The position numbers were made by a program, and so were the translations under genes. A stretch of DNA of 64,000 nucleotides, taken from assembly GCA_024636855.1 (NCBI GenBank), contig JAGXGG010000075.1, positions 24,165-88,164 of the forward strand. Direction: 5' to 3'. This document shows positions 1-64,000 of this stretch, one piece after another. Each line of letters opens with the position of its first letter. The stretch's first letter is position 1. The notes beneath the pieces were generated by a model. That model was not told the DNA's origin, ran no database searches, and saw only the letters and a program-made list of their open reading frames with translations. Source of the stretch: Ignavibacteriota bacterium. Lineage in GTDB: Bacteria; Bacteroidota; Ignavibacteria; Kapaibacteriales; UBA2268.

Positions 1-1564
1 ATTGCCCTTTGTAGCCTTTTACTTCTGCTTTTAAGTAGTATTTACCTGATGGTAATTTGATTGTAATAGAAGTTCCATTTAACTCAGCAGTGAAAACTCT
101 TCTATCTTTAGTAGGAGGAACTCCAGGGACTTTATCTGTTGCATTCCAGACTGTAACTTTACCAAAGAAATCTTTGATATCATCTGTTTCGTCATAGAAA
201 TTACAAGTTAGTATACTAGTATATTCTTTTTCTTCTCCTCTTACAATCAGATAAAAGTAACCAGTAATTTGAGTAAAAGTAGCACCATCATCACATGTAG
301 ACCTTACTATAACAGGTACCTTATACTCACCTTTTACAGGGTTTTCCCATACCATCATACCAGTCTCTTCGTCCAATCTTAAATCTTGAGGAGTTGAATT
401 GTGACCATCCTGTGCATCAGATAAATAATAAGCTAAACTACAATCACCTTTCGAAACAGCATTGACATCATATTTCCAAGCAACACCTGCTTCTAATTTG
501 TGAGTGAACATGGTACCTTTTTCAAAGTAAATTTCTGGTTCGTTAGAGTTACAATCACCCCAGCAAATATCGAAAGTCAATTTACTTACTATTTCGCCTG
601 TACATTTGTTTCTCAAACCAATAACAGATTTATATTTTCCTTTTTCTTGAGCCGTAAAACTAATAAGAGCAGAATTTTCATCTAACTCTGATACAGCAAT
701 TTTTACTTTTGATTCAACTACAATTATATCAAATTCACAATCAGTGTCGTTAATAATTTTTATTCTAGTTGATTCTTGACCTTCGTCATTAAGATTTATA
801 AATTGATAAATTCCAGCAAAGTACATTCTCGGAGTAGGATTATCATCACAATCACCGAAGCAAATTTTTAGTGAAATTTTGCTTACTACTTCTCCCGTAC
901 ATTTGTTTACAAGTCCAATTAATGCAAAGTGTTTTCCTTTTTCATCTGATTGGATTGTGAATACTACAGCGTCTTTACCTTGCTCCGCAACTTCAATTTT
1001 CACATCTGATTCTATATCTGATTCTATGATTTTTATGCCATATTCACAATTTGTGTTATTGAATATTTTTACGGCTATCCTGCCTTTCCCATCAGCATCA
1101 AGCTTTATAAATGCTTCATCTGAAAGGAAGCTCATTCTTTCTTTTGGGGGAGTATTTTCAGCAATTTTGCCACATACTCTTACCGACAAATCACTAGCAA
1201 CATCATTTTTTTCATCATATAGGCCTATAGTATAGCAATAGTCGCCCGCAGCTAATTTTTCAATTACAAATTTGTACTCACTTTTATTGTTTCGCTCTAC
1301 TTTACCAACTCTTTCTTCTTTTTCTTTTCCGTCAACTTTCTTGTATTGAGTTATTCTAAAATAGTTACCTAATTCATTTTTTCTTTCTCCATCTGCCCAA
1401 GTCAATGTAATATTACCTTGAACTGGTGATGATTCCATAATGTCAACTTTAATTCCAACCTCGATTGGCTTTGCCGGCTGTTTTGCTAGCAAGTCAATGC
1501 TACCAGCACTCATGAAAGCTGCAATGAATCCAAGCAGCATTATTTTATATATAGTTTGTCTCAT
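1..1564 (-). CDS. Secreted repeat-containing surface protein (partial, runs off left edge)
   Basis: Open minus-strand frame from ATG at 1564 (MRQTIYKIMLLGFIAAFMSAGSIDLLAK, signal-peptide-like) to the window edge; internal ~100-aa repeats (CTGEVVSKISLKICFGDCDDNPTPRMYF / CTGEIVSKLTFDICWGDCNSNEPEIYF). Absent from ORF track because truncated. Confidence 0.75.
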   Translation of the reverse strand, partial: MRQTIYKIMLLGFIAAFMSAGSIDLLAKQPAKPIEVGIKVDIMESSPVQGNITLTWADGERKNELGNYFRITQYKKVDGKEKEERVGKVERNNKSEYKFVIEKLAAGDYCYTIGLYDEKNDVASDLSVRVCGKIAENTPPKERMSFLSDEAFIKLDADGKGRIAVKIFNNTNCEYGIKIIESDIESDVKIEVAEQGKDAVVFTIQSDEKGKHFALIGLVNKCTGEVVSKISLKICFGDCDDNPTPRMYFAGIYQFINLNDEGQESTRIKIINDTDCEFDIIVVESKVKIAVSELDENSALISFTAQEKGKYKSVIGLRNKCTGEIVSKLTFDICWGDCNSNEPEIYFEKGTMFTHKLEAGVAWKYDVNAVSKGDCSLAYYLSDAQDGHNSTPQDLRLDEETGMMVWENPVKGEYKVPVIVRSTCDDGATFTQITGYFYLIVRGEEKEYTSILTCNFYDETDDIKDFFGKVTVWNATDKVPGVPPTKDRRVFTAELNGTSITIKLPSGKYYLKAEVKGYKGQ

Positions 1565-1821
1565 TTGAGATACCTCTTTATGTAAATTTATAATTATTTA
1601 TTCCGCATTTGATATAACAACACATAACCTCAAAAAAGGTAACAAAAAGAATCAAAAAAAAATTAAATATATAGAAATGTGTAATTACTCTTTAGTTTAT
1701 CTTTTTCTAACATCTTCATTTATAAATATATTCATTATTTCCTCGTCCACCAAAAGTATTATGTCAAAATTTGTTAATTTTGCTAAACTAAAAAATCAAA
1801 AATCATATAAAAGGTTTATAA

Positions 1822-3087
1822 ATGACTGGTTCTAAAATAACAATAAACAATGGTAAACTAAGTGTCCCTAATGACCCGATTATCCCTTTCATCGAAGGTG
1901 ATGGTATTGGTCCAGATATTTGGGCAGCAACTGTAAGAGTGCTAGACAGTGCAGTAGAAAAAGCATACAATGGCGAAAAGAAAATAGTATGGAAAGAAGT
2001 ATTAGCTGGTGAGAAAGCATTTGATAAAACTGGTGAATGGCTACCTGCTGAAACACTAGAAAATATAAATGAATATCTAATCGCTATCAAAGGTCCATTA
2101 ACTACTCCAGTTGGTGGTGGTATTCGCTCTCTGAACGTTGCTCTAAGACAGCAACTAGACCTTTACACTTGTTTACGTCCCGTTAGATGGTTCCAAGGTG
2201 TTCCGTCTCCGGTCAAAGAACCTAATAAAGTTGACATGGTTATATTCCGTGAAAATACTGAAGATATCTATGCTGGTATAGAATGGAAAGCTGGCACTCC
2301 TGAAGTGAAAAAAGTAATTGACTTTATCCAAAATGAAATGGGAGTTAAGAAAATCAGATTCCCAGAATCATCGTCAATAGGAATCAAACCAATCTCAATC
2401 GAAGGAACAGAGAGAATAGCAAGAGCAGCTCTTGACTATGCTATAGAGCACAAACGTGACTCTGTAACTTGGGTACACAAAGGTAACATCATGAAGTTTA
2501 CTGAAGGTCTATTCAAAGATACTGGATATGATGTAGCGGAAAACGAGTATGGAGATAAGGTTTTCACATGGAGACAATACGACAAGATAAAAGAAGAGAA
2601 AGGCGAAGAAGCTGCTAACACGGCTCAAAAAGAAGCATTAGCAAATGGTAAAATATTAGTAAAAGATGTGATAGCAGATGCGTTCTTACAACAAATCTTA
2701 TTGCGTCCGGAAGAGTATGAAGTAGTATGTACTATGAACCTAAACGGCGATTACATATCTGATGCATTAGCTGCTATGGTAGGTGGTATTGGTATAGCAC
2801 CGGGTGCTAACATCAATTATATTACAGGTCACGCTATATTCGAAGCGACTCACGGTACTGCACCGAAATATTCTGGTTTGGACAAAGTGAACCCAGGTTC
2901 AGTAATCCTATCTGGTGTGTTGATGCTTGAGCATTTGGGATGGCAAAAAGCTGCTGATCTAATCGTAGATTCAGTAGAGAAAACAATTTCTCAGAAAACT
3001 GTAACTTACGATTTTGAAAGACAAATGGACGGCGCAAAATTGCTAAAAACTTCTGAATTTGGCGATGCACTAATTAAGAATATGTAA
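1822..3087 (+). CDS. icd: Isocitrate dehydrogenase (NADP+)
   Basis: 421 aa; [75 protein letters not shown]. Confidence 0.96.
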
Positions 3088-3118
3088 TCTGATTAGAATT
3101 ATTCTTTAGATTTTAAGA

Positions 3119-3150
3119 GAACCGCTTTCGAAAGAAGGCGGTTTTTTTTT
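3119..3150 (+). terminator. Rho-independent terminator downstream of icd
   Basis: AACCGC...GGCGGTT followed by T-run. Confidence 0.8.
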
Positions 3151-3172
3151 GTGGATTATCTTTCATTTTAAG

Positions 3173-3301
3173 GGACTAAAGTCCTTTCAAAATGCTCATC
3201 TATTTATCCATCGGTTAAAACCGATGGCAATAAATTCTAAAATGCTTTGAGACATTTTTCTTTATCATACACAAAGTATTGCCGTTGACTTTAGTCAACG
3301 G
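3173..3301. repeat. REP-like palindrome cluster (family 2)
   Basis: GGACTAAAGTCC (3173-3184), CCATCGGTTAAAACCGATGG (3208-3227), CCGTTGACTTTAGTCAACGG (3282-3301); same style of cluster at 24984-25041. Confidence 0.75.
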
Positions 3302-3399
3302 ATACAAACATTCCCACCACCAGCAACCCCCTTAAAATAAAAGTAATTCTCAAACTTCAATCGAAAGTTATATAATACAAACCTTTGAACTTTCGATTT

Positions 3400-4821
3400 A
3401 TGCAACAAAAACCTAATAAGCTAACTGAAGGATCGATACTTAAATCGCTAATCACTCTTGCCCTGCCAGTTATATTTGTCAATATATTACAGACAGCGTA
3501 TCAGCTAACAGATACTTTCTGGGTTGGCCGCTTGGGGACTGATGCAGTTGCCGCGGTTTCTATTAGTTTTCCTATTATCTTTTTTATTATTTCACTTGGT
3601 ATTGGGTTAGGAGTAGCTGGGACTATACTAGTTGCTCAGTATGCTGGTAAACAAGACCAAGCGACTGTTGATTATACTTCCTCTCAAACTTTTCTGATGG
3701 TAATAGTTGTATCAATAATTTTAGGGGCAATTGGTTATCTACTTTCCCCTTATATGACTATGGTAATGACTGATGACTCGAACGTAATCTACCCTGCCAT
3801 TTCTTACATGAGAATATCTTTCATAGGGTTAGTGTTTATGTTTACTTATATGATATTCCAATCATTGCTTCGGGGAGTAGGTAATGTAAGAACACCTATG
3901 TACATAGTGTTAGGTACTGTACTACTAAACTTAGTCTTAGACCCATTATTTATCTTTGGATACGGACCTATACCTGCCATGGGCGTCAAAGGGGCGGCGA
4001 TATCAACAATATTGACTCAAGCTATTGCATCTATTATTGGAATTGCTTTATTGTCTGGAGGTAAATACGGAATTAAGTTAAAATTAAGTCATTTCAAACC
4101 CGATTATCCTCTAATCTATAAAATGTTCAAGATTGGATTCCCTTCGTCTGTTGAGCAATCTACTCGAGCACTTGGATTAGCCGTTATGACATTGCTAGTG
4201 ACTACATTCGGCACACTTACGGTTGCTGCTTATGGTATTGGCACTTATGTGCTGATGTTTGTTATCATTCCAGCAATGGGTCTATCTATGGCGACTTCTA
4301 CATTAGTAGGACAGAACATAGGAGCAGGTAAAATAGAGCGTGCTGAGAGAATTGCTATATTAAGTACTAAATTGGCGTTCATAGCACTATCTATTGTGGG
4401 AATAATAATATTTATTTTTGCTAACCAAGTTGTAGCTTTCTTCATTCCAGGTGAAATAGAAACTATAAAGACTGGAGCTCTTTTTCTAAGAACAATGTCA
4501 TTAACCTTTGGGTTTGTAGGTGTACAGCTAACATTAAACGGAGTATTTATAGGTGCAGGTAATACGATGATATCCATGATTCTAGCTATTGTAAGTTTAT
4601 GGGTACTGAGATTCCCATTGGGTTATGTATTAGCTATGCACACCTCACTTGCGGAAGTCGGTATATGGATAGCATTCCCAATATCTAATATAGTAGCCGC
4701 ACTTGCTACATTGGTTTGGTTCAAAAAAGGGACTTGGAAAGAAAAGAAAATAACTGAAGAAATGAAACAGATAGAAGACACTAGAACTGAAACTATAATA
4801 GAAGAAGGTGGATTGGGGTAG
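3400..4821 (+). CDS. MATE family multidrug efflux transporter
   Basis: ~473 aa multi-TM; ITLALPVIFVNILQTAYQLTDTFWVGRLG, MATSTLVGQNIGAGK. Confidence 0.92.
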   Translation: MQQKPNKLTEGSILKSLITLALPVIFVNILQTAYQLTDTFWVGRLGTDAVAAVSISFPIIFFIISLGIGLGVAGTILVAQYAGKQDQATVDYTSSQTFLMVIVVSIILGAIGYLLSPYMTMVMTDDSNVIYPAISYMRISFIGLVFMFTYMIFQSLLRGVGNVRTPMYIVLGTVLLNLVLDPLFIFGYGPIPAMGVKGAAISTILTQAIASIIGIALLSGGKYGIKLKLSHFKPDYPLIYKMFKIGFPSSVEQSTRALGLAVMTLLVTTFGTLTVAAYGIGTYVLMFVIIPAMGLSMATSTLVGQNIGAGKIERAERIAILSTKLAFIALSIVGIIIFIFANQVVAFFIPGEIETIKTGALFLRTMSLTFGFVGVQLTLNGVFIGAGNTMISMILAIVSLWVLRFPLGYVLAMHTSLAEVGIWIAFPISNIVAALATLVWFKKGTWKEKKITEEMKQIEDTRTETIIEEGGLG

Positions 4822-4856
4822 TGTAAAGATTTCAAATCCTTCATAAAAAAAATTAG

Positions 4857-4888
4857 AAACCGATTCATTATTTGAGTCGGTTTTTTTT
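4857..4888 (+). terminator. Rho-independent terminator after MATE gene
   Basis: AAACCGA-N13-TCGGTTT with T-tract. Confidence 0.8.
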
Positions 4889-4938
4889 ATTCGAAAAATA
4901 GATTTCATTAATACTTTACCTAATTGGTAATAACAAAA

Positions 4939-4978
4939 ACAGGACACTACAAACGGGGGAGGTTTGAAAGTGTCCTGT
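4939..4978. promoter_or_regulatory. Strong hairpin in hutU upstream region
   Basis: Perfect 10-bp stem ACAGGACACT/AGTGTCCTGT with inner CAAAC/GTTTG stem and G-rich loop GGGGGAG. Confidence 0.5.
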
Positions 4979-5117
4979 AGTATCGTCGCTTATATAAACG
5001 CTCGATCGAACAATGACATTTATACACCTACAATTATGAAGCCAAATTTATGTCATTTTAAATTATTATTTTTGTTATTCGTCAAGTTCGTGAAAACAAA
5101 TAAATTGAGATTGATAA

Positions 5118-6776
5118 ATGACTACTAAAAGAACAGTAACTGTACCAAGAGGTACCGAATTAACTTGTAAGAACTGGCAACTTGAAGCCGCGTACCGTAT
5201 GATACACCACAATCTAGACCCCGAGAATGCCGAGAAACCAGAAGAGCTAATCGTATATGGTGGGCTAGGAAAAGCTGCTAGAAATTGGGAAAGCTTCGAT
5301 GCTATTACCAATACCCTCAAGAATATGGACATAGATGAAACTCTTTTAGTTCAGTCAGGCAAGCCAGTTGGTGTTGCTAAGACTTATTCTGCTGCTCCTA
5401 GAGTAATAATAGCAAATTCGAACCTAGTTCCGAATTGGGCAAATTGGGAACATTTCCGTGAATTAGATAAAAAGGGTCTGATGATGTACGGTCAGATGAC
5501 AGCTGGTAGTTGGATATACATTGGTACGCAGGGAATAGTACAAGGGACTTATGAGACTTTCGCTGAGTGTGCTAGACAGCATTTTGGTGGTACATTAAAC
5601 GGTCGATTCCTATTGACAGGCGGTATGGGTGGAATGGGTGGTGCACAACCACTAGCCGCTAAATTCGCTGGCGCTGCTTCTATCACGGTCGAAATAGATG
5701 AAACAAGAATAGACAAGCGTATCCACGACGGATATTGCGATGTAAAGGTTGATAATCTGGACGATGCACTAAGAGTAATGAATGAAGCTAAAAATAACAA
5801 CGAAGCAAAGTCTATAGGGCTAATTGGGAATACAGCAGAAGTTCCTCCTGAACTTTTGAGACGTGGTATTGTTCCAGATATAGTGACAGACCAAACTTCG
5901 GCACATGACCCACTAAACGGTTACTATCCAGCTGGGTATAGCAAAGACGAAGCTGATAAGCTAAGAGCTGCTGACCCAGAGAAATATTTAGCAGAAGTTT
6001 ATAAATCCATAGCTACTCACGTAGAAACTATGGTTGAATTCCAGAAGAAAGGAGCCGTTGTGTTCGATTATGGAAATAATATACGTGGTATAGCTCAAGA
6101 CAATGGCGGCTATAAAGATGCTTTCGCATTCAAAGGATTCGTACCTGAATATATCCGTCCTCTATTCTGTGATGGTAAAGGGCCCTTCCGTTGGGTAGCC
6201 CTATCAGGTAATCCAGACGATATCGCAGTTACTGATGCTGCAATCAAAAATCTTTTCCCTGATAACGAACCGCTACATAGATGGATAGATAATGCTGCCG
6301 CTAATATCGGCTACCAAGCATTACCAGCAAGAATTTGTTGGCTTGGCTATGGCGAAAGAGCGCTAGCAGGACAGTTATTCAACGAGCTAGTAAGAACTGG
6401 CAAAGTCTCTGCTCCAATCGTAATAGGTCGTGACCATTTGGATTGCGGTTCAGTTGCTTCACCTTACAGAGAGACAGAGGGAATGCTAGATGGCTCTGAT
6501 GCAGTTTCTGATTGGGTGTTCCTAAACTTTGCACTGAACGCTATCGGTGGTGCTTCGTGGGTGTCTCTTCACCACGGTGGGGGAGTAGGTATGGGATTAT
6601 CACAACATGCAGGCATGGTAGTCGTCGCTGATGGTACAGATGAAGCAAAAGGCAGATTAGAAAGAGTTCTAACTTATGACCCACTAATGGGGATACTAAG
6701 ACACACAGATGCTGGCTACGAAAGAGCCGCAGACAATGCAAAGAAATTCGATATAAATATACCAATGGGTAAGTAA
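5118..6776 (+). CDS. hutU: Urocanate hydratase
   Basis: 552 aa; [67 protein letters not shown]. Confidence 0.97.
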
Positions 6777-6777
6777 A

Positions 6778-7386
6778 ATGAAAGCAATAGTAATAGGTGC
6801 CACAGGCACAATAGGAAAAGGAATAGTAGAGGAACTAGAAAGCAAGGGATACGAAGTTATCTCTGGTCACAGAAACTCAATAGTGAGCATAGACATAGAT
6901 AACCCCGAATCAGTTCACAATTTCTTCGAAAGTACAGAAATGGTAGATGCAATAATATGTGCAGCTGGTAGTGCAGCATTCGCTCCAGTGAGTGAACTAG
7001 ACGAAGAAAAAATCCAATCTAGTTTGAATAGCAAGTTCGCTGGTCAGCTAAGAGTAGCCAAATATGGTATGAAAAATCTACATAAGAATGGAGCAATCAT
7101 CTTGACTGGTGGTATGTTCGCTTATGCTCCTTGGCCATCAACTTCTATTATTTCAGCAGTGAACAAAGGACTAGAGGGATTTGCTCTAGGTGCGACTTTA
7201 GAAATGGAAGATGGGAAACGAATTATGGTGGCTCTTCCACCACTACTATCAGAGTCAGCTGAGAAAATGGGAATGCCTACAGACCCATGGCCAAACTCTA
7301 GCGAAGTAGCTAAATCATATTCCAAAGCATTGGAAAGTGGCAAAAGTGCCGACGTATTCTACGTAGATGGTTACGAACCAAAGTAG
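6778..7386 (+). CDS. SDR family short-chain dehydrogenase
   Basis: N-terminal Rossmann motif MKAIVIGATGTIGKGIVEEL; 1-bp gap after hutU, so likely co-transcribed. Confidence 0.85.
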   Translation: MKAIVIGATGTIGKGIVEELESKGYEVISGHRNSIVSIDIDNPESVHNFFESTEMVDAIICAAGSAAFAPVSELDEEKIQSSLNSKFAGQLRVAKYGMKNLHKNGAIILTGGMFAYAPWPSTSIISAVNKGLEGFALGATLEMEDGKRIMVALPPLLSESAEKMGMPTDPWPNSSEVAKSYSKALESGKSADVFYVDGYEPK

Positions 7387-7404
7387 TTAGAATAAATCCA
7401 TGTC

Positions 7405-7435
7405 ACTCTGATAACGCCGAAGGCGTTATCAGAGT
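7405..7435. repeat. Perfect palindrome ACTCTGATAACGCC-GAA-GGCGTTATCAGAGT
   Basis: 14-bp perfect arms, 3-nt spacer. Confidence 0.8.
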
Positions 7436-7461
7436 CTAGGTGAATAAGTAGTTGATAATTT

Positions 7462-7492
7462 AAGAGGATCTTGAAAAAGGTTCTCTTTTTTT
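7462..7492 (+). terminator. Putative terminator after SDR gene
   Basis: AAGAGGATCTT-GAAA-AAGGTTCTCTT followed by T7. Confidence 0.55.
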
Positions 7493-7590
7493 ATATATTA
7501 CATTTCGGGAAACACTATGGATTTATAATATCAAACTCATCACAATCATATTTTTAGCTTTTGCTATCCCTTTTAGTGGGTATGGGCAAG
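7470..7590 (+). repeat. Direct repeat D1 (left boundary of OMP array; includes signal-peptide block)
   Basis: 121 bp, about 10 mismatches to 11066-11186. Confidence 0.85.
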
Positions 7591-8207
7591 TTATTGATGA
7601 AGACCCTTTGACTAATTGTAGAGGACCATTACCTAATTATCTGCACTTTAACACAGGTGTTAATTATTCAAAACTTAATGGTAGTCAACTTAAAAATATA
7701 GACTTTAATCAAAGATATCAGGTCTCGTTTACTTATGAAGTTTATTTTGGAGACCAATATGTCGATCCTATAAATTCATTTGAATACGGGTTGAGTTATA
7801 ATCAAAACGGGTTTAAACACGAAAATGCAAATGGAAAAGTAGAAACAATAAATTATGAATACCTATCTATACCAATAACATACAACTATATTGTTTATAA
7901 TACATTTCCAAAAAGAGAACAAAATCGCTTTTTTGATCATATTCTATTGCTTCGTGGTGGAGCGTACTTAAGTTATTTAATGAATAGTAATGTTGATAAT
8001 AATAAAAATTCAATACCTACTTTAGATTATGGAATTAAATTTGGGCCTAGAATAGAATTTTTACCATTTTCATATTTCTTTTGCACTCTGGAATATAACT
8101 TATTCTTAGGTTTAGGTGATTTTAGCGGTGATTTTGAGAAGAGTAATAATATTTCTCATTCGATAGAACTTGGTGTTGGTATGTATTTTCGATTTTTTTA
8201 TTATTGA
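7530..8207 (+). CDS. Outer-membrane beta-barrel paralog 1 (no canonical start before signal peptide)
   Basis: Frame ATC AAA CTC ATC ACA ATC ATA TTT TTA GCT TTT GCT (IKLITIIFLAFAIPFSGYGQ) to TGA 8207; in-frame stop TAA at 7461-7463 and no ATG/GTG/TTG between; ORF track start at 7608 (TTG) would drop the signal peptide. Confidence 0.6.
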   Translation: MKLITIIFLAFAIPFSGYGQVIDEDPLTNCRGPLPNYLHFNTGVNYSKLNGSQLKNIDFNQRYQVSFTYEVYFGDQYVDPINSFEYGLSYNQNGFKHENANGKVETINYEYLSIPITYNYIVYNTFPKREQNRFFDHILLLRGGAYLSYLMNSNVDNNKNSIPTLDYGIKFGPRIEFLPFSYFFCTLEYNLFLGLGDFSGDFEKSNNISHSIELGVGMYFRFFYY

Positions 8208-8216
8208 GATAAATGA

Positions 8217-8858
8217 ATCAAACTACTCACATTCATATTGCTTGTTTTTGCTATTCCTTATAGTGGGTATGGGCAGGTGGGTGTGAACCCTCTAACATTT
8301 TATCCGACATCAAGACCTTTTTATCTTGGTCTAAATGGAGGATTGAATTATTCTAAAATCAATTACGATGACGCATCCACGGAATACCTCCCTTCAGTTC
8401 AGTTGGCAATCGAGTTTCAGTCATTTCTTTCTTCATATAAAAATGCAAGAAGTACATTACTGTATGGGGTGAGCTACGAATTAAAACAGTTTAGTATTCT
8501 GAACTCAAGTAATGAATCAATACAATTGGAATCAAGTTATTTATCATTCCCTATAAAATATCAATACTATTTTACTGATTTGCAAAAGAGTATTCCTGTT
8601 AGTGTAGTACTAGGGGGCTTTTATAGTTTTAAGCTTGATGAAAGTTCTATAGACAAAGATATTGAGTATTTACCAAATAGTAATTATGGTATTATTGTAG
8701 GTCCTAAAATAGAAATAATTTTAAATTATGGATTCTTTTTAAACCTTGATTATAACTTTCAATATGGTTTTGCATCGTTGAAAAATTCTATTTCGACTAC
8801 TAATAACATAAGTCATATAATAAACATCGGTTTCAAATTTCCATCAACAGTATTTTAA
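8217..8858 (+). CDS. Outer-membrane beta-barrel paralog 2 (no canonical start before signal peptide)
   Basis: IKLLTFILLVFAIPYSGYGQ block directly preceded by in-frame TGA (8214-8216); barrel-like C-term NISHIINIGFKFPSTVF. Confidence 0.6.
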   Translation: MKLLTFILLVFAIPYSGYGQVGVNPLTFYPTSRPFYLGLNGGLNYSKINYDDASTEYLPSVQLAIEFQSFLSSYKNARSTLLYGVSYELKQFSILNSSNESIQLESSYLSFPIKYQYYFTDLQKSIPVSVVLGGFYSFKLDESSIDKDIEYLPNSNYGIIVGPKIEIILNYGFFLNLDYNFQYGFASLKNSISTTNNISHIINIGFKFPSTVF

Positions 8859-8876
8859 ATTAAAAAAGCAACAAAT

Positions 8877-9533
8877 ATCAAACTACTTACAATCATATTG
8901 CTGGCTTTTGCTATTCCATTTAGTGGGTATGGGCAGTTGAGTGACTCTGAATTAAGTACTCGTTACTTTATGGATTACTTTACATTAAGTTCTGGGGTTA
9001 ATTTCGTAAATGTTACTCAAAATAGTAATGAAATATTTGGTAGTTATCGTGGCTTTCAGGCAAATTTGACTTATGAAAAATACATTGGCTCCAGTTACAC
9101 CAAACCGACAAACTCAATAGAGTTCGGAGTAAGCTACATTAGTAAAGAATTCGCTAGTAGTTATAATAATTCCCAAAACTCATTAAATGTGTATTACTTA
9201 TCTTTGCCGATAAACTATAATACGCGATTTTTATCTGTGTTTCTGATGAAAGTAGGAGGTTATGTGAGCTATAAGTTAAATAACCTAGATGGTTTTTACA
9301 GAAATTATTCTAGTGAAAATTTATTGACTTTGCCCGAACTCGATTATGGAATACACGTTGGTACTCGCCTAGAGCTAAATGAGATATCTAGTGAAGTCTC
9401 TATTCCTGTCTTTATAGAATATAATCTCCAATATGGCCTAGTTAGTATAGAAGAGATTTTACCAAACAGTTTTAATGGTACTCATACTATAAACCTTGGG
9501 GTAAAATTTCCAATAGTTGTATCTAAAAAGTAA
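8877..9533 (+). CDS. Outer-membrane beta-barrel paralog 3 (no canonical start before signal peptide)
   Basis: IKLLTIILLAFAIPFSGYGQ block; upstream in-frame stop is the paralog-2 TAA (8856-8858), no start codon between. Confidence 0.6.
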   Translation: MKLLTIILLAFAIPFSGYGQLSDSELSTRYFMDYFTLSSGVNFVNVTQNSNEIFGSYRGFQANLTYEKYIGSSYTKPTNSIEFGVSYISKEFASSYNNSQNSLNVYYLSLPINYNTRFLSVFLMKVGGYVSYKLNNLDGFYRNYSSENLLTLPELDYGIHVGTRLELNEISSEVSIPVFIEYNLQYGLVSIEEILPNSFNGTHTINLGVKFPIVVSKK

Positions 9534-10206
9534 TTATTACAGGTATATTATCAAACTAATCACAATCATATTACTAGCTTTTGCTATTCCATACAATGGG
9601 TATGGGCAAGGGGATCAAGATGACCCATCAGACCGTCCTCCAAGAGCCCAACCGTTTTTAATTGGCTTAAGTAGTGGTATAAACTATTCTAATATGATGT
9701 ATGAAAATACTTCAACTGAATTTATGTTTTCTGGAAAAATTTCATTGGATTTTGAATACCCAATGCTCTATATTAATGAATATCGCAGAGACTTCACTTT
9801 TTCCACTGGAATTAGTTTCGATAATAAAAACTTAAATATAAATGATGCAAACAATAACCAGAAACAGTCAAACATAACATTTCTAACAATTCCAATAAAA
9901 TATGAATTACTAATAGGTACAAATTATTCAGAAAATAAACTTAGAACCAGCATAGTGGTTGGTCCTTCATTTAGCTTTCTTATATCTAATCCCTTTAAAG
10001 TAATTAAAGAAAAACCACTATGGCTAAATGTAGGAATAATCTTAGGTCCTAAATTTGAATATGTTTTAAACCCTGAACTTTTTATGTTTATAGAGTATAA
10101 TTATCAAATTGGGCTAACTAAGCTCTATGATATTGAAGCATTAAATGCAATTAATAGCCATATTGTAAATATAGGATTCAAAATCCCTTCAACCGTTTTA
10201 TTTTAG
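9517..10206 (+). CDS. Outer-membrane beta-barrel paralog 4 (only copy with an in-frame TTG upstream)
   Basis: IIKLITIILLAFAIPYNGYGQ; possible TTG start at 9517 overlapping paralog 3; C-term SHIVNIGFKIPSTVLF. Confidence 0.65.
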   Translation: MYLKSNYYRYIIKLITIILLAFAIPYNGYGQGDQDDPSDRPPRAQPFLIGLSSGINYSNMMYENTSTEFMFSGKISLDFEYPMLYINEYRRDFTFSTGISFDNKNLNINDANNNQKQSNITFLTIPIKYELLIGTNYSENKLRTSIVVGPSFSFLISNPFKVIKEKPLWLNVGIILGPKFEYVLNPELFMFIEYNYQIGLTKLYDIEALNAINSHIVNIGFKIPSTVLF

Positions 10207-10222
10207 AGGCAGGATAAACAAT

Positions 10223-10854
10223 ATCAAATTCATCGCAATCATATTACTAGCTTTTGCTATCCCTTTTAGTGGGTATTCTTCAATGGGTCCTGGCCCTGCA
10301 CATCCTATCTGCATTGGCTTAAGTGGAGGTGTTAACTACTCAAATATAAGGAATGATATTTTTTCTTCGGAAAGCAATCCTTCTGAACAATTTTCATTAT
10401 ATTTCGAACATCGCTTAGGTAATATTAAGGCGAAGTCAAGATTGGGATCGGTTGCTTTTGGGATAGGTTTTAATAATAGAACAATGAACTTAACGGATTC
10501 AAATAATATAGAATATAAATCAAGTCTAAATTACATAACAATCCCAGCAATGTATCAATTCCCGTTTTTTGGTTTAGATAAAGAAAACAAGTTTAGTGCC
10601 TATTTTTTTTTGGTTTTTCATTAAATCTTTACGTTTCTCAATCTAATAATCGAGTTGTAAAGAATCCTCATTGGCTATATGTTGGAGTTTTAATTGGACC
10701 TAAAATTGAATATGAAATAACTTCTAATCTGTCAATATTTATGGATTATAATTATGAGTTTGGAATAACAGATATTCAGGATATAGATAAAATAAGTAGG
10801 AGTACAATGCACTTAATCAACATAGGTTTCAAAGTACCTACAACCATATTTTAA
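10223..10854 (+). pseudogene. Outer-membrane beta-barrel paralog 5, frameshifted at a T9 homopolymer
   Basis: IKFIAIILLAFAIPFSGY; ORF stops at 10624 just after TATTTTTTTTTGG; the shifted frame continues GFSLNLYVSQSNN...WLYVGVLIGPKIEYEI...LINIGFKVPTTIF to 10854, matching paralog 4. Confidence 0.75.
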
Positions 10855-10867
10855 AGAAAATTATACC

Positions 10868-11027
10868 GCTCCTCTGGAGCTTATTTGTCTTTTTTCAATT
10901 CGAATGCTACAGATATTAAGCCCCTCTGGGGCTGTAATGGATTATTGAATTATACTAAACTAACCACGTAGTGGCTAAATATCTGTAGTAAAAAGTCAAC
11001 CCACAATACCAATCAGCCCCGTAGGGG
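10868..11027. repeat. REP-like palindrome cluster 1
   Basis: GCTCCTCTGGAGC (10868), GCCCCTCTGGGGC (10920), CCACGTAGTGG (10964), CCCCGTAGGGG (11017); flanking CTACAGATAT / ATATCTGTAG arms. Confidence 0.85.
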
Positions 11028-11065
11028 TTGAATATAAAGTATTGTAACATTAGATATTTAATAGT

Positions 11066-11186
11066 CTTGAAAAAGGTTCTCTTTTTATATATATTACATT
11101 TTGGGAATCACTTTGGATTTATAATATCAAACTCATCACAATCATATTACTAGCTTTTGCTATTTCTTTTAGTGGATATGGGCAGG
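11066..11186 (+). repeat. Direct repeat D2: orphan signal-peptide remnant (sixth array unit)
   Basis: Near-identical to 7470-7590; encodes IKLITIILLAFAISFSGYGQG then TAA. Confidence 0.85.
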
Positions 11187-11205
11187 GGTAAGATAAACCA
11201 TTTGA

Positions 11206-12627
11206 TTATTTAGAATTTGCGAGCTTTTTAATTAGTCCATTGAATATAAATCCGTGGAATGGGAATACCGAAAACCAATATAGCCTACCAGCTAGTCCTA
11301 AGGGTCTGAAAGTAGCCGTTTGTATTATATATCCATCTTCTACTTTGAATTCTAACCATGCATCCCCAGGTAATTTCATCTCAGCAAAAAGTAATAACCG
11401 ACCTTCTTCTTTATCAGCATATAGCACTCGCCAAAAATCCAAAGCATCGCCTGTTGATATTGTTAACTTATTTGTTCGACCTCTCCTGAGTCCTACTCCA
11501 CCAACGAATTTGTCTAATATACCACGAATTTTCCATAGCCAATTACCATAGTACCAACCGGTTTCACCACCAATTTTCCATATATTATTTATACAGGTAT
11601 CTCTGTCTGCAATTTTTCTAGTTCGTTTATCTTTGAATGAGCCAAATTCAGGTACTTTTACAAATTCACTTATGTTGAAATTGATACCACTGCTAGAGTA
11701 TGAATCTTTCCAACTTGAATAGATATTATTGTCTTCAATTCTTTTAAATGCCTTACCGATAGCTTCTTTGAATGAGATGGGCTCTACACCTAATATTCTA
11801 TTTATATCATGGTTACGGCATATTACTTCTACTTTCATGCTATTGACTAATGAACGAGCTAGTCGATATGAAGTAGACGTAACAAAATACAACCAATAAG
11901 ATGACAATTTCGGTGTCATTAGCGGTACTGTAAATATTTTCCGTTTCAAGTTCCTTGCTTCGGCAAATTGGAGTAGCATTTCTTTGTAAGTCAGAATATC
12001 ATAGCACCCAATATCAAAATTCTTATCATAAGTTTCTTCTTTCAAAATTGATTTCGTAAGAAATGTTAGTACATCAGATATACCTATTGGTTGACATCTA
12101 GTTGAAAGCCATTTCGGTGCTATCATAACGGGTAATTTTTCTACTAGATCTCTTATTATCTCAAATGAAGCGCTACCAGAACCCACTATAATACCTGCTC
12201 TCAGGCATGTAAAGTGATATGTTCCTTTGCCTAGTTCTTCTTCTACTTTTTTTCTAGATTCTAAATGTTTGGAGAGTTTGGACTCATTGATAATACCGCT
12301 TAGGTATATCACCTGCTGAGCATTAGTATTAGAAATTCTCTTTCTGAAATTAATTGCAGATTGCTGTTCTAATTCTGTGTAATCATCAGACGAGGACATA
12401 GAATGAACCAAATAATATGCTACATCTATGTCATCAGGTATATTTGACAAACTATCTTCTTTGAGTAAATCAATTTCTACTATCGAGATATTGGGAGCTA
12501 AAGAATTAGCATAGTTGAACCTTGTTTTGTCTCTGACACAGCAAACAACGTGATGCCCTTCCTCAACGAGTAGTGGTAACAATCTTTTACCTATATAACC
12601 TGTAGCACCAGTAAGAAGAATTTTCAT
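11206..12627 (-). CDS. NAD(P)-binding SDR/NmrA-like oxidoreductase with C-terminal DUF2867-like domain
   Basis: MKILLTGATGYIGKRLLPLLVEEGHHVVCCVRD N-term; C-term WLEFKVEDGYIIQTATFRPLGLAGRLYWFSVFPFHGFIF. Confidence 0.85.
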   Translation of the reverse strand: MKILLTGATGYIGKRLLPLLVEEGHHVVCCVRDKTRFNYANSLAPNISIVEIDLLKEDSLSNIPDDIDVAYYLVHSMSSSDDYTELEQQSAINFRKRISNTNAQQVIYLSGIINESKLSKHLESRKKVEEELGKGTYHFTCLRAGIIVGSGSASFEIIRDLVEKLPVMIAPKWLSTRCQPIGISDVLTFLTKSILKEETYDKNFDIGCYDILTYKEMLLQFAEARNLKRKIFTVPLMTPKLSSYWLYFVTSTSYRLARSLVNSMKVEVICRNHDINRILGVEPISFKEAIGKAFKRIEDNNIYSSWKDSYSSSGINFNISEFVKVPEFGSFKDKRTRKIADRDTCINNIWKIGGETGWYYGNWLWKIRGILDKFVGGVGLRRGRTNKLTISTGDALDFWRVLYADKEEGRLLLFAEMKLPGDAWLEFKVEDGYIIQTATFRPLGLAGRLYWFSVFPFHGFIFNGLIKKLANSK

Positions 12628-12690
12628 ATTACCTATTACGTATCATGGTACTATTTAATATATTTTATAATCTTATGGTTACAGATATTA

Positions 12691-12911
12691 AGCCAATTCG
12701 TGGCTTATATGGAATTAATCCGCCTTCTAACTCCGCTCAGGCATCATAATTCTGACCTAGCGGGGCAGTGTTTGTTTTGTAGCATCCCATTTCAACAGAT
12801 ATTATGCTCCGATGGTGCCGCAATTCTGTATTGAATTATCCTAAATTAGCCACGTAGTGGTGATATATCTGTAGCTAAATGAATAGATAAAAATCAATTG
12901 CCCCGTAGGGG
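12691..12911. repeat. REP-like palindrome cluster 2 (left of RAYT)
   Basis: AGCCAATTCGTGGCT (12691), CCACGTAGTGG (12850), CCCCGTAGGGG (12901); ACAGATATTA...ATATCTGTAG composite ~12795-12876. Confidence 0.85.
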
Positions 12912-12957
12912 TAATATATTTATTTCCAGAATAATTGATTTTTTATTAATTTTATAA

Positions 12958-13407
12958 ATGCCTAATACATATCATCAAATATATTTGCACATTGTTTTCT
13001 CTACTCTAAATAGGGAAAGGACTATTCGTGACCCATTGAAAACAGAACTTTTGAAATACATTAATAAAATTATTCAAAACAATGAATCAAAACCAATTTG
13101 TTTGAATGCTCACATTGATCATGTACATTTATTAATTGGGATGAACCCATCAATAAAGATTAGTGATTTAATTCGTGATATCAAATCAAGTAGTTCAAAG
13201 TGGATAAATGAAAACCGAAAACTAAACGACAAGTTTAGTTGGCAATCTGGCTACGGTTGTTTCTCTGTGTCGAAATCAAGTTTACAGTCGGTTATCAGAT
13301 ATATAGATAACCAAGAGGAACACCATAAAGTAAAATCCTTCAAAGATGAATATCTTGAGTTATTAAAGAAACACGGTGTTGAATTTAATATCGATTATGT
13401 CTTTTAG
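12958..13407 (+). mobile_element. RAYT-like IS200/IS605-type Y1 (HUH) transposase
   Basis: 149 aa; YHQIYLHIVFSTLNRERTI, HIDHVHLLIG (HUH-like), IRDIKSSSSKWINE, candidate catalytic Tyr in VIRYIDNQEEHHK; bracketed by REP-like palindromes. Confidence 0.88.
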
Positions 13408-13414
13408 TATTCCA

Positions 13415-13662
13415 CCCCTACGGGGCGGATTGGGTTGTTAGCTAGTCAATGGGGCTACAGGTATTGAGCCACTACGTGGCTAATAAAGTATCACAAACAA
13501 AATTGAATTCAAAAACCGTTTTCCAAATATCAATCGTAAATGCCCCAGAGGGGCAGTATATCTGTAGCAACCAAGTTTGAAAAAGTTAGAAAAAGCCACG
13601 TAGTGGCGATATATCTGTAGCCAATGTGGCTACCACCCACACACCACCAGCCCCGTAGGGGC
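13415..13662. repeat. REP-like palindrome cluster 3 (right of RAYT)
   Basis: CCCCTACGGGG (13415), AGCCACTACGTGGCT (13467), TGCCCCAGAGGGGCA (13541), GCCACGTAGTGGC (13595), GCCCCGTAGGGGC (13650). Confidence 0.85.
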
Positions 13663-13694
13663 GGTATACCTTTAAGTTATTAATTTTCTTTCAA

Positions 13695-13738
13695 TCAAAA
13701 AAAATCCTCATTTCTTCAAGAAACAGGGATTGTAATTA
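13695..13738. repeat. Terminator-containing direct repeat, copy A
   Basis: tcaaaaaaaatcctcatttcttcaagaaacagggattgtaatta; one substitution and one A-run indel versus 16958-17000. Confidence 0.9.
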
Positions 13739-13750
13739 CATTATTCATTC

Positions 13751-14515
13751 TTAATCTTTTATTTTGATTTCGATTCTTTCATTTTCTAATTCGATATTGA
13801 AATAAACAAAACCATATTCCAGATTAAAATAATATGTTGCCTTGTTGATATTCCTTGATCCATTCAATTCTTGACATTCACATTTTATTACCCAAACATC
13901 CAGCATTCCCTTATTCGACTTATAATCCGATTCTCCCTTAACCATATATGTACAATCCGCTAATTCAGTCTTGTCAATTTCAAGCTCTTTAGTCTCAGAC
14001 ACATAAGAAGGTTCGTCTGATTTATTGACGTTTGACTTTACTACAGTTTGTTTTACAGTTGTTTTTTTGGGTCTAGCTAAAATTTTAGTATTGATTGTTG
14101 AATTGAATAATGGCAATACAACTTTAGGTTCTAATATTTTTTTATTCAAATCAATAATGTTAACTAAAGGCGGTAAACTTAATTCAAATGCTTTAAAATT
14201 ACTAAAGTCAACATTTTGATTTTCTTTAACAGGAAAAGCAGAGCTCAAATCTATAATAGGGTCAAAATTTAATGTTTGGATTATCATATTCTGATTAGAA
14301 CCAGGCATACCAGAATAATTAAGAGTCCAGGTCCAAGTTTGATCAGAATTTGTTTCATCCTTATTACTTTTTAAATTCAAATCATACCTTAGAGTATCAT
14401 TTTCTCGGACATGAGTTACCTCATAATTAAAAGTAGCTTGGCTTTCGTACACATCTGACGAATATGCTATGTTAAAAGCAATAATAAAAAGAAATGAATA
14501 AATTAGAGGTCTCAT
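13751..14515 (-). CDS. Secreted hypothetical protein
   Basis: 254 aa with signal peptide MRPLIYSFLFIIAFNIAYSSD. Confidence 0.7.
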   Translation of the reverse strand: MRPLIYSFLFIIAFNIAYSSDVYESQATFNYEVTHVRENDTLRYDLNLKSNKDETNSDQTWTWTLNYSGMPGSNQNMIIQTLNFDPIIDLSSAFPVKENQNVDFSNFKAFELSLPPLVNIIDLNKKILEPKVVLPLFNSTINTKILARPKKTTVKQTVVKSNVNKSDEPSYVSETKELEIDKTELADCTYMVKGESDYKSNKGMLDVWVIKCECQELNGSRNINKATYYFNLEYGFVYFNIELENERIEIKIKD

Positions 14516-14642
14516 AACTGTACCAATGTTAAATAATTTATAGAGAAACAGGTGTCAATGTGAATTTACAGAATTCTAATAATATTTACAAAAAGGATCC
14601 ATCACCCAAGCATTATTTTAATTGCAAGTTGTTTATTTACTT

Positions 14643-15185
14643 TTATCCTTTGTAGTTAAATAAGAATTTTAATATTTCTGTTTTAGCTTCTGTAATTGGT
14701 TTCAATATTGTTGTGTTGTACATTGCTTTGTCAGTTAAATTTAAACCATTATTAAATATATTTTCATAAAGTTTACCCTGTAACTCATCAAATTTACTTA
14801 GGATATTACTATAAAGGCTATTATCTACCGCCAATAAAGTATCAACAAATTTCCTTCTAATCATAATAAATAATTCATCTGTTTCTTCAATTAAATTTTC
14901 TTTTTCATTTTGACTTACAACTGAATTAGTTAATATATTCAAATTAAGTTCAAGTTGATCAATAAAGTCATAAAGAAATTTCAAATTTTGATCTAAAATA
15001 AGAGTCTTAAGCAATTTCATTTTTCTTTCTTGCTCTTTAGATACGTCAGAATTCTGTTGATTTAAACTAAATATATAATAAGTTATTACTATATTAAATA
15101 GAGCGATAACTATTGCTGCAACTTTAAAAATTATATCAAGTATATCTGTTTGATTTGATAGACTTTGTGAACAATGTAATATCAT
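14643..15185 (-). CDS. Hypothetical membrane-anchored protein (cassette gene 3)
   Basis: One N-terminal TM (VAAIVIALFNIVITYYIF) and a helical cytoplasmic region; start overlaps upstream ORF stop. Confidence 0.7.
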   Translation of the reverse strand: MILHCSQSLSNQTDILDIIFKVAAIVIALFNIVITYYIFSLNQQNSDVSKEQERKMKLLKTLILDQNLKFLYDFIDQLELNLNILTNSVVSQNEKENLIEETDELFIMIRRKFVDTLLAVDNSLYSNILSKFDELQGKLYENIFNNGLNLTDKAMYNTTILKPITEAKTEILKFLFNYKG

Positions 15186-15520
15186 CCTAATGCCGTCCCT
15201 TGTCTTAATATCCTTTCAATTGCTTCATTTAATGGTTTCTCATATTTATAAGAACCTTGAGATTCAAATTCAAATTTTGATAAAAATTTTTCTCTACCCA
15301 AAGAAAGAACAACTTCAAGAAATAATTCTTCAAAAAATGAGGGAATAATTGAGTAAACATTATCGGGTATAATAATTTTAACTTTATCATACTTTTTCTC
15401 TATTTCATTAATTTGTGACTCCTCTCTTGCTCTTTTTCCTCTATCACGACCAGTATAAACTTTAGCCCCCTTTGCTCTATAATCTTCTAGATTAATTATA
15501 TTATCTTTACTTAATTTCAT
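15182..15520 (-). CDS. STAS-like (DUF4325-like) domain protein (cassette gene 2)
   Basis: 112 aa; VKIIIPDNVYSIIPSFFEELFLEVVLSLGREKFLSKFEFE resembles DUF4325 STAS-like proteins; overlaps both neighbours. Confidence 0.6.
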   Translation of the reverse strand: MKLSKDNIINLEDYRAKGAKVYTGRDRGKRAREESQINEIEKKYDKVKIIIPDNVYSIIPSFFEELFLEVVLSLGREKFLSKFEFESQGSYKYEKPLNEAIERILRQGTALG

Positions 15521-16973
15521 TTGTTAAATCATCCTCATTAAACAATATTTTTGCACTAATAACGGTTCCTGGGAAATAATTATCTTCAAATTTAACATAA
15601 TTTGAATCTGGTTTTTCTTCTATTTCACCTGAATTATTAAAAGTCATATACTTATATGTGTCCCCTAATTCATCAGTCTTTTCTTTAATTGCATATTTGC
15701 CATCAAAAACTATACTTGTTTTCCCTGACAGTATTGCCATTTTAGAAAAATCATCTTCATGATTATTATACCCTTTAATATTAAAGAAGCTTTCAATAAA
15801 GCGAATAGATCCATTTCCTCTTTTTTTATACTCTGTTTCTGCTACACTTGTAACACCTTCCTGTAAAGAATATAATGTCCAAAGAGTTTCTTCTTCAAAT
15901 TGTTCACGACTAAAGAACCTTCTTCTTGTATATTCTTCAGATAATTTTTTCATTTTTTGTACAATTCCTACGTTTGGGCAATCAGGCGAGTTAAATTTTT
16001 CATATATAGTTCCTCCAAAATTTAAAATAACTAAATGAAACATACCATAATGTTCATTCGCCTTATTGATTTCATGAAAATAACCTATTGAAAAACGATA
16101 GTCAGTAGTTGAATGTTCTTCTGCATTTATTAACATTTCGCTTATAACTACGCATAAATCATCTAGTTTTTCAACGGTTAATCTCTTTCCCATTCGTTTA
16201 AGACATGACAAAACATAATCTACTAGCTTTGTTGTATCTATGTCCTTTTGTTCTGAAATGACAACTGAATCTCCTTGTTTAGCTCGATTATGAACACACA
16301 ATGGGTATGGAATTATATCTTTAAAATCTCTTCTATCATCTGTGTGAATCGCAGGGGACCCTACTGAAAATAATAATTTGTTAACATTACTATTATCTAT
16401 GTTAATTGCACTAATTCTTTTAATTCTAGTATTCATTTCTAATGAACTAGAACAAGCTTTATAAAATGTTAACATATCTTTTAGAATTATATCAAGAAGT
16501 ACTTGAGCTTCTAAGTCAACTTTTTCACATTCTGAATAATCAATCTCAACTAAACTAGAGTTTTGATTAACTAAAACCCCCAACAAATTTGTTATGAAGG
16601 TGTAACTTTCATTACTCTTCTCAATCAAAGAAAAATGTTTTGGCACTTGTATTTTTTGATTTCTATGACTTACTCCTTTAGTTATTTTGTCTAAATTGAA
16701 ATTAGATTTTTCATTTGATAATAGGAATTTAGTGTTAATCGGCATAAATCTATTGATTAGCTCTTGTATCGTATATTTATCAATATACGACTCTTTTGAC
16801 TTCAAAAATTGTAAATATTCTCTAACTCTCCTTGCTTTTCTTTTTCTTTTACTTTTTAAACGTCTTTGAAATCGTTTTTCAGCAATTGTTTTTTTTATTT
16901 CAATTTTTTTCTTCAAAAGTGACCTTACGTATACTCTATTAGCATTTTTCAAGTTTTTCAAAAAAATCCCCAT
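15507..16973 (-). CDS. GHKL/histidine-kinase-like ATPase protein with N-terminal STAS-like region (cassette gene 1)
   Basis: LDDLCVVISEMLINAEEHSTTDYRFSIG (N-box like), KKRGNGSIRFIESFF; region SLVEIDYSECEKVDLEAQVLLDIILKDML. Confidence 0.65.
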   Translation of the reverse strand: MGIFLKNLKNANRVYVRSLLKKKIEIKKTIAEKRFQRRLKSKRKRKARRVREYLQFLKSKESYIDKYTIQELINRFMPINTKFLLSNEKSNFNLDKITKGVSHRNQKIQVPKHFSLIEKSNESYTFITNLLGVLVNQNSSLVEIDYSECEKVDLEAQVLLDIILKDMLTFYKACSSSLEMNTRIKRISAINIDNSNVNKLLFSVGSPAIHTDDRRDFKDIIPYPLCVHNRAKQGDSVVISEQKDIDTTKLVDYVLSCLKRMGKRLTVEKLDDLCVVISEMLINAEEHSTTDYRFSIGYFHEINKANEHYGMFHLVILNFGGTIYEKFNSPDCPNVGIVQKMKKLSEEYTRRRFFSREQFEEETLWTLYSLQEGVTSVAETEYKKRGNGSIRFIESFFNIKGYNNHEDDFSKMAILSGKTSIVFDGKYAIKEKTDELGDTYKYMTFNNSGEIEEKPDSNYVKFEDNYFPGTVISAKILFNEDDLTNEIK

Positions 16974-17000
16974 TTCTTCAAGAAACAGGGATTGTAATTA
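16958..17000 (-). terminator. nrdJ rho-independent terminator / direct repeat copy B
   Basis: Minus strand AATCCCTGTTTCTTGAAGAAATGGGGATTTTTTT; duplicated at 13695-13738. Confidence 0.85.
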
Positions 17001-17011
17001 TTATCTATTAT

Positions 17012-20000
17012 TTATGAGCAGCCGCTTGTGGTGCCGCAATCCTCGCAGACCGTACAGCTTCCGTTTCGCTTCACCCTCGATGAGCTACAAGTGCTACACA
17101 TCTCACCAGTATAACCCAAGCTGCGGGCTTCGTCTAGCTCGGCTTGCTTTTGTGCTCTGCCAGCATCAATTGTAGTTGAAGCTTTTAGCTGTACTAACTG
17201 TGGTGCGATTATACTTTTAGCAATGTCTTTTTCATCTGGTTGCGAACCGCCTTTGTCATCTATGTCATTTGCTTTAGATTCAGGAGATTGCAACTCAGGA
17301 GTATCGCCCCCATTCGGGTTGTTCTTGTCTTCATCAACCGCAAATACATGAACTAGGTCATTTCTTTTTAGGTAGTCGTAGCCAAGTGTACGGAATACAT
17401 AGTCTAGGATAGAAGTCGAATTCTTGATTGCTTCGTGACCTTGTACCATACCTGCTGGCTCGAATCTAGTGAATGTGAATGTATCTACTAGCTCTTCTAG
17501 AGGCACACCATACTGTAATGCCTTAGATGCTAATATAGCGAAACTGTTCAACATACCACGGTATGCAGCGCCTTCTTTGTACATGTCGATAAAGATTTCA
17601 CCTAATTGACCATCTTCGTACTCACCAGTTCTTAGGAATATTTTGTGTCCGCCAACAGTTGCTTCTCTGATTGTACCTTTACGACGTTTTGGCAATTTGT
17701 ATCTTTGTGATTTTCTTACAGACTTGCCTTCGATTTGCTCGTGCATTTCTTTAGCGCCTAGAGTTTCGTCTAGTGTATGCTCGTCACCCAATAGAACTGT
17801 TTCTTCTAGTCCATCATAGTTCGCTGAGTTCAATGGTTGTGATAGTTTAGAGCCATCACGATATAGAGCGATTGCTTTTAACATCAGTTTCCATGACTTC
17901 ATGTGAACTTCGCTTATATTGTTCACTGTAGCGCTTCCAGACATATTAACAGTCTTGGATATAGCACCAGAGATAAACGGTTGAGCAGCAGCCATTATGC
18001 GTACGTGAGCCATATAAGCTATAGAGCGTTCGCCTTTCTTACCACATGTGTTCGCGCAATCGAAAATAGGTAGATGTTCATCTTTCAGATGCGGTGCACC
18101 CTCTATCATCATAGTACCACAAACGTAGTCATTAGCTTTTTCGATTTGCTCAGCAGTAAAGCCAAGAGCAGCTAATAGGTTCAGAGATGAGTCAGCTATT
18201 TCTTCATCAGAAAGCCCTAGCTTCATCATGAAATCTTCGCCCAATGTCCATTTGTTAAACGCAAATTTGATGTCGAATACATCGTCTAGTTGATCTTCTA
18301 CAAGTTTGATTTTATCTTCAGTAAACCCTTTCTCAATCAAAGATACTTTGTTGATTTCTGGACAGCCAGCGAATGTGCCGTGACCTTTACTGTATTTTGT
18401 TATTTCTTCAATTTCAGTTTCAGTGTAGCCTAGTTTCACTAGTGCTTTTCTTACTGATTGGTTTACTATTTTGAAGTATCCACCACCAGCTAATTTTTTG
18501 TATTTCACGATAGCGAAATCTGGCTCGATACCCGTAGTATCACAATCCATAACAAGACCAATAGTTCCAGTAGGAGCTATTACAGTTACTTGTGCATTGC
18601 GATATCCATAGTGCTCGCCCATTTCTAAAGCATTGTCCCATACTTCACGAGCCGCTGTTAGCATATCTTGAGGGCAGAAACGAGTATCTATACCTTGAGG
18701 TCTTATAGTCAAGCCTTCGTACTCAGAAGTTTTAGCATTGTAAGCCGCTCTTTTGTGGTTACGGATTACTTTTAACATGTGCTTTTCATTTAGCTTGTAT
18801 TCTGGGAATGCACCTAGCTCTTTTGCCATCTCGGCAGAAGTAGCATAAGCTTGCCCACATAGAATAGAAGTCAAAGCACCAGTCCAAGCAAGAGCTTCAT
18901 TCGAATCGTAAGGAATGCCGTTTACCATTAGTAATGAACCAATGTTAGCATAGCCAAGACCTAAAGTTCTGAATTTGTAACTAAGGTCAGCAACTCTCTT
19001 AGATGGGAATTGAGCCATTAGTACAGATATTTCTAGAACTACAGTCCAGATACGAGCAGCATGCTTGTACGCTTCTATATCGAACTCACTAGTCTCTTCG
19101 TTGAAGAATTTCATTAGGTTCAAACTTGCTAGGTTACAAGCTGTATCGTCCAAGAACATATATTCTGAACATGGGTTAGATGCGTTGATACGACCAGACT
19201 CAGGGCAAGTGTGCCATTCGTTGATGGTAGTATCATATTGTAATCCTGGATCAGCCGACTTCCAAGAAGCTAAGTTAATTTTGTTCCATAGGTCACGAGC
19301 TCTCACACGGCGAACGTGCATTTCGTCAGTACGCCATTTTAGTTCCCACTCTTCGTCAGCTTCTACAGCCTTCATAAATTCATTAGTAACACGAACAGTG
19401 TTATTCGCATTTTGACCGCTTACAGTGTTGTATGCTGCACTCTCATAGTGTGTATCGAAAGCTTCAGTATCAACAGAAGTGAATCCTTGTTTCACAAGAT
19501 CTAATACTCTATCCATGTAATTAAGAGGAACACCACGATGAGCTCCACGTTTGATAAGCTCTTTTAAAGTTTGATTTTTTTCAATATCAGGGCTATTAGT
19601 GATGGCTTCTTCCATTATAGCTTCTAGGAATACTTTATTAATCCTAGAACCAGTAACTAATGCAGCAACTTTCTCTTCTTCTCTAGCTTTCCACTCTATG
19701 AATTGCTCCACATCTGGGTGGTCTATATCCACAACTACCATTTTTGCTGCACGCCTTGTCGTACCACCAGATTTAATAGCTCCGGCAGCTCTATCAAATA
19801 TCTTCAAGAAGCTCATCATTCCAGAAGATACCCCCCCTCCAGATAATGGTTCTTCGCTACTACGTATGCGAGAGAAGTTAGACCCAGTACCACTACCGAA
19901 TTTGAATATACGTGCTTCTCGCGTAATCAAATCGAAGATACCACCTTCGTTAAGCATATCGTCACTAACAGATTGGATAAAACATGCATGAGGTTGAGGT

Positions 20001-20530
20001 CTAGTATAAGCGTCTTTTGATTTTTCTATTTTCCCATTGTCAGGGTTAACGTAGTAGTGTCCTTGCTTGCTCCCCGTAATACCATAAGCGAAGTTCAACC
20101 CAGTATTAAACCACTGAGGTGAGTTAGGAGCTGCAGCTTGATTCATAAGCATATATGCCGCTTCTTCGTAGAATATTTCAGCATCTTTTGTAGTGTCGAA
20201 ATAATTGTTTTGCTCGCCCCAATGTCTCCAAGTACCAGCAAGTCTATGAATTACTTGCTTAACTGAATTTTCTGAGCCAGTAGCATGTTCGCCATTTTCA
20301 TCTTTGACTTTCTTACCTTTCTCGTCGAAAAGAGGTACACCCGCTTTTCTGAAATACTTTTGTGCCAATATATCGGTAGCCATTTGAGACCATCCGATTG
20401 GGACTTCTACATTTTTCATATCGAAAACAGTTGAGCCGTCTGGGTTCTTTATAGTTGATGAGCGGTGTGTATATTTGAAAAGGTCATATACGTTCACGTC
20501 ATCTTTGGTAAAATGTCGAGAAAATTTCAT
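17012..20530 (-). CDS. nrdJ: Vitamin B12-dependent (class II) ribonucleoside-diphosphate reductase
   Basis: 1172 aa; [84 protein letters not shown], C-term Cys-rich [22 protein letters not shown]. Confidence 0.97.
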   Translation of the reverse strand: [1172 protein letters not shown]

Positions 20531-20587
20531 AGTGGGGCACCTATATTAGTAATAAATCATTGATTACACTCAGCATAATGACTTACA

Positions 20588-20644
20588 AATAATTTGGTGA
20601 AGTAGGGTTCACAATTAGATTAGCGGCTACTTCGGCAAATTATT
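20588..20644 (-). promoter_or_regulatory. Long inverted repeat in nrdJ 5' region
   Basis: 18-nt arms AATAATTTGGTGAAGTAG / CTACTTCGGCAAATTATT with 2 mismatches and 21-nt loop. Confidence 0.5.
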
Positions 20645-20896
20645 TATTGATAATGACACAACTAAGTGGATACAATTAAAATGTTTTTTTTGATTCATTA
20701 CAAGGTGTAATTATCAACACCAATCAATGATAGGACTTTCAAATTATCCACATTGTTTTGCTTATATTTTTTCCTTTTTGGAATGTAGTTTTATGCTGCT
20801 TTTCTAAAATAAAAAATAAAAATGTTTTATGCAAACGTAAGGTCTTAATTAATATTGTGTTAAGGTGGGGTTATAAATTAACAGTACTACCGATAT

Positions 20897-22048
20897 CTAT
20901 TTATCCAGCCAACTCTGAAAAAAAGGTTTGATGAAGTATTGAGGTATAAGGCTTTTGATTACTTTGAAGTCCTGTTTGAGTGTACTTTCACTATCTAGGA
21001 ATGCAAGTACATCAGATGCTTTTGCAGAAGAAAACATGTCGGTAAACAATTGATGACCTTTGTATTTTCCATCCGCTAGTACTTTCAGTAAAGTACTGTC
21101 ATATAGTTTGTGCTTCAGAGATATATGTTCCTCTGTGTAGTGAGGAGTTCCATTCGATTGATAACTATTTATGATCTTTGTAATAGTCTTCTGTGTATTA
21201 GTAAATGTATAACCTGTGGAGCCACGAGTATCTCCTCCTACAGTACCAATATTTATTATATTACCATCTGCTCTAGCAAAAGGATAGTCAGTCATAGGAA
21301 TAACACCAAATTCGCTATCTATTATCTTGTAATCATTGATATTTAGAACTTCAGTTATGTATTCTTCTATTCGCTTATCATAAATTTCCTTTTCTAATAG
21401 CTTATCGGAGAATAAAGTATACTCTACTAATGCTGTAGTTTCCGAGGTTGGAAGTACATAGAAGAATGTATTACCGTTTTCTTGACTTGTCCGAAAATCC
21501 ATCAGATAAATTTGTTTTGGGTCTAGGTTCAGTTCATTGGATTCTATTACTACTCCTTTGAAATGCTGTAGCAGGTATGTGTGCTTTTCTTCTAATTTAG
21601 GTTTATCATAAATGGAGTTGAATACATATTCAGAATGGTAAGTGTGACTGTCTGTAACTACTTCACAGCTATTCCCAATTGAAGTTACGCTTTTGATATT
21701 ATCATTTAGTATAGTCAAATTCGATTGGGATTTCAAATAATCTAATGTATGATTGTAAAAGTCAATACTTCGTATCATATTATAATTATAATCACCTGTA
21801 TTAAGCAGAAAGCTTTTGTTGTCAACACTGAAAAAGCACATCTCGTCCCACTTTCTATATATTATTTCTTCAAAAGGGGAGATGGAGTTTTCCCAAAAGC
21901 ACCATGTTCTATCATTGACAGATTTGTCGCTCTTATCGATTAATAAGATAGATTTGTTAGCCCAAACACCTGATAACAAATCTCTATATACTAGACTGAG
22001 CCCAGACATTCCACCACCGCAAACTATAATGTCATATTCCATTTTCAT
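20897..22048 (-). CDS. Lycopene cyclase family FAD-dependent protein
   Basis: YDIIVCGGGMSGLSLVYRDL, DRTWCFWE, PMTDYPFARADGNIINIGTVGGDTRGSTGYTF. Confidence 0.85.
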   Translation of the reverse strand: MKMEYDIIVCGGGMSGLSLVYRDLLSGVWANKSILLIDKSDKSVNDRTWCFWENSISPFEEIIYRKWDEMCFFSVDNKSFLLNTGDYNYNMIRSIDFYNHTLDYLKSQSNLTILNDNIKSVTSIGNSCEVVTDSHTYHSEYVFNSIYDKPKLEEKHTYLLQHFKGVVIESNELNLDPKQIYLMDFRTSQENGNTFFYVLPTSETTALVEYTLFSDKLLEKEIYDKRIEEYITEVLNINDYKIIDSEFGVIPMTDYPFARADGNIINIGTVGGDTRGSTGYTFTNTQKTITKIINSYQSNGTPHYTEEHISLKHKLYDSTLLKVLADGKYKGHQLFTDMFSSAKASDVLAFLDSESTLKQDFKVIKSLIPQYFIKPFFQSWLDK

Positions 22049-22086
22049 AGATTGTCAGGTGAATAATAGTTAGAATTATTATGAAG

Positions 22087-22797
22087 TTAAAATGCTAAAA
22101 TAAAGCGAAGCATTTCGGGTAGCTTAGATAGAGAAATTAATCTAAATCCGAGGAATGTACCAAAGCCGATGAATGTAACACCTGCTGCTTGCTTGATTCT
22201 GAAAATCATATTCGTAGAGAATTTGTGCTTATACTTGTTAGTTAAAGTGGCAATGAAATTGACCCAAAACAGATTTCCAAGACCGAAGCCAAGAGCAAAT
22301 AAGAAATTAGATATTGCTCCACCATTCGTCATACCAGCTTCGTGTACCCAGATAGTAACGGCCGCAAGAGATGGTAGGAAAGTAGGATTCGCTAGATTTG
22401 TTAAAGCGATTGCTATACCGAGGAAAACAGGTCCTTTTTTACCTAATTTGGATGCGTAGCCTGATGTAGCTTCATCACCTTTTTTAATTTTTCTTTTTTT
22501 CGCTTTTAGATTTAGGAAACCGATGATAAATAATGCAGAAATAGTACCAATTTGGAATACTAGATATGCAGCAGGATAATCTTTTGAAAAACTACTAAGT
22601 GTAGATATAGCAGCCGTAGTAGCGAATATAACGCCCAAACAGTAAATAAAATCCATTATGGCATTGCCTAGAGCGAGATGAAACCCAGCTTTTTTGTTCT
22701 GGAATAACCCAATCTCAATAGCTGTTACCCCCACAGGTCCAGGAGGAAGAGCCAAAGCAACACCAACTATGAAACCAAATAGTATAGATAAATCCAA
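22087..22797 (-). CDS. LysE family transporter
   Basis: LFGFIVGVALALPPGPVGVTAIEIGLFQNKKAGFHLALGNAIMDF. Confidence 0.85.
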   Translation of the reverse strand: MDLSILFGFIVGVALALPPGPVGVTAIEIGLFQNKKAGFHLALGNAIMDFIYCLGVIFATTAAISTLSSFSKDYPAAYLVFQIGTISALFIIGFLNLKAKKRKIKKGDEATSGYASKLGKKGPVFLGIAIALTNLANPTFLPSLAAVTIWVHEAGMTNGGAISNFLFALGFGLGNLFWVNFIATLTNKYKHKFSTNMIFRIKQAAGVTFIGFGTFLGFRLISLSKLPEMLRFILAF

Positions 22798-22948
22798 GAG
22801 AACCTAATGGTTGTTAGAAATATAGAAATATGTCTTTCGACTTATATCCAAAGAGCAAGTAACGAAAATAAAATATAAAATCAAAATTACCTTCTTAACA
22901 AAGGGGGGTATGCTATAATGTATGATAGAGTTACGCTGCCGAATAATA

Positions 22949-23569
22949 TTAATGAATAGTCAATGTAAGTCCAATACCACCAACGAAACCAGATATATCT
23001 GAATTCTCGATTCCGCTATATTCGAGACCAGATATAATGCGATAACCAATGTTAAAATCAATTAGAACATTATTTGTGATATGAAAATAAATATTCGCTT
23101 CAGGCTCAATATTGAATAACCAATCACCTGTTAGGTCATCACTAATTGGTGAATTTCCGAAGCTAGTAAACGTAGCACGGCCAAATCCTATGTTCAAACC
23201 TACTGAGAATGGTAGAGAGTAGCTATTAGAAACAAAATAATCAACATTGAAGCCATACAAATCATAGAGTAATGCGGCTTTTAGATTGTTACCATTGGGT
23301 TCAAATATCACAGAATTATCAAATAAATAAAAATAATGTGCTCCTATTACCAAATCATCTGTTGCGTATATACCTAGCTTGATACCAATATCATTCATCG
23401 AATAGGTATCATTAGTCGTATATTTATACTTTGCCGAGATCATAGCTTTATTATTAGCGTTAGTTTTCAGCGGTTCTGTCTCATATCTATCGTATTGACC
23501 ACCTGGTAGCTCCTGCGAGTACAGTGAGCTACTGATAGATAGTAAGATGATAGCTATGATATATTTCAA
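22949..23569 (-). CDS. Outer-membrane beta-barrel-like hypothetical protein
   Basis: Signal peptide MKYIIAIILLSISSSLYSQ; alternating beta pattern. Confidence 0.65.
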   Translation of the reverse strand: MKYIIAIILLSISSSLYSQELPGGQYDRYETEPLKTNANNKAMISAKYKYTTNDTYSMNDIGIKLGIYATDDLVIGAHYFYLFDNSVIFEPNGNNLKAALLYDLYGFNVDYFVSNSYSLPFSVGLNIGFGRATFTSFGNSPISDDLTGDWLFNIEPEANIYFHITNNVLIDFNIGYRIISGLEYSGIENSDISGFVGGIGLTLTIH

Positions 23570-23959
23570 TTATTTTAACCTATTGATAACGGACTTTAGT
23601 TTTTCTTCTACTTCGTGTGCTATAGCACCTAACTTCTCATTCTCGATTGCTTGCATAGATGCCATAGGGCTAACAGCAGTTACATCGAATTCACCTTCTC
23701 CAGCTTCTACTACTATTACATTGCAAGGTAGCATAACGCCAATATTGTCTTCTATGCTTAACGCTTTATAAGCAAAATGAGGATTGCACGCTCCTAATAT
23801 ACGATACTTTTTGAAATCTACATCTATTTTTTCTTTCAAAGTTTTAGTCACATCTATTTGAGTTAATACCCCAAATCCTTCTGTCTTTAGTTCTTCAGTT
23901 ACTCTTTCTATTACTTCTTCGAATTCGCCTTTTACCTTTGTACTATATGAGTAGTTCAT
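23570..23959 (-). CDS. DUF302 domain-containing protein
   Basis: LKTEGFGVLTQIDV, YRILGACNPHFAYKAL, NIGVMLPCNVIV. Confidence 0.88.
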   Translation of the reverse strand: MNYSYSTKVKGEFEEVIERVTEELKTEGFGVLTQIDVTKTLKEKIDVDFKKYRILGACNPHFAYKALSIEDNIGVMLPCNVIVVEAGEGEFDVTAVSPMASMQAIENEKLGAIAHEVEEKLKSVINRLK

Positions 23960-24094
23960 ATGCTATTGTCCTAACTTTAAGTGAAACTTATTATTATTTT
24001 GTAAAGTATAATAACATAAGAAGTAGCAAAATTCAAAATATTTGATTTTATATTTATCATATTACAATTATATAATACTAAAGGAATTACTGAA

Positions 24095-24754
24095 GTGAAC
24101 ACTAATATACTTTCTAAATTACTAAGCAAATACAAAAACCTAGCACTTCTCGTGTTACTAGCTGTGATAGCTACTTCATGCGTATCTATAGAAACAACAT
24201 CTTACTCTGACCCAGATTTTACAAATAAAAAATATTCTAAGTTTTGTGTTTATTCGGTAGAGCAAAACCTCAACAAACGTGCTTTAATAGAAAGAGTATT
24301 CGTGGAGGAATTCAAAGAAGCAGGGATATATGCTGTAGAAGGATCTAATATATTCCCACCTACTAGAACATGGGAAGAGGGTGAATTCCAATCTCAGCTT
24401 ATGAAAAATGGGTTCGACGGATTTATTAAAATAGAAATCATGGATGAGGTAGTCAATGAAAGAGTTATTCCTCAAGTACATACTAATACTGAAACTACGA
24501 CTACCAAGAAAAAGAATGGTAAAGATGCTACTGTAACTAATACTAATACTTATGTAACGAATGATATAGATGTATATATGAATAATCAATTCCAAGCAGA
24601 TTTAGTAGACGTAGCTACTAATAAAGTCGCTTGGAAAGGCTATTCGAGTACTTCAGCCCAAATCAATATGGTCGGTATGGATATAGAGACTATTATTGAA
24701 AAATTCGCAGAAGACGTAATAGAAGAAATGCAAGCCAAAGGGCATATCAAATAA
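24095..24754 (+). CDS. Lipoprotein, hypothetical
   Basis: Lipobox-like VLLAVIATSC; 219 aa. Confidence 0.7.
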   Translation: MNTNILSKLLSKYKNLALLVLLAVIATSCVSIETTSYSDPDFTNKKYSKFCVYSVEQNLNKRALIERVFVEEFKEAGIYAVEGSNIFPPTRTWEEGEFQSQLMKNGFDGFIKIEIMDEVVNERVIPQVHTNTETTTTKKKNGKDATVTNTNTYVTNDIDVYMNNQFQADLVDVATNKVAWKGYSSTSAQINMVGMDIETIIEKFAEDVIEEMQAKGHIK

Positions 24755-24762
24755 AGATATTA

Positions 24763-24800
24763 CAAGTGTCCACAAATCCTATCCGAATTGTGGACACTTG
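24763..24800 (+). terminator. Perfect 13-bp stem hairpin after lipoprotein gene
   Basis: CAAGTGTCCACAA/TTGTGGACACTTG. Confidence 0.6.
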
Positions 24801-24906
24801 ATATATTAAGTTAATCCCACTAAGGGGGTAACTCTGCTATAAGTAATATCTTATATCCCTAACTCCCTCAAGTCAAAATCTAAACTCAAATAAATTCATT
24901 ATTCTT

Positions 24907-24934
24907 GAGACATTTTTGCTGTTCATGTGTCTAT
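24907..24934 (+). repeat. Dispersed 28-bp repeat copy 1
   Basis: GAGACATTTTTGCTGTTCATGTGTCTAT; related copies at 30342 (+) and 47813 (-). Confidence 0.6.
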
Positions 24935-24983
24935 AGATTATAGGGAGATGCTACCTGAACTAAAAGCATAGGTGTTTGATATG

Positions 24984-25041
24984 GGACTAAAGTCCAAAAA
25001 GTATTTTGGAATGATTGCTATCCGTTGGCTAAAGCCAACGG
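24984..25041. repeat. REP-like palindrome cluster (family 2)
   Basis: GGACTAAAGTCC and CCGTTGGCTAAAGCCAACGG; cf. 3173-3301. Confidence 0.75.
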
Positions 25042-25096
25042 CAATACAAAATAACATTTTGATAATTCTGTAAATTCTGATTTTGACTAATGGAGA

Positions 25097-25690
25097 TTAC
25101 ACCAACTTATCTGCATTTATATCGCTCATAGATTTGAGTGTACCATGCTCAGCTATGTTATGTAGTGCCTTCACAGCTTTTAGGATTGATTTGGTTAGTT
25201 CGCCGTTCCATTCTTCCTCGGTGAATTCGGAGAGTACATAGTCAACCAGCTCTCCAGGGCCGAAGTTCTTGCTAATACCCATTCGTAGTTTGTAGAATTG
25301 GTCTGTATCTAAATGAAAAAGTAGTGATTTTAGTCCATTGTGACCACCAGCACTACCACCAATTTTCAAGTGAATTTTACCCAACTCAAAATTGTACTCG
25401 TCAACTAGTACTATTATATTTTTCGTAGGAACTTTATATTTCTTAATTGCAGCTCGTACAGATTCACCCGAATTATTCATATATGTAGTCGGAAGTAGGC
25501 AAAGTATGTTCTTGTCACCAATCTGTACTTTCGCTTGGAATGCCTGCAATCCGTCAGATTGGTTGAAGTCCTTATTGTTGCGAAGCACAAATTCATACAG
25601 AGCAAGCCATCCAATATTGTGGCGAGTCTTCGAGTACTTTGATCCTGGGTTGCCTAACCCAACGAATATATAGTCGAATGTATTTTTCAT
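25097..25690 (-). CDS. pth: Peptidyl-tRNA hydrolase
   Basis: FVGLGNPGSKYSKTRHNIGW, TYMNNSGESV, GGSAGGHNGLKSL. Confidence 0.96.
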   Translation of the reverse strand: MKNTFDYIFVGLGNPGSKYSKTRHNIGWLALYEFVLRNNKDFNQSDGLQAFQAKVQIGDKNILCLLPTTYMNNSGESVRAAIKKYKVPTKNIIVLVDEYNFELGKIHLKIGGSAGGHNGLKSLLFHLDTDQFYKLRMGISKNFGPGELVDYVLSEFTEEEWNGELTKSILKAVKALHNIAEHGTLKSMSDINADKLV

Positions 25691-25704
25691 AATTAATTAA
25701 GTAT

Positions 25705-25742
25705 AAAAAAAGGGTATTCTTAAAATCAATCAAGAATACCCT
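25705..25742 (-). terminator. Terminator between rplY and pth
   Basis: Minus strand AGGGTATTCTTG..AAGAATACCCTTTTTTT. Confidence 0.8.
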
Positions 25743-25764
25743 AAAAATATTAATCGAAGAGCGA

Positions 25765-26412
25765 TTATTCGCTAGCAGCCTCTTCGCCACCTTCAGTTGC
25801 AGCTCCTTCTTCACCGATTGAGTCTTCATCCTCATCATCCATGTCGATAGTAGTGCCAGCAGTAGCAACTCTCGGGCGAGATACACCAGCTATTACAGCA
25901 TTGCCTTTTACAACAACTTCCAATTCGCCTAAGTCAATTTCATCTAGTTTGATTAATTTACCTATTTTCAATTTAGAGATATCTACTTCGATAGTCTCAA
26001 CCAAATCTTTAGGGAAACATCTTACTTTAACTTTTCTTAGTACGTGGTTCAATATACCACCATTTCTAACACCAATTGATTGACCAACTAGAGTGATAGG
26101 AATGTTTACTACTATTCTGTTACCAGGAGTTAATCCCATTAAATCAAAGTGAAGAATTTCATCTGTGATTGGGTCGAATTTAACTTCCTTTAGAATACAT
26201 TTTCTATTTTCTTCTTCGTCTATTACCAAATCAACTACATTAGTCAATGAAGTGAAAACGATAGATTTCAAATCTTTGAAATTAGAAGTAATAGGAACTG
26301 ACTCAGTACCATTGATGTAGTAAACACCAGGTATAAAGCCTTGTCTTCTTACGTCACTTACTTTCGTACTCTTAGCGTCTCTTTTAGCTACTTTTAATTG
26401 TATAGAAGCCAT
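25765..26412 (-). CDS. rplY: 50S ribosomal protein L25 (CTC form)
   Basis: RRQGFIPGVYYING, HFDLMGLTPGNRIVVNIPITLVGQSIGVRNGGIL, acidic C-terminal tail. Confidence 0.93.
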   Translation of the reverse strand: MASIQLKVAKRDAKSTKVSDVRRQGFIPGVYYINGTESVPITSNFKDLKSIVFTSLTNVVDLVIDEEENRKCILKEVKFDPITDEILHFDLMGLTPGNRIVVNIPITLVGQSIGVRNGGILNHVLRKVKVRCFPKDLVETIEVDISKLKIGKLIKLDEIDLGELEVVVKGNAVIAGVSRPRVATAGTTIDMDDEDEDSIGEEGAATEGGEEAASE

Positions 26413-26433
26413 AATTAAAAACCTGTTTAAATA

Positions 26434-27372
26434 TTATCTTTCAATTTCAAAAAGTGAACTTACCGACCGATTGTCGTGAGTTCTACTGATAGCTTCGGCA
26501 AGCAACTCAGCTACCGAAACCACTGTTATTTTCTTTGATTCTTTACGCAATGGGATAGTATCTGTTACTATCATATTGTCTATTGCATCGCTCTTTTCAA
26601 TTCTTTCTATCGCTAACCCAGAGAAAACTGGATGAACGCAAACACCGACTATTCGTCTTGCACCAGCCGCTTTTAATCCTTCAGCAGCACCAACAAATGT
26701 TCCGCCTGTATCTATCATATCGTCTAGGATGACTATGTCTTTTCCTTCGACTTCGCCTATGATATTCATAACTTCCGATTTGTTATGTCCAGAGCGACGT
26801 TTGTCCACTAATACTAAATCACCGTCCAATCTCTTTGCATAAGCTCTAGCAGTACGAACACCCCCTACATCGGGAGAAGCTACAGTTGGGTTTTTAATTC
26901 CCATCTTATTAATAGCATTAATCAATACATTAGATGCGTAAAGATTATCAAGTGGTATATCAAAGAAACCTTGTATTTGAGACGAGTGTAAATCAATCGT
27001 TATTACTCTATCTGCACCAGAACGAACTAATAAATTAGCTAATAATTTAGAGGTAATAGCTACCCTTGGTTGATCTTTTCTATCCTGACGAGCATACCCA
27101 TAATAAGGTATAACGGCAGTAACTCTACTAGCAGAAGCTCTTTTAGCTGCATCTATTAGCATAAGTAGTTCAAAGATATTGTCAGTAGGTGCGAAAGTAG
27201 ATTGTAATATATATAAATCTACTCCTCTAACATTCTCATTGTACTTTACCCAGATTTCACCATCGCTAAAATTTTTGATAGAAGTATCAGCAAGTGAAAC
27301 TCCTAGTGATTTAGCCACCTTGCTAGCAAGAGGTAAATTGGATCTTCCGGTGGCAATTTTGAAATCTGACAT
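26434..27372 (-). CDS. prs: Ribose-phosphate pyrophosphokinase
   Basis: LMLIDAAKRASASRVTAVIPYYGYARQDRKDQPR, VASPDVGGVRTARAYAKRL, IVILDDMIDTGGT; ORF-track extension to 27480 reads through the tRNA. Confidence 0.96.
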   Translation of the reverse strand: MSDFKIATGRSNLPLASKVAKSLGVSLADTSIKNFSDGEIWVKYNENVRGVDLYILQSTFAPTDNIFELLMLIDAAKRASASRVTAVIPYYGYARQDRKDQPRVAITSKLLANLLVRSGADRVITIDLHSSQIQGFFDIPLDNLYASNVLINAINKMGIKNPTVASPDVGGVRTARAYAKRLDGDLVLVDKRRSGHNKSEVMNIIGEVEGKDIVILDDMIDTGGTFVGAAEGLKAAGARRIVGVCVHPVFSGLAIERIEKSDAIDNMIVTDTIPLRKESKKITVVSVAELLAEAISRTHDNRSVSSLFEIER

Positions 27373-27392
27373 TAGTACACACTGTATATTAG

Positions 27393-27464
27393 TTGGGATG
27401 GCAGGGTTCGAACCTGCGTATGACGGTACCAAAAACCGTTGCCTTACCACTTGGCCACATCCCA
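27393..27464 (-). tRNA. tRNA-Gln (anticodon TTG)
   Basis: TGGGATGTGGCCAAGTGGTAAGGCAACGGTTTTTGGTACCGTCATACGCAGGTTCGAACCCTGCCATCCCA; TTCGAAC T-loop, ACGGT-TTTTGGT-ACCGT anticodon arm. Confidence 0.95.
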
Positions 27465-27630
27465 ATATTATAAAAAACACGCTCTGACTATATCAGAGCT
27501 TACAAATATAATTGATGGATTATTAAATACCAATAATTGATGTAAGTTTTTTTGAAATAATTTACTTTTTATCTAATTATCCTAAAATCAGAACACTTTT
27601 AATTAAAAATTTACTTGACTGTTTCGTTAC

Positions 27631-29067
27631 CTACTTCCTTATTATCGTTACTTTTCTAGTTTTATCTGACTCTAATACAATAATTATGTAATTTTCGTTG
27701 ATTTGTTCTAAGTTGATTGTATTATCATTCAATTCTGATTCTTCGAGTAAAATCCCCGAATAATTGTAGATTCTGTAGCTTTTGAATTCACTTTTAGGTA
27801 AATATAAAATACCATTACTCAATAGAATGTTATCAGAATTTTTATTACTAAGTATGGAAGAGGTAGGGTTTACCTCAAATGCTCCCATAGTTGGTGGATT
27901 TGCATACAATAACGAATCATAATCAAATGTTGATTTACTTAACTCTTTGCCTCTACCGGCCATGACCAAAGATTTTAATGGATAAATATCAAATCCATAT
28001 TTTTGTCTTAGCTCAGGACTAGTTCCGGTTATACTATTAAGGTCTTCAGATGGCAAATTGTGATTCCAAGGCTTACCTTTTTCCTTATACCATAAATTAT
28101 TATAAAACTTGAAAGATTCAGGTCTAGTATTTGAACCAATATTTACGGTCATACTAAGCGAGTCATCGAACTGGACTGCATTATTATAGAAACTATTATC
28201 ACCACAAGACAGAAACCTATCTGGGTCAACAGTCTCTTGTAAAATTCGAAAAACCCATTTGCGTGAGCCGACTATAGTATTATTATATACGTGACTATTG
28301 ACAGTACCTACAAAGGCAACTGCACATTCACCTCCTACGAAGACATTCGCATATATTGACATATCTTGTGATTCTGTTTTCGAATCTTGAGGACGAAAAT
28401 ATGCCAATCCGGTACTGCCGCCTATGTTTACAGCTCTGTTTCCACCATTTATAAACATATTTCGAGTTATGTTTATATTTCGAGTCCCTCCCTTCGCCTG
28501 AATGCAATTGGAACCCATATTCTCGAAGTAATTATTAGCTATCAGACCATTGTGGCAACCCACCATATCTATTCCGCTACCACCTTCAGAGCCGTTGACG
28601 AAAGTACAATTAGTAACCTCAAAATCTTCGAATCCAGACAGTTTGAGTAGATCATTATTTCCAGTCCCAGCCATATCACGAAAAGTACAATTATCTATCT
28701 TTATATGATGAGTAGGAGTGTTGTAACTGCCAGCATCATCTATATTCATTCCGTTCAGTATTTGTTTTTCTATAATTAAATTCGAGATATGTACATATTC
28801 ACAATCAGAGAGTTGCAAAGCGGTATTTCCACCACTGTATGTAGCGTTTTCTTTACCTATTATATATATCCAATTACTAGGATTGCCTTTCAGTTCAGCA
28901 ACTTGGTCTCCCAGAGTCAATGTACCTTTTATAAGTATAGTATCTCCTGGAATTGCAATACCAGAAGCACTAGAAAGTGATTTATATTCACAATCAGTGC
29001 ATACTTCGAACTGCCTAGCCGACATTAGGATAGGTAATAATAATAAGAGTAATGCTGTTGTCTTCAT
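27631..29067 (-). CDS. Right-handed parallel beta-helix repeat protein, probable T9SS substrate
   Basis: Signal peptide, CEYVHISNLIIEKQILNGMNIDD...HHIKIDNCTFRDMAG pectate-lyase-like repeats. Confidence 0.75.
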   Translation of the reverse strand: MKTTALLLLLLPILMSARQFEVCTDCEYKSLSSASGIAIPGDTILIKGTLTLGDQVAELKGNPSNWIYIIGKENATYSGGNTALQLSDCEYVHISNLIIEKQILNGMNIDDAGSYNTPTHHIKIDNCTFRDMAGTGNNDLLKLSGFEDFEVTNCTFVNGSEGGSGIDMVGCHNGLIANNYFENMGSNCIQAKGGTRNINITRNMFINGGNRAVNIGGSTGLAYFRPQDSKTESQDMSIYANVFVGGECAVAFVGTVNSHVYNNTIVGSRKWVFRILQETVDPDRFLSCGDNSFYNNAVQFDDSLSMTVNIGSNTRPESFKFYNNLWYKEKGKPWNHNLPSEDLNSITGTSPELRQKYGFDIYPLKSLVMAGRGKELSKSTFDYDSLLYANPPTMGAFEVNPTSSILSNKNSDNILLSNGILYLPKSEFKSYRIYNYSGILLEESELNDNTINLEQINENYIIIVLESDKTRKVTIIRK

Positions 29068-29132
29068 AAATTAAATTGAAAAGTTATTTTCTGTAAGTTA
29101 AATAAAATTCAAATACGTTATTAGCAAAAATT

Positions 29133-30077
29133 ATGAAAGGCAGATTCAATATAAACCCAGCACTCCAAAAAGCAATTTTCATTGTGGCTGTATTACTTTG
29201 TCTTTCTTCTTTTGTATCAAGCCCTGTTGCTTTAGTAGGTGGCTTTCTATTTGTATATCTCTTCGGGCATCCTTTTCCCGATTTGAATAGTAAGTCAGTA
29301 AGTCTGTTACTTAAGGTTGCTGTAGTCGGCTTAGGTTTCGGAATGAATATTACTCAGGCACTAGCAGCTGGTAAAGATGGTTTTTTACTTACAGTATTTT
29401 CTATTCTATTTACTCTAGTTCTTGGCTATTTAATTGGCAAAAAGTTAGGGATGGAAAAACGGACAAGTCATCTCCTTTCTTCGGGTACAGCTATTTGTGG
29501 TGGAAGTGCAATAGCTGCTGTTGCTCCTGTTATCAATGCTACTGAGAAAGATATGTCCGTTTCATTGGGTGTTGTATTCCTTTTGAATTCAATAGCTCTC
29601 GTTTTATTCCCCATTTTAGGTCATCTATTTTCTTTGGATCAGCATCAGTTCGGTCTATGGAGTGCTATAGCAATACACGATACTAGTTCAGTAGTAGGAG
29701 CCGCCTATTCTTACGGTGAAGAAGCATTACGAGTAGCCACTACCGTAAAACTAGCAAGGGCATTATGGATTATTCCACTTTCATTTGTTTCTCTATATCT
29801 ATTCAAGGGCAAGGGAAAAAGCATTAAAATACCTTGGTTCATTTTCCTATTCGTAGTTGCGATACTGGTAAATTCGTATCTACCTATACCAGAGGTACTG
29901 ACAAATAGTATAACAACTGCATCCAAGTCATTACTAGTACTCACTTTATTTTTAATAGGAGCGGGGCTCTCTATAGAAAAGATAAAATCTGCGGGCTGGA
30001 AACCAATGATATTAGGGCTTTCTTTGTGGGTTGCTATATCAGTGGCCTCGTTATTTCTGATAGTGAATTTGTATTAG
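29133..30077 (+). CDS. YeiH family putative sulfate exporter
   Basis: LLKVAVVGLGFGMNITQAL, SSGTAICGGSAIAAVAPVI, HDTSSVVGAAYSYGEEAL. Confidence 0.9.
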   Translation: MKGRFNINPALQKAIFIVAVLLCLSSFVSSPVALVGGFLFVYLFGHPFPDLNSKSVSLLLKVAVVGLGFGMNITQALAAGKDGFLLTVFSILFTLVLGYLIGKKLGMEKRTSHLLSSGTAICGGSAIAAVAPVINATEKDMSVSLGVVFLLNSIALVLFPILGHLFSLDQHQFGLWSAIAIHDTSSVVGAAYSYGEEALRVATTVKLARALWIIPLSFVSLYLFKGKGKSIKIPWFIFLFVVAILVNSYLPIPEVLTNSITTASKSLLVLTLFLIGAGLSIEKIKSAGWKPMILGLSLWVAISVASLFLIVNLY

Positions 30078-30136
30078 GAAGGAATATCCGAACAAGATTG
30101 CTAGATAGATAAGATTGACATGATGATTTGAATGAG

Positions 30137-30231
30137 TCTGTCACAGCGAGGACTGAAAGGACATGGCTGTCTCAATACACTATTATACCCTCTGGAGACT
30201 GCCACTTCGATTCGCTTCTCGTAGTGACATG
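30137..30231. repeat. Inverted pair of a dispersed repeat
   Basis: CTGTCACAGCGAGGACTGAAAGGACATGGCTGTCTC ... GGAGACTGCCACTTCGATTCGCTTCTCGTAGTGACATG; single copy at 43655-43688. Confidence 0.65.
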
Positions 30232-30341
30232 TTTACAAGGAGTGATTTAGGGATGTGTTATTTCCACACGCAATTACTTGCATTATTCTATTCCTTTTAT
30301 TATGTTTAGGGAATCCGAACACATAAAAGTTAGTAATCTGT

Positions 30342-30369
30342 GAGACGTTTTTGCAGTTCATGTGTCTGT
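30342..30369 (+). repeat. Dispersed 28-bp repeat copy 2
   Basis: GAGACGTTTTTGCAGTTCATGTGTCTGT. Confidence 0.6.
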
Positions 30370-30405
30370 TAAGGTATGTACTTGTGCAAATTTGGAAAAA
30401 CTATT

Positions 30406-31650
30406 ATGAAAAAATATTTACTAATTCTTACATTATGTGTTTTACCACTCAACGCACAGTTTTCTTTTTACAATTCTGAAAATTCGAACATTCCATTATC
30501 AATCATTCTTGATATTGATCAGATCGATGATACAATGTGGTTTTCTACACATAATAGCGGTATTATTTCGTTAAGTGAACAAGGTATATGGCAAGTATAC
30601 GATACTAACAATTCTGAGATTAATGCGAATGATATTCCCCATATTGAAAAAACATCAGACAATAAGTTATGGTATGGTTCTATAAAAGGATTAGGCAATT
30701 TTGATGGTGTCAATTGGACATCTTATTTCCCAAATAAGAATATTAATGGGCTCGCTACTTATAAAAACATTGTTTATGCTCTAATTTATTATGATTTATA
30801 TAGATTCGAGGGAGAAAAATGGGATAAACTTTATTCTTTCGATATTATAAACTCCCCTTTTTTTAATCTAGTTAATGATAAGACAGGAGTACTTTGGATT
30901 GGTTTTAGTACTCTTGAGAATACATTATTCAAACTAGTTGGTGATGATCTACAAAAAGTCGAACTTAATGTAACAGCTCAAGAAATAGATAGCAGTGAAA
31001 TAACATCAATGGCAATAGATAGCTTAAATAATTTATGGATTACTTATTTATACTTAAGAGAGCAAAGAGTAGCTAAATACAATATAGAATCTGATGTTTG
31101 GAAAATATTTACAAAAGATGATTTGAATTATAGTGATAGTGAAAGAACAGTATTTACCGATATAACTGTAGCTCCAGACAATACAATTTTTATTTCCTCT
31201 GCTATAAATAGATATAGATCACCCAGAAATCTAGTCGAATATGATGGAGCTGAATGGAAAACTTATCAGCTTGATAGTCTATATACAGACTCAACTTGCC
31301 TTTGCCCTCTCCGTTGTGTTGCCTCTGATACCAAAGGAAATATTTGGACAGGAACTTATGGAGTAATCAAGTACGCGGGTTCTCAAACGAGTGTTACAAA
31401 TATTGATAAGTCATCATACACCATCTACCCCAATCCAACTACTAGTTCTATCAATATAGAATTGGAAAACGAAGCACTAGCCACTAGCTACAAAATAACA
31501 GACACAAAGGGCGAGCAAGTATTGACTGGTAGTTTGTCGACATCAAGTTCAGTTAGTATAGATGTGGAGCAATTATCGTCAGGAGTGTATATTATAGAGC
31601 TAACAACCAGCAGTGGAGAGATGATTATTGATAAATTTGTGAAAAGGTGA
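30406..31650 (+). CDS. Propeller-repeat protein with T9SS C-terminal sorting domain
   Basis: GVLWIGFSTLENTLFKL / NLWITYLYL propeller-like repeats; C-term IYPNPTTSSINIELENE...SGVYIIELTTSSGEMIIDKFVKR. Confidence 0.85.
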   Translation: MKKYLLILTLCVLPLNAQFSFYNSENSNIPLSIILDIDQIDDTMWFSTHNSGIISLSEQGIWQVYDTNNSEINANDIPHIEKTSDNKLWYGSIKGLGNFDGVNWTSYFPNKNINGLATYKNIVYALIYYDLYRFEGEKWDKLYSFDIINSPFFNLVNDKTGVLWIGFSTLENTLFKLVGDDLQKVELNVTAQEIDSSEITSMAIDSLNNLWITYLYLREQRVAKYNIESDVWKIFTKDDLNYSDSERTVFTDITVAPDNTIFISSAINRYRSPRNLVEYDGAEWKTYQLDSLYTDSTCLCPLRCVASDTKGNIWTGTYGVIKYAGSQTSVTNIDKSSYTIYPNPTTSSINIELENEALATSYKITDTKGEQVLTGSLSTSSSVSIDVEQLSSGVYIIELTTSSGEMIIDKFVKR

Positions 31651-31776
31651 GGATGAAGCTTCGAGTTGACTTTAAGAGATAGCCCAAGCCTTCGGCTTGG
31701 CAAGCACTTAATTTCAGCAAGCTGAAATTCCTCGCTATGACAATATTACAAAACGTTAGAGTACGACATTGACTAT

Positions 31777-31807
31777 AAAAAAAATCCCAACCAAATGGTC
31801 GGGATTC
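31777..31807 (-). terminator. Terminator downstream of rplI
   Basis: Minus strand AATCCCGACC-ATTT-GGTTGGGATTTTTTTT. Confidence 0.85.
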
Positions 31808-31836
31808 TTTCATTTCAACTTTTATAAAGTAAGGGA

Positions 31837-32283
31837 TTAATCTTCGCTAATAACCCAAACTTTAAGAGGAGCAACTACATCTTTGTGCAATTTAACTTTC
31901 ACGCTAAATACACCTAATGATTTGATTGGCTCGTCAATAATTATATCTCTTCTATCTATGTTGTGACCCATCAAGCTCATTTGCTCAGCAATAGCTTGAC
32001 CAGTAACAGCACCGAATAATTTGCCTTCTTCACCAACTTTCATCGGGATAGACACTTGTAACTCAGCTAACTTAGCTGCTAATGATTCAGCAACAGTTTT
32101 TTGCTCTTCTTGACGTTTGTCATATTGCTTTCTTTCGAATTTGATTCTTTGGATAGCAGCAGGAGAAGCATAGTATGCATATTGTCTAGGGATAAGATAG
32201 TTTCTACCGTAGCCGTTTTTCACTTCTACTACGTCGCCTATCGAACCTAAGTTGTCTAAATCTTGTCTTAAAATAACTTTCAT
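31837..32283 (-). CDS. rplI: 50S ribosomal protein L9
   Basis: MKVILRQDLDNLGSIGDVVEVKNGYGRNYLIPRQYA. Confidence 0.97.
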   Translation of the reverse strand: MKVILRQDLDNLGSIGDVVEVKNGYGRNYLIPRQYAYYASPAAIQRIKFERKQYDKRQEEQKTVAESLAAKLAELQVSIPMKVGEEGKLFGAVTGQAIAEQMSLMGHNIDRRDIIIDEPIKSLGVFSVKVKLHKDVVAPLKVWVISED

Positions 32284-32318
32284 CTTAACACCTGAATTTT
32301 AAATTTCTTTTTTTTAAA

Positions 32319-32693
32319 TTATTCTGACTTTTCTTCTACTTTTTCAGCAGAAACTTTGCCAGCTTCCAAATCTCTTTGCTTTCTGTATTCTATCATTGCA
32401 TCTGGTAAATCTAAGTTCAAGTGTCTTAGTATTGTATCTTCCAAAATTAAAAACTTATTATAAATAGTTTGGAATTCAGAAGAAGCAAGGAATTGAATAT
32501 GTACATAACAGCCATTGTATTTCTTATTGATTGGGTAAGCCAATCTACGACGACCTGCATTTTTTACATTTTCAACTTCGCCACCATTATCTTCTATATA
32601 TTTTGTAACTTTTGATACTACTGCGTCGATCTCTTGATCTTCTAGAGCAGCGTTAATTATCAAAGTGGTTTCGTATCTACGACGTTCAGCCAT
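32319..32693 (-). CDS. rpsF: 30S ribosomal protein S6
   Basis: RRYETTLIINAALEDQEID...NAGRRRLAYPINKKYNGCYVHIQF. Confidence 0.95.
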   Translation of the reverse strand: MAERRRYETTLIINAALEDQEIDAVVSKVTKYIEDNGGEVENVKNAGRRRLAYPINKKYNGCYVHIQFLASSEFQTIYNKFLILEDTILRHLNLDLPDAMIEYRKQRDLEAGKVSAEKVEEKSE

Positions 32694-32944
32694 GTATAAC
32701 TCCGATTACTGACGGTTTATAGTTTGTACTATCTAACTATGTACAAACCAGTAAATCATTAATTGTATTTAATTAGACCACAAAATTATCTAAATATAAC
32801 TTATTAACAAAATATTATTGAAGAAAAACGATAAAAAAACAAGAAAACACCTATCAAGTTTTGTTTCAAAGATTTATAATACTTAACTTGTGAATCGTAT
32901 AAAAACACATTTAGAATTTTAAACACACATCTTAATCGAAGCGT

Positions 32945-34447
32945 ATGAGTAACGAAGAACTAAAAAACACTGAAAACAGCCAACCAGAGACTGAATTAAA
33001 TTCGGAAGAAACATCTGCCAGTGCTGAGCAATCTGCTGAAACTGTAAACGAAACTCCTGTAGTAGAAGCTGCTGAAGAGAAAGTTGAGGCTACTGCCGAA
33101 GCTAGTCCTGAGCCTGTGGTTGCTGAAGAGAAAGTTGAAGCTCCTGCTGAAACTGCTCCTGAGCCAGTTGCTAAAACAGAAGAGCCTAAAGCTGAGGAAT
33201 CTACTGATTCTAAGCCAGAAGCTAGTAAATCTGATGATTCAGAAACAGAAGCCAAAGCCCATTATAATAGTGTTGTTAGCTCTTTGGAAAAATTAATTGG
33301 TACAGAAGATACAATCAACGTAGAAGTAATTGCGAAAGCAAAAGGCGGACTTCGTGTTGTATATGATTCTGTTCCTTTATTTTTACCTGCCTCTCATTTC
33401 TCTTTAGAAAAAAATGTTAAAGACGAAAAATTAGAAGAAGCAGTTAATACCAAATTCGACGTAAAAGTCACTGAAGTGAAGCAAATAGGCGATGGTAAAA
33501 TCGTTATTGTTTCTCGTAAAGAACTAATACAAAAAGAACTTTGGGAAAAAATCAAAGTTGGTGAAGATTTGACTGGTAAAGTTTCTTCCATTACTAATTT
33601 CGGTGTTTTCTTAGATTTGGGTGGAGTAGAAGGCCTGATACACGTATCACGTCTTTCGCACTCACATATAGATAATCCTAAAAATCACTTTCACAAAGGC
33701 GATGAATTAACTGTAAAAGTTATAGAAGTTGACCAAAAGAATGGTAAAATCACTCTAAGCAAAAAAGCTTTGGAAGATTCTCCATGGAAAGGTGCAGAAG
33801 AGAAATACAAAGCTGGTGAATCAGTTACTGGTAAAATCAAACGTTTAACAGATTTCGGTGCGTATGTAGAATTAGAGCCGGGTGTAGAAGGTTTACTAAG
33901 AGTAAGCGAACTAAGCTGGGCTAAGAGAATCAACAAGCCTTCTGACATGTTAGAAGAAAATCAAGAAATAGAATTAAAAGTAATTCAAATATCAGAAGAA
34001 AAAGGGCAAGCAGCTCTTAGTTTAAAGCAAAACCAAGAGAATCCTTGGCCAGCTCTAGCTGAGAAATACAGCAAAGGCGCTGAAGCTTCTGGTAAAGTTG
34101 AGAAAGTATTTGACAAAGGTGCTATCATCAGAATCAATGATGAAGTTGATGCATTTATGCCAATAAGCCGTATCAGCGCATTGAAAGTAAATGAAGATGA
34201 CCAACCACTTAAAGTTGGTGCTGATATAGCTGTCAAAGTTATTGACTCTACTGCTAAAGATGAATCATTAGTTGTATCTCCAGTACTTTCTGAAGAACAA
34301 CAAGAAAAAATGAACAATAGAAGAGAGAAACGCGAAAGAGCTCCTAGAAAACCTGTTAATAATATTCAGACTTCTGGTGGATCTATTTCTTTCGGAGATT
34401 TACTTTCTAAAGCAGCTTTAGATAGCTTGAATAAAGATTCTAAATAA
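32945..34447 (+). CDS. rpsA: 30S ribosomal protein S1 with Glu/Ala/Pro-rich N-terminal extension
   Basis: Several S1 domains (LTGKVSSITNFGVFLDLGGVEGLIHVSRLS; VTGKIKRLTDFGAYVELEPGVEGLLRVSELSW). Confidence 0.93.
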   Translation: MSNEELKNTENSQPETELNSEETSASAEQSAETVNETPVVEAAEEKVEATAEASPEPVVAEEKVEAPAETAPEPVAKTEEPKAEESTDSKPEASKSDDSETEAKAHYNSVVSSLEKLIGTEDTINVEVIAKAKGGLRVVYDSVPLFLPASHFSLEKNVKDEKLEEAVNTKFDVKVTEVKQIGDGKIVIVSRKELIQKELWEKIKVGEDLTGKVSSITNFGVFLDLGGVEGLIHVSRLSHSHIDNPKNHFHKGDELTVKVIEVDQKNGKITLSKKALEDSPWKGAEEKYKAGESVTGKIKRLTDFGAYVELEPGVEGLLRVSELSWAKRINKPSDMLEENQEIELKVIQISEEKGQAALSLKQNQENPWPALAEKYSKGAEASGKVEKVFDKGAIIRINDEVDAFMPISRISALKVNEDDQPLKVGADIAVKVIDSTAKDESLVVSPVLSEEQQEKMNNRREKRERAPRKPVNNIQTSGGSISFGDLLSKAALDSLNKDSK

Positions 34448-34474
34448 GATTAAAATTTAGAAATCCATACTATT

Positions 34475-34514
34475 AATCCCTTATAAATCGTTTTTGTAAG
34501 GGATTTTTTTTATT
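34475..34514 (+). terminator. Terminator after rpsA
   Basis: AATCCCTTA-N13-TAAGGGATTTTTTTT. Confidence 0.85.
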
Positions 34515-34580
34515 TTAATGGTTAGGTGTGAAAACATATTACACAAAATGACGTTAATTCAAGTAAAACAAAACCCAACT

Positions 34581-35282
34581 ATGATAAAATCAATCCCTTT
34601 ATTTATAATTTTACTACAAGTCAGTCTTTTTTCTCAGAATGAAGATGTAAAAACTATTTTGAAGAAAGAAGATAGAATATCTTCCTTCGATGTATTCACA
34701 AAAGATAGCTCTGATACTAAAATACCAGGTATAGAAAATAGAACTACACCTGCTCAAGATAGTGCTTATGCTCAAGCTTTGAGGATGAAGCTCCCAATAG
34801 AATTACGCTTACGCTATGACCTAATGAACATAGGCTATACTCTAATAAGTTTGGATCCTGAAGCAGAGAAAACGGGTATGGACTATTTACCTACTGATGC
34901 TTTCAAACCAGATCCGAATATGATAGTCCAAAGACAAGAAAACCTAATGCGTGCTTTCGAAGTGCCTTATGCTAGGACTTATAATCCTTATGGGGTAAGA
35001 TTATCTTTTGCAGACATAGGTAGCTTTTTTGGTCTGACAGAAGATTATAGTGGTAATATTCAGTTCAGAGTAGATCATTACACTGAGATAGAAGTAGTTA
35101 TATACTCTATCCAAGCAGTAGTAGTTGCTACTATATTCAAAGGGTATTTGCCACCAGGTAGCTATCAGCGTACTTGGACAGGAAGAGATGAGAACGGCAG
35201 AAAGCTCCCACCGGGTGATTATATAGGTGAAGTCCGTATAAAGGGTGAAAACTCATACAGAAAACAGATTATATTAAGATAG
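34581..35282 (+). CDS. Secreted protein with FlgD-Ig-like C-terminus
   Basis: Signal peptide MIKSIPLFIILLQVSLFSQ; GYLPPGSYQRTWTGRDENGRKLPPGDYIGEV. Confidence 0.7.
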   Translation: MIKSIPLFIILLQVSLFSQNEDVKTILKKEDRISSFDVFTKDSSDTKIPGIENRTTPAQDSAYAQALRMKLPIELRLRYDLMNIGYTLISLDPEAEKTGMDYLPTDAFKPDPNMIVQRQENLMRAFEVPYARTYNPYGVRLSFADIGSFFGLTEDYSGNIQFRVDHYTEIEVVIYSIQAVVVATIFKGYLPPGSYQRTWTGRDENGRKLPPGDYIGEVRIKGENSYRKQIILR

Positions 35283-35525
35283 AAAAAGATTTAAATAAGG
35301 GGAAGTAAGTGGCTCCTTCTCCATCCCATTAAAGCCATAGCGGTAATCCTCACTAGCGTTGTAGATGGCGTTAGTGCCATAACTCTTACCATAAGGGCAC
35401 ATATTGCTTATGTTCTTCACGTCTGCTAGGTACTTCCATGCCGCAATTGGTGGTGCTGTTAGTTCTGGGTTTTTATAGTCAGCTATCACTGTTCTTACTT
35501 TTCCTAGGTGGTTGATGTTAATCAC
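35274..35525 (-). pseudogene. Orphan RHS-repeat core fragment
   Basis: NHLGKVRTVIADYKNPELTAPP...YRYGFNGMEKE matches the RHS core signature, without N-terminal RHS repeats or toxin tail. Confidence 0.75.
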
Positions 35526-36012
35526 ACCCCAATGAATCTTTCCAATTTTTTATATCCTCATTAAATACTCTAAGCGAATCTCCTGCGAAATATGCTGGAT
35601 TTAATTGTAAATTTACTATTCCCATATATCCGAAATACTGTAAGCTTACAGAAGGTCCTAGGTTAGTTAAACTTTGAATCTCTCTGAAAACCCAATAATA
35701 ATAATTTTCTTTCGGAAGTCGACTCCCAGTTATTAAATTAGTATCAATCATTAAAACTTCTGTAAGATTAGGATTATTCCATACCCGAGATTTCTCAACT
35801 AAAATAGGTCTAAATATAGAGTCAAGGTGTTTAATTTTACTACAATCATCTAAAGACATAAAATTGCTCCATTTCGTTTGAATGTAATCATTTTCAAAAA
35901 CGTAATCTTTTGGTTCAATGTCTCTAAACTTTGTACTCGAACACCCAATAATTAAAAACATAGAAGATATAATCAAACTATTTATCAAGTTTATCCCCAG
36001 TCGTTTCATCAA
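35518..36012 (-). CDS. Hypothetical lipoprotein
   Basis: MMKRLGINLINSLIISSMFLIIGCSST lipobox. Confidence 0.65.
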   Translation of the reverse strand: MMKRLGINLINSLIISSMFLIIGCSSTKFRDIEPKDYVFENDYIQTKWSNFMSLDDCSKIKHLDSIFRPILVEKSRVWNNPNLTEVLMIDTNLITGSRLPKENYYYWVFREIQSLTNLGPSVSLQYFGYMGIVNLQLNPAYFAGDSLRVFNEDIKNWKDSLGCD

Positions 36013-36086
36013 AAGTATTACCTTCTTTTAATTCAGATTTCTTCATAATTCCATTTTCATATGTTGCTTCTACAGTCGATTTTTGT

Positions 36087-36911
36087 TCACCTTAACTTCG
36101 TTCTATTGTTTGATAATAATGACTTCATTTGACTAATAGCAGTTAAATTGAGTTTCTCAAGTCTTTCTTCTTGTGATAAATCCATCTTTATAAATTCGGC
36201 ATTCAGACTTTCTATGTTGGCTAATATCAATAGTTGCTCTATCGTTGCAAAGTCACGGATATTGCCACCCAATGTTGGATTCTCTTTTCTCCATTGCTTA
36301 GCCGTTTTTCCAAAGAGTGCTACATTTAGAATATCCGCTTCATTTGCATAGACCATACTGATTTGTTCTATGCTTAGATTCCCGGGAACTATGTTTTCTT
36401 TTATAGCATCAGTGTGGATTCTATAATTAATTTTGGCAAGAGTACGATTCAGATTCCAATTAAGATTTAATCGGTCATTCTCATCTTCTTTTAATCGTTG
36501 AAATTCTTTAATTAGGTATAATTTAAATGGGGCACTGATAGCCGAACCAAACTCAAAAGCAATATCCTTATGAGCATAAGTACCGCCATAACGACCTCTT
36601 TTAACTATAATTCCAATTGCGTTTGTTTTTTCTATCCACTCAGATATACTCATGACAAAGGTATTTAGACCAGCTTGCATTTTAAAGTGGTCGAATTCGA
36701 CCACTTTAAAATCTGGATTATTCATTTGCTCCCATGTACCTAAAAACTCAAGAGTATAACGGTTTCTAATCCAGTTTTTTATAATGTCAGCGGCACGGCT
36801 TACACTTTCTTTAGCATTCGCCATATCAGTAATACAGATGTAATCGGTTGTATTCTCTGTGATTACTTGAACTGGGATATTTTGTACAATAATTGCTTTT
36901 TGTTTACTCAT
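36087..36911 (-). CDS. KilA-N domain-containing protein
   Basis: YICITDMANAKESVSRAADIIKNWIRNRYTLEFLGTWEQMNNPDFKVVEFDHF...RYGGTYAHKDIAFEFGSAIS. Confidence 0.9.
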   Translation of the reverse strand: MSKQKAIIVQNIPVQVITENTTDYICITDMANAKESVSRAADIIKNWIRNRYTLEFLGTWEQMNNPDFKVVEFDHFKMQAGLNTFVMSISEWIEKTNAIGIIVKRGRYGGTYAHKDIAFEFGSAISAPFKLYLIKEFQRLKEDENDRLNLNWNLNRTLAKINYRIHTDAIKENIVPGNLSIEQISMVYANEADILNVALFGKTAKQWRKENPTLGGNIRDFATIEQLLILANIESLNAEFIKMDLSQEERLEKLNLTAISQMKSLLSNNRTKLR

Positions 36912-37080
36912 AGCTGACTTTTTCGAATAGTTCAATCTCAGAATAAAGTAATATAGAATATATTTTCTTACTTTCCTATTCTTTATTAATGTCAATTATA
37001 TACGTTATTAAATGATCTTTCCAATAATTCTTTTTGCTCAAAATAGTGTAGTCTCTATTACAAATAGAATTTTTAATTAA

Positions 37081-37106
37081 CCGTCCAACTTTTGGGGTTC
37101 AGTCCA
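37081..37106 (-). mobile_element. Solo IS3/IS150-type terminal inverted repeat remnant
   Basis: Minus strand TGGACTGAACCCCAAAAGTTGGACGG resembles IS3-family (IS150-group) ends from memory; no transposase nearby. Confidence 0.45.
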
Positions 37107-37146
37107 AGTGGCTCCTTTTTTTATTTTCTAATTATCATTGTTTGTC

Positions 37147-38706
37147 TTAGTGCTTGAAGTGACGCATACCAGTGAATATCATCGCTATGTTGTTATCATT
37201 AGCTGCTTTTATTACTTCGTCATCTCTCACAGAGCCACCCGGTTGAATTACCGCTGTTGCTCCTGCTTTGACGGCTTCTAGTAGTCCATCAGCAAATGGG
37301 AAGAATGCATCGGAAGCAACAACACTACCTTGTAGGTCTAGCTCCATTAGCTTCGATTTCTCTACTGCTATTCTCGATGAATCTACTCGTGACATCTGAC
37401 CAGCACCTATTCCTAGAGTTCTGTCGCTCTTACCATATACAATTGCATTTGATTTAACGTGCTTACAAACTTTCCAGTTGAACATCAGTGCTTGCCACTC
37501 ATCGTTCGTTGGCTCTCTGTCTGTAACTACTTTCATATCTTCATTGTTTATCAAATCAGCATCAGTCGATTGAGAAAGCAATCCACCTAGTACAGATTTT
37601 AGCTCATAACCTTGTGCATTTTTCAGCATATCATAGTTCAGTCTAATTAATCGTCTATCTTTTTTCTTAGATAGATGTTCTAGTGCTTCTGCAGTGAAAT
37701 CTGGTGCTATTAGAACTTCAGTGAATATACTATGTATCTTCTCTGCCATCTCTATATCCAAAGTCTTATTCATAGCTATTATACCACCGAAAGGGGAGAC
37801 TCTGTCAGTAGCAAAAGCATTGTCATAAGCTGTAACTAGATTACTTCCACGACCAACACCACAAGGGTTTGTGTGCTTGATTATAGATACTGTTGGTTCT
37901 TCATCATCAGAGAATTCGTTTATTATTCTTGCCGCTGAGTCTATGTCTATTATGTTATTATACGATAGCTCTTTGCCGTGTAACTTCTCAAATATCTCAG
38001 ATATGTTCCCATATAGAGCTGCCGATTGATGCGGGTTTTCTCCATAGCGTAGGTCTTGTTCTTTCTTGAATGATATATTGATAGTTGGGCCTAAATCAAT
38101 GGCATTATGCTTATTGAAGTAGTTAGAAATGATTGAATCATATCTAGCAGTGTGATTGAATACTTCGCCTGCTAGTTGCACTCTCAATCCTTCGGATATA
38201 GTACTACCGTTTGACTCCAATTCATTTAGAACTGTATCATATTTATCAGGATTAACTACTACTGCAGTCCACTTGTAGTTCTTCGCAGCTGCACGTAGCA
38301 TAGTCGGTCCACCGATGTCTATATTCTCAATCATCTCATCATGAGGGGCATTTTTCTTTAGTGTTTCTTCGAATGGATATAGGTTCACAACAAGTAAATC
38401 TATTGATTTCAGATTGTGTTTCTCTAGCTCATCTATATGGTCTTGCTTACCTAGGTCCGCCAATATACCCGAATGGATAGCTGGATGCAGAGTCTTTACT
38501 CTACCGTCCATAATCTCTGGGAAATTAGTCAATGCACTTACTGATTGTACATTGATTCCTGCACTAGCTATTGTTGCTTTAGTTCCACCAGTTGAGTATA
38601 TCTCTATACCTAGTGAGTCTAGCTTTCTTGCAAATTCTACTACACCAGTCTTATCCGAGACTGATATTATTGCTCTTTCTACTTTATGTGTTGAAGGGGT
38701 TTTCAT
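37147..38706 (-). CDS. purH: Bifunctional AICAR transformylase/IMP cyclohydrolase
   Basis: RAIISVSDKTGVVEFARKLDSLGIEIYSTGGT, HGKELSYNNIID, KHTNPCGVG, DAFFPFADGLLEA. Confidence 0.96.
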   Translation of the reverse strand: MKTPSTHKVERAIISVSDKTGVVEFARKLDSLGIEIYSTGGTKATIASAGINVQSVSALTNFPEIMDGRVKTLHPAIHSGILADLGKQDHIDELEKHNLKSIDLLVVNLYPFEETLKKNAPHDEMIENIDIGGPTMLRAAAKNYKWTAVVVNPDKYDTVLNELESNGSTISEGLRVQLAGEVFNHTARYDSIISNYFNKHNAIDLGPTINISFKKEQDLRYGENPHQSAALYGNISEIFEKLHGKELSYNNIIDIDSAARIINEFSDDEEPTVSIIKHTNPCGVGRGSNLVTAYDNAFATDRVSPFGGIIAMNKTLDIEMAEKIHSIFTEVLIAPDFTAEALEHLSKKKDRRLIRLNYDMLKNAQGYELKSVLGGLLSQSTDADLINNEDMKVVTDREPTNDEWQALMFNWKVCKHVKSNAIVYGKSDRTLGIGAGQMSRVDSSRIAVEKSKLMELDLQGSVVASDAFFPFADGLLEAVKAGATAVIQPGGSVRDDEVIKAANDNNIAMIFTGMRHFKH

Positions 38707-38929
38707 TTATCTTTTTGTTTTATTTTGAATTACTTACTACAAAATTAATAAAATAATAGACTCCTATCATTACCTTTTACTATTGAGTTATACACAGTCA
38801 ATTAGACATATAATATTCTCAATAAATAACCTTTAGCTATTGCTAATAATATGATATTTGCAATATAATTCTATTAATTCGTTTATAAAGATAGACGATA
38901 TTGTTTAACTATATGATGGAGATGTAAAA

Positions 38930-39121
38930 ATGGATAACCTAATAGTAAAAGGAAACTGGAACGAAGTGAAAGGTAAACTAAAACAAGAATTCGGTGAGTT
39001 AACCGATAATGATTTAACTTACTCTGAAGGTAAGGAAGATGAATTAATCGGTAAACTTCAACAGAAACTGGGTAAGACCAAAGATGAAATAAAGAAAAAA
39101 ATTGCCGAATATACTAGCTAA
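38930..39121 (+). CDS. CsbD family stress protein
   Basis: [43 protein letters not shown]. Confidence 0.93.
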
Positions 39122-39140
39122 TAATTGCTAAAACAAAGTA

Positions 39141-39169
39141 AAGCATCCACGATTGGATGCTTTTTTTTT
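39141..39169 (+). terminator. Terminator after csbD-like gene
   Basis: AAGCATCCA-CGAT-TGGATGCTTTTTTTTT. Confidence 0.85.
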
Positions 39170-39205
39170 ATATTTGCAGCATAATACAACAATGAAATCT
39201 GAGAA

Positions 39206-39562
39206 ATGAACATAGAAAATCCTTTATTTTTAATTCCAATTATAACTGGTCCAATAGTTATTATTATAATGCTCATTACTTTAAAATACCCTCCTAAGAA
39301 AATAAATTCTATATATGGATACAGAACAAAACGGTCAATGACAAGTCAAGAAGCTTGGGATTTTGCGCAACCTTTCTCAGGAAAGATGATGATTAAGTAT
39401 ATGGTAATCTATACACTAACTTCAGCTTTAGCTTTACCTATGAAAGATTTAGACCCAATAATTGGAGTTTTTCTATCTTTATTAACTATGATCTTATTTA
39501 TGGCAATTCCTATAGTAAAAACAGAAAGTGAACTTAAGTCAAGATTTGGTGATAAACCCTAA
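39206..39562 (+). CDS. SdpI family membrane protein
   Basis: PPKKINSIYGYRTKRSMTSQEAWDFAQ. Confidence 0.85.
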   Translation: MNIENPLFLIPIITGPIVIIIMLITLKYPPKKINSIYGYRTKRSMTSQEAWDFAQPFSGKMMIKYMVIYTLTSALALPMKDLDPIIGVFLSLLTMILFMAIPIVKTESELKSRFGDKP

Positions 39563-40602
39563 CGTAGCATTGAAGCAGAGTCTTTTTCTATTTTCTGTAT
39601 TAGTCTATCCGAGAGATAGTTCCCTATGTCCTTGTGCATTTCTTGATTCCAATGTCCACTCGTATTTGTTGCTTTCCAATAATATGGATCTATTCCTGCT
39701 TTATATAGGGAATCCACAAAATGGCTAGTATCCCAATATGTAATTCCTAATCTATTTATTTCGTCAACAAAAGGGTTGTAAAGAGGGGAATAATCTCTAT
39801 TTACTATTATAACATTCTTATCCAGATTTCTTAAAATCTTATTAGCTAAGGGTAATGGAGTATAATCCTTATCTATTGGCTCCAACTGCTTTACGGGTGC
39901 AAACCAATCATAAACTTTACCAAAAAGAATAGATGGTACTGGACGCTTTTTAGTAGCATGCTTCGCATTCTTTAACATATTCAATAAAATAGATTTACCA
40001 AGTATTTTTTGTACTGACTTGTATCTTTCTATCTCTTCTTTATCAAAATCAACTGAAGCAATAAGTGAATCACCAATTTCCTTTGTATATGGATATAGGG
40101 GAGTTAGGTCTTCCAAATGCAAATCACCATTTGAAATAAAGTATAAGACTAATTCAGGTTTGAATCTGTCTACAAAAACTCTTTGGTATGCGTAATTATG
40201 ATTAAGATTAAAATTAGCACGACCAAAATTCTGTACTTCAAATGTATATCCTTTAAATCTTCCATTTAGACTTTTCTCAATAATATTTCCGAAATAATCT
40301 CGTTGAAATATCTGAAATGACTCTACGAATGAATCACCAATTAGAGCAATATTTATGTGATTTGTTTTATTCGTATCAACTTCCCTGCCTGCGAATCTAC
40401 TATTGTTCGTTCTGAATATTCCAAATCCTTCTGTAAAAAGTACTGTCTCATGATTATTAGGTAATCCTTTGCCAATATCGTCATAGTATTGTCCCAAAGA
40501 GGCTTCTACAATTTTTGCATTGTCAACGAATAACTCACATATCAGCAATGTAGCAAATGCAGATAAGAGGAAGAGGGCGATATGTTTAAGAGTTTTTTTC
40601 AA
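39559..40602 (-). CDS. SGNH/GDSL-like membrane-anchored protein, partner of MBOAT
   Basis: HINIALIGDSFVESFQI block, N-terminal TM, adjacent to MBOAT gene. Confidence 0.65.
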   Translation of the reverse strand: MKKTLKHIALFLLSAFATLLICELFVDNAKIVEASLGQYYDDIGKGLPNNHETVLFTEGFGIFRTNNSRFAGREVDTNKTNHINIALIGDSFVESFQIFQRDYFGNIIEKSLNGRFKGYTFEVQNFGRANFNLNHNYAYQRVFVDRFKPELVLYFISNGDLHLEDLTPLYPYTKEIGDSLIASVDFDKEEIERYKSVQKILGKSILLNMLKNAKHATKKRPVPSILFGKVYDWFAPVKQLEPIDKDYTPLPLANKILRNLDKNVIIVNRDYSPLYNPFVDEINRLGITYWDTSHFVDSLYKAGIDPYYWKATNTSGHWNQEMHKDIGNYLSDRLIQKIEKDSASMLR

Positions 40603-40605
40603 AAT

Positions 40606-42018
40606 TTAAAATTGGAAATATATAAACGGTAACGGTTTAGATTGAAAAATATAAACTAGTGTGACGATAAATAGACTAAGGAGAATTCCTAACCTAACAG
40701 ACATTGATTTGAATCTAAGCATAAACGTATGTCCAAATCTATTTTCTATAATATCTAATGCAAAGTTCAGTATGAAATATGATACTACTATCTGTATGAA
40801 TATATGAGCGTATTCACTTGGTTGCCAATCAAAAATAGCTGAGAAAATCATCTGAGTTGATTCCCACGAAGTAGCTCTGAAAAATAGCCAAGTAAACGCT
40901 ACTAACACAAAAGTAAGCAGTACTTTCGGTATATCTTTGAGTCTAGTAATTGGGTCATATTCTGTTTTACTCTTAATCATAAACTTATGTGTGGCTAAAT
41001 AGATACCATGCAATCCACCCCAAATAACGAAATTCCAGCTAGCTCCATGCCACAAACCACCCAATAACATAGTTATCATGAGGTTGGCATAAGTGCGTGC
41101 TTCTCCCTTTCTATTCCCACCTAGGGTTATGTAGAGATAATCTTTTAGCCACGAAGAAAGTGATATATGCCATCTTCGCCAAAACTCAGTGATATTCCGA
41201 GATAGATATGGTTGCTCGAAGTTTATCATTAACTCAATACCCAAGAGTTTAGCCGTACCACGGGCTATTTTACTATATCCAGAAAAGTCAGCATAAATTT
41301 GAATACCGAAAAGTAGAACAGCTGCTATTATTTCAATAGATTTATAGAGATGAAGATTACTGAATATGTGATCTACTATTCTTCCAGCTGTGTCACCTAT
41401 CATAACCTTTCGGAATAATCCGAGTACGATGAGAGTTGCGCCTTCTTTTAGCTGGTCTTTTGTTGGGCTAAGCTTCTTATATAGTTGTGGCAATAAGTCC
41501 TTTGCCCTTTCTATAGGACCTGCCACTAATTGCGGGAAGAATGAAACGAATAAAGCGAAATCAATTATATTTTCAGTCGGCTCTAGTTTCTTTCTATAAA
41601 TATCAAAAGTATAAGAAAGTGTCTGAAAAGTATAAAATGATATACCAACAGGAAGAATGATATTCAAATGAAGCGAATCAACATTTCCACCGAAATTATT
41701 TATCATAGTCTGGAAGCTATCAACAAAGAAGTTGAAATACTTGAAAAAACCTAGTATTCCTAAGTTTACACCTAAACTGGCATAAAGTAGTAGCTTCCTC
41801 TTCCTATCGTCATCGGTTTTATAAATCTTCAAACCAATATAATAATCAACTACTGTAGATAATAGTAAAAGCAGACAAAAACGCCAATCCCAATAACCAT
41901 AAAAGAAGTAACTCGCTGCTAACAAGAATATGTTCTTATAGGACTTTTTAGGGAGCAAGTAGAATATAGGGAGTACTACTGCTAAAAAAATCAAGAATAT
42001 AAATGAGTTAAAAAGCAA
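40606..42018 (-). CDS. MBOAT family O-acyltransferase
   Basis: FFYGYWDWRF, FPQLVAGPIERA, EFWRRWHISLSSWLKDYLYITLGGNRKG, MLLGGLWHGASWNFVIWGGLHG. Confidence 0.95.
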   Translation of the reverse strand: MLFNSFIFLIFLAVVLPIFYLLPKKSYKNIFLLAASYFFYGYWDWRFCLLLLLSTVVDYYIGLKIYKTDDDRKRKLLLYASLGVNLGILGFFKYFNFFVDSFQTMINNFGGNVDSLHLNIILPVGISFYTFQTLSYTFDIYRKKLEPTENIIDFALFVSFFPQLVAGPIERAKDLLPQLYKKLSPTKDQLKEGATLIVLGLFRKVMIGDTAGRIVDHIFSNLHLYKSIEIIAAVLLFGIQIYADFSGYSKIARGTAKLLGIELMINFEQPYLSRNITEFWRRWHISLSSWLKDYLYITLGGNRKGEARTYANLMITMLLGGLWHGASWNFVIWGGLHGIYLATHKFMIKSKTEYDPITRLKDIPKVLLTFVLVAFTWLFFRATSWESTQMIFSAIFDWQPSEYAHIFIQIVVSYFILNFALDIIENRFGHTFMLRFKSMSVRLGILLSLFIVTLVYIFQSKPLPFIYFQF

Positions 42019-42130
42019 TCGGGTTTGTCTGTTTTATTTAATTATTAGAATATGTGTCAGCTACAAATTAATGGAATTTTAGAATAATTCATTATCTTGA
42101 TAGATAATAAAAACTAAAAACTGAAAAGAA

Positions 42131-43576
42131 ATGTTCAAACTACAAAATTATATCAATGGAGAGTTAGTAGCTCCTCTCAATAATCAATACATAGATAATT
42201 ATGACCCATCTGTAGGGGAGGTATATTCACTTATACCAGACTCCAACGCAGAAGATATAGATATGGCTGTCAAAGCCGCAAAAGCTGCATTCCCATCATG
42301 GTCTAATCTATCTAACGAGCAAAGACATGACTATATAATGGCAATTGCAGATGGTATAGAAAGCAGATTCGAGGAGTTCGTAGAAGCAGAGAGTAGAGAT
42401 AATGGCAAGCCAATAAAGCTAGCTAGAAAAGTAGATATTCCGAGAGCAAAATCGAATTTCAAGTTCTATGCTACTGCTGTTATGCATTATTCAAGTCAAT
42501 CGCACTTTATGCCCGAAGAGCCAGCTATCAACTATACACTAAGACAACCACTCGGAGTAGTTGGGTGTATTTCACCGTGGAATTTACCTCTTTACCTTTT
42601 CACTTGGAAGATTGCTCCTGCGCTAGCAACAGGCAATACAGTAGTAGCAAAGCCGAGTGAGATTACACCTATGACAGCTTACCTTCTTTCTGAAGTTTGC
42701 TTAGAAGCTGGATTGCCTAAAGGTGTGTTGAATATAGTCCACGGCAATGGCCCTACTGCTGGTGAAGCAATAGTCCAACACGATGATATACAAGCAATAT
42801 CTTTCACTGGTGGTACTATGACTGGTCAGCATATAGCAAGCATAGTTGCTCCAAAATTTAAGAAAATGTCACTAGAATTGGGTGGTAAAAATCCGAATAT
42901 AATTTTCGATGATTGCGATTATGATAAAGCATTAAGTACTAGTGTAATCTCATCATTTGCTAATCAAGGGCAGATTTGTCTTTGCGGTTCGCGAATATTC
43001 ATCCACGAGTCTATATACGATAGATTCCGTGATGATTTCGTCGCGAAAGTGAAAAAGCTTAAGGTCGGTGACCCCATGGAAGGAGATACATCACTAGGTG
43101 CTGTGGTATCGAAACCGCATCAAGAAAAAGTACTCTCGTACATTGAGTTAGCTAAACAAGAAGGCGGCAAAGTAATAGCGGGAGGAAACGCTGTAAACCC
43201 AGAGGGGAGATGTGAGAACGGCTATTTCATAGAGCCGACTGTAATTGAAGGACTTCCATTTAGTTGTAGAACTAATCAAGAAGAAATATTCGGCCCAGTT
43301 GTTACACTACAACCATTCAGCACAGAAGAAGAAGTCCTAGAATATGCTAATAGCGTCAAATACGGACTTGCTGCAACAGTTTGGACTCAAGACATTAGCC
43401 GAGCTAATAGAGTTGCACAGCATTTGCATGCAGGTATAGTATGGGTGAATTGCTGGTTACTCCGTGATTTGCGTACACCATTCGGTGGAGTAAAAGATAG
43501 CGGAATGGGAAGAGAAGGTGGTTTCGAAGCTATGGACTTTTTCACCGAACCAAAGAATGTTTGTGTGAAGTATTAA
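42131..43576 (+). CDS. Aldehyde dehydrogenase family protein
   Basis: PWNLPLYLFTWKIAPALATGNTVVAKPSE, FTGGTMTGQHIA, LELGGKNPNIIFDD, QGQICLCGSR. Confidence 0.95.
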   Translation: MFKLQNYINGELVAPLNNQYIDNYDPSVGEVYSLIPDSNAEDIDMAVKAAKAAFPSWSNLSNEQRHDYIMAIADGIESRFEEFVEAESRDNGKPIKLARKVDIPRAKSNFKFYATAVMHYSSQSHFMPEEPAINYTLRQPLGVVGCISPWNLPLYLFTWKIAPALATGNTVVAKPSEITPMTAYLLSEVCLEAGLPKGVLNIVHGNGPTAGEAIVQHDDIQAISFTGGTMTGQHIASIVAPKFKKMSLELGGKNPNIIFDDCDYDKALSTSVISSFANQGQICLCGSRIFIHESIYDRFRDDFVAKVKKLKVGDPMEGDTSLGAVVSKPHQEKVLSYIELAKQEGGKVIAGGNAVNPEGRCENGYFIEPTVIEGLPFSCRTNQEEIFGPVVTLQPFSTEEEVLEYANSVKYGLAATVWTQDISRANRVAQHLHAGIVWVNCWLLRDLRTPFGGVKDSGMGREGGFEAMDFFTEPKNVCVKY

Positions 43577-43654
43577 GAAATAGTAGAATAGTATTGTCTA
43601 TATTTAAAAAAGTAAGTCAAATAAGTATGTGGGATAAGGCGGTAAAGTAAAGTA

Positions 43655-43688
43655 TGTCACTGCGAGGAACGAAGTGACGTGGCAGTCT
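43655..43688. repeat. Dispersed repeat copy
   Basis: TGTCACTGCGAGGAACGAAGTGACGTGGCAGTCT; cf. 30137-30231. Confidence 0.6.
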
Positions 43689-43747
43689 GAAGTGTCAAAT
43701 TGAATAGATTGACTTAGGCATAATAATGATATATTATATTTCTCAAC

Positions 43748-44076
43748 TTAATTAGAAACCACTTTAAGCCCAATAATAGAGGCAATAAGTGTAGTTATAA
43801 AAAATAGTCTCCAAAAATCTGTTGGTTCGTTGAATAGTATTATCCCCATTAGTACAGTTCCCACAGCTCCTACTTCTGTCCAAACAGCATAAGCAGTACC
43901 AATATTGGTAACCCCTCTGTCGCTTTGACTAGGAGGAACATACTGATAGCCAAGCAAACTAAAAATCCTACAAACCAATATCTTGATTCAGTACCTGTCT
44001 TTTCTTTCGCCATTCCCAAACAAGTGGCAAATCCGACTTTGAAAAGCCCCGCTATTATTAAAAGTAACCAATTCAT
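43748..44076 (-). pseudogene. SMR-family (EmrE/SugE-like) transporter, frameshifted
   Basis: MNWLLLIIAGLFKVGFATCLGMAKEKTG...KATEGLPI in one frame, IGTAYAVWTEVGAVGTVLMGIILFNEPTDFWRLFFI in another; junction at ~43900. Confidence 0.8.
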
Positions 44077-44135
44077 GTTGTTCTCATTTATTTCAAAGTA
44101 TCACTATACTCGTGGGAATCCAAATTTACTATATT

Positions 44136-44522
44136 TTAATTTAAAAGTGATACATTATAATAGTTACCAAATATAAAGGGTAGTGAGAAGGATAGAATCA
44201 CGTAAATTAATGAGATAATGGCGAACATTATTTTCTGTTTTTTAGAAGCTGCTTCAACTTTTTTAACCCGGTCTTTATATTTTTTCTTATATCCATATAT
44301 AAAGTACAATACGGAAAATGGCAAAGAAACAAGAACAACTGTTTCTATTATACCAACTATTGGAATAAATACTAAATCAAAAGCTTTTATAAATAGTATT
44401 AAAAGCATGATATTAGTAAAAGCAACTATAGATAGAATTAAAACGGCATTAAAATAGCTATCATCACTTTTAAATAACTTAAATAATTTGAATAAATAAT
44501 AAAATAAGTAGTCGTAAATCAT
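44136..44522 (-). CDS. Hypothetical membrane protein
   Basis: 128 aa, three or four TM segments. Confidence 0.55.
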   Translation of the reverse strand: MIYDYLFYYLFKLFKLFKSDDSYFNAVLILSIVAFTNIMLLILFIKAFDLVFIPIVGIIETVVLVSLPFSVLYFIYGYKKKYKDRVKKVEAASKKQKIMFAIISLIYVILSFSLPFIFGNYYNVSLLN

Positions 44523-44600
44523 TGAAATCCCAATATTAAATTTGGTAAGTTCTGGTTCATGATACTATCATTTGATACTATCACAATCTATTAAAAACTA

Positions 44601-45299
44601 TTAAAATTCAAAAATTAATAGTTCTTCTGTGTTATCCTCTAACTTCTCAATCAACTCGCCTGAGCTGTTCCATGCAGCACTACCTCCAACGGCAAGAAAA
44701 TTATCAGAATAGCCGATAGAGTTAACCATCAGAATTGGGATGCTTTTACTTTTAGATAGTTCAGCAAAATACCTGTTTGCTCTTTCAATATTATTCTTTG
44801 GTTTAGCCACACTAGCTAGATATATATCACAACCCATTTCATAGGCTTTGTCAAAATGTTCTGGCAATAGAGACTCATAGCATATAGCAGGAGCAATTTT
44901 CACTCTATCTATTTCTATTATAATTTGCTCTGTTCCTTCTACGAAATATGGCTTTTCATCTGAGTGAAGGTATTGCTTTGAGTAGGTTTGTCTGTTCCTT
45001 TTTGGCTGGAATATTAACATACTGATACATATCCCTTCAACTGAAATAGTTGGTAGTCCAATGCAAATAGTAATTTCTCCACTATCAGCCAGCGCCTGGA
45101 ATTTTTCGAATCTAGTATCTGATTGAGTAGTTGCCAATTCCTTTGCTAACTCTGGCTCATAGCCTATTATCGACAACTCAGGAAAGCAAATCAAATCAGC
45201 TCTATTCTCGATAGCTTCTTTAACATATACTATATGCTTCTCTATATTCTTTTGAATATCTCCTTTGAAAGAGGCTATTTGAGCAAGACAGATTTTCAT
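44601..45299 (-). CDS. Carbon-nitrogen hydrolase (nitrilase superfamily)
   Basis: MKICLAQIASFKGDIQKN, ADLICFPELSIIGYEP, KIAPAICYESLLPEHF. Confidence 0.92.
   Translation of the reverse strand: MKICLAQIASFKGDIQKNIEKHIVYVKEAIENRADLICFPELSIIGYEPELAKELATTQSDTRFEKFQALADSGEITICIGLPTISVEGICISMLIFQPKRNRQTYSKQYLHSDEKPYFVEGTEQIIIEIDRVKIAPAICYESLLPEHFDKAYEMGCDIYLASVAKPKNNIERANRYFAELSKSKSIPILMVNSIGYSDNFLAVGGSAAWNSSGELIEKLEDNTEELLIFEF
45250..45299 (-). repeat. Direct repeat: 5' end of nitrilase gene, copy 1
   Basis: 50 bp, 46/50 identical to 47857-47906. Confidence 0.85.
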
Positions 45300-45312
45300 T
45301 TATTTAGATATT

Positions 45313-47289
45313 TTATTTTTCTTTTCTAGTATTTGATACTAATATTAAATCTCTGAGTTCATCTATTTGTTTTTGCAAATCATTTATTTTTGTTTTTTGG
45401 CTTTCTAATTCTAATAAATACTCTTCGTTCAACCAAGTCTTTTCTTCTAGCTGTTTATTTAACTCTTGCACAGATTTTACCAATGGAACTACAAACTCTG
45501 CATAACGTAATCCGTAGAAATCTTTTTCATTCTTCGGGGCGTCTACACCACTAAAGTCGAATCCGTTGGCTTTGGCTGCTTGTTCCACTTCCTGCGCTAT
45601 AAATCCAGTATATGTAATATTCTCCTTGTCATATTTGGTGTCCCATTTTGAGCTATCAATTATACCAAAGTTATCAGTATAGAACTGTTCAATTTTACGC
45701 AAATCCATAGTGTATGTGACTGGACGTAGTTGATTAATGAACTGAAGACCTTTTACATTTTCCACTACATTTACCTTAAACCTACTATCGCTAATAGTGG
45801 TCCAGTTAACTGCACCGCCTATGCTTGTTATATTCTCATTTCCAACACGCACCATGTCCGATGCAGTAGATAATGACTTATGACCTAAACTCATAGAATT
45901 AGTGAAGTTTGAATCGGCATTGTCAGATAAGTATCCTATTGTCGTATTAAATTCGCCACTAACATTTGATTTAAGAGAAAGTGTTCCTATTGAGACATTA
46001 TTACTACCATTAACATTACTTCTTAGAGCTAAATAACCAACAGCTGTATTTGCATTTCCTGTTGTATTATCAATCATTGCCGTAGCCCCAAGGGCACTGT
46101 TATAATGACCACTTGAGTTAGAGCTTAACGAGTTAGCCCCAATAACTGTATTCGAGAGCCCTGTAGTATTGTAGTATAATGAACTATTCCCAACGGCAGT
46201 ATTATATGCACCAGTTGTATTCTTATTCATTGATTCAGCTCCACATGCAGTATTACCATCACCAGTAATATTGGAATAGAGTGCCCCCGACCCTATAGCA
46301 CTGTTTCTTGCTCCTTCAGTATTAGAATAAAGTGATTGATAACCAACAGCAGAATTTCTGCCACCTTTAGTATTTGAATAAAGTGAGCTGCTACCTATAG
46401 CACAATTACCACTACCTTGGCTATTATTGTAAAGAGCTTGGAAACCGTTAGCCACATTATAGAAACCATAATCATTACTAAATATAGCTTCGTATCCTAT
46501 TGCAGTGTTATTTGAGCCAGTATTGTTTAAATAAAGTGATTTAGTTCCTATAGAAACGTTGTTTCCTCCAGAAGTGTTATTATACAACGATTGTAAACCA
46601 ACAGCTATATTAAAATTACCATTGTTAATACGAAATAAACTTGAATCACCAATAGCTATATTTCCTTCTCCATTATAGATAGTTCTTCCCGTTTGTTTAC
46701 CAATTAAGATATTATTATTCTTATTGCTAGACTCTAACCTTTTGCTTGTCATTGTCCATTTCTCTTCACCGTCAAGTGTAAATCTTATAATGTTTTCATT
46801 ATTATTCTTTTCTACTTCAACTCTAGTGTTACCGTCTTTGTCTATGATTCTATCAGTAGGACTACCATCGCCACCACCAGCTATCCTATCTGCTGTGGAA
46901 GCATGTAGAGCATAAGGAACACTTATTAACTGCGTTGTGCTTATGATTGTATAATCTGATTTTCCATTTGGATCAATTTCAGTTTTAATAAAGTACTCTC
47001 CTTTTGACCAATCTATAGATTCAATATCACCTTCTGGGAAAGTAGAAGCACCAATTTGTAAAGAGATTAATCCATTGTCATTAGTTATCGGGTAACTGGT
47101 CTCGCTATAAACCACGTCCCCAGTTACTGAATCGCTTAGAATACTTATTTTAACACTTACAGATTTATTTGAGATCAACTCATTGTTTGCATCTCTGACT
47201 ACCGCCTGATAACTAAACTTGTATGGTGTTTGAGAGTTGATAATTGTAGTAGTTAATAATATTAATAATATTGTAATTATCTTTTTCAT
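45313..47289 (-). CDS. Tail-fibre-like protein with C-terminal S74 (endosialidase chaperone) domain
   Basis: About 14-15 repeats of 17 aa (N-x-A-[IV]-G-x-x-[SA]-L-Y-x-N-x-x-G-x-x); SDSRFKVNVVENVKGLQFINQLRPVTYTMD...YTGFIAQEVEQAA. Confidence 0.9.
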   Translation of the reverse strand: MKKIITILLILLTTTIINSQTPYKFSYQAVVRDANNELISNKSVSVKISILSDSVTGDVVYSETSYPITNDNGLISLQIGASTFPEGDIESIDWSKGEYFIKTEIDPNGKSDYTIISTTQLISVPYALHASTADRIAGGGDGSPTDRIIDKDGNTRVEVEKNNNENIIRFTLDGEEKWTMTSKRLESSNKNNNILIGKQTGRTIYNGEGNIAIGDSSLFRINNGNFNIAVGLQSLYNNTSGGNNVSIGTKSLYLNNTGSNNTAIGYEAIFSNDYGFYNVANGFQALYNNSQGSGNCAIGSSSLYSNTKGGRNSAVGYQSLYSNTEGARNSAIGSGALYSNITGDGNTACGAESMNKNTTGAYNTAVGNSSLYYNTTGLSNTVIGANSLSSNSSGHYNSALGATAMIDNTTGNANTAVGYLALRSNVNGSNNVSIGTLSLKSNVSGEFNTTIGYLSDNADSNFTNSMSLGHKSLSTASDMVRVGNENITSIGGAVNWTTISDSRFKVNVVENVKGLQFINQLRPVTYTMDLRKIEQFYTDNFGIIDSSKWDTKYDKENITYTGFIAQEVEQAAKANGFDFSGVDAPKNEKDFYGLRYAEFVVPLVKSVQELNKQLEEKTWLNEEYLLELESQKTKINDLQKQIDELRDLILVSNTRKEK

Positions 47290-47290
47290 T

Positions 47291-47758
47291 TTATTTTTCC
47301 TTAATTAACTTAAATGATTGAACTATTTCACCTTCTCTTACTATATTCAAAATATAAGTAGAAGCGGTCAATGCTTTGGTATTAATATATGTTTCGGATA
47401 ATAATATTTTATTAGTGATAACTGTATTGCCTAGTAAATTAACCAAACTATATTCTAATCCAGATATATATGATTCATCAATTTTCAAAGTAACATTGTC
47501 TGTACTTGGGTTTGGGAATACTTCAATTGAAAAGTCATCTCTACTATCTTCAATGGAAGTAATAGTTATTCTGTATGGTTGCTGTAGACCCGTTTGGACT
47601 TGTCCTTCTCCACTCTGCACTTCATACAAGACCTGCCCAATGGAATAAGAGACGCTTCCAGCTGTTGACTTTGCATCACCACCAGAGCTTACTGTACCTT
47701 CTTGGGCGAAAGTGTTAAAATTTAAGAATAAAAGTATAATTAGTACTGATTTACACAT
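47291..47758 (-). CDS. Secreted protein with T9SS sorting domain, partner of S74 protein
   Basis: MCKSVLIILLFLNFNTFAQEGTVSSGGDAKSTAGSVSYSIGQVLYE...VQTGLQQPY; VFPNPSTDNVTLKI...SFKLIKEK. Confidence 0.85.
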   Translation of the reverse strand: MCKSVLIILLFLNFNTFAQEGTVSSGGDAKSTAGSVSYSIGQVLYEVQSGEGQVQTGLQQPYRITITSIEDSRDDFSIEVFPNPSTDNVTLKIDESYISGLEYSLVNLLGNTVITNKILLSETYINTKALTASTYILNIVREGEIVQSFKLIKEK

Positions 47759-47812
47759 AGTTTTCACCGTCCATTTAATATGTTTTTCTAAAATTGGAAG
47801 TTCCAATACTAT

Positions 47813-47840
47813 ATAGACACATGAACGATGTAAACATCTC
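47813..47840 (-). repeat. Dispersed 28-bp repeat copy 3
   Basis: Minus strand GAGATGTTTACATCGTTCATGTGTCTAT. Confidence 0.5.
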
Positions 47841-47856
47841 CGAAATAACAAAAGTT

Positions 47857-47906
47857 TTTTGAATATCTCCTTTGTAAGAAGTAATTTGAGCAAGACAGAT
47901 TTTCAT
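47857..47906 (-). pseudogene. Duplicated 5'-end remnant of the nitrilase gene
   Basis: Minus strand ATGAAAATCTGTCTTGCTCAAATTACTTCTTACAAAGGAGATATTCAAAA = MKICLAQITSYKGDIQK; ATGA overlap with stop of 47903-48361. Confidence 0.85.
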
Positions 47907-48361
47907 GGAATTATTTTCTCTAGTTCACCTTCATTGACAATGTAATACTTTGTTGTATCTAAAGGAGTTGAATTTTCTGAAATATATGAGGCGTCATTTA
48001 CAATAATAAGTCGACTTTCTATTTTAAAATTAACTCCATAAGTTGATGTAATACGATCATATATCTTACCATTTGTTCTATCTACCAAAATGGAGACTTG
48101 ACAATTTATACCGCATCCCCAAGTAACGACTGTGTATTTATCTGCAAAATTAATGCCTTCTTTACACTTCTCAGTAACAATAGTTTTAAATTTTTTATAA
48201 TCACTATTAGAACTAAAGTCTGGCTCTACAAGTTTGAAATCTGTTTCTATACATTCATATTTTTCAAAAAGAATTTCATTAGAGACTGTCTCCTTACTAT
48301 TTAGTAGAGTTATAGATGATAAAAGTATTAATACTATTATGTTGGTCTTGAGTATGTTCAT
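47903..48361 (-). CDS. Secreted hypothetical protein
   Basis: Signal peptide MNILKTNIIVLILLSSITLLNS; 152 aa. Confidence 0.65.
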   Translation of the reverse strand: MNILKTNIIVLILLSSITLLNSKETVSNEILFEKYECIETDFKLVEPDFSSNSDYKKFKTIVTEKCKEGINFADKYTVVTWGCGINCQVSILVDRTNGKIYDRITSTYGVNFKIESRLIIVNDASYISENSTPLDTTKYYIVNEGELEKIIP

Positions 48362-48362
48362 T

Positions 48363-49073
48363 TTATTTATTTAACCTATTGTAATAAAGCAATTCTAGCT
48401 CTCCAGTTTGGTTTTTGTCAACTATAACTAAAGTATCGCCACCTTTCAAATAATATTCAATTTGGTTTATTAAACCATCACTATCAAAGTCGTATCTGAC
48501 ATTTGTGATATTCTCATCATTGTCATACGTTATATACTGATCTATAAACCCATCATCATTTTTATCAATGTTCAAATTACGAAGCATAGCATCTTTTGAA
48601 TAAATAAACTCTTTTTCGAAATTAAAATTAAAATTATTATCAATATGTTTTTCTAGTAATGTTCCACTAGATTTATCTAATACTTCCATTGTTGTATTGC
48701 TATAATCCCAAACATATTCGAAATTATCAGCTAAATCTTCTCTATTCACTATAGACCAATACTTAACAGCGACTACCGTAATAATAGAAGCATATACGAT
48801 TATAGCAATATTCTTAAAGTTATATTTTTTACCTTTATTTTCTTTTCTTACTTTTTTCCCGATTTCTGCTTGAACATGGGAGTAGATAATTTCAACCCTC
48901 TCACGAAATTCTTCCAGTATAGTAATAATCCCAAATGGAGCTTCATTATTAAATACGGGTAACACAGAATCGTTATTTAGTTTTATAGTATAAGGAATTT
49001 CTTCCTCATTTAGTCTTTTAACTATATATTCTAACTCTAATTCTGATACTATGTTAATATTAAATGATTCCAT
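48363..49073 (-). CDS. Hypothetical membrane protein
   Basis: One TM (NIAIIVYASIITVVAVKYW); EF-hand-like DKNDDGFID, DFDSDGLINQIEYY. Confidence 0.6.
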   Translation of the reverse strand: MESFNINIVSELELEYIVKRLNEEEIPYTIKLNNDSVLPVFNNEAPFGIITILEEFRERVEIIYSHVQAEIGKKVRKENKGKKYNFKNIAIIVYASIITVVAVKYWSIVNREDLADNFEYVWDYSNTTMEVLDKSSGTLLEKHIDNNFNFNFEKEFIYSKDAMLRNLNIDKNDDGFIDQYITYDNDENITNVRYDFDSDGLINQIEYYLKGGDTLVIVDKNQTGELELLYYNRLNK

Positions 49074-49190
49074 ATCAAATTATCCTTTTAAATTTTTTCA
49101 TTTTATTTATTCTTCAAACTCATAACAAATTCATAGCTTTCATTCATTAACTTGACAATCAATTTATCATCTTTTGTTTAGATTCTATAC

Positions 49191-49400
49191 TTATCTATTA
49201 GTATAATAAATCAATATCACTATCAAGGATATGAAAAACAAAGCTCCTATAACATAAGCAATAACATCCTTCGATTCATCTTTGTAAATCTCTTTGATTG
49301 GAGTAGTAGTAAAAGTAAATACTTTTATGAAAACAGCTCCAATTGATTTAGCTATTACTCTCAGTGCTTCCCAAAATATTTCGCCTATAAGTTCTGCCAT
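49191..49400 (-). CDS. Small membrane protein
   Basis: 69 aa, two hydrophobic segments. Confidence 0.45.
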   Translation of the reverse strand: MAELIGEIFWEALRVIAKSIGAVFIKVFTFTTTPIKEIYKDESKDVIAYVIGALFFISLIVILIYYTNR

Positions 49401-49426
49401 AATTAAACTCCTCTACTAAATTAATT

Positions 49427-49918
49427 TCAGACTAATTCCTTTAATAGATCATCCAAATCCAATCTATATGTGTACATTTCCAATGTTCCGTCTGGTTTAT
49501 GCGGCCATTGATCTTTTGGCTTATCCCAATAAAGCTCTACTCCATTTTTATCAGGATCATCTAGATATATTGCTTCTGATACTCCATGGTCGGAGGCACC
49601 AGTTAATCGGTACTCGGCCTCCAATAGTCTTTTCAATATTGTAGCCAAATCTTTTCTTTCTGGGTATAATATAGCAGTATGAAATAGACCGGTACTTCTT
49701 GAGTTACTTGGAGGGGAGCCTTTACTAAACCAAGTATTTAGTCCTATATGATGATGATAGCCGCCTGCAGATATAAATGCGGCTTCTGTTCCGTATCTCG
49801 TGACTATTTCGAATCCTAATAATCCACAATAGAATTCTAATGAGCGTTCCAGATCAGATACTTTCAAGTGAACGTGCCCAATCCGAGTTTTAGCTGGTAT
49901 TTGGTATTTGTTACTCAT
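49427..49918 (-). CDS. VOC family (glyoxalase/extradiol dioxygenase-like) protein
   Basis: RIGHVHLKVSDLERSLEFYCGLLGFEIV, YHHHIGLNTW, DPDKNGVELYWD. Confidence 0.93.
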   Translation of the reverse strand: MSNKYQIPAKTRIGHVHLKVSDLERSLEFYCGLLGFEIVTRYGTEAAFISAGGYHHHIGLNTWFSKGSPPSNSRSTGLFHTAILYPERKDLATILKRLLEAEYRLTGASDHGVSEAIYLDDPDKNGVELYWDKPKDQWPHKPDGTLEMYTYRLDLDDLLKELV

Positions 49919-49921
49919 ATT

Positions 49922-50377
49922 TTATCCTTTTACATTTTTTTCATACAAATCAATCCATTGCTGTACAGTCATTCTAGTACAAAGCTCACCTATCAATTCA
50001 TAAGGGATTGTTTCTATTTTCTTGAATCTGATACAGCTTTTACCCATATCCAATTTCGTTTTTACATATTTTAGGTATTCACCTACAAACCAATCGAGCA
50101 GTTTTTTATCTGCATAAATACCCATGTGGTACAAAGCCACAAAATTTTTCTGCGAAGCAATACTAATGAAGGGGAGAGGTAGCTCTGGAGCGCAGTGATA
50201 ACCGTCAGGGTATAGTGAATGTGGAACTACATAGCCAATCATACCATAACTCATCTCTTCTTTGAATCCTTTTGGGATATTATCAAATATTGTTTGCCTC
50301 AATTTAGACATTGCTTCTTGTCTTTCTTTGGGTATTTTAGAAATGTATTCTTCTGGGTTGCTTGCTTCTATTCTCAT
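49922..50377 (-). CDS. DUF1801 (YdhG-like) domain protein
   Basis: YISKIPKERQEAMSKLRQTIFDNIPKGFKEEMSYGMIGYVVP, DMGKSCIRFKK. Confidence 0.85.
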   Translation of the reverse strand: MRIEASNPEEYISKIPKERQEAMSKLRQTIFDNIPKGFKEEMSYGMIGYVVPHSLYPDGYHCAPELPLPFISIASQKNFVALYHMGIYADKKLLDWFVGEYLKYVKTKLDMGKSCIRFKKIETIPYELIGELCTRMTVQQWIDLYEKNVKG

Positions 50378-50381
50378 TTTC

Positions 50382-50969
50382 TCACCATTTTGTTTCTAAC
50401 TTTTCTTCACTAATACGGACGTTGCTTTTTGCATCTGCTATCTTATTATGAACACCACGAACATTGGGTATGAACTCAATACGAACAATTGGGAAATTCT
50501 GATTCTTACTCGTGTCTCTTTTCTTGAAGCTATTTATAGTTTGTCCGAAGCTAATATCACCACTACCATCAGGTCTTTCAGTATATGCTAAGCTAGGTAG
50601 TGAATCTAAAAAGACTGATTTATAATGAACTTTGAAAAGTCCAGATTTCTGAATTATTCTTTTATTAGTTAGTCCATACACTGTGTTTTTCCTTGATAAA
50701 GCGTCGAATATAAATCTAGCAAATAATAAATGAATACCCACTAAAATGAATGGTATTCCAAACAAAGCAAATATAATACTAGCATCCATAGCCATGTATG
50801 TCCAAAACAAAGAAAAAGATAGCCACAGAATACTAAAAATAAATACAAATATATCAGTAGAGCGAAATTTAATTCCTGTTGCTGGTTTGTCTGCCCATAG
50901 CAATCTCTCATCTCCCTGTATCTGGTCGATTATCTCTGAGCGTGGGTCTATGTAGTTGTAGTTATTCAT
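50382..50969 (-). CDS. PH-domain (YdbT/bPH2-like) membrane protein
   Basis: Two TM segments then NTVYGLTNKRIIQKSGLFKVHYKSVFLDSL. Confidence 0.7.
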   Translation of the reverse strand: MNNYNYIDPRSEIIDQIQGDERLLWADKPATGIKFRSTDIFVFIFSILWLSFSLFWTYMAMDASIIFALFGIPFILVGIHLLFARFIFDALSRKNTVYGLTNKRIIQKSGLFKVHYKSVFLDSLPSLAYTERPDGSGDISFGQTINSFKKRDTSKNQNFPIVRIEFIPNVRGVHNKIADAKSNVRISEEKLETKW

Positions 50970-51066
50970 TAATTATATTCCTAATTAAGATTCACAATAT
51001 AACAAAAAACCCAATAATTTTTGATTATTGGGTTTGAATTTCTAAAGTGATATATACTAGAGTATA

Positions 51067-51606
51067 TTAGAAAGTTACTCTTAGGCCTGCATTGATCAAT
51101 AGTCCATTTGAGTATATTGGATTGAATGGAATCTTATTTGCATTTGCACCCGTTCCGACTCCGCCAATTTCTATAAAGTAATTAAAGTTTGGAGTGTGAA
51201 AGAATTCAAAACCGAATAGACCATAACCACCATTTTTCATACTTTCTGATGAAAATTTATCATTTGGGAAAAGTAGTATAACTCCACCTTCTCCGTATAA
51301 TCTAATGAACTCATTCAAATTGCCACCTACGCCAATAATACCTATTGATAAATTCGTATATGGTGTCCAAGCAGTTTCAATGCCATCGATATGCTCAAAC
51401 CAAGACATATTACCTCTCAATCGAAAAGCAATTTTGTCTTGTAAGAAAGAGGGGCTTGTTATGTTGAGACCAAATCCGAAATCATCTTGTATCTGACCAA
51501 TTTGAAACCCTATTCCAAAATTATTATTGATTCCACTTTTTTCTAGAGAATAGATATTACTGTTAAATGATATTAAAGTAATCAGAATAATTAGTACCCG
51601 TTTCAT
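51067..51606 (-). CDS. Outer-membrane protein, hypothetical
   Basis: Signal peptide MKRVLIILITLISFNSNIYS; beta-rich, terminal Phe. Confidence 0.65.
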   Translation of the reverse strand: MKRVLIILITLISFNSNIYSLEKSGINNNFGIGFQIGQIQDDFGFGLNITSPSFLQDKIAFRLRGNMSWFEHIDGIETAWTPYTNLSIGIIGVGGNLNEFIRLYGEGGVILLFPNDKFSSESMKNGGYGLFGFEFFHTPNFNYFIEIGGVGTGANANKIPFNPIYSNGLLINAGLRVTF

Positions 51607-51618
51607 TAAAACCTCTTA

Positions 51619-51918
51619 TTATTTATTATTATTTTCTAAATGCAAATATTGTTTCATTGATTCTACAAAACCTGCAAAATCAGAACCGAGTAATTGTTTC
51701 CTTGGTTTAGTAAGTCCTTGGACTAATCTAATTATCAACCCAAAACCTTTCGGAACGTTTAGTGAGCGGAGACGAACATCAGCAGTGGTTACTGTAGTAG
51801 CATATATCTTGACTAATACCTCATCTCCTTTTGGAACTGGTTTGGCTATTTCTGCCTTTTCAAACACGTCGGGAGTCCCGTATTCTTTATAAATCATTGC
51901 TTTCATATCTTTTTCCAT
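51619..51918 (-). pseudogene. C-terminally truncated MDR/quinone-oxidoreductase-like protein
   Basis: MKAMIYKEYGTPDVFEKAEIAKPVPKGDEVLVKIYATTVTTADVRLRS...LLGSDFAGFVES then stop; catalytic and NAD domains missing. Confidence 0.8.
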
Positions 51919-52143
51919 TTAATCTGTTAGAATTTCACAATGAAATCCATTCGATTTCACAATTGCTATTATATCTTTTTCTTTTATACCACCATCTGTC
52001 ATTATCTTCAATACATTGTCTGTGTCTTCTTGGTCTAAATACCAACTAGTCACGTTAGGATTGTTATTCAAGTCCTCAATTATACCATTTACTCTTTCGC
52101 CTTGCTCTATATTAGTTTTGAATATGAACAAATTCTCAATCAT
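51919..52143 (-). CDS. Small hypothetical protein
   Basis: 74 aa; overlaps start of HTH gene by ATGA-type junction. Confidence 0.5.
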
Positions 52144-52373
52144 TTCTTTTCCTCCGCTGGCTCATAAGAGAAAACATCTTCAAGCTTTTTATCGAATATT
52201 CTGGCTATTTTGAAAGCAAGTTCAAGTGATGGAGAGTATTTTCCTTTTTCGATTGCAACAATAGTTTGACGAGTCACATCAACAGCCTCTGCTAACTGCT
52301 GCTGGGTCATCTCATTATTATGAAATCTAAGTACCCTGATATTGGAGCTAATATAGTTCTTACTCATATTCAT
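52140..52373 (-). CDS. XRE-family helix-turn-helix regulator
   Basis: [49 protein letters not shown]. Confidence 0.93.
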
Positions 52374-52828
52374 ACTCCACTTCGCATATAATAGAACTCA
52401 GATAAATCTGCTATTATAGCTGATACGAGTATACTAAAGAGAATAATGTTGAATGATATAAATACGTTAAAACTAAATACCAATGAGCTTAGGAAAATTA
52501 GAAAACCAACAATAAAGACATGATAGAAGTTTCGGGCTGCCTTTATATCTATTAATTTCCCAAATTCATCTAACTTATCAAACTTCGTCTTATCACCAGT
52601 AATGATTGTATTGATTATAGTTAGTAATATCATCAGAATAATCTTACTAACTACAAATACAGGAATTAATATTAGTATAACAGCACTCCAAAATTCTATT
52701 TGCCCCTGTAAGTCTAATATCTTTTCTGCGTATAACTCAGATACATACCAATAGTAGGTAACGAAAGAGATAATTGTAGTTAATAATGAGAAAAGAGGTC
52801 TTTTTTCAGCTAATGATAATTTTTCCAT
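52370..52828 (-). CDS. Membrane protein co-encoded with HTH regulator
   Basis: Four TM segments; overlaps HTH start. Confidence 0.6.
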
Positions 52829-52917
52829 TTGAATACTATTTTTGTTTAATGTATAATATAATTGATACAAAGTTAATAATAATATACACAATGTCAAATA
52901 TATTATACGCTATGTGA

Positions 52918-52951
52918 AAAAAAAATGCTCCTTTTAAGGGGAGCCAAATTT
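52918..52951 (-). terminator. Terminator downstream of 52996-53475
   Basis: Minus strand GGCTCCCC-TTAAAA-GGAGCATTTTTTTTT. Confidence 0.7.
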
Positions 52952-52995
52952 TTTAAAGATTTGCTTTATAGCTATTGACTTTCTAAATTAGTCCA

Positions 52996-53475
52996 TTATT
53001 CTGTAGTTGATACTACATCAAAAGTTATTTCATTATTGATGAAATGATGGTCAGAAAGTGAATTTCCTGTTGTAACATTGTAATTCAAGAACCTTCCTAT
53101 TTGCTTTTGTTTAGTAGAATCTAGATTTGGTTTGAAGCCATAAACCCATATCTCATATTCATTATCAGGATTTATTTCTTCTATTAATTGCAAGTGAATA
53201 AATTCATATACAGGATTTTCAGTATCGTGTTTACTCGGAACTACATTACCAACATAAGAAAAGAAGTCCTTAAATGAATAAGGAGTTACTAAACTTGTGT
53301 CCAAAAGTTCAATTTTCAAAGTATCTGTATCCTTTAAGTATCTGCCTTCCTGTAGATTGGTTTTATAATCAATTTCCTGAGGAGGGTTTATCGGTACTTC
53401 TACAAATTTAACAGGTGTATCCCTGCATGAGGTTATTAAGATAAATAAGCTGACTAATATTAATAGTTTTTTCAT
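52996..53475 (-). CDS. Lipoprotein, tandem paralog B
   Basis: MKKLLILVSLFILITSCRDTPVKFVEV; 159 aa, alignable with 53502-53981. Confidence 0.7.
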   Translation of the reverse strand: MKKLLILVSLFILITSCRDTPVKFVEVPINPPQEIDYKTNLQEGRYLKDTDTLKIELLDTSLVTPYSFKDFFSYVGNVVPSKHDTENPVYEFIHLQLIEEINPDNEYEIWVYGFKPNLDSTKQKQIGRFLNYNVTTGNSLSDHHFINNEITFDVVSTTE

Positions 53476-53501
53476 ATTCTATTATTGTTTGTTTTTATTA
53501 T

Positions 53502-53981
53502 CTATTCTGTTGATGACTCTACATATACTACAAAGTTTTTATCATAATAGTACGGGCTCAAATTAGAATATTCCAAATCCATATAATAAAAGTCAAATCT
53601 AGAATTAATAAATCTTCTATTCGAGTCTATGTTTGCTTGAAATCCAAAAACCCAAAACTCACTTGTTTTTTCTGGGTTTCTTTCTATTGATAGATCAGAA
53701 GTTATTGTTTCATAAACCCAATGGCTCTCACTATCACCTTCGTCCGAGAGTTGTGCAGTTACCTTAAGGATGTCTACAAAATCCACTATTTGATTGACGA
53801 CATTTGAATCTAGAATTTCGATTTTAAGAGTATCATTGTCTCTAATGAATATATTTCGGTTAAAGGGATAAGTCTCTATATATTGATACTTGTCCACTCC
53901 AACTTCGATTATCTTTGTTGGATTATCTTCACAAGAGGAAAATAGGATTAAACTTAAAAGTATAAAAAAAGTATTTTTCAT
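53502..53981 (-). CDS. Lipoprotein, tandem paralog A
   Basis: MKNTFFILLSLILFSSCEDNPTKIIEV; 159 aa, shared DTLKIE(L/I)LD and WV(Y/F)GF(K/Q).N(L/I)DS. Confidence 0.7.
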   Translation of the reverse strand: MKNTFFILLSLILFSSCEDNPTKIIEVGVDKYQYIETYPFNRNIFIRDNDTLKIEILDSNVVNQIVDFVDILKVTAQLSDEGDSESHWVYETITSDLSIERNPEKTSEFWVFGFQANIDSNRRFINSRFDFYYMDLEYSNLSPYYYDKNFVVYVESSTE

Positions 53982-54157
53982 ATTGAATTACTATAAGTTT
54001 TTTGTCTAATAACTTAAACTATAATATTAATGTTATATCTATTTTAATCGAATATACAAAAATTTGTAACAAAGCCAATGCAAATCAATCTTGATTGTTA
54101 GTTCTAAATATAAATCAGTAATTTTGTCAAATCATCAATATACTTTACACCATCCTT

Positions 54158-54982
54158 ATGCACGTGGAAATACTAACTTCCTTACTTTTAGTTATAGTTA
54201 GCATACTTATTAGTCTTTATGGCTCATTGGTTGGTTTTGGCGGTGGTATATTCATAGTTCCGATACTAATTACATTTTTTGGATTTGACTTCGGAACTGC
54301 TGTTGGTACTACTATGGCATCGCTTATTCCTTCAGCATTTATATCTACTTTTCTGAATAGGAAAAATAAGAATGTTGATTTTAAGATGGGAACGCTATTA
54401 GAAATACCAACAATGGTAGGGGTAATATTTGGTAGCTTGCTTATCTCTTTCATTTCTGTCAATAGTTTGAAGGTTATATTTGTTGTCTTCATATTTATAT
54501 TAGGGTTATCATTTTTTATTAAACTCGGATCAAAAAATAGTAATCTTGATTTATTCAACAAACTAAATAAACTAAAACCAAGCTTTATAATAAAGAATAG
54601 AAATCACTCGGTTGTATATAGAGCAAGTCTTTTTATGTTGTTATTCTTTGGCTTACTATCAGGTACATTAGCCGGACTATTTGGTATGGGTGGTGGATTT
54701 ATGAAAACACCAATTATGATAAAAGTATTCAAAATCCCAGCTAAGATTGCTACAGCAACGGCTTTGTTTATGATATTGGTTACTAGTATTACAGGCTCTG
54801 TAAGCCACTATATGCAGGGGCATATCCATTTATCAAAAACAACACCTGTGATAATTGGTTTTGCTATAGGAGCTTTAATAGGGCATAAGGTTAATACACA
54901 TATCAAATCTACAAAGCTAGAAAAACTAATAGGTTTAGCTCTAATCTTAGCTTCTATGACTATGCTTGTTAACCTATTATAG
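54158..54982 (+). CDS. TauE/SafE family sulfite exporter-like membrane protein
   Basis: GSLVGFGGGIFIVPILITFFGFDFGTAVGTTMASL, GLLSGTLAGLFGMGGGFMKTPIM. Confidence 0.9.
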   Translation: MHVEILTSLLLVIVSILISLYGSLVGFGGGIFIVPILITFFGFDFGTAVGTTMASLIPSAFISTFLNRKNKNVDFKMGTLLEIPTMVGVIFGSLLISFISVNSLKVIFVVFIFILGLSFFIKLGSKNSNLDLFNKLNKLKPSFIIKNRNHSVVYRASLFMLLFFGLLSGTLAGLFGMGGGFMKTPIMIKVFKIPAKIATATALFMILVTSITGSVSHYMQGHIHLSKTTPVIIGFAIGALIGHKVNTHIKSTKLEKLIGLALILASMTMLVNLL

Positions 54983-55112
54983 ATAGTGATTAATATCCAT
55001 ATAAACTTTTGAATTCAATCATTCGTCTTTTGTAGCAAAACAAAAAACACAAGACCTTATAAAATTATTTCTTATTTTTGAATTCGTTAAATAATTAAAT
55101 CCCCCTTAGTTT

Positions 55113-57011
55113 ATGAGCGATCCGATAAAGCACGAATGTGGTATAGTTCTACTTAGATTATTGAAGCCAATGTCATACTATATTGAAAAATATGGCAGTC
55201 CTTTCTACGGCATCAACAAAATGTATTTACTTATGCAAAAACAGCATAACCGTGGTCAAGACGGTGCTGGATTTCTTAGCATAAAATTTGACCCTGAACC
55301 GGGCAGTCCTTATATATTTCGCCGCCGTTCAGTTGAAAATCAACCTATACAAGATATCTTCGGTCAAATATCTCGGAAGATAAATAAGAAAATGAGAAAT
55401 AATCCAGAGTATAAGAATAATCTGGAACTAGCTGCTGAAGAGCTCCCTTATGTTGGTAATGTCTATTTAGGACATCTACGCTACGGTACATATGGGAAAA
55501 ATAAAATAGAAAATTGTCACCCTTTCCTTCGCTCTAATAATTGGATGCATAAAAATCTGATTATTGCAGGGAATTTCAATATGACGAATGTCGATGAGCT
55601 TTTTGACACATTAATTAACCTCGGTCAACACCCCAAAGAGAAAGCTGATACTGTTACTATACTAGAAAGAACTGGTCACTTTCTTGATGAAGAAGTAAAC
55701 AAAGTTTGGTACGATCTAAAGAGTAAAGGTATTTCTAAAAAAGATGCATCACCTCTCATAATGGATAACTTAGACGTTGTTAATATGCTTCGTCGCTCTG
55801 CCAAAAAGTGGGATGGTGGATATACTATAGCTGGAATGATAGGGCATGGTGATTCATTTGTACTAAGAGATCCAAATGGTATTCGTCCATGTTTTTATTA
55901 TATAGATGATGAAATAGCAGTAGTTACTTCCGAAAGACCAGTTATACAAACAGCTTTCAAAGTAGATACAGAAGATGTAAAAGAGCTTGATCCCGGTCAT
56001 GCTATTATTATAAAGAAAGACGGACGAATTTCATTCGAAGAAATCCGTGAACCGGGTGAAAAATTATCTTGCTCATTTGAAAGAATATATTTTTCTCGTG
56101 GGAACGATGCTGATATATATAATGAGAGATTAGAGTTAGGTAGACAAGTAACTAAACAAGTAATTCACTCTATTGCTGGTGATTTGGATAATACAGTATT
56201 CTCGTTCATTCCGAATACAGCTGAAGTAGCTTTCTATGGGCTTCTCAAAGGAATGGAAGATTACCAAAAACGTATTCAGATAGATGAGATAAAGGACAGA
56301 AATGGTACTCTATCTTATGAAGAATTAAGTAAAATACTAGAAAGACGAGTTAGACTAGAGAAAATAGCTATCAAAGATGCTAAGCTTCGTACATTCATAA
56401 CTGAAGACAGCTCAAGAGATGATTTGGTTTCACATATATATGATGTCACTTATGGCAAAGTAAAGCCAACAGACACCCTTGTCGTACTAGATGATAGTAT
56501 CGTCCGTGGCACTACTCTCCAAAAGAGTATTATCAGGATATTAGACACCTTGAAGCCAAAGAAAATAATAGTAGTTTCTTCTGCACCACAGATTCGTTAC
56601 CCTGATTGTTATGGTATTGACATGGCAAAGCTTGGTGATTTTATTGCCTTCAAAGCTGCAATTGAACTACTAAAAGAGCAAGGGAAAGAAGCAGTTATTG
56701 ATGAAGTTTATGAGAAATGTAAGGCTTCAGTTACTCTTCCTGAGTATGATGGCATCAATTACGTGAAAGGCATTTATGACCTATTTACTTATGAAGAAGT
56801 ATCAAACAAAGTGGCTCAGCTAATACGCGAAGAAACAATTAATGCAGAAGTAGAAGTCATCTTCCAGACTGTTGACCATTTACATATTGCTTGCCCAAAT
56901 CATAAAGGTGATTGGTATTTCACTGGGAACTACCCTACAGAAAGCGGAATGAGAGTAGTTAATCGTGCATTTATCAATTATTACGAAGGGAAAAACGTAA
57001 GAGCATACTAA
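55113..57011 (+). CDS. purF: Amidophosphoribosyltransferase-like protein
   Basis: HECGIVLL, QHNRGQDGAGF, LGHLRYGTYG, DPNGIRPCFYY, LVVLDDSIVRGTTL. Confidence 0.9.
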   Translation: MSDPIKHECGIVLLRLLKPMSYYIEKYGSPFYGINKMYLLMQKQHNRGQDGAGFLSIKFDPEPGSPYIFRRRSVENQPIQDIFGQISRKINKKMRNNPEYKNNLELAAEELPYVGNVYLGHLRYGTYGKNKIENCHPFLRSNNWMHKNLIIAGNFNMTNVDELFDTLINLGQHPKEKADTVTILERTGHFLDEEVNKVWYDLKSKGISKKDASPLIMDNLDVVNMLRRSAKKWDGGYTIAGMIGHGDSFVLRDPNGIRPCFYYIDDEIAVVTSERPVIQTAFKVDTEDVKELDPGHAIIIKKDGRISFEEIREPGEKLSCSFERIYFSRGNDADIYNERLELGRQVTKQVIHSIAGDLDNTVFSFIPNTAEVAFYGLLKGMEDYQKRIQIDEIKDRNGTLSYEELSKILERRVRLEKIAIKDAKLRTFITEDSSRDDLVSHIYDVTYGKVKPTDTLVVLDDSIVRGTTLQKSIIRILDTLKPKKIIVVSSAPQIRYPDCYGIDMAKLGDFIAFKAAIELLKEQGKEAVIDEVYEKCKASVTLPEYDGINYVKGIYDLFTYEEVSNKVAQLIREETINAEVEVIFQTVDHLHIACPNHKGDWYFTGNYPTESGMRVVNRAFINYYEGKNVRAY

Positions 57012-57364
57012 TGGACAATACTCAAGTTGGACATAATTTTGAAAAATTGGCCGAAGATTATCTAATCAAAAAAGGCTATAAGATTATAAAAAGAAACTTT
57101 CATTATGGAAAGCTTGGGGAAATAGACATAGTTGCAGAAATAAATAATATTCTTGTCTTTTGTGAAGTAAAAGGAAGGAATAATAATAACTTTGGGACAG
57201 CTATTGAGTCAGTGTCTTACGGCAAGCAAATGAAACTTAGAAAGGCTGCCGAGGGTTATTTGAATATCAATAAAATAACTGACAAAGATTGCCGTATGGA
57301 CTTAGTAGCAATAGATATAATTGCTGGAAAACCACAAATCACACATTTAGAAAATGCGTTTTAA
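57011..57364 (+). CDS. YraN/UPF0102 family endonuclease-like protein
   Basis: VGHNFEKLAEDYLIKKGYKIIKRNFHYGKLGEIDIVAEINNILVFCEVKGR. Confidence 0.93.
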   Translation: MDNTQVGHNFEKLAEDYLIKKGYKIIKRNFHYGKLGEIDIVAEINNILVFCEVKGRNNNNFGTAIESVSYGKQMKLRKAAEGYLNINKITDKDCRMDLVAIDIIAGKPQITHLENAF

Positions 57365-57923
57365 ATTTCTAATATTGACAATATTCCTCCTGACTATAAG
57401 TACTACTTGGGCCAGTAAATATCCACATCATCAACTTGGTATTAGCTACTCAACCATTTCAGGGACAGGTCTTGGCTACGTTATAGAACTCGACAGACAC
57501 AATGCATTCCAATTCACAGTGATGCCTTATTACACTGGTAGCAACGCTGAAAATAATCTTAACCTAACCGTTATCACAGGTGTAGAGTATCAGAAAACAA
57601 TTTATAGGAATTCAGAACACAAAGTTTACGGGTTCGCCGCTGCTAGTTTATGGTATTTTGAGAAGAATAGTGTGACATACATTAATCCAGGTACAGATTT
57701 CGAGAAACAAATAAATCTATATGATAAAGATGTCTTTCATAACTTAGGGTTAGGTGTCGGTTACAACTATATATTGAATGAGGCAGTTTCATTCAATATG
57801 AATCTCGGTTTGCAATACCAAACAACTTCTAATGACTCGTATCACAACTACCTAGAGAGAACCAATGGTAAAGAGTCATTTATCGGACTTGGTGGTGGAG
57901 TTGGTATCCTTTTTCATCTCTGA
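57354..57923 (+). CDS. Outer-membrane beta-barrel-like hypothetical protein
   Basis: Signal peptide, Gly/aromatic beta pattern. Confidence 0.65.
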   Translation: MRFKFLILTIFLLTISTTWASKYPHHQLGISYSTISGTGLGYVIELDRHNAFQFTVMPYYTGSNAENNLNLTVITGVEYQKTIYRNSEHKVYGFAAASLWYFEKNSVTYINPGTDFEKQINLYDKDVFHNLGLGVGYNYILNEAVSFNMNLGLQYQTTSNDSYHNYLERTNGKESFIGLGGGVGILFHL

Positions 57924-58235
57924 TGCTTTTCTAGTCGAATCTATATTGCGAATCTCTACTTCAGTTTGAATACGTATAGAATCCAACATTTCCGCTAATC
58001 TTTTAGGCTTCTCTGAAGACATCTTTAAATAAACCTTACGAAATTCTGGTTCGCTAATATTATACTTTTCGAATACTTCGTTTACTTTAGAAGTTCCCTC
58101 TTCTCTATCTACAGTGCTTTCTCTTGCTATTAGAACTTCTTGGTAAATCTGAATGAATTTCTCATCCGTCATTTCACCTTCTTCACTACACGCAAAAACA
58201 AGCACCAAACTTAATATCATTATTATCTTTTTCAT
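57876..58235 (-). CDS. Lipoprotein (DUF4296-like)
   Basis: MKKIIMILSLVLVFACSEEGEMTDEKFIQIYQEVLIARE; ORF track start 58319 is over-extended. Confidence 0.7.
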   Translation of the reverse strand: MKKIIMILSLVLVFACSEEGEMTDEKFIQIYQEVLIARESTVDREEGTSKVNEVFEKYNISEPEFRKVYLKMSSEKPKRLAEMLDSIRIQTEVEIRNIDSTRKASEMKKDTNSTTKSDK

Positions 58236-58265
58236 AATGCAATATATGGAAAATCTAAGAATTGA

Positions 58266-58380
58266 ATAATAAAAAAGCCGAATAGTCAAAAGACTACTCG
58301 GCTTGTAATTATCAAACAATTATCTAAGAGTGATTATCTCACAACAGATACTTGTCTAGTTTCAACTTTATCACCCATTC
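58266..58380 (-). repeat. Direct repeat: T9SS gene 3' end plus terminator, copy C1
   Basis: Terminator hairpin then ...MGDKVETRQVSVVR-stop; matches 62642-62755. Confidence 0.88.
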
Positions 58381-58425
58381 TCAATGTAATGAAATATTTT
58401 CCTGTGTTCAGTTTCAAGCCAATTA
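58334..58425 (-). pseudogene. C-terminal remnant of a T9SS sorting-domain protein
   Basis: Minus frame LVLIGLKLNTGKYFITLRMGDKVETRQVSVVR-stop; near-identical tail to 62708-64000 CDS. Confidence 0.85.
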
Positions 58426-58530
58426 GTACCAATTTAGATATAAAATGTAATATTTAAATACGATAAATAGATAGAAAGAATATTTTTATATTAACTTTAT
58501 TTTTTCTAAGTTGCCATATGTTTATTATTT

Positions 58531-60447
58531 ATGGACTTAATGATGAGAAAAATCTTACTACTTTTAATTATAATTTCATACAATGCATACGGTACTGACT
58601 TAACTGTTGGCCGACTTCTAAGCCCTGAGCTTTTTGTAAATGTTTCCGAAGAATTAAGCATTAGTTATGAAATTAATAACATAAATATTCTAACTGCTGA
58701 ACAATATACTGGTCTAGTAACTATTAAAAACAACCAGACCAGTGTTACTGATTTCACATATCTTGGTGAATATACAAATCTAGAACCATTTGAAACTACA
58801 GTAATATCAGTACCTACAAAATGGATACCTACCGAAGTTGGAACTTATACAATAAGTATTATAATTGAATTTGATGATGATATTGATTTATCTAATAATA
58901 CTGAAGAATTCATAATTGAAGTTGGTAGTAGCGAATGTACCTCAGGATACGAATGGAGTGCGGGAAGGCTGGGCTTTACCATTAGAAACAATCTTCAGCA
59001 TTTTCCATATGCTCAAGATTTGGAAGGGAAAATGAAGCCTGGAGATATAATTGGTATTAACTGTCTCGTTGAGGATTTTGATGAGTTAATAGCAAATTGC
59101 GGTTGTGAAGATGGTGTAAACAGTAAATATATGGATCTATTTCCAGATGAAGTAGTGTATAGCTGGTCGTTAGTAGGAGAAGGGAAGTTGATACAGCCAG
59201 ATGTTGGAGAAAAGAATACAGTATTTTACAAGATACCAGTTTGTCCTTCAAATGCAGTTGGTTCTGAAGAAACTATAACTGCAGAAATTCAATTAACTGT
59301 AAAGAATAAAGATACAGGTTTAAAGCCAGACAAGCCGATTTCTGGAAAAGTGATTTTAACAATCGCTTACTGCCCGGAAAGAGTTACTCCTGAAAATGGA
59401 GAAGTTAGCTGGGATCCAACAGCTATGAAAATTACTGCTGTAATCCTACCACTCGAAAGTAATGAAGGTTCTCTTCTTACAGATTCTGACAATGGAAATT
59501 GTGAGCCGCAACCACTGACGTATGATAAATATACTCCAATAAAAATTGTCAATAATATTACTGAAACTATTGTTGAAGGTGTTTGCCCTGATTATGCAGT
59601 AATACTATCTGCACTTGCTACTGACGACGACCAAGTAATTATTGAATGTACTCCTGAGTTAGAATCCCCTGTATGTACAGAAAAATCAAATAAAACGATT
59701 ATAAGTAAGGATAAATTAGAATATAAATGGACGGTTGATTCTGGGAAAGGTGAATTCCCAATAGGTAATATTGGTTCATCTGTTATTTTTAGAAAATCTC
59801 AGTCGGGAGATGCAAATATAACTTGTGAAATCTGGAATGCCTTTTCTAAAGTTGAAGATTCTAAAGTAACTATTAAATATAAAGTAACTAAAGCCAAAAA
59901 GCCAAAGGCATTTGTTGGACTAGGTGATGATGAGGATAATGCTAATTTCGTTAAGCTATATCATGAAATAGTAAACGATGCAGATGATATATATGGAGGA
60001 AGAAGTTCACCTTTTTATGAAGTTGTCACATCAATGAAAGATAAATATACTGCTGCAGGTTATGATGTAACGTTTGCTGAATATACTTCAAACTCTCAAT
60101 TGTATGATGTCCTTAGAGATCCATGTTACCAGGCGTTTTGTATAGTAAGTCATGGGACTGGGGGTAATGTTCTATTATCAGGCGGCACTTCAAAAAATTA
60201 TTTAGATGAATTCACTAGTTTTATGGCTCGAAAAGAAAATGAAGCCATTTGGGGATGTCGTAGAAACCCTTCAATTCGTGATGTTCAACTATTAGCTTGT
60301 AATGCACTTGATTCAGATTGGGGTATTGCGTTCAACTGTAATGCTAGAATACATGGCTATAAGGAAACTAAATTCTTAGCTACTCTCAGATTTTATGCAT
60401 ATTTTCAGTTTAAACCATTACCTCCATTAACACTTGCATTACCATAA
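58531..60447 (+). CDS. Secreted multidomain protein with CARDB-like N-terminus and putative clan-CD (caspase/CHAT-like) C-terminal domain
   Basis: Signal peptide MRKILLLLIIISYNAYG; C-term AFCIVSHGTGGNVLLSGG ... VQLLACNALDSDWG (HG / AC dyad pattern). Confidence 0.6.
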   Translation: MDLMMRKILLLLIIISYNAYGTDLTVGRLLSPELFVNVSEELSISYEINNINILTAEQYTGLVTIKNNQTSVTDFTYLGEYTNLEPFETTVISVPTKWIPTEVGTYTISIIIEFDDDIDLSNNTEEFIIEVGSSECTSGYEWSAGRLGFTIRNNLQHFPYAQDLEGKMKPGDIIGINCLVEDFDELIANCGCEDGVNSKYMDLFPDEVVYSWSLVGEGKLIQPDVGEKNTVFYKIPVCPSNAVGSEETITAEIQLTVKNKDTGLKPDKPISGKVILTIAYCPERVTPENGEVSWDPTAMKITAVILPLESNEGSLLTDSDNGNCEPQPLTYDKYTPIKIVNNITETIVEGVCPDYAVILSALATDDDQVIIECTPELESPVCTEKSNKTIISKDKLEYKWTVDSGKGEFPIGNIGSSVIFRKSQSGDANITCEIWNAFSKVEDSKVTIKYKVTKAKKPKAFVGLGDDEDNANFVKLYHEIVNDADDIYGGRSSPFYEVVTSMKDKYTAAGYDVTFAEYTSNSQLYDVLRDPCYQAFCIVSHGTGGNVLLSGGTSKNYLDEFTSFMARKENEAIWGCRRNPSIRDVQLLACNALDSDWGIAFNCNARIHGYKETKFLATLRFYAYFQFKPLPPLTLALP

Positions 60448-60463
60448 AACAGGATTAACTATT

Positions 60464-62620
60464 ATGAAAAAATATAAAAATATGAATACTAAAAATTTTT
60501 CAGCAATTCCTTTTGTTGTAACTCCTGTAACTGCGTCAAAGACTAATTTCAAGAAAGTCTCAATTTCTTCTTTCTTATTAATAGTAATAATTCAGTTCTC
60601 TTTAAATGTATCAATTCTTAACTCACAAGCAGTTGAACTTATTTCACCAACTATTTATGGAATAAAGAATTTGACTGATATTGAAAAATCAGGCAACAAA
60701 ATATTTGTTTCAGGTGATGAAGGTTTGTTATTGACGCTAGACCTAGTGAGTAATTCAGTTGAAAAAATTGAATTAGATATTGATAATGCAATGATTCAGG
60801 ACATTACTTTTAATTCTCAGGGTAATGGTGTAGCAATTTGCACTAAAGGTATCGTTCTATTTTCTTCAAATAATGGTCAAAATTGGTCAAAAAAGTTAGT
60901 GGATTCAACTGATTTTTTAACTAGTGTAAATTATATATCAGAAGAATTTGTTATAATTACCGCAATGAATGGTACAATTTACAAATCCATGGACTCCGGA
61001 AAGAATTGGGATAGAGTAACTCTGAATACTGTTATTAACTTAAGGGCATCTATAGAAATTAACGGAAGTTTAATTCTGTGCGGTGATAATGGGCTAATAG
61101 CCAAATCAACAGACAATGGGAATACTTGGAGCATCTCATCAAAATCCTATCTGGGGAATATTCTGTCAATAAACACTGTTGGAAATACACTTATAATAGG
61201 TGCAAATGACGGCATTTACTATTCAGAAGATGCAGGAAATACTTGGGTAAGATCAATTCAACAGGAAGGGGTGAGAGCAAAGAATTTAATCACTTTTGGA
61301 TCGAGAACTTATGCAACTTCTGACTCTGGAAATATATTTGTTTCTGTTGACGAAGGAAAGAACTGGGTATTCAAATCATCGTCGGACATAACTATTAATG
61401 GGATGTTGATGTTATCCGAGGATTCCTGGCTAACAATTGGCGATTATACGAAATTAGAAGTAACAATGGATGGTGGTAAAAACTATTCAGATATATTATC
61501 AAATACCAATAGAAATTTTGTCTCAGCAAATTACCTGAGTGACGGTTCGGCTTTTATACTTTCGACAGCTGGTGAAGCTAATAGCTTGGCTACAGATGAG
61601 TTGTCACATTTATCAAAACTTCCATCCGGCTTCTATCGCACAAGTCAAACAGTAGGAGATGAAATATACGTATTAGATGAAACAGGAATAATATATATAT
61701 CATCTGACAATGGGTTAACTTGGGAACTAAAAGCACAAATTGAAGACAACCAAATTTATAATGATTTTTTTATAGTTGATGATATTATATTCGCCACTAG
61801 TACTAAAGGCGATGTATTGAAATATGATAAAAACGAATTGACAACGGTCAAAGTACTAGATTCTTTAAATCTGACTACAATCCGCTTTTTTGATATAAAT
61901 AACGGTTTTGTTTGTGGAAGTCTTGGTAAAATCTATTTTACAACAAATTCTGGAAGCTCTTGGACAGCAGCATCTACTCCATCTACTAGTATGATAACTG
62001 ATGGGGTTGTCTTAAATTCCGATGTAGCATTTATCAGTAGTTATAAAGGTTACTTTTTTAATACAACAGATAGAGGTGAAACTTGGATGAAAACTTCTGA
62101 TGACTCTGTTAACGATAGAATCTTATCAATTGATATTCATCAAGATATGTTGCTGGGTATAGCAGGTACAGCTTCAGGAAAACTTCTATATACCAATGAC
62201 GCTTTTAGAACCTGGAACTCAATATACGATATTGGTCATTTGTTAGTTGATGTAGCCATAAATGGCAATAATGTTATAGCAATTGGACCCTATTCAATAG
62301 TCTTAACTGTTGATTTACTACAATCATCAGTTGAAGATTTCACTTATGATAATACTATCTCAGTTTATCCAAATCCAAGTAATGGTCAGTTCCATTTATC
62401 AATAACCAATAATGAGTTATTAAATGAAAAAGCATTGACAAATCCTGTAATTGAGATAGTTGATATTAATGGAAAGTTAGTTTATGAAAATATGACTCCT
62501 GAATTCAACGAAAATAATTCGATTTTGATAGATTTAGGACAAATGATTTCTGGGGTATATTTATTAACTATAAAAAGTTCGACAAAGACTTATTCTAAAA
62601 GATTGCTTTTAAATAAGTAA
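60464..62620 (+). CDS. BNR/Ycf48-like beta-propeller protein with T9SS sorting domain
   Basis: Repeated IYKSMDSGKNWDRV / IAKSTDNGNTWSI / IYYSEDAGNTWVR; C-term VYPNPSNGQFHLSITNN...SGVYLLTIKSSTKTYSKRLLLNK. Confidence 0.88.
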   Translation: MKKYKNMNTKNFSAIPFVVTPVTASKTNFKKVSISSFLLIVIIQFSLNVSILNSQAVELISPTIYGIKNLTDIEKSGNKIFVSGDEGLLLTLDLVSNSVEKIELDIDNAMIQDITFNSQGNGVAICTKGIVLFSSNNGQNWSKKLVDSTDFLTSVNYISEEFVIITAMNGTIYKSMDSGKNWDRVTLNTVINLRASIEINGSLILCGDNGLIAKSTDNGNTWSISSKSYLGNILSINTVGNTLIIGANDGIYYSEDAGNTWVRSIQQEGVRAKNLITFGSRTYATSDSGNIFVSVDEGKNWVFKSSSDITINGMLMLSEDSWLTIGDYTKLEVTMDGGKNYSDILSNTNRNFVSANYLSDGSAFILSTAGEANSLATDELSHLSKLPSGFYRTSQTVGDEIYVLDETGIIYISSDNGLTWELKAQIEDNQIYNDFFIVDDIIFATSTKGDVLKYDKNELTTVKVLDSLNLTTIRFFDINNGFVCGSLGKIYFTTNSGSSWTAASTPSTSMITDGVVLNSDVAFISSYKGYFFNTTDRGETWMKTSDDSVNDRILSIDIHQDMLLGIAGTASGKLLYTNDAFRTWNSIYDIGHLLVDVAINGNNVIAIGPYSIVLTVDLLQSSVEDFTYDNTISVYPNPSNGQFHLSITNNELLNEKALTNPVIEIVDINGKLVYENMTPEFNENNSILIDLGQMISGVYLLTIKSSTKTYSKRLLLNK

Positions 62621-62641
62621 TTTGGAGTTGAGATTCAGACT

Positions 62642-62755
62642 ATAAAAAAAGCCGAGTAGTCTTTTGACTATTCGGCTTGTAATTATCAAACAATTATCTA
62701 AAAGTGATTATCTCACAACAGATACTTGTCTTGTCTCAACTTTGTCGCCCATCTG
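62642..62755 (-). repeat. Direct repeat: T9SS gene 3' end plus terminator, copy C2
   Basis: Matches 58266-58380; hairpin inverted relative to C1. Confidence 0.88.
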
Positions 62756-64000
62756 GATTATAATATAATATGTCCCACTGGATAAACCAATATTATCGAT
62801 GTTGAGATTAATGGACTTTTGTTTCTCTGCTTTTATCATATCATCATACACAGTTGCCAACTTATTGCCTAATACATCAGCTAGGATTACTGAGACTTTT
62901 CCAGTAAATTTCGGATTAATAGCCAAAGTGGAATTGGCTGTTAATGGATTAGGATATATGCTTATTTCTTGGTTAGCGAAGTTGTCTTCTATACCTGTGA
63001 TAGCTGGCTTCTTCGTTACAGTAACTTCCGCTATTCTTGAAAAAACAGTATCGCATTCATTAAAGACCATTGCTTGATATTTTCCAGATTGCTCAAGACT
63101 TATCTGACCTAATCTTAATGTATCTTCATACCAGAACCAGTCTTCATCATCTTTTCTCCAATAAACATAGAAACTAGTACCTGCAGATTTAATACCTAAT
63201 AATAATAGACCACCTTCTTCAATTGTGTATGTTGGTTCTAAGTCACTTAGAATTTGAGGCGGTCTTGTAAATTCAATATTACTATTTACTCCATCGACAA
63301 AGTTATTTGGGTAACCTTCTGGCCAAGCTCTACATTTGAATGTAGCTTCATAATTGAAAGTATTATTTGTATCAAGATAGATTAAAAGGGTATCATTTTT
63401 ACTGCCACTTACAATGCCAGGTATATCCTCTAATAATTGTCCATCCATATACCATTCATTCTTAATTGTAATGCCTGGAACTGAACTAAAGTTATGATAC
63501 CAAAACATTGTAGTTTTTCCAACACATCCCCAATCGTATAAATCTATACCAGAAAAATTAACCCTTGGCTCGTCATAAATCGCAAACTCATTAGACCAGA
63601 TAGTATCGCAATCGCCCGATAGTCGGACTCTGTACTTGGTTGAGTAATCAGTTTGTTGTACGTTATTTACTGTCAGAATTGAAGACTGCGAGCCAGAGAT
63701 TCTTTCGCCATCTACTAACTTAACAGAATCTTTGAACCATTGTATATCTGTCCAATATGTTGGGTCTTCCATATTATGCTCGCCGTATATATTAGCATCA
63801 AAAGTGAAGATACAATCATCTCCTTTTTTCACTATCTGATACTCTATATCTTTCATAAACGATGGCGGTTGGAGTACGTATAGATTTACCCTGTCAGAGC
63901 TGACAATTGCGGAGACACGAGCAGAATCATAGCTGAAAGGATTTCCATAAGAAGATGTCCAATTTGGGTCATAAGCGAATAACTCAGCATTGTATAGCCC
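62708..64000 (-). CDS. Secreted Ig-like protein with T9SS sorting domain (partial, runs off right edge)
   Basis: Open frame continues upstream of the ORF-track ATG (GLYNAELFAYDPNWTSSYGNPFSYDSARVSAIVSSDRVNLYVLQPPSFMKD...); C-term IYPNPLTANSTLAINPK...SVVR. Confidence 0.85.
   Translation of the reverse strand, partial: GLYNAELFAYDPNWTSSYGNPFSYDSARVSAIVSSDRVNLYVLQPPSFMKDIEYQIVKKGDDCIFTFDANIYGEHNMEDPTYWTDIQWFKDSVKLVDGERISGSQSSILTVNNVQQTDYSTKYRVRLSGDCDTIWSNEFAIYDEPRVNFSGIDLYDWGCVGKTTMFWYHNFSSVPGITIKNEWYMDGQLLEDIPGIVSGSKNDTLLIYLDTNNTFNYEATFKCRAWPEGYPNNFVDGVNSNIEFTRPPQILSDLEPTYTIEEGGLLLLGIKSAGTSFYVYWRKDDEDWFWYEDTLRLGQISLEQSGKYQAMVFNECDTVFSRIAEVTVTKKPAITGIEDNFANQEISIYPNPLTANSTLAINPKFTGKVSVILADVLGNKLATVYDDMIKAEKQKSINLNIDNIGLSSGTYYIIIQMGDKVETRQVSVVR

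Follow-up and report, generated by a model that had tools for sequence, protein, structure and literature searches.

A tandem array of outer-membrane barrel genes

Five tandem gene copies encoding outer-membrane beta-barrel proteins lie on the plus strand of the window (the whole stretch of 64,000 nucleotides that was analysed), flanked by urocanase and SDR genes (5118-7386) on one side and by a reverse-strand gene (11206-12627) on the other. Each copy starts with a 60-nt signal-peptide block (block starts at 7530, 8217, 8877, 9550 and 10223), which encodes IKLITIILLAFAIPFSGYGQ or a close variant in every copy. The five blocks are about 73-90% identical to each other in pairs over 60 nt, and the bodies behind them are mutually only about 20-35% identical in protein. 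A preliminary description of this locus had reported five tandem beta-barrel ORFs with a common 5' block. The tandem copies and their block are confirmed here, but the fifth ORF is not intact and a sixth block, at 11126, had been overlooked.

The array opens with leader A (7471-7529, plus strand), in which promoter-like TTGAAA (7471-7476) and TATATT (7494-7499) are spaced by 17 nt and followed by a short 5' UTR. This leader shares sequence with the 3' part of the hairpin that terminates the upstream SDR gene (7462-7487). It carries a GGA (7519-7521) 8 nt ahead of the first ATC as well as an out-of-frame mini-ORF, ATG GAT TTA TAA (7517-7528), whose stop lies 1 nt before that ATC. Copy 1 (W1, 7530-8207) is intact and has a putative ATC start. 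It is followed by copy 2 (W2, 8217-8858), with a TGA immediately 5' of its ATC, by copy 3 (W3, 8877-9533), the ortholog of A3 in the related genome G001, and by copy 4 (W4, 9550-10206), whose body has its relative in A2 of G001. These four are the intact copies of the window. Copy 5 (W5, 10223-10854) carries a frameshift in a stretch of nine T residues (10603-10611), beyond which the frame continues as far as a TAA at 10852-10854; A4 of G001, the closest relative of copy 5, is likewise interrupted, by an in-frame TGA. All copies are read from the plus strand. The spacing between them, previously given as about 10-25 bp, is corrected to stop-to-next-ATC gaps of 9, 18, 16 and 16 bp, the tandem arrangement itself being unaffected.

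Behind copy 5, a REP-like palindromic element (10855-11060, plus strand) precedes leader B (11067-11125, plus strand), which consists of a promoter-like TTGAAA-17-TATATT (11067-11095) and a 5' UTR and has a homologue in the leader ahead of A3 (G001). Leader B is followed by copy 6 (W6, 11126-11191, plus strand), an ATC AAA signal block with a TAA right behind it, which stops after 21 codons and has no body. Copies related to the REP-like element flank the gene of an IS200-type transposase (12958-13407). An intergenic stretch of 46 nt was considered as a regulatory RNA and dropped, since related palindromes flank this same transposase gene.

With regard to protein fold, likeness to the Pfam family OMP_b-brl_2 (PF13568) and to the OmpX/OmpA/Ail fold is seen in three copies. 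Copies 2 and 4 exceed the Pfam cut-off of 27 bits (40.7 and 36.4 bits, respectively), and the predicted model of copy 3, which is of medium confidence (mean pLDDT 71), consists of a helix at 2-12 (signal) and eight strands, with Ail, OmpX and OmpA among its best PDB matches. The difference lies in the identity to these solved structures, which is only about 12-16%, and in copies 1, 3 and 5, which are not recognised by Pfam, yet align with copies 2 and 4 as one family. The array is best read as a tandem family of secreted outer-membrane barrel proteins, each with a predicted eight strands.

The start position across three species

The window genome (G000), from the Ignavibacteriota, was compared to three congeneric genomes (G001, G002 and G003), with one genome per species. 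All are drafts of uncultured organisms, and the three that bear the array are 96-100% complete. At the same locus, downstream of the SDR gene, the array is present in G001 (four copies, A1-A4) and G003 (two copies, B1-B2). In G002 the SDR terminator is joined straight to a REP-like element, indicating that the array is absent or has been lost there. Across the 55 genomes of a family-wide search, the array was confined to this genus, with distant homologues in the sister genus g4 (G006), and a contig scan with the five-copy alignment returned the G003 record PGYR01000048.1 (HGW-Ignavibacteriae-4) as its sole match.

Copies 1, 2, 3 and 5 had been described as devoid of an in-frame ATG, GTG or TTG back to the upstream stop, and this is borne out by the sequence. 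The out-of-frame ATGs at copies 1 and 2 are present at 7517 and 8213, and the only remote TTG of copy 4, at 9517, lies within the end of copy 3. The leader ATG stands outside the block and is replaced by TTG ahead of copy 6. All 12 block copies of the three species (W1-W6, A1-A4, B1-B2) begin with ATC AAA, and the codon at the start position is never AUU or AUA. The TGA directly before the ATC of W2 rules out any in-frame start further upstream for this copy, and ATC is consequently the only codon able to be the start in every copy. In the distant homologues of G006, the codons aligned with ATC AAA read ATG AAA. Direct non-AUG initiation, the alternative offered in the preliminary description, thus fits best, and the codon would be AUC.

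Conservation starts abruptly at ATC despite differing leader and intergenic contexts, although the 12 contexts are not independent, as they fall into a single class of leader and perhaps two to four classes of intergenic context. Codons 6 and 7 of the block, both for Ile, conserve their third base at least as well as the start-position ATC does, so that the invariance of ATC alone is not distinctive. The second codon, AAA, is the commonest one after unambiguous ATG starts in the genome. An AGG, GGA or GAG triplet is located at -15 to -5 in 11 of the 12 copies, copy 3 being the one without; these Shine-Dalgarno-like triplets sit 6-8 nt upstream of ATC and are mostly GGA at -11 to -9. In comparison, such a triplet at -15 to -5 is carried by 39% of 94 unambiguous ATG starts in the genome and by 11% in a control stretch. 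With the same codon in all copies and the triplet rightly spaced in all but one, the array is best read as behaving like a set of genes with a conserved non-AUG start.

Leaders near-identical to leader A are also found ahead of A1 and A3 (G001), B1 (G003) and copy 6, and TTGAAA-17 nt-TATATT is kept in all of them as well as ahead of copy 1. Promoter-type matches are common by chance in the AT-rich array region (16 found vs 24 expected in shuffles), hence it is the conservation of the leader that counts. Some leaders have a TATAAT immediately ahead of ATC; its reading as a promoter was dropped, as no fitting hexamer occurs 16-18 nt upstream and the motif is missing from the intergenic copies.

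The mini-ORF is kept in all five leaders as well (ATG GAA TTA TAA in G001; TTG GAT TTA TAA, with TTG for ATG, in leader B), and an in-frame ATT or ATA occurs upstream in some copies. Translation might accordingly begin upstream of the block, either at the leader ATG followed by a frameshift (ATG GAW TTA TAA N ATC) or at an AUU or AUA further upstream. We consider this quite unlikely, because copies 3, 4, 5, A2, A4 and B2 have no mini-ORF, the stop in front of W2 closes any upstream frame, and the leader copies of G001 lack AUU and AUA in the frame of the 5' UTR. In addition, TTA TAA is a poor slippery site, which counts against the frameshift.

The strict use of AUC, never of AUU or AUA, could also reflect a dedicated change in decoding, by a second initiator tRNA (GAU) or by relaxed initiation fidelity across the genus. 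This is extremely improbable. In a sample of 423 kb of the genome, with 318 genes taken by coding score, non-AUG starts are not in general use; the few other strong start-less ORFs inspected there are, by appearance, frameshifts or a broken gene. In this genus infC seems to have an ATG start, and together with the sample this makes the AUC start a trait of the family rather than of the genome. Every initiator-type tRNA found carries CAU, and none with the anticodon GAU turned up in tRNA sets that are incomplete (Ile-GAU and Ala are missing too). Judged by its anticodon, the initiator tRNA is an ordinary one.

Selection on the bodies and their apparent exchange

Nine of the 11 bodies in the three genomes are intact, W5 and A4 being the broken ones. 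Between species, the dN/dS ratio is 0.15 for W3-A3 (79% amino acid identity; bootstrap 0.09-0.23), 0.21 for W2-A1 (bootstrap 0.11-0.37) and 0.34 for W4-A2, with bodies 81% identical in amino acids (bootstrap 0.20-0.61). These ratios show purifying selection on the ortholog bodies between species and contradict the uniform neutral decay of all copies that the preliminary description had named as a possible outcome. In both genomes with more than two copies the final one is broken, which shows that some decay is under way at the last array position.

This decay could be taken further, with the family dying and its copies left as non-functional remnants of a single ancestral ATG loss that was spread by duplication and block conversion. 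Conversion of the block could indeed have spread a defective start, and the broken copy 5 and A4 as well as the empty copy 6 would be in line with such a fate. Yet nine of the 11 bodies have stayed intact though most share only 20-35% identity with one another, and the ortholog ratios are well below 1. Neutral drift would have brought stops: simulated over an equal amount of change, it leaves no stop codon in only 0.35% (W4) and 0% (W3) of runs. A dying family is therefore unlikely, and the genes of the array look functional instead of silent.

The blocks and the bodies have different histories. Block dS has a median of 0.45 over 51 paralogue pairs, body dS one of 1.92. In two close ortholog pairs, the dS values of block and body agree (0.74/0.78 and 0.24/0.26), even if single block values are rough as the block has 20 codons only. 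This agreement implies that the block is not under synonymous constraint and is common by exchange; on these values the blocks are homogenised among paralogues. The bodies have been mobile too. In G001, relatives of copies 2 and 4 stand behind leader A and relatives of copies 3 and 5 behind leader B, whereas in the window every body is located behind leader A and none behind leader B. The bodies have changed leader between species. The dS of W4-A2 is 0.26, compared to 0.73-0.98 for neighbouring core genes, and the two become less similar within the signal block and again at the GFKFPST block near the C-terminus. The W4/A2 body has apparently been exchanged between species via these end blocks, with breakpoints near them. 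All of this reshuffling is seen between species, each represented by one genome.

Common, homogenised blocks and diverged bodies moved between leaders, probably also between species, recall silent-cassette systems. In Neisseria, pilS/pilE is such a system, with common end homology and diverged bodies moved by recombination. The same features are found in msp2/p44 of Anaplasma (PMC11946796). The array resembles both in its common end homology and its diverged, recombining bodies, and the preliminary description had indeed proposed that the copies are silent donor cassettes, untranslated in place, with bodies that recombine into an ATG expression site elsewhere. Selection on the bodies, taken by itself, would be compatible with silent storage. 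The block copies themselves argue otherwise. The 23-nt core of the block occurs six times in the 3.1-Mb draft genome, each time at the array. A search of the three array-bearing genomes with the rest of the block returned the same 12 copies only, none with ATG and none elsewhere, so the proposed search for a block with an in-frame ATG yielded no copy in G000, G001 or G003. Searching for further genes that have the start region GGATAAAYNATATCAAAM turned up two additional sites, both in G003, and neither of them starts a long ORF. An expression site with promoter, start codon and block was sought and not found in the three drafts, where unassembled repeats could hide one, and for this reason the array is not classed with the silent-cassette systems.

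It also differs from them in what the copies carry. Donor copies would have neither promoter nor start signals; here, promoter-like leaders are conserved before W1, W6, A1, A3 and B1, two of them window copies, and 11 of the 12 copies, including those presumed silent, have an SD-like triplet at the distance typical of a start codon. Purifying selection on the bodies and the ATG of the sister-genus homologues add to these difficulties, and silent cassettes are very unlikely. What remains of the recombination once suggested is thus not a transfer from donor to expression site, but the homogenisation of blocks, the swaps of leader and one apparent body exchange between species.

A proposed model for initiation at AUC

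We propose that the members of the family are translated from AUC with the ordinary initiator tRNA, guided by the triplet and probably coupled, at low output, while the block serves as homology for exchange; we hold this to be probable from the sequence comparisons. The ordinary fMet-tRNA would initiate by pairing with the first two bases of AUC while being mismatched at the third, and the Shine-Dalgarno-like triplet would position the ribosome on AUC. Downstream members are probably aided by ribosomes finishing the previous gene 9-26 nt upstream; stops lying close by (1-26 nt upstream) suggest such coupling by re-initiation. In E. coli, re-initiation employs the initiator tRNA and declines when IF3 is in excess (PMC2268962). 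AUC made up 0.2% of the surviving start codons in a mycobacterial selection, which is low, though above background (PMC4633059), and weak third-base pairing is disfavoured by IF3 (PMC10158994). As AUC is weak where tested and IF3 acts against such pairing, a low and uniform output of surface protein would be the likely effect. The signal-peptide block would double as the common homology for body exchange, presumably by homologous recombination.

AUC starts as such are already known. The infC gene (IF3) starts with AUU in E. coli and with ATC in Streptomyces (PMC5472188), and the likeness to the array lies in its natural AUN start, against which IF3 discriminates. However, infC is a single, autoregulated gene, whereas the array is a multi-copy secreted family without a known link to IF3. 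In Streptomyces, sigR has a GTC start that 32 of 34 genomes conserve; its ribosome-binding site is good, and its repression depends on IF3 (PMC5472188). This gene thus likewise keeps a non-standard start across species, but with another codon, in one gene and with experimental proof, while the start of the array is deduced from sequence only. The P28/OMP-1 genes of Ehrlichia are arranged in tandem, have ordinary starts and their own regulation, and are not known to share a common start-less signal block. Like the array, they form a multigene family of outer-membrane proteins, which is differentially expressed (PMC7971322). Our literature search found no whole recombining surface-protein family with an AUC-type start. 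If the model is true, the array would join the few natural AUC starts as, as far as we found, the first whole multi-copy secreted family that keeps AUC.

More tentatively, and with considerable doubt on our part, AUC and signal peptide may be exchanged together and form one translational gate for the surface repertoire, with low output tied to IF3 or to translation of the preceding gene. Any body recombined behind the block would then fall under the same control. The array apparently illustrates how, behind one common signal-peptide block, surface-protein bodies pass between species, and it offers 12 natural start regions for the study of bacterial AUC initiation. Gene finders take ATG, GTG and TTG only and would miss or truncate a family with AUC starts; under such gene calling, the genes of the array are indeed called as TTG ORFs without the full signal peptide.

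Leader mini-ORF and disrupted last copies

All five leaders, the promoter-like stretches that precede array copies, carry a three-codon mini-ORF (ATG/TTG GAW TTA TAA; window 7517-7528 and 11113-11124), whose stop lies 1 nt upstream of the ATC. The mini-ORF before W6, the sixth copy, which consists of a block without a body, still has a start-type codon, as TTG. The mini-ORF could simply be a side effect of the GGA motif; alternatively, it could serve for re-initiation at the inferred AUC start. Each of the two multi-copy genomes has a disrupted last copy, and the lesions differ: a frameshift in a T run in W5 (window 10223-10854) and an in-frame TGA in A4 of the congeneric genome G001 (L026 4001-4675).

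REP-like elements and the array-free locus

An IS200-type, RAYT-like transposase (PF01797; window 12958-13407) is flanked by palindromic REP-like elements (12771-12919, 13408-13491 and 13542-13668). A related element sits within the array region (10855-11060), and others are dispersed across the genome sample. In G002, of the same genus, the array is absent from the SDR locus (L104/L100; C70 29280-29885 and downstream). Here, the T-run of the SDR terminator is directly joined to a REP-like element, a junction suggesting either clean loss or late insertion of the array.

Other start-less ORFs and a Peptidase_S74 protein

Start-less ORFs elsewhere in the genome sample (L085 15246; L092 16020, reverse strand; L082 7568, reverse strand; L094 15183) seem to reflect frameshifts, in CorA-like and response-regulator genes, or disruption of a serine recombinase gene, and are possibly assembly errors. 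Peptidase_S74 (endosialidase chaperone) domains occur in phage tail fibres and certain surface proteins; one is present in a 658-aa protein (window 45313-47289, reverse strand), whose gene belongs to a series of short reverse-strand genes.

Follow-up and report, generated by a model that had tools for sequence, protein, structure and literature searches.

A three-gene kinase, STAS and membrane protein module between two copies of the nrdJ terminator in an Ignavibacteriota bacterium: a candidate integrative islet

The repeat and the genes behind nrdJ

The window, the 64-kb stretch of Ignavibacteriota DNA analysed here, contains two copies of the nrdJ terminator with a set of open reading frames between them (Table 1). 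The two copies form a 41-nt direct repeat with 98% identity. There is one C/T mismatch, situated in the stem, and the A-run lengths of the copies differ, which confirms the original prediction of a terminator present at both positions with one substitution and an A-run indel. A pattern scan of the window for the repeat gives 2 matches, with 0 expected (100 shuffles), and a scan of the whole 3.1-Mb draft genome shows no third full copy. On contig C47 the 15-nt core is matched exactly a third time, by a hairpin core that lacks the flanking arms. The genome thus holds two copies only and the nrdJ hairpin is not a dispersed element; a commonly dispersed hairpin had been named beforehand as something that would speak against the acquisition of a cargo. 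On the minus strand both copies fold into a stem loop followed by T. The delta G is −14.7 kcal/mol for the right copy and −8.1 kcal/mol for the left copy, whose stem is weakened by the mismatch.

Table 1. Features of the nrdJ locus, in positions of the window
Feature	Positions	Strand	Remarks
REP palindromes around RAYT/IS200-like Y1 open reading frame (12958–13407)	12753–13697		abuts left repeat, outside islet; absent at the G003 site
Distal copy of nrdJ terminator	13698–13738	−	12 nt beyond the secreted-protein stop codon; sole other genomic copy
Secreted-protein open reading frame	13751–14515	−	passenger; inside islet, outside conserved module
TM, membrane protein (180 aa) with one span and a helical domain	14643–15185	−	candidate effector; N-terminal hydrophobic segment in aligned homologues; all-helical model
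S, STAS-like DUF4325 protein, 112 aa	15182–15520	−	Ser61 invariant, candidate phosphorylation site
K, kinase (predicted)	15507–16973	−	helical N-terminus; STAS 106–211; SpoIIAB-type GHKL 219–480
nrdJ terminator, proximal repeat copy (att-like)	16960–17000	−	orthologue of the one terminator present in each of G003 and G002
nrdJ, gene whose terminator is duplicated	17012–20530	−	NF005736, B12-dependent ribonucleotide reductase; 96–97% in congeners

The repeat copies are spaced 3262 nt start to start and bound an islet of about 3.2 kb. Its open reading frames are all on the nrdJ strand; K and S overlap by 14 nt and S and TM by 4 nt. The secreted-protein open reading frame has remote relatives only: a weak one in G030 and one at 27% in the congener G002, which is not situated beside K-S-TM. 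Judged from these comparisons it is a passenger and not part of the conserved unit. Thus the four genes proposed earlier as cargo on the nrdJ strand are all present there, but the conserved cargo consists of three, K, S and TM. The GC3 of these three genes is 0.13–0.18 (AT-rich), as against 0.24–0.39 in the host genes compared. The ATG of K at 16973 falls within the terminator hairpin and K homologues begin near residue 20; the TTG at 16916, with AAGG upstream, is therefore probably the start of K.

No integrase is found between the repeats or elsewhere on contig C13. Six PF00589 tyrosine-recombinase matches are present in the genome, none of them on contig C13, and some are probably XerC/D. 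The islet also contains no transposase, and there are no inverted repeats at the islet ends themselves. An inverted repeat, ATTGAAATAAA[C/A]AAAAC, is situated at 13796–13812 and 16888–16904, i.e. 57 and 55 nt inside the islet ends, and 0 of 200 shuffles reach it. It is not seen in loci L049 or L079 and may reflect coding sequence.

The AlphaFold model of K has a mean pLDDT of 83. Its GHKL domain gives Z 11.9 to SpoIIAB (136 residues, 2.5 A), and its STAS domain Z 7.2 to the STAS protein TM1442, a middling score to the expected family. The N-terminus, where a kinase of the CapKS type may be expected to have an HTH, is modelled as one long helix (positions 2–61, pLDDT ~60–88). The N-box residues E279, N283 and H287 and the glycines G386 and G388 are invariant in an alignment of 16 sequences. 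However, Pfam does not recognise K as a GHKL protein at a convincing score, and its G1 motif has Asn in place of the usual Asp of GHKL proteins, which leaves the kinase activity of K as a prediction.

DUF4325 is found in 12 of 15 S homologues (best E-value = 2.3e-9). Ser61 is conserved in all 15 and in alignment A6 as well. A comparison of the STAS domain of K with S by hhalign gives no match, and PDB sequence searches with the K and S profiles give chance-level matches only. In TM, a hydrophobic segment near the N-terminus is present in all aligned homologues and the remainder of the model is all-helical; a few distant homologues, e.g. those of L083, L064 and L065, have an apparent further N-terminal hydrophobic stretch. 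Foldseek finds no match for TM in the PDB at E-value = 0.001 or better, and Pfam shows no PIN match.

The nrdJ site in related genomes

The congener G003 has a single terminator 11–12 nt behind nrdJ and, beyond it, a block of hutU, SDR and outer-membrane-protein genes that is also found left of the islet in the window. This is an empty site. The nrdJ of G003 shows 97% aa identity, and nrdJ together with its terminator 90.5% nt identity. Inspection of nrdJ-downstream regions in relatives, suggested earlier as a check, thus yields one terminator without the cassette. The left flank of the window differs from G003 by an extra DUF2867 gene and the REP/RAYT block; for this reason the left junction is not base-precise and the comparison with G003 is clean only on the nrdJ side.

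The REP palindromes and the Y1 transposase open reading frame abut the left repeat, and recognition of the terminator hairpin by this RAYT/REP system might have mobilised the cassette. Such a role is extremely improbable. No RAYT was noted beside the copies of the module in G207 or L079 described below, and an IS200/605-type insertion is not known to make a target duplication.

In a second congener, G002 (L044 8726–11315), one nrdJ terminator is followed directly by four unrelated genes on the same strand, the first with an Mrr_cat restriction domain. These are probably another defence cargo at the nrdJ site; a second terminator behind them was not found. The nrdJ gene of G001 is interrupted by a contig end. 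Another 20 genomes of the family and order have unrelated terminators and different neighbours at the nrdJ 3′ end and are therefore not informative on the empty site. K was not found in other genomes among the 149 relatives searched, which include G001–G003.

The hairpin loop is of the GTAAG type in G002 and G003 and is TTGAAG in both copies of the window. On the basis of these loop types, the duplication most likely arose in the lineage of the window. Recombination between the 41-nt repeats of a cassette ancestral in the genus would produce exactly the structure of G003. However, a loss of this kind is highly unlikely in view of the loop difference and the absence of K from G001–G003.

Two further differences among the congeners are found near the islet. 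Nucleotide similarity of the window to G002 and G003 stops about 330 bp upstream of nrdJ, at 20864, and the upstream neighbours of nrdJ seem to differ within the one genus. Positions 7457–11190 hold a tandem array of paralogous outer-membrane-like proteins with near-identical 5′ leader/signal segments, and the copy number varies among congeners.

The K-S-TM module at other loci

K-S-TM is found at about 20 loci in Bacteroidota, Gammaproteobacteria and Firmicutes. Named genomes, ranging from Marivirga to Mesobacillus, account for 16 loci, and one copy is on an IMG/VR contig. The gene order is constant wherever all three genes are readable; L081 ends at a contig end, TM of L082 is assigned by position and L080 appears broken. 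Within the phylum, K is present in 3 of 395 genomes, that of the window included, and the two others carry K-S-TM. The module is plasmid-borne in Spirosoma, Salinivibrio, Pantoea, Vibrio and Providencia, the Providencia plasmid being mobilizable and 6.8 kb in size. The plasmid records that were examined give the K-S-TM genes no functional annotation, and the Providencia copy has no match in the E. coli genomes searched. An alignment of seven K sequences proved too diverse as a query for the collection scan. A viral or phage origin of the islet was considered and rejected, with no K homologue in INPHARED (three K queries) and one in IMG/VR.

G207, from another genus and family of the same class, has K-S-TM between a tRNA-Thr gene with its terminator (6276–6406) and a 77-nt sequence (9526–9602) that is a 91% copy of the last 20 nt of the tRNA-Thr plus the terminator. 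The spacing, start to start, is 3196 nt, compared with 3262 nt in the window. There is no integrase inside the G207 islet. No close relative with the flanking gene was found that could display an empty tRNA-Thr site. In L079 (Flavobacteriaceae) the module is situated between copies of one terminator hairpin, with a tyrosine integrase adjoining. Thus the same cargo does occur behind different terminators, as had been suggested for checking.

Flanking repeats with a score of at least 26 are found at 3 of 21 loci, compared with 2.5% of control positions, and are absent within 1.8 kb at the other 18 homologue loci. Among the window's own control positions 21 of 358 score as high or higher, because of the tandem arrays. 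Two Flavobacterium genomes share a 6-kb block that includes K-S-TM (95% identity), and the sequences on either side of it are unrelated. L065 is flanked by integrases, and integrases are also situated next to L074 and L079. The plasmid, integrase, Flavobacterium-block and islet data together argue that K-S-TM is mobile cargo, and that the repeats belong to some carriers and not to the unit.

The duplication of 41 nt exceeds the target duplications of transposases and fits att-type repeats better. A DDE-type transposon would have a short target duplication, terminal inverted repeats and a transposase, and does not describe the islet. Of the earlier proposal of a cargo acquired at a terminator with target duplication, the acquisition is supported by the repeat, the empty site in G003 and the recurrence of the module; the target duplication is better read as an att-type repeat. 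Elements of tyrosine recombinases have direct repeats at 3′ ends, as found here (window, 41 nt; G207, 77 nt), and an empty site, as found in G003, where the left flank has further indels; the integrase expected inside such an element is absent. Integrase-bounded islets at tRNA and 3′ gene ends and helper-dependent 'hitcher' elements (PMC11389934) share the att-like 3′-end repeats, the empty site and defence-type cargo with the islet. The window islet differs in that it has no integrase and in that its repeat is the terminator of a protein gene and not a tRNA end.

The islet could also have entered by illegitimate or homology-directed repair, e.g. transformation with short terminator homology or template switching, with the repeat as a by-product and no site-specific recombinase ever involved. 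The islet without a recombinase, the lack of flanking repeats at most homologue loci and the G002 cargo behind a single terminator are in keeping with this, and the loop variant common to both copies of the window is what would be expected if the host terminator had simply been duplicated. However, in G207 the tRNA 3′ end and the terminator are duplicated, a classical integrase signature, and integrases adjoin other copies of K-S-TM, so entry by repair is considered unlikely, though a serious alternative. Under the preferred reading, the islet would have been integrated by a tyrosine recombinase that was later lost or was supplied in trans.

Relation to known kinase/STAS systems and possible function

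In L071 (4443–13647) K-S-TM is found within a type I R-M operon, in the order hsdM, a nucleotidyltransferase-binding protein, a nucleotidyltransferase fused to hsdS, K-S-TM and hsdR. In L074 the module adjoins hsdM-hsdS, and other R-M and prophage genes are present near K-S-TM homologues. No model of PADLOC-DB 2.0.0 matches K, S, TM or the secreted protein at E-value = 1 or better, and K-S-TM does not correspond to a known anti-phage system in that database.

CapK is a ssDNA-activated STAS-GHKL kinase that phosphorylates CapS, a STAS repressor of immune operons (PMC13373217). CapS carries a wHTH and represses transcription, and CapKS adjoins immune genes, including R-M systems (PMC13373217). 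In VapKSC, an operon that confers protection against a phage, the kinase is thought to release the VapC toxin from its STAS antitoxin (PMC13373217). Transmembrane proteins and DUF4325 are not mentioned in PMC13373217. The papers retrieved for DUF4325 are, by title and abstract, on other subjects only.

K-S-TM resembles VapKSC as a three-gene operon in a neighbourhood of defence genes, with a STAS+GHKL kinase first, a small STAS protein (DUF4325) second and a candidate effector third. Both kinase domains are present in the AlphaFold model of K, at the Z scores given above, and Ser61 of S is a candidate counterpart of S48 of VapS. The third gene, however, codes for a membrane protein and not a VapC/PIN protein, and by its gene content K-S-TM is not a VapKSC. 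The kinases also differ in length, ~440–490 aa with a long helical N-terminus in K versus 285 aa in a VapKSC-type operon of GHKL kinase, DUF4325 and PIN genes. This operon was found in G325, a Bacteroidota genome and thus of the same phylum (L113 2140–3894), with the K profile (E-value = 1.1e-5), and hhalign aligns K with the G325 kinase across the GHKL domain (E-value = 1.8e-4). A pair consisting of a kinase and a DUF4325 protein, apparently without a third gene, is present in G083, of the same order (L114 435–1794).

With CapKS, K-S-TM shares the STAS-GHKL kinase, the STAS partner and the location next to immune genes, R-M genes included. CapS has a wHTH and controls a downstream immune operon, whereas S, at 112 aa, matches DUF4325 only, the operon has its own third gene and no second immune operon follows K-S-TM in the window. 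The SpoIIAB-SpoIIAA and RsbW-RsbV pairs are similar in the kinase fold (Z 11.9) and the STAS partner, but K-S-TM lacks a sigma factor, its kinase has a STAS domain of its own and a membrane protein is co-conserved. By analogy, K-S-TM most likely works like VapKSC with a membrane effector in place of the toxin.

In the resting state S would keep TM inactive. By analogy with CapK/VapK, the signal may be ssDNA that K binds between its STAS and GHKL domains, and this signal would activate the SpoIIAB-like kinase. Activated K would then phosphorylate S at Ser61, and S would release TM, the putative effector, to act on the membrane. The outcome would be anti-phage or DNA-damage-triggered dormancy or killing. 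K-S-TM could instead be a stress or envelope regulator, a SpoIIAB/SpoIIAA-like partner switch that controls a membrane protein and is unrelated to phage defence, for which mobile DNA is a mere carrier. Such a regulator would suit the fold, which is shared with anti-sigma kinase/antagonist pairs, and the defence role is predicted from context. The sparse distribution on plasmids and islands and the location inside a type I R-M operon are, however, typical of defence genes, and a purely regulatory role appears improbable.

Taking together the observed repeats, empty site, module recurrence, gene order, predicted domains and neighbourhood, positions 13698–17000 are probably a recombinase-less integrative islet of about 3.2 kb at the nrdJ terminator, with att-like repeats and with K-S-TM as an anti-phage or DNA-damage dormancy/killing switch; the direction of transfer is one that we infer. 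A wider proposal is put forward tentatively, i.e. that K-S-TM could be an undescribed anti-phage system, in which the kinase frees a membrane effector through phosphorylation of the DUF4325 protein, and that it could travel as integrase-less islets of about 3 kb that attach at gene 3′ ends and terminators.

The kinase/STAS switch of CapKS and VapKSC may thus be a control head of general use that can be combined with a membrane effector, here in a compact K-S-TM unit spread across three phyla. At nrdJ, a minimal islet of the defence type is enclosed by two copies of a transcription terminator, and a congener has the site empty. With both the islet and the empty site available, excision and helper dependence are directly testable.
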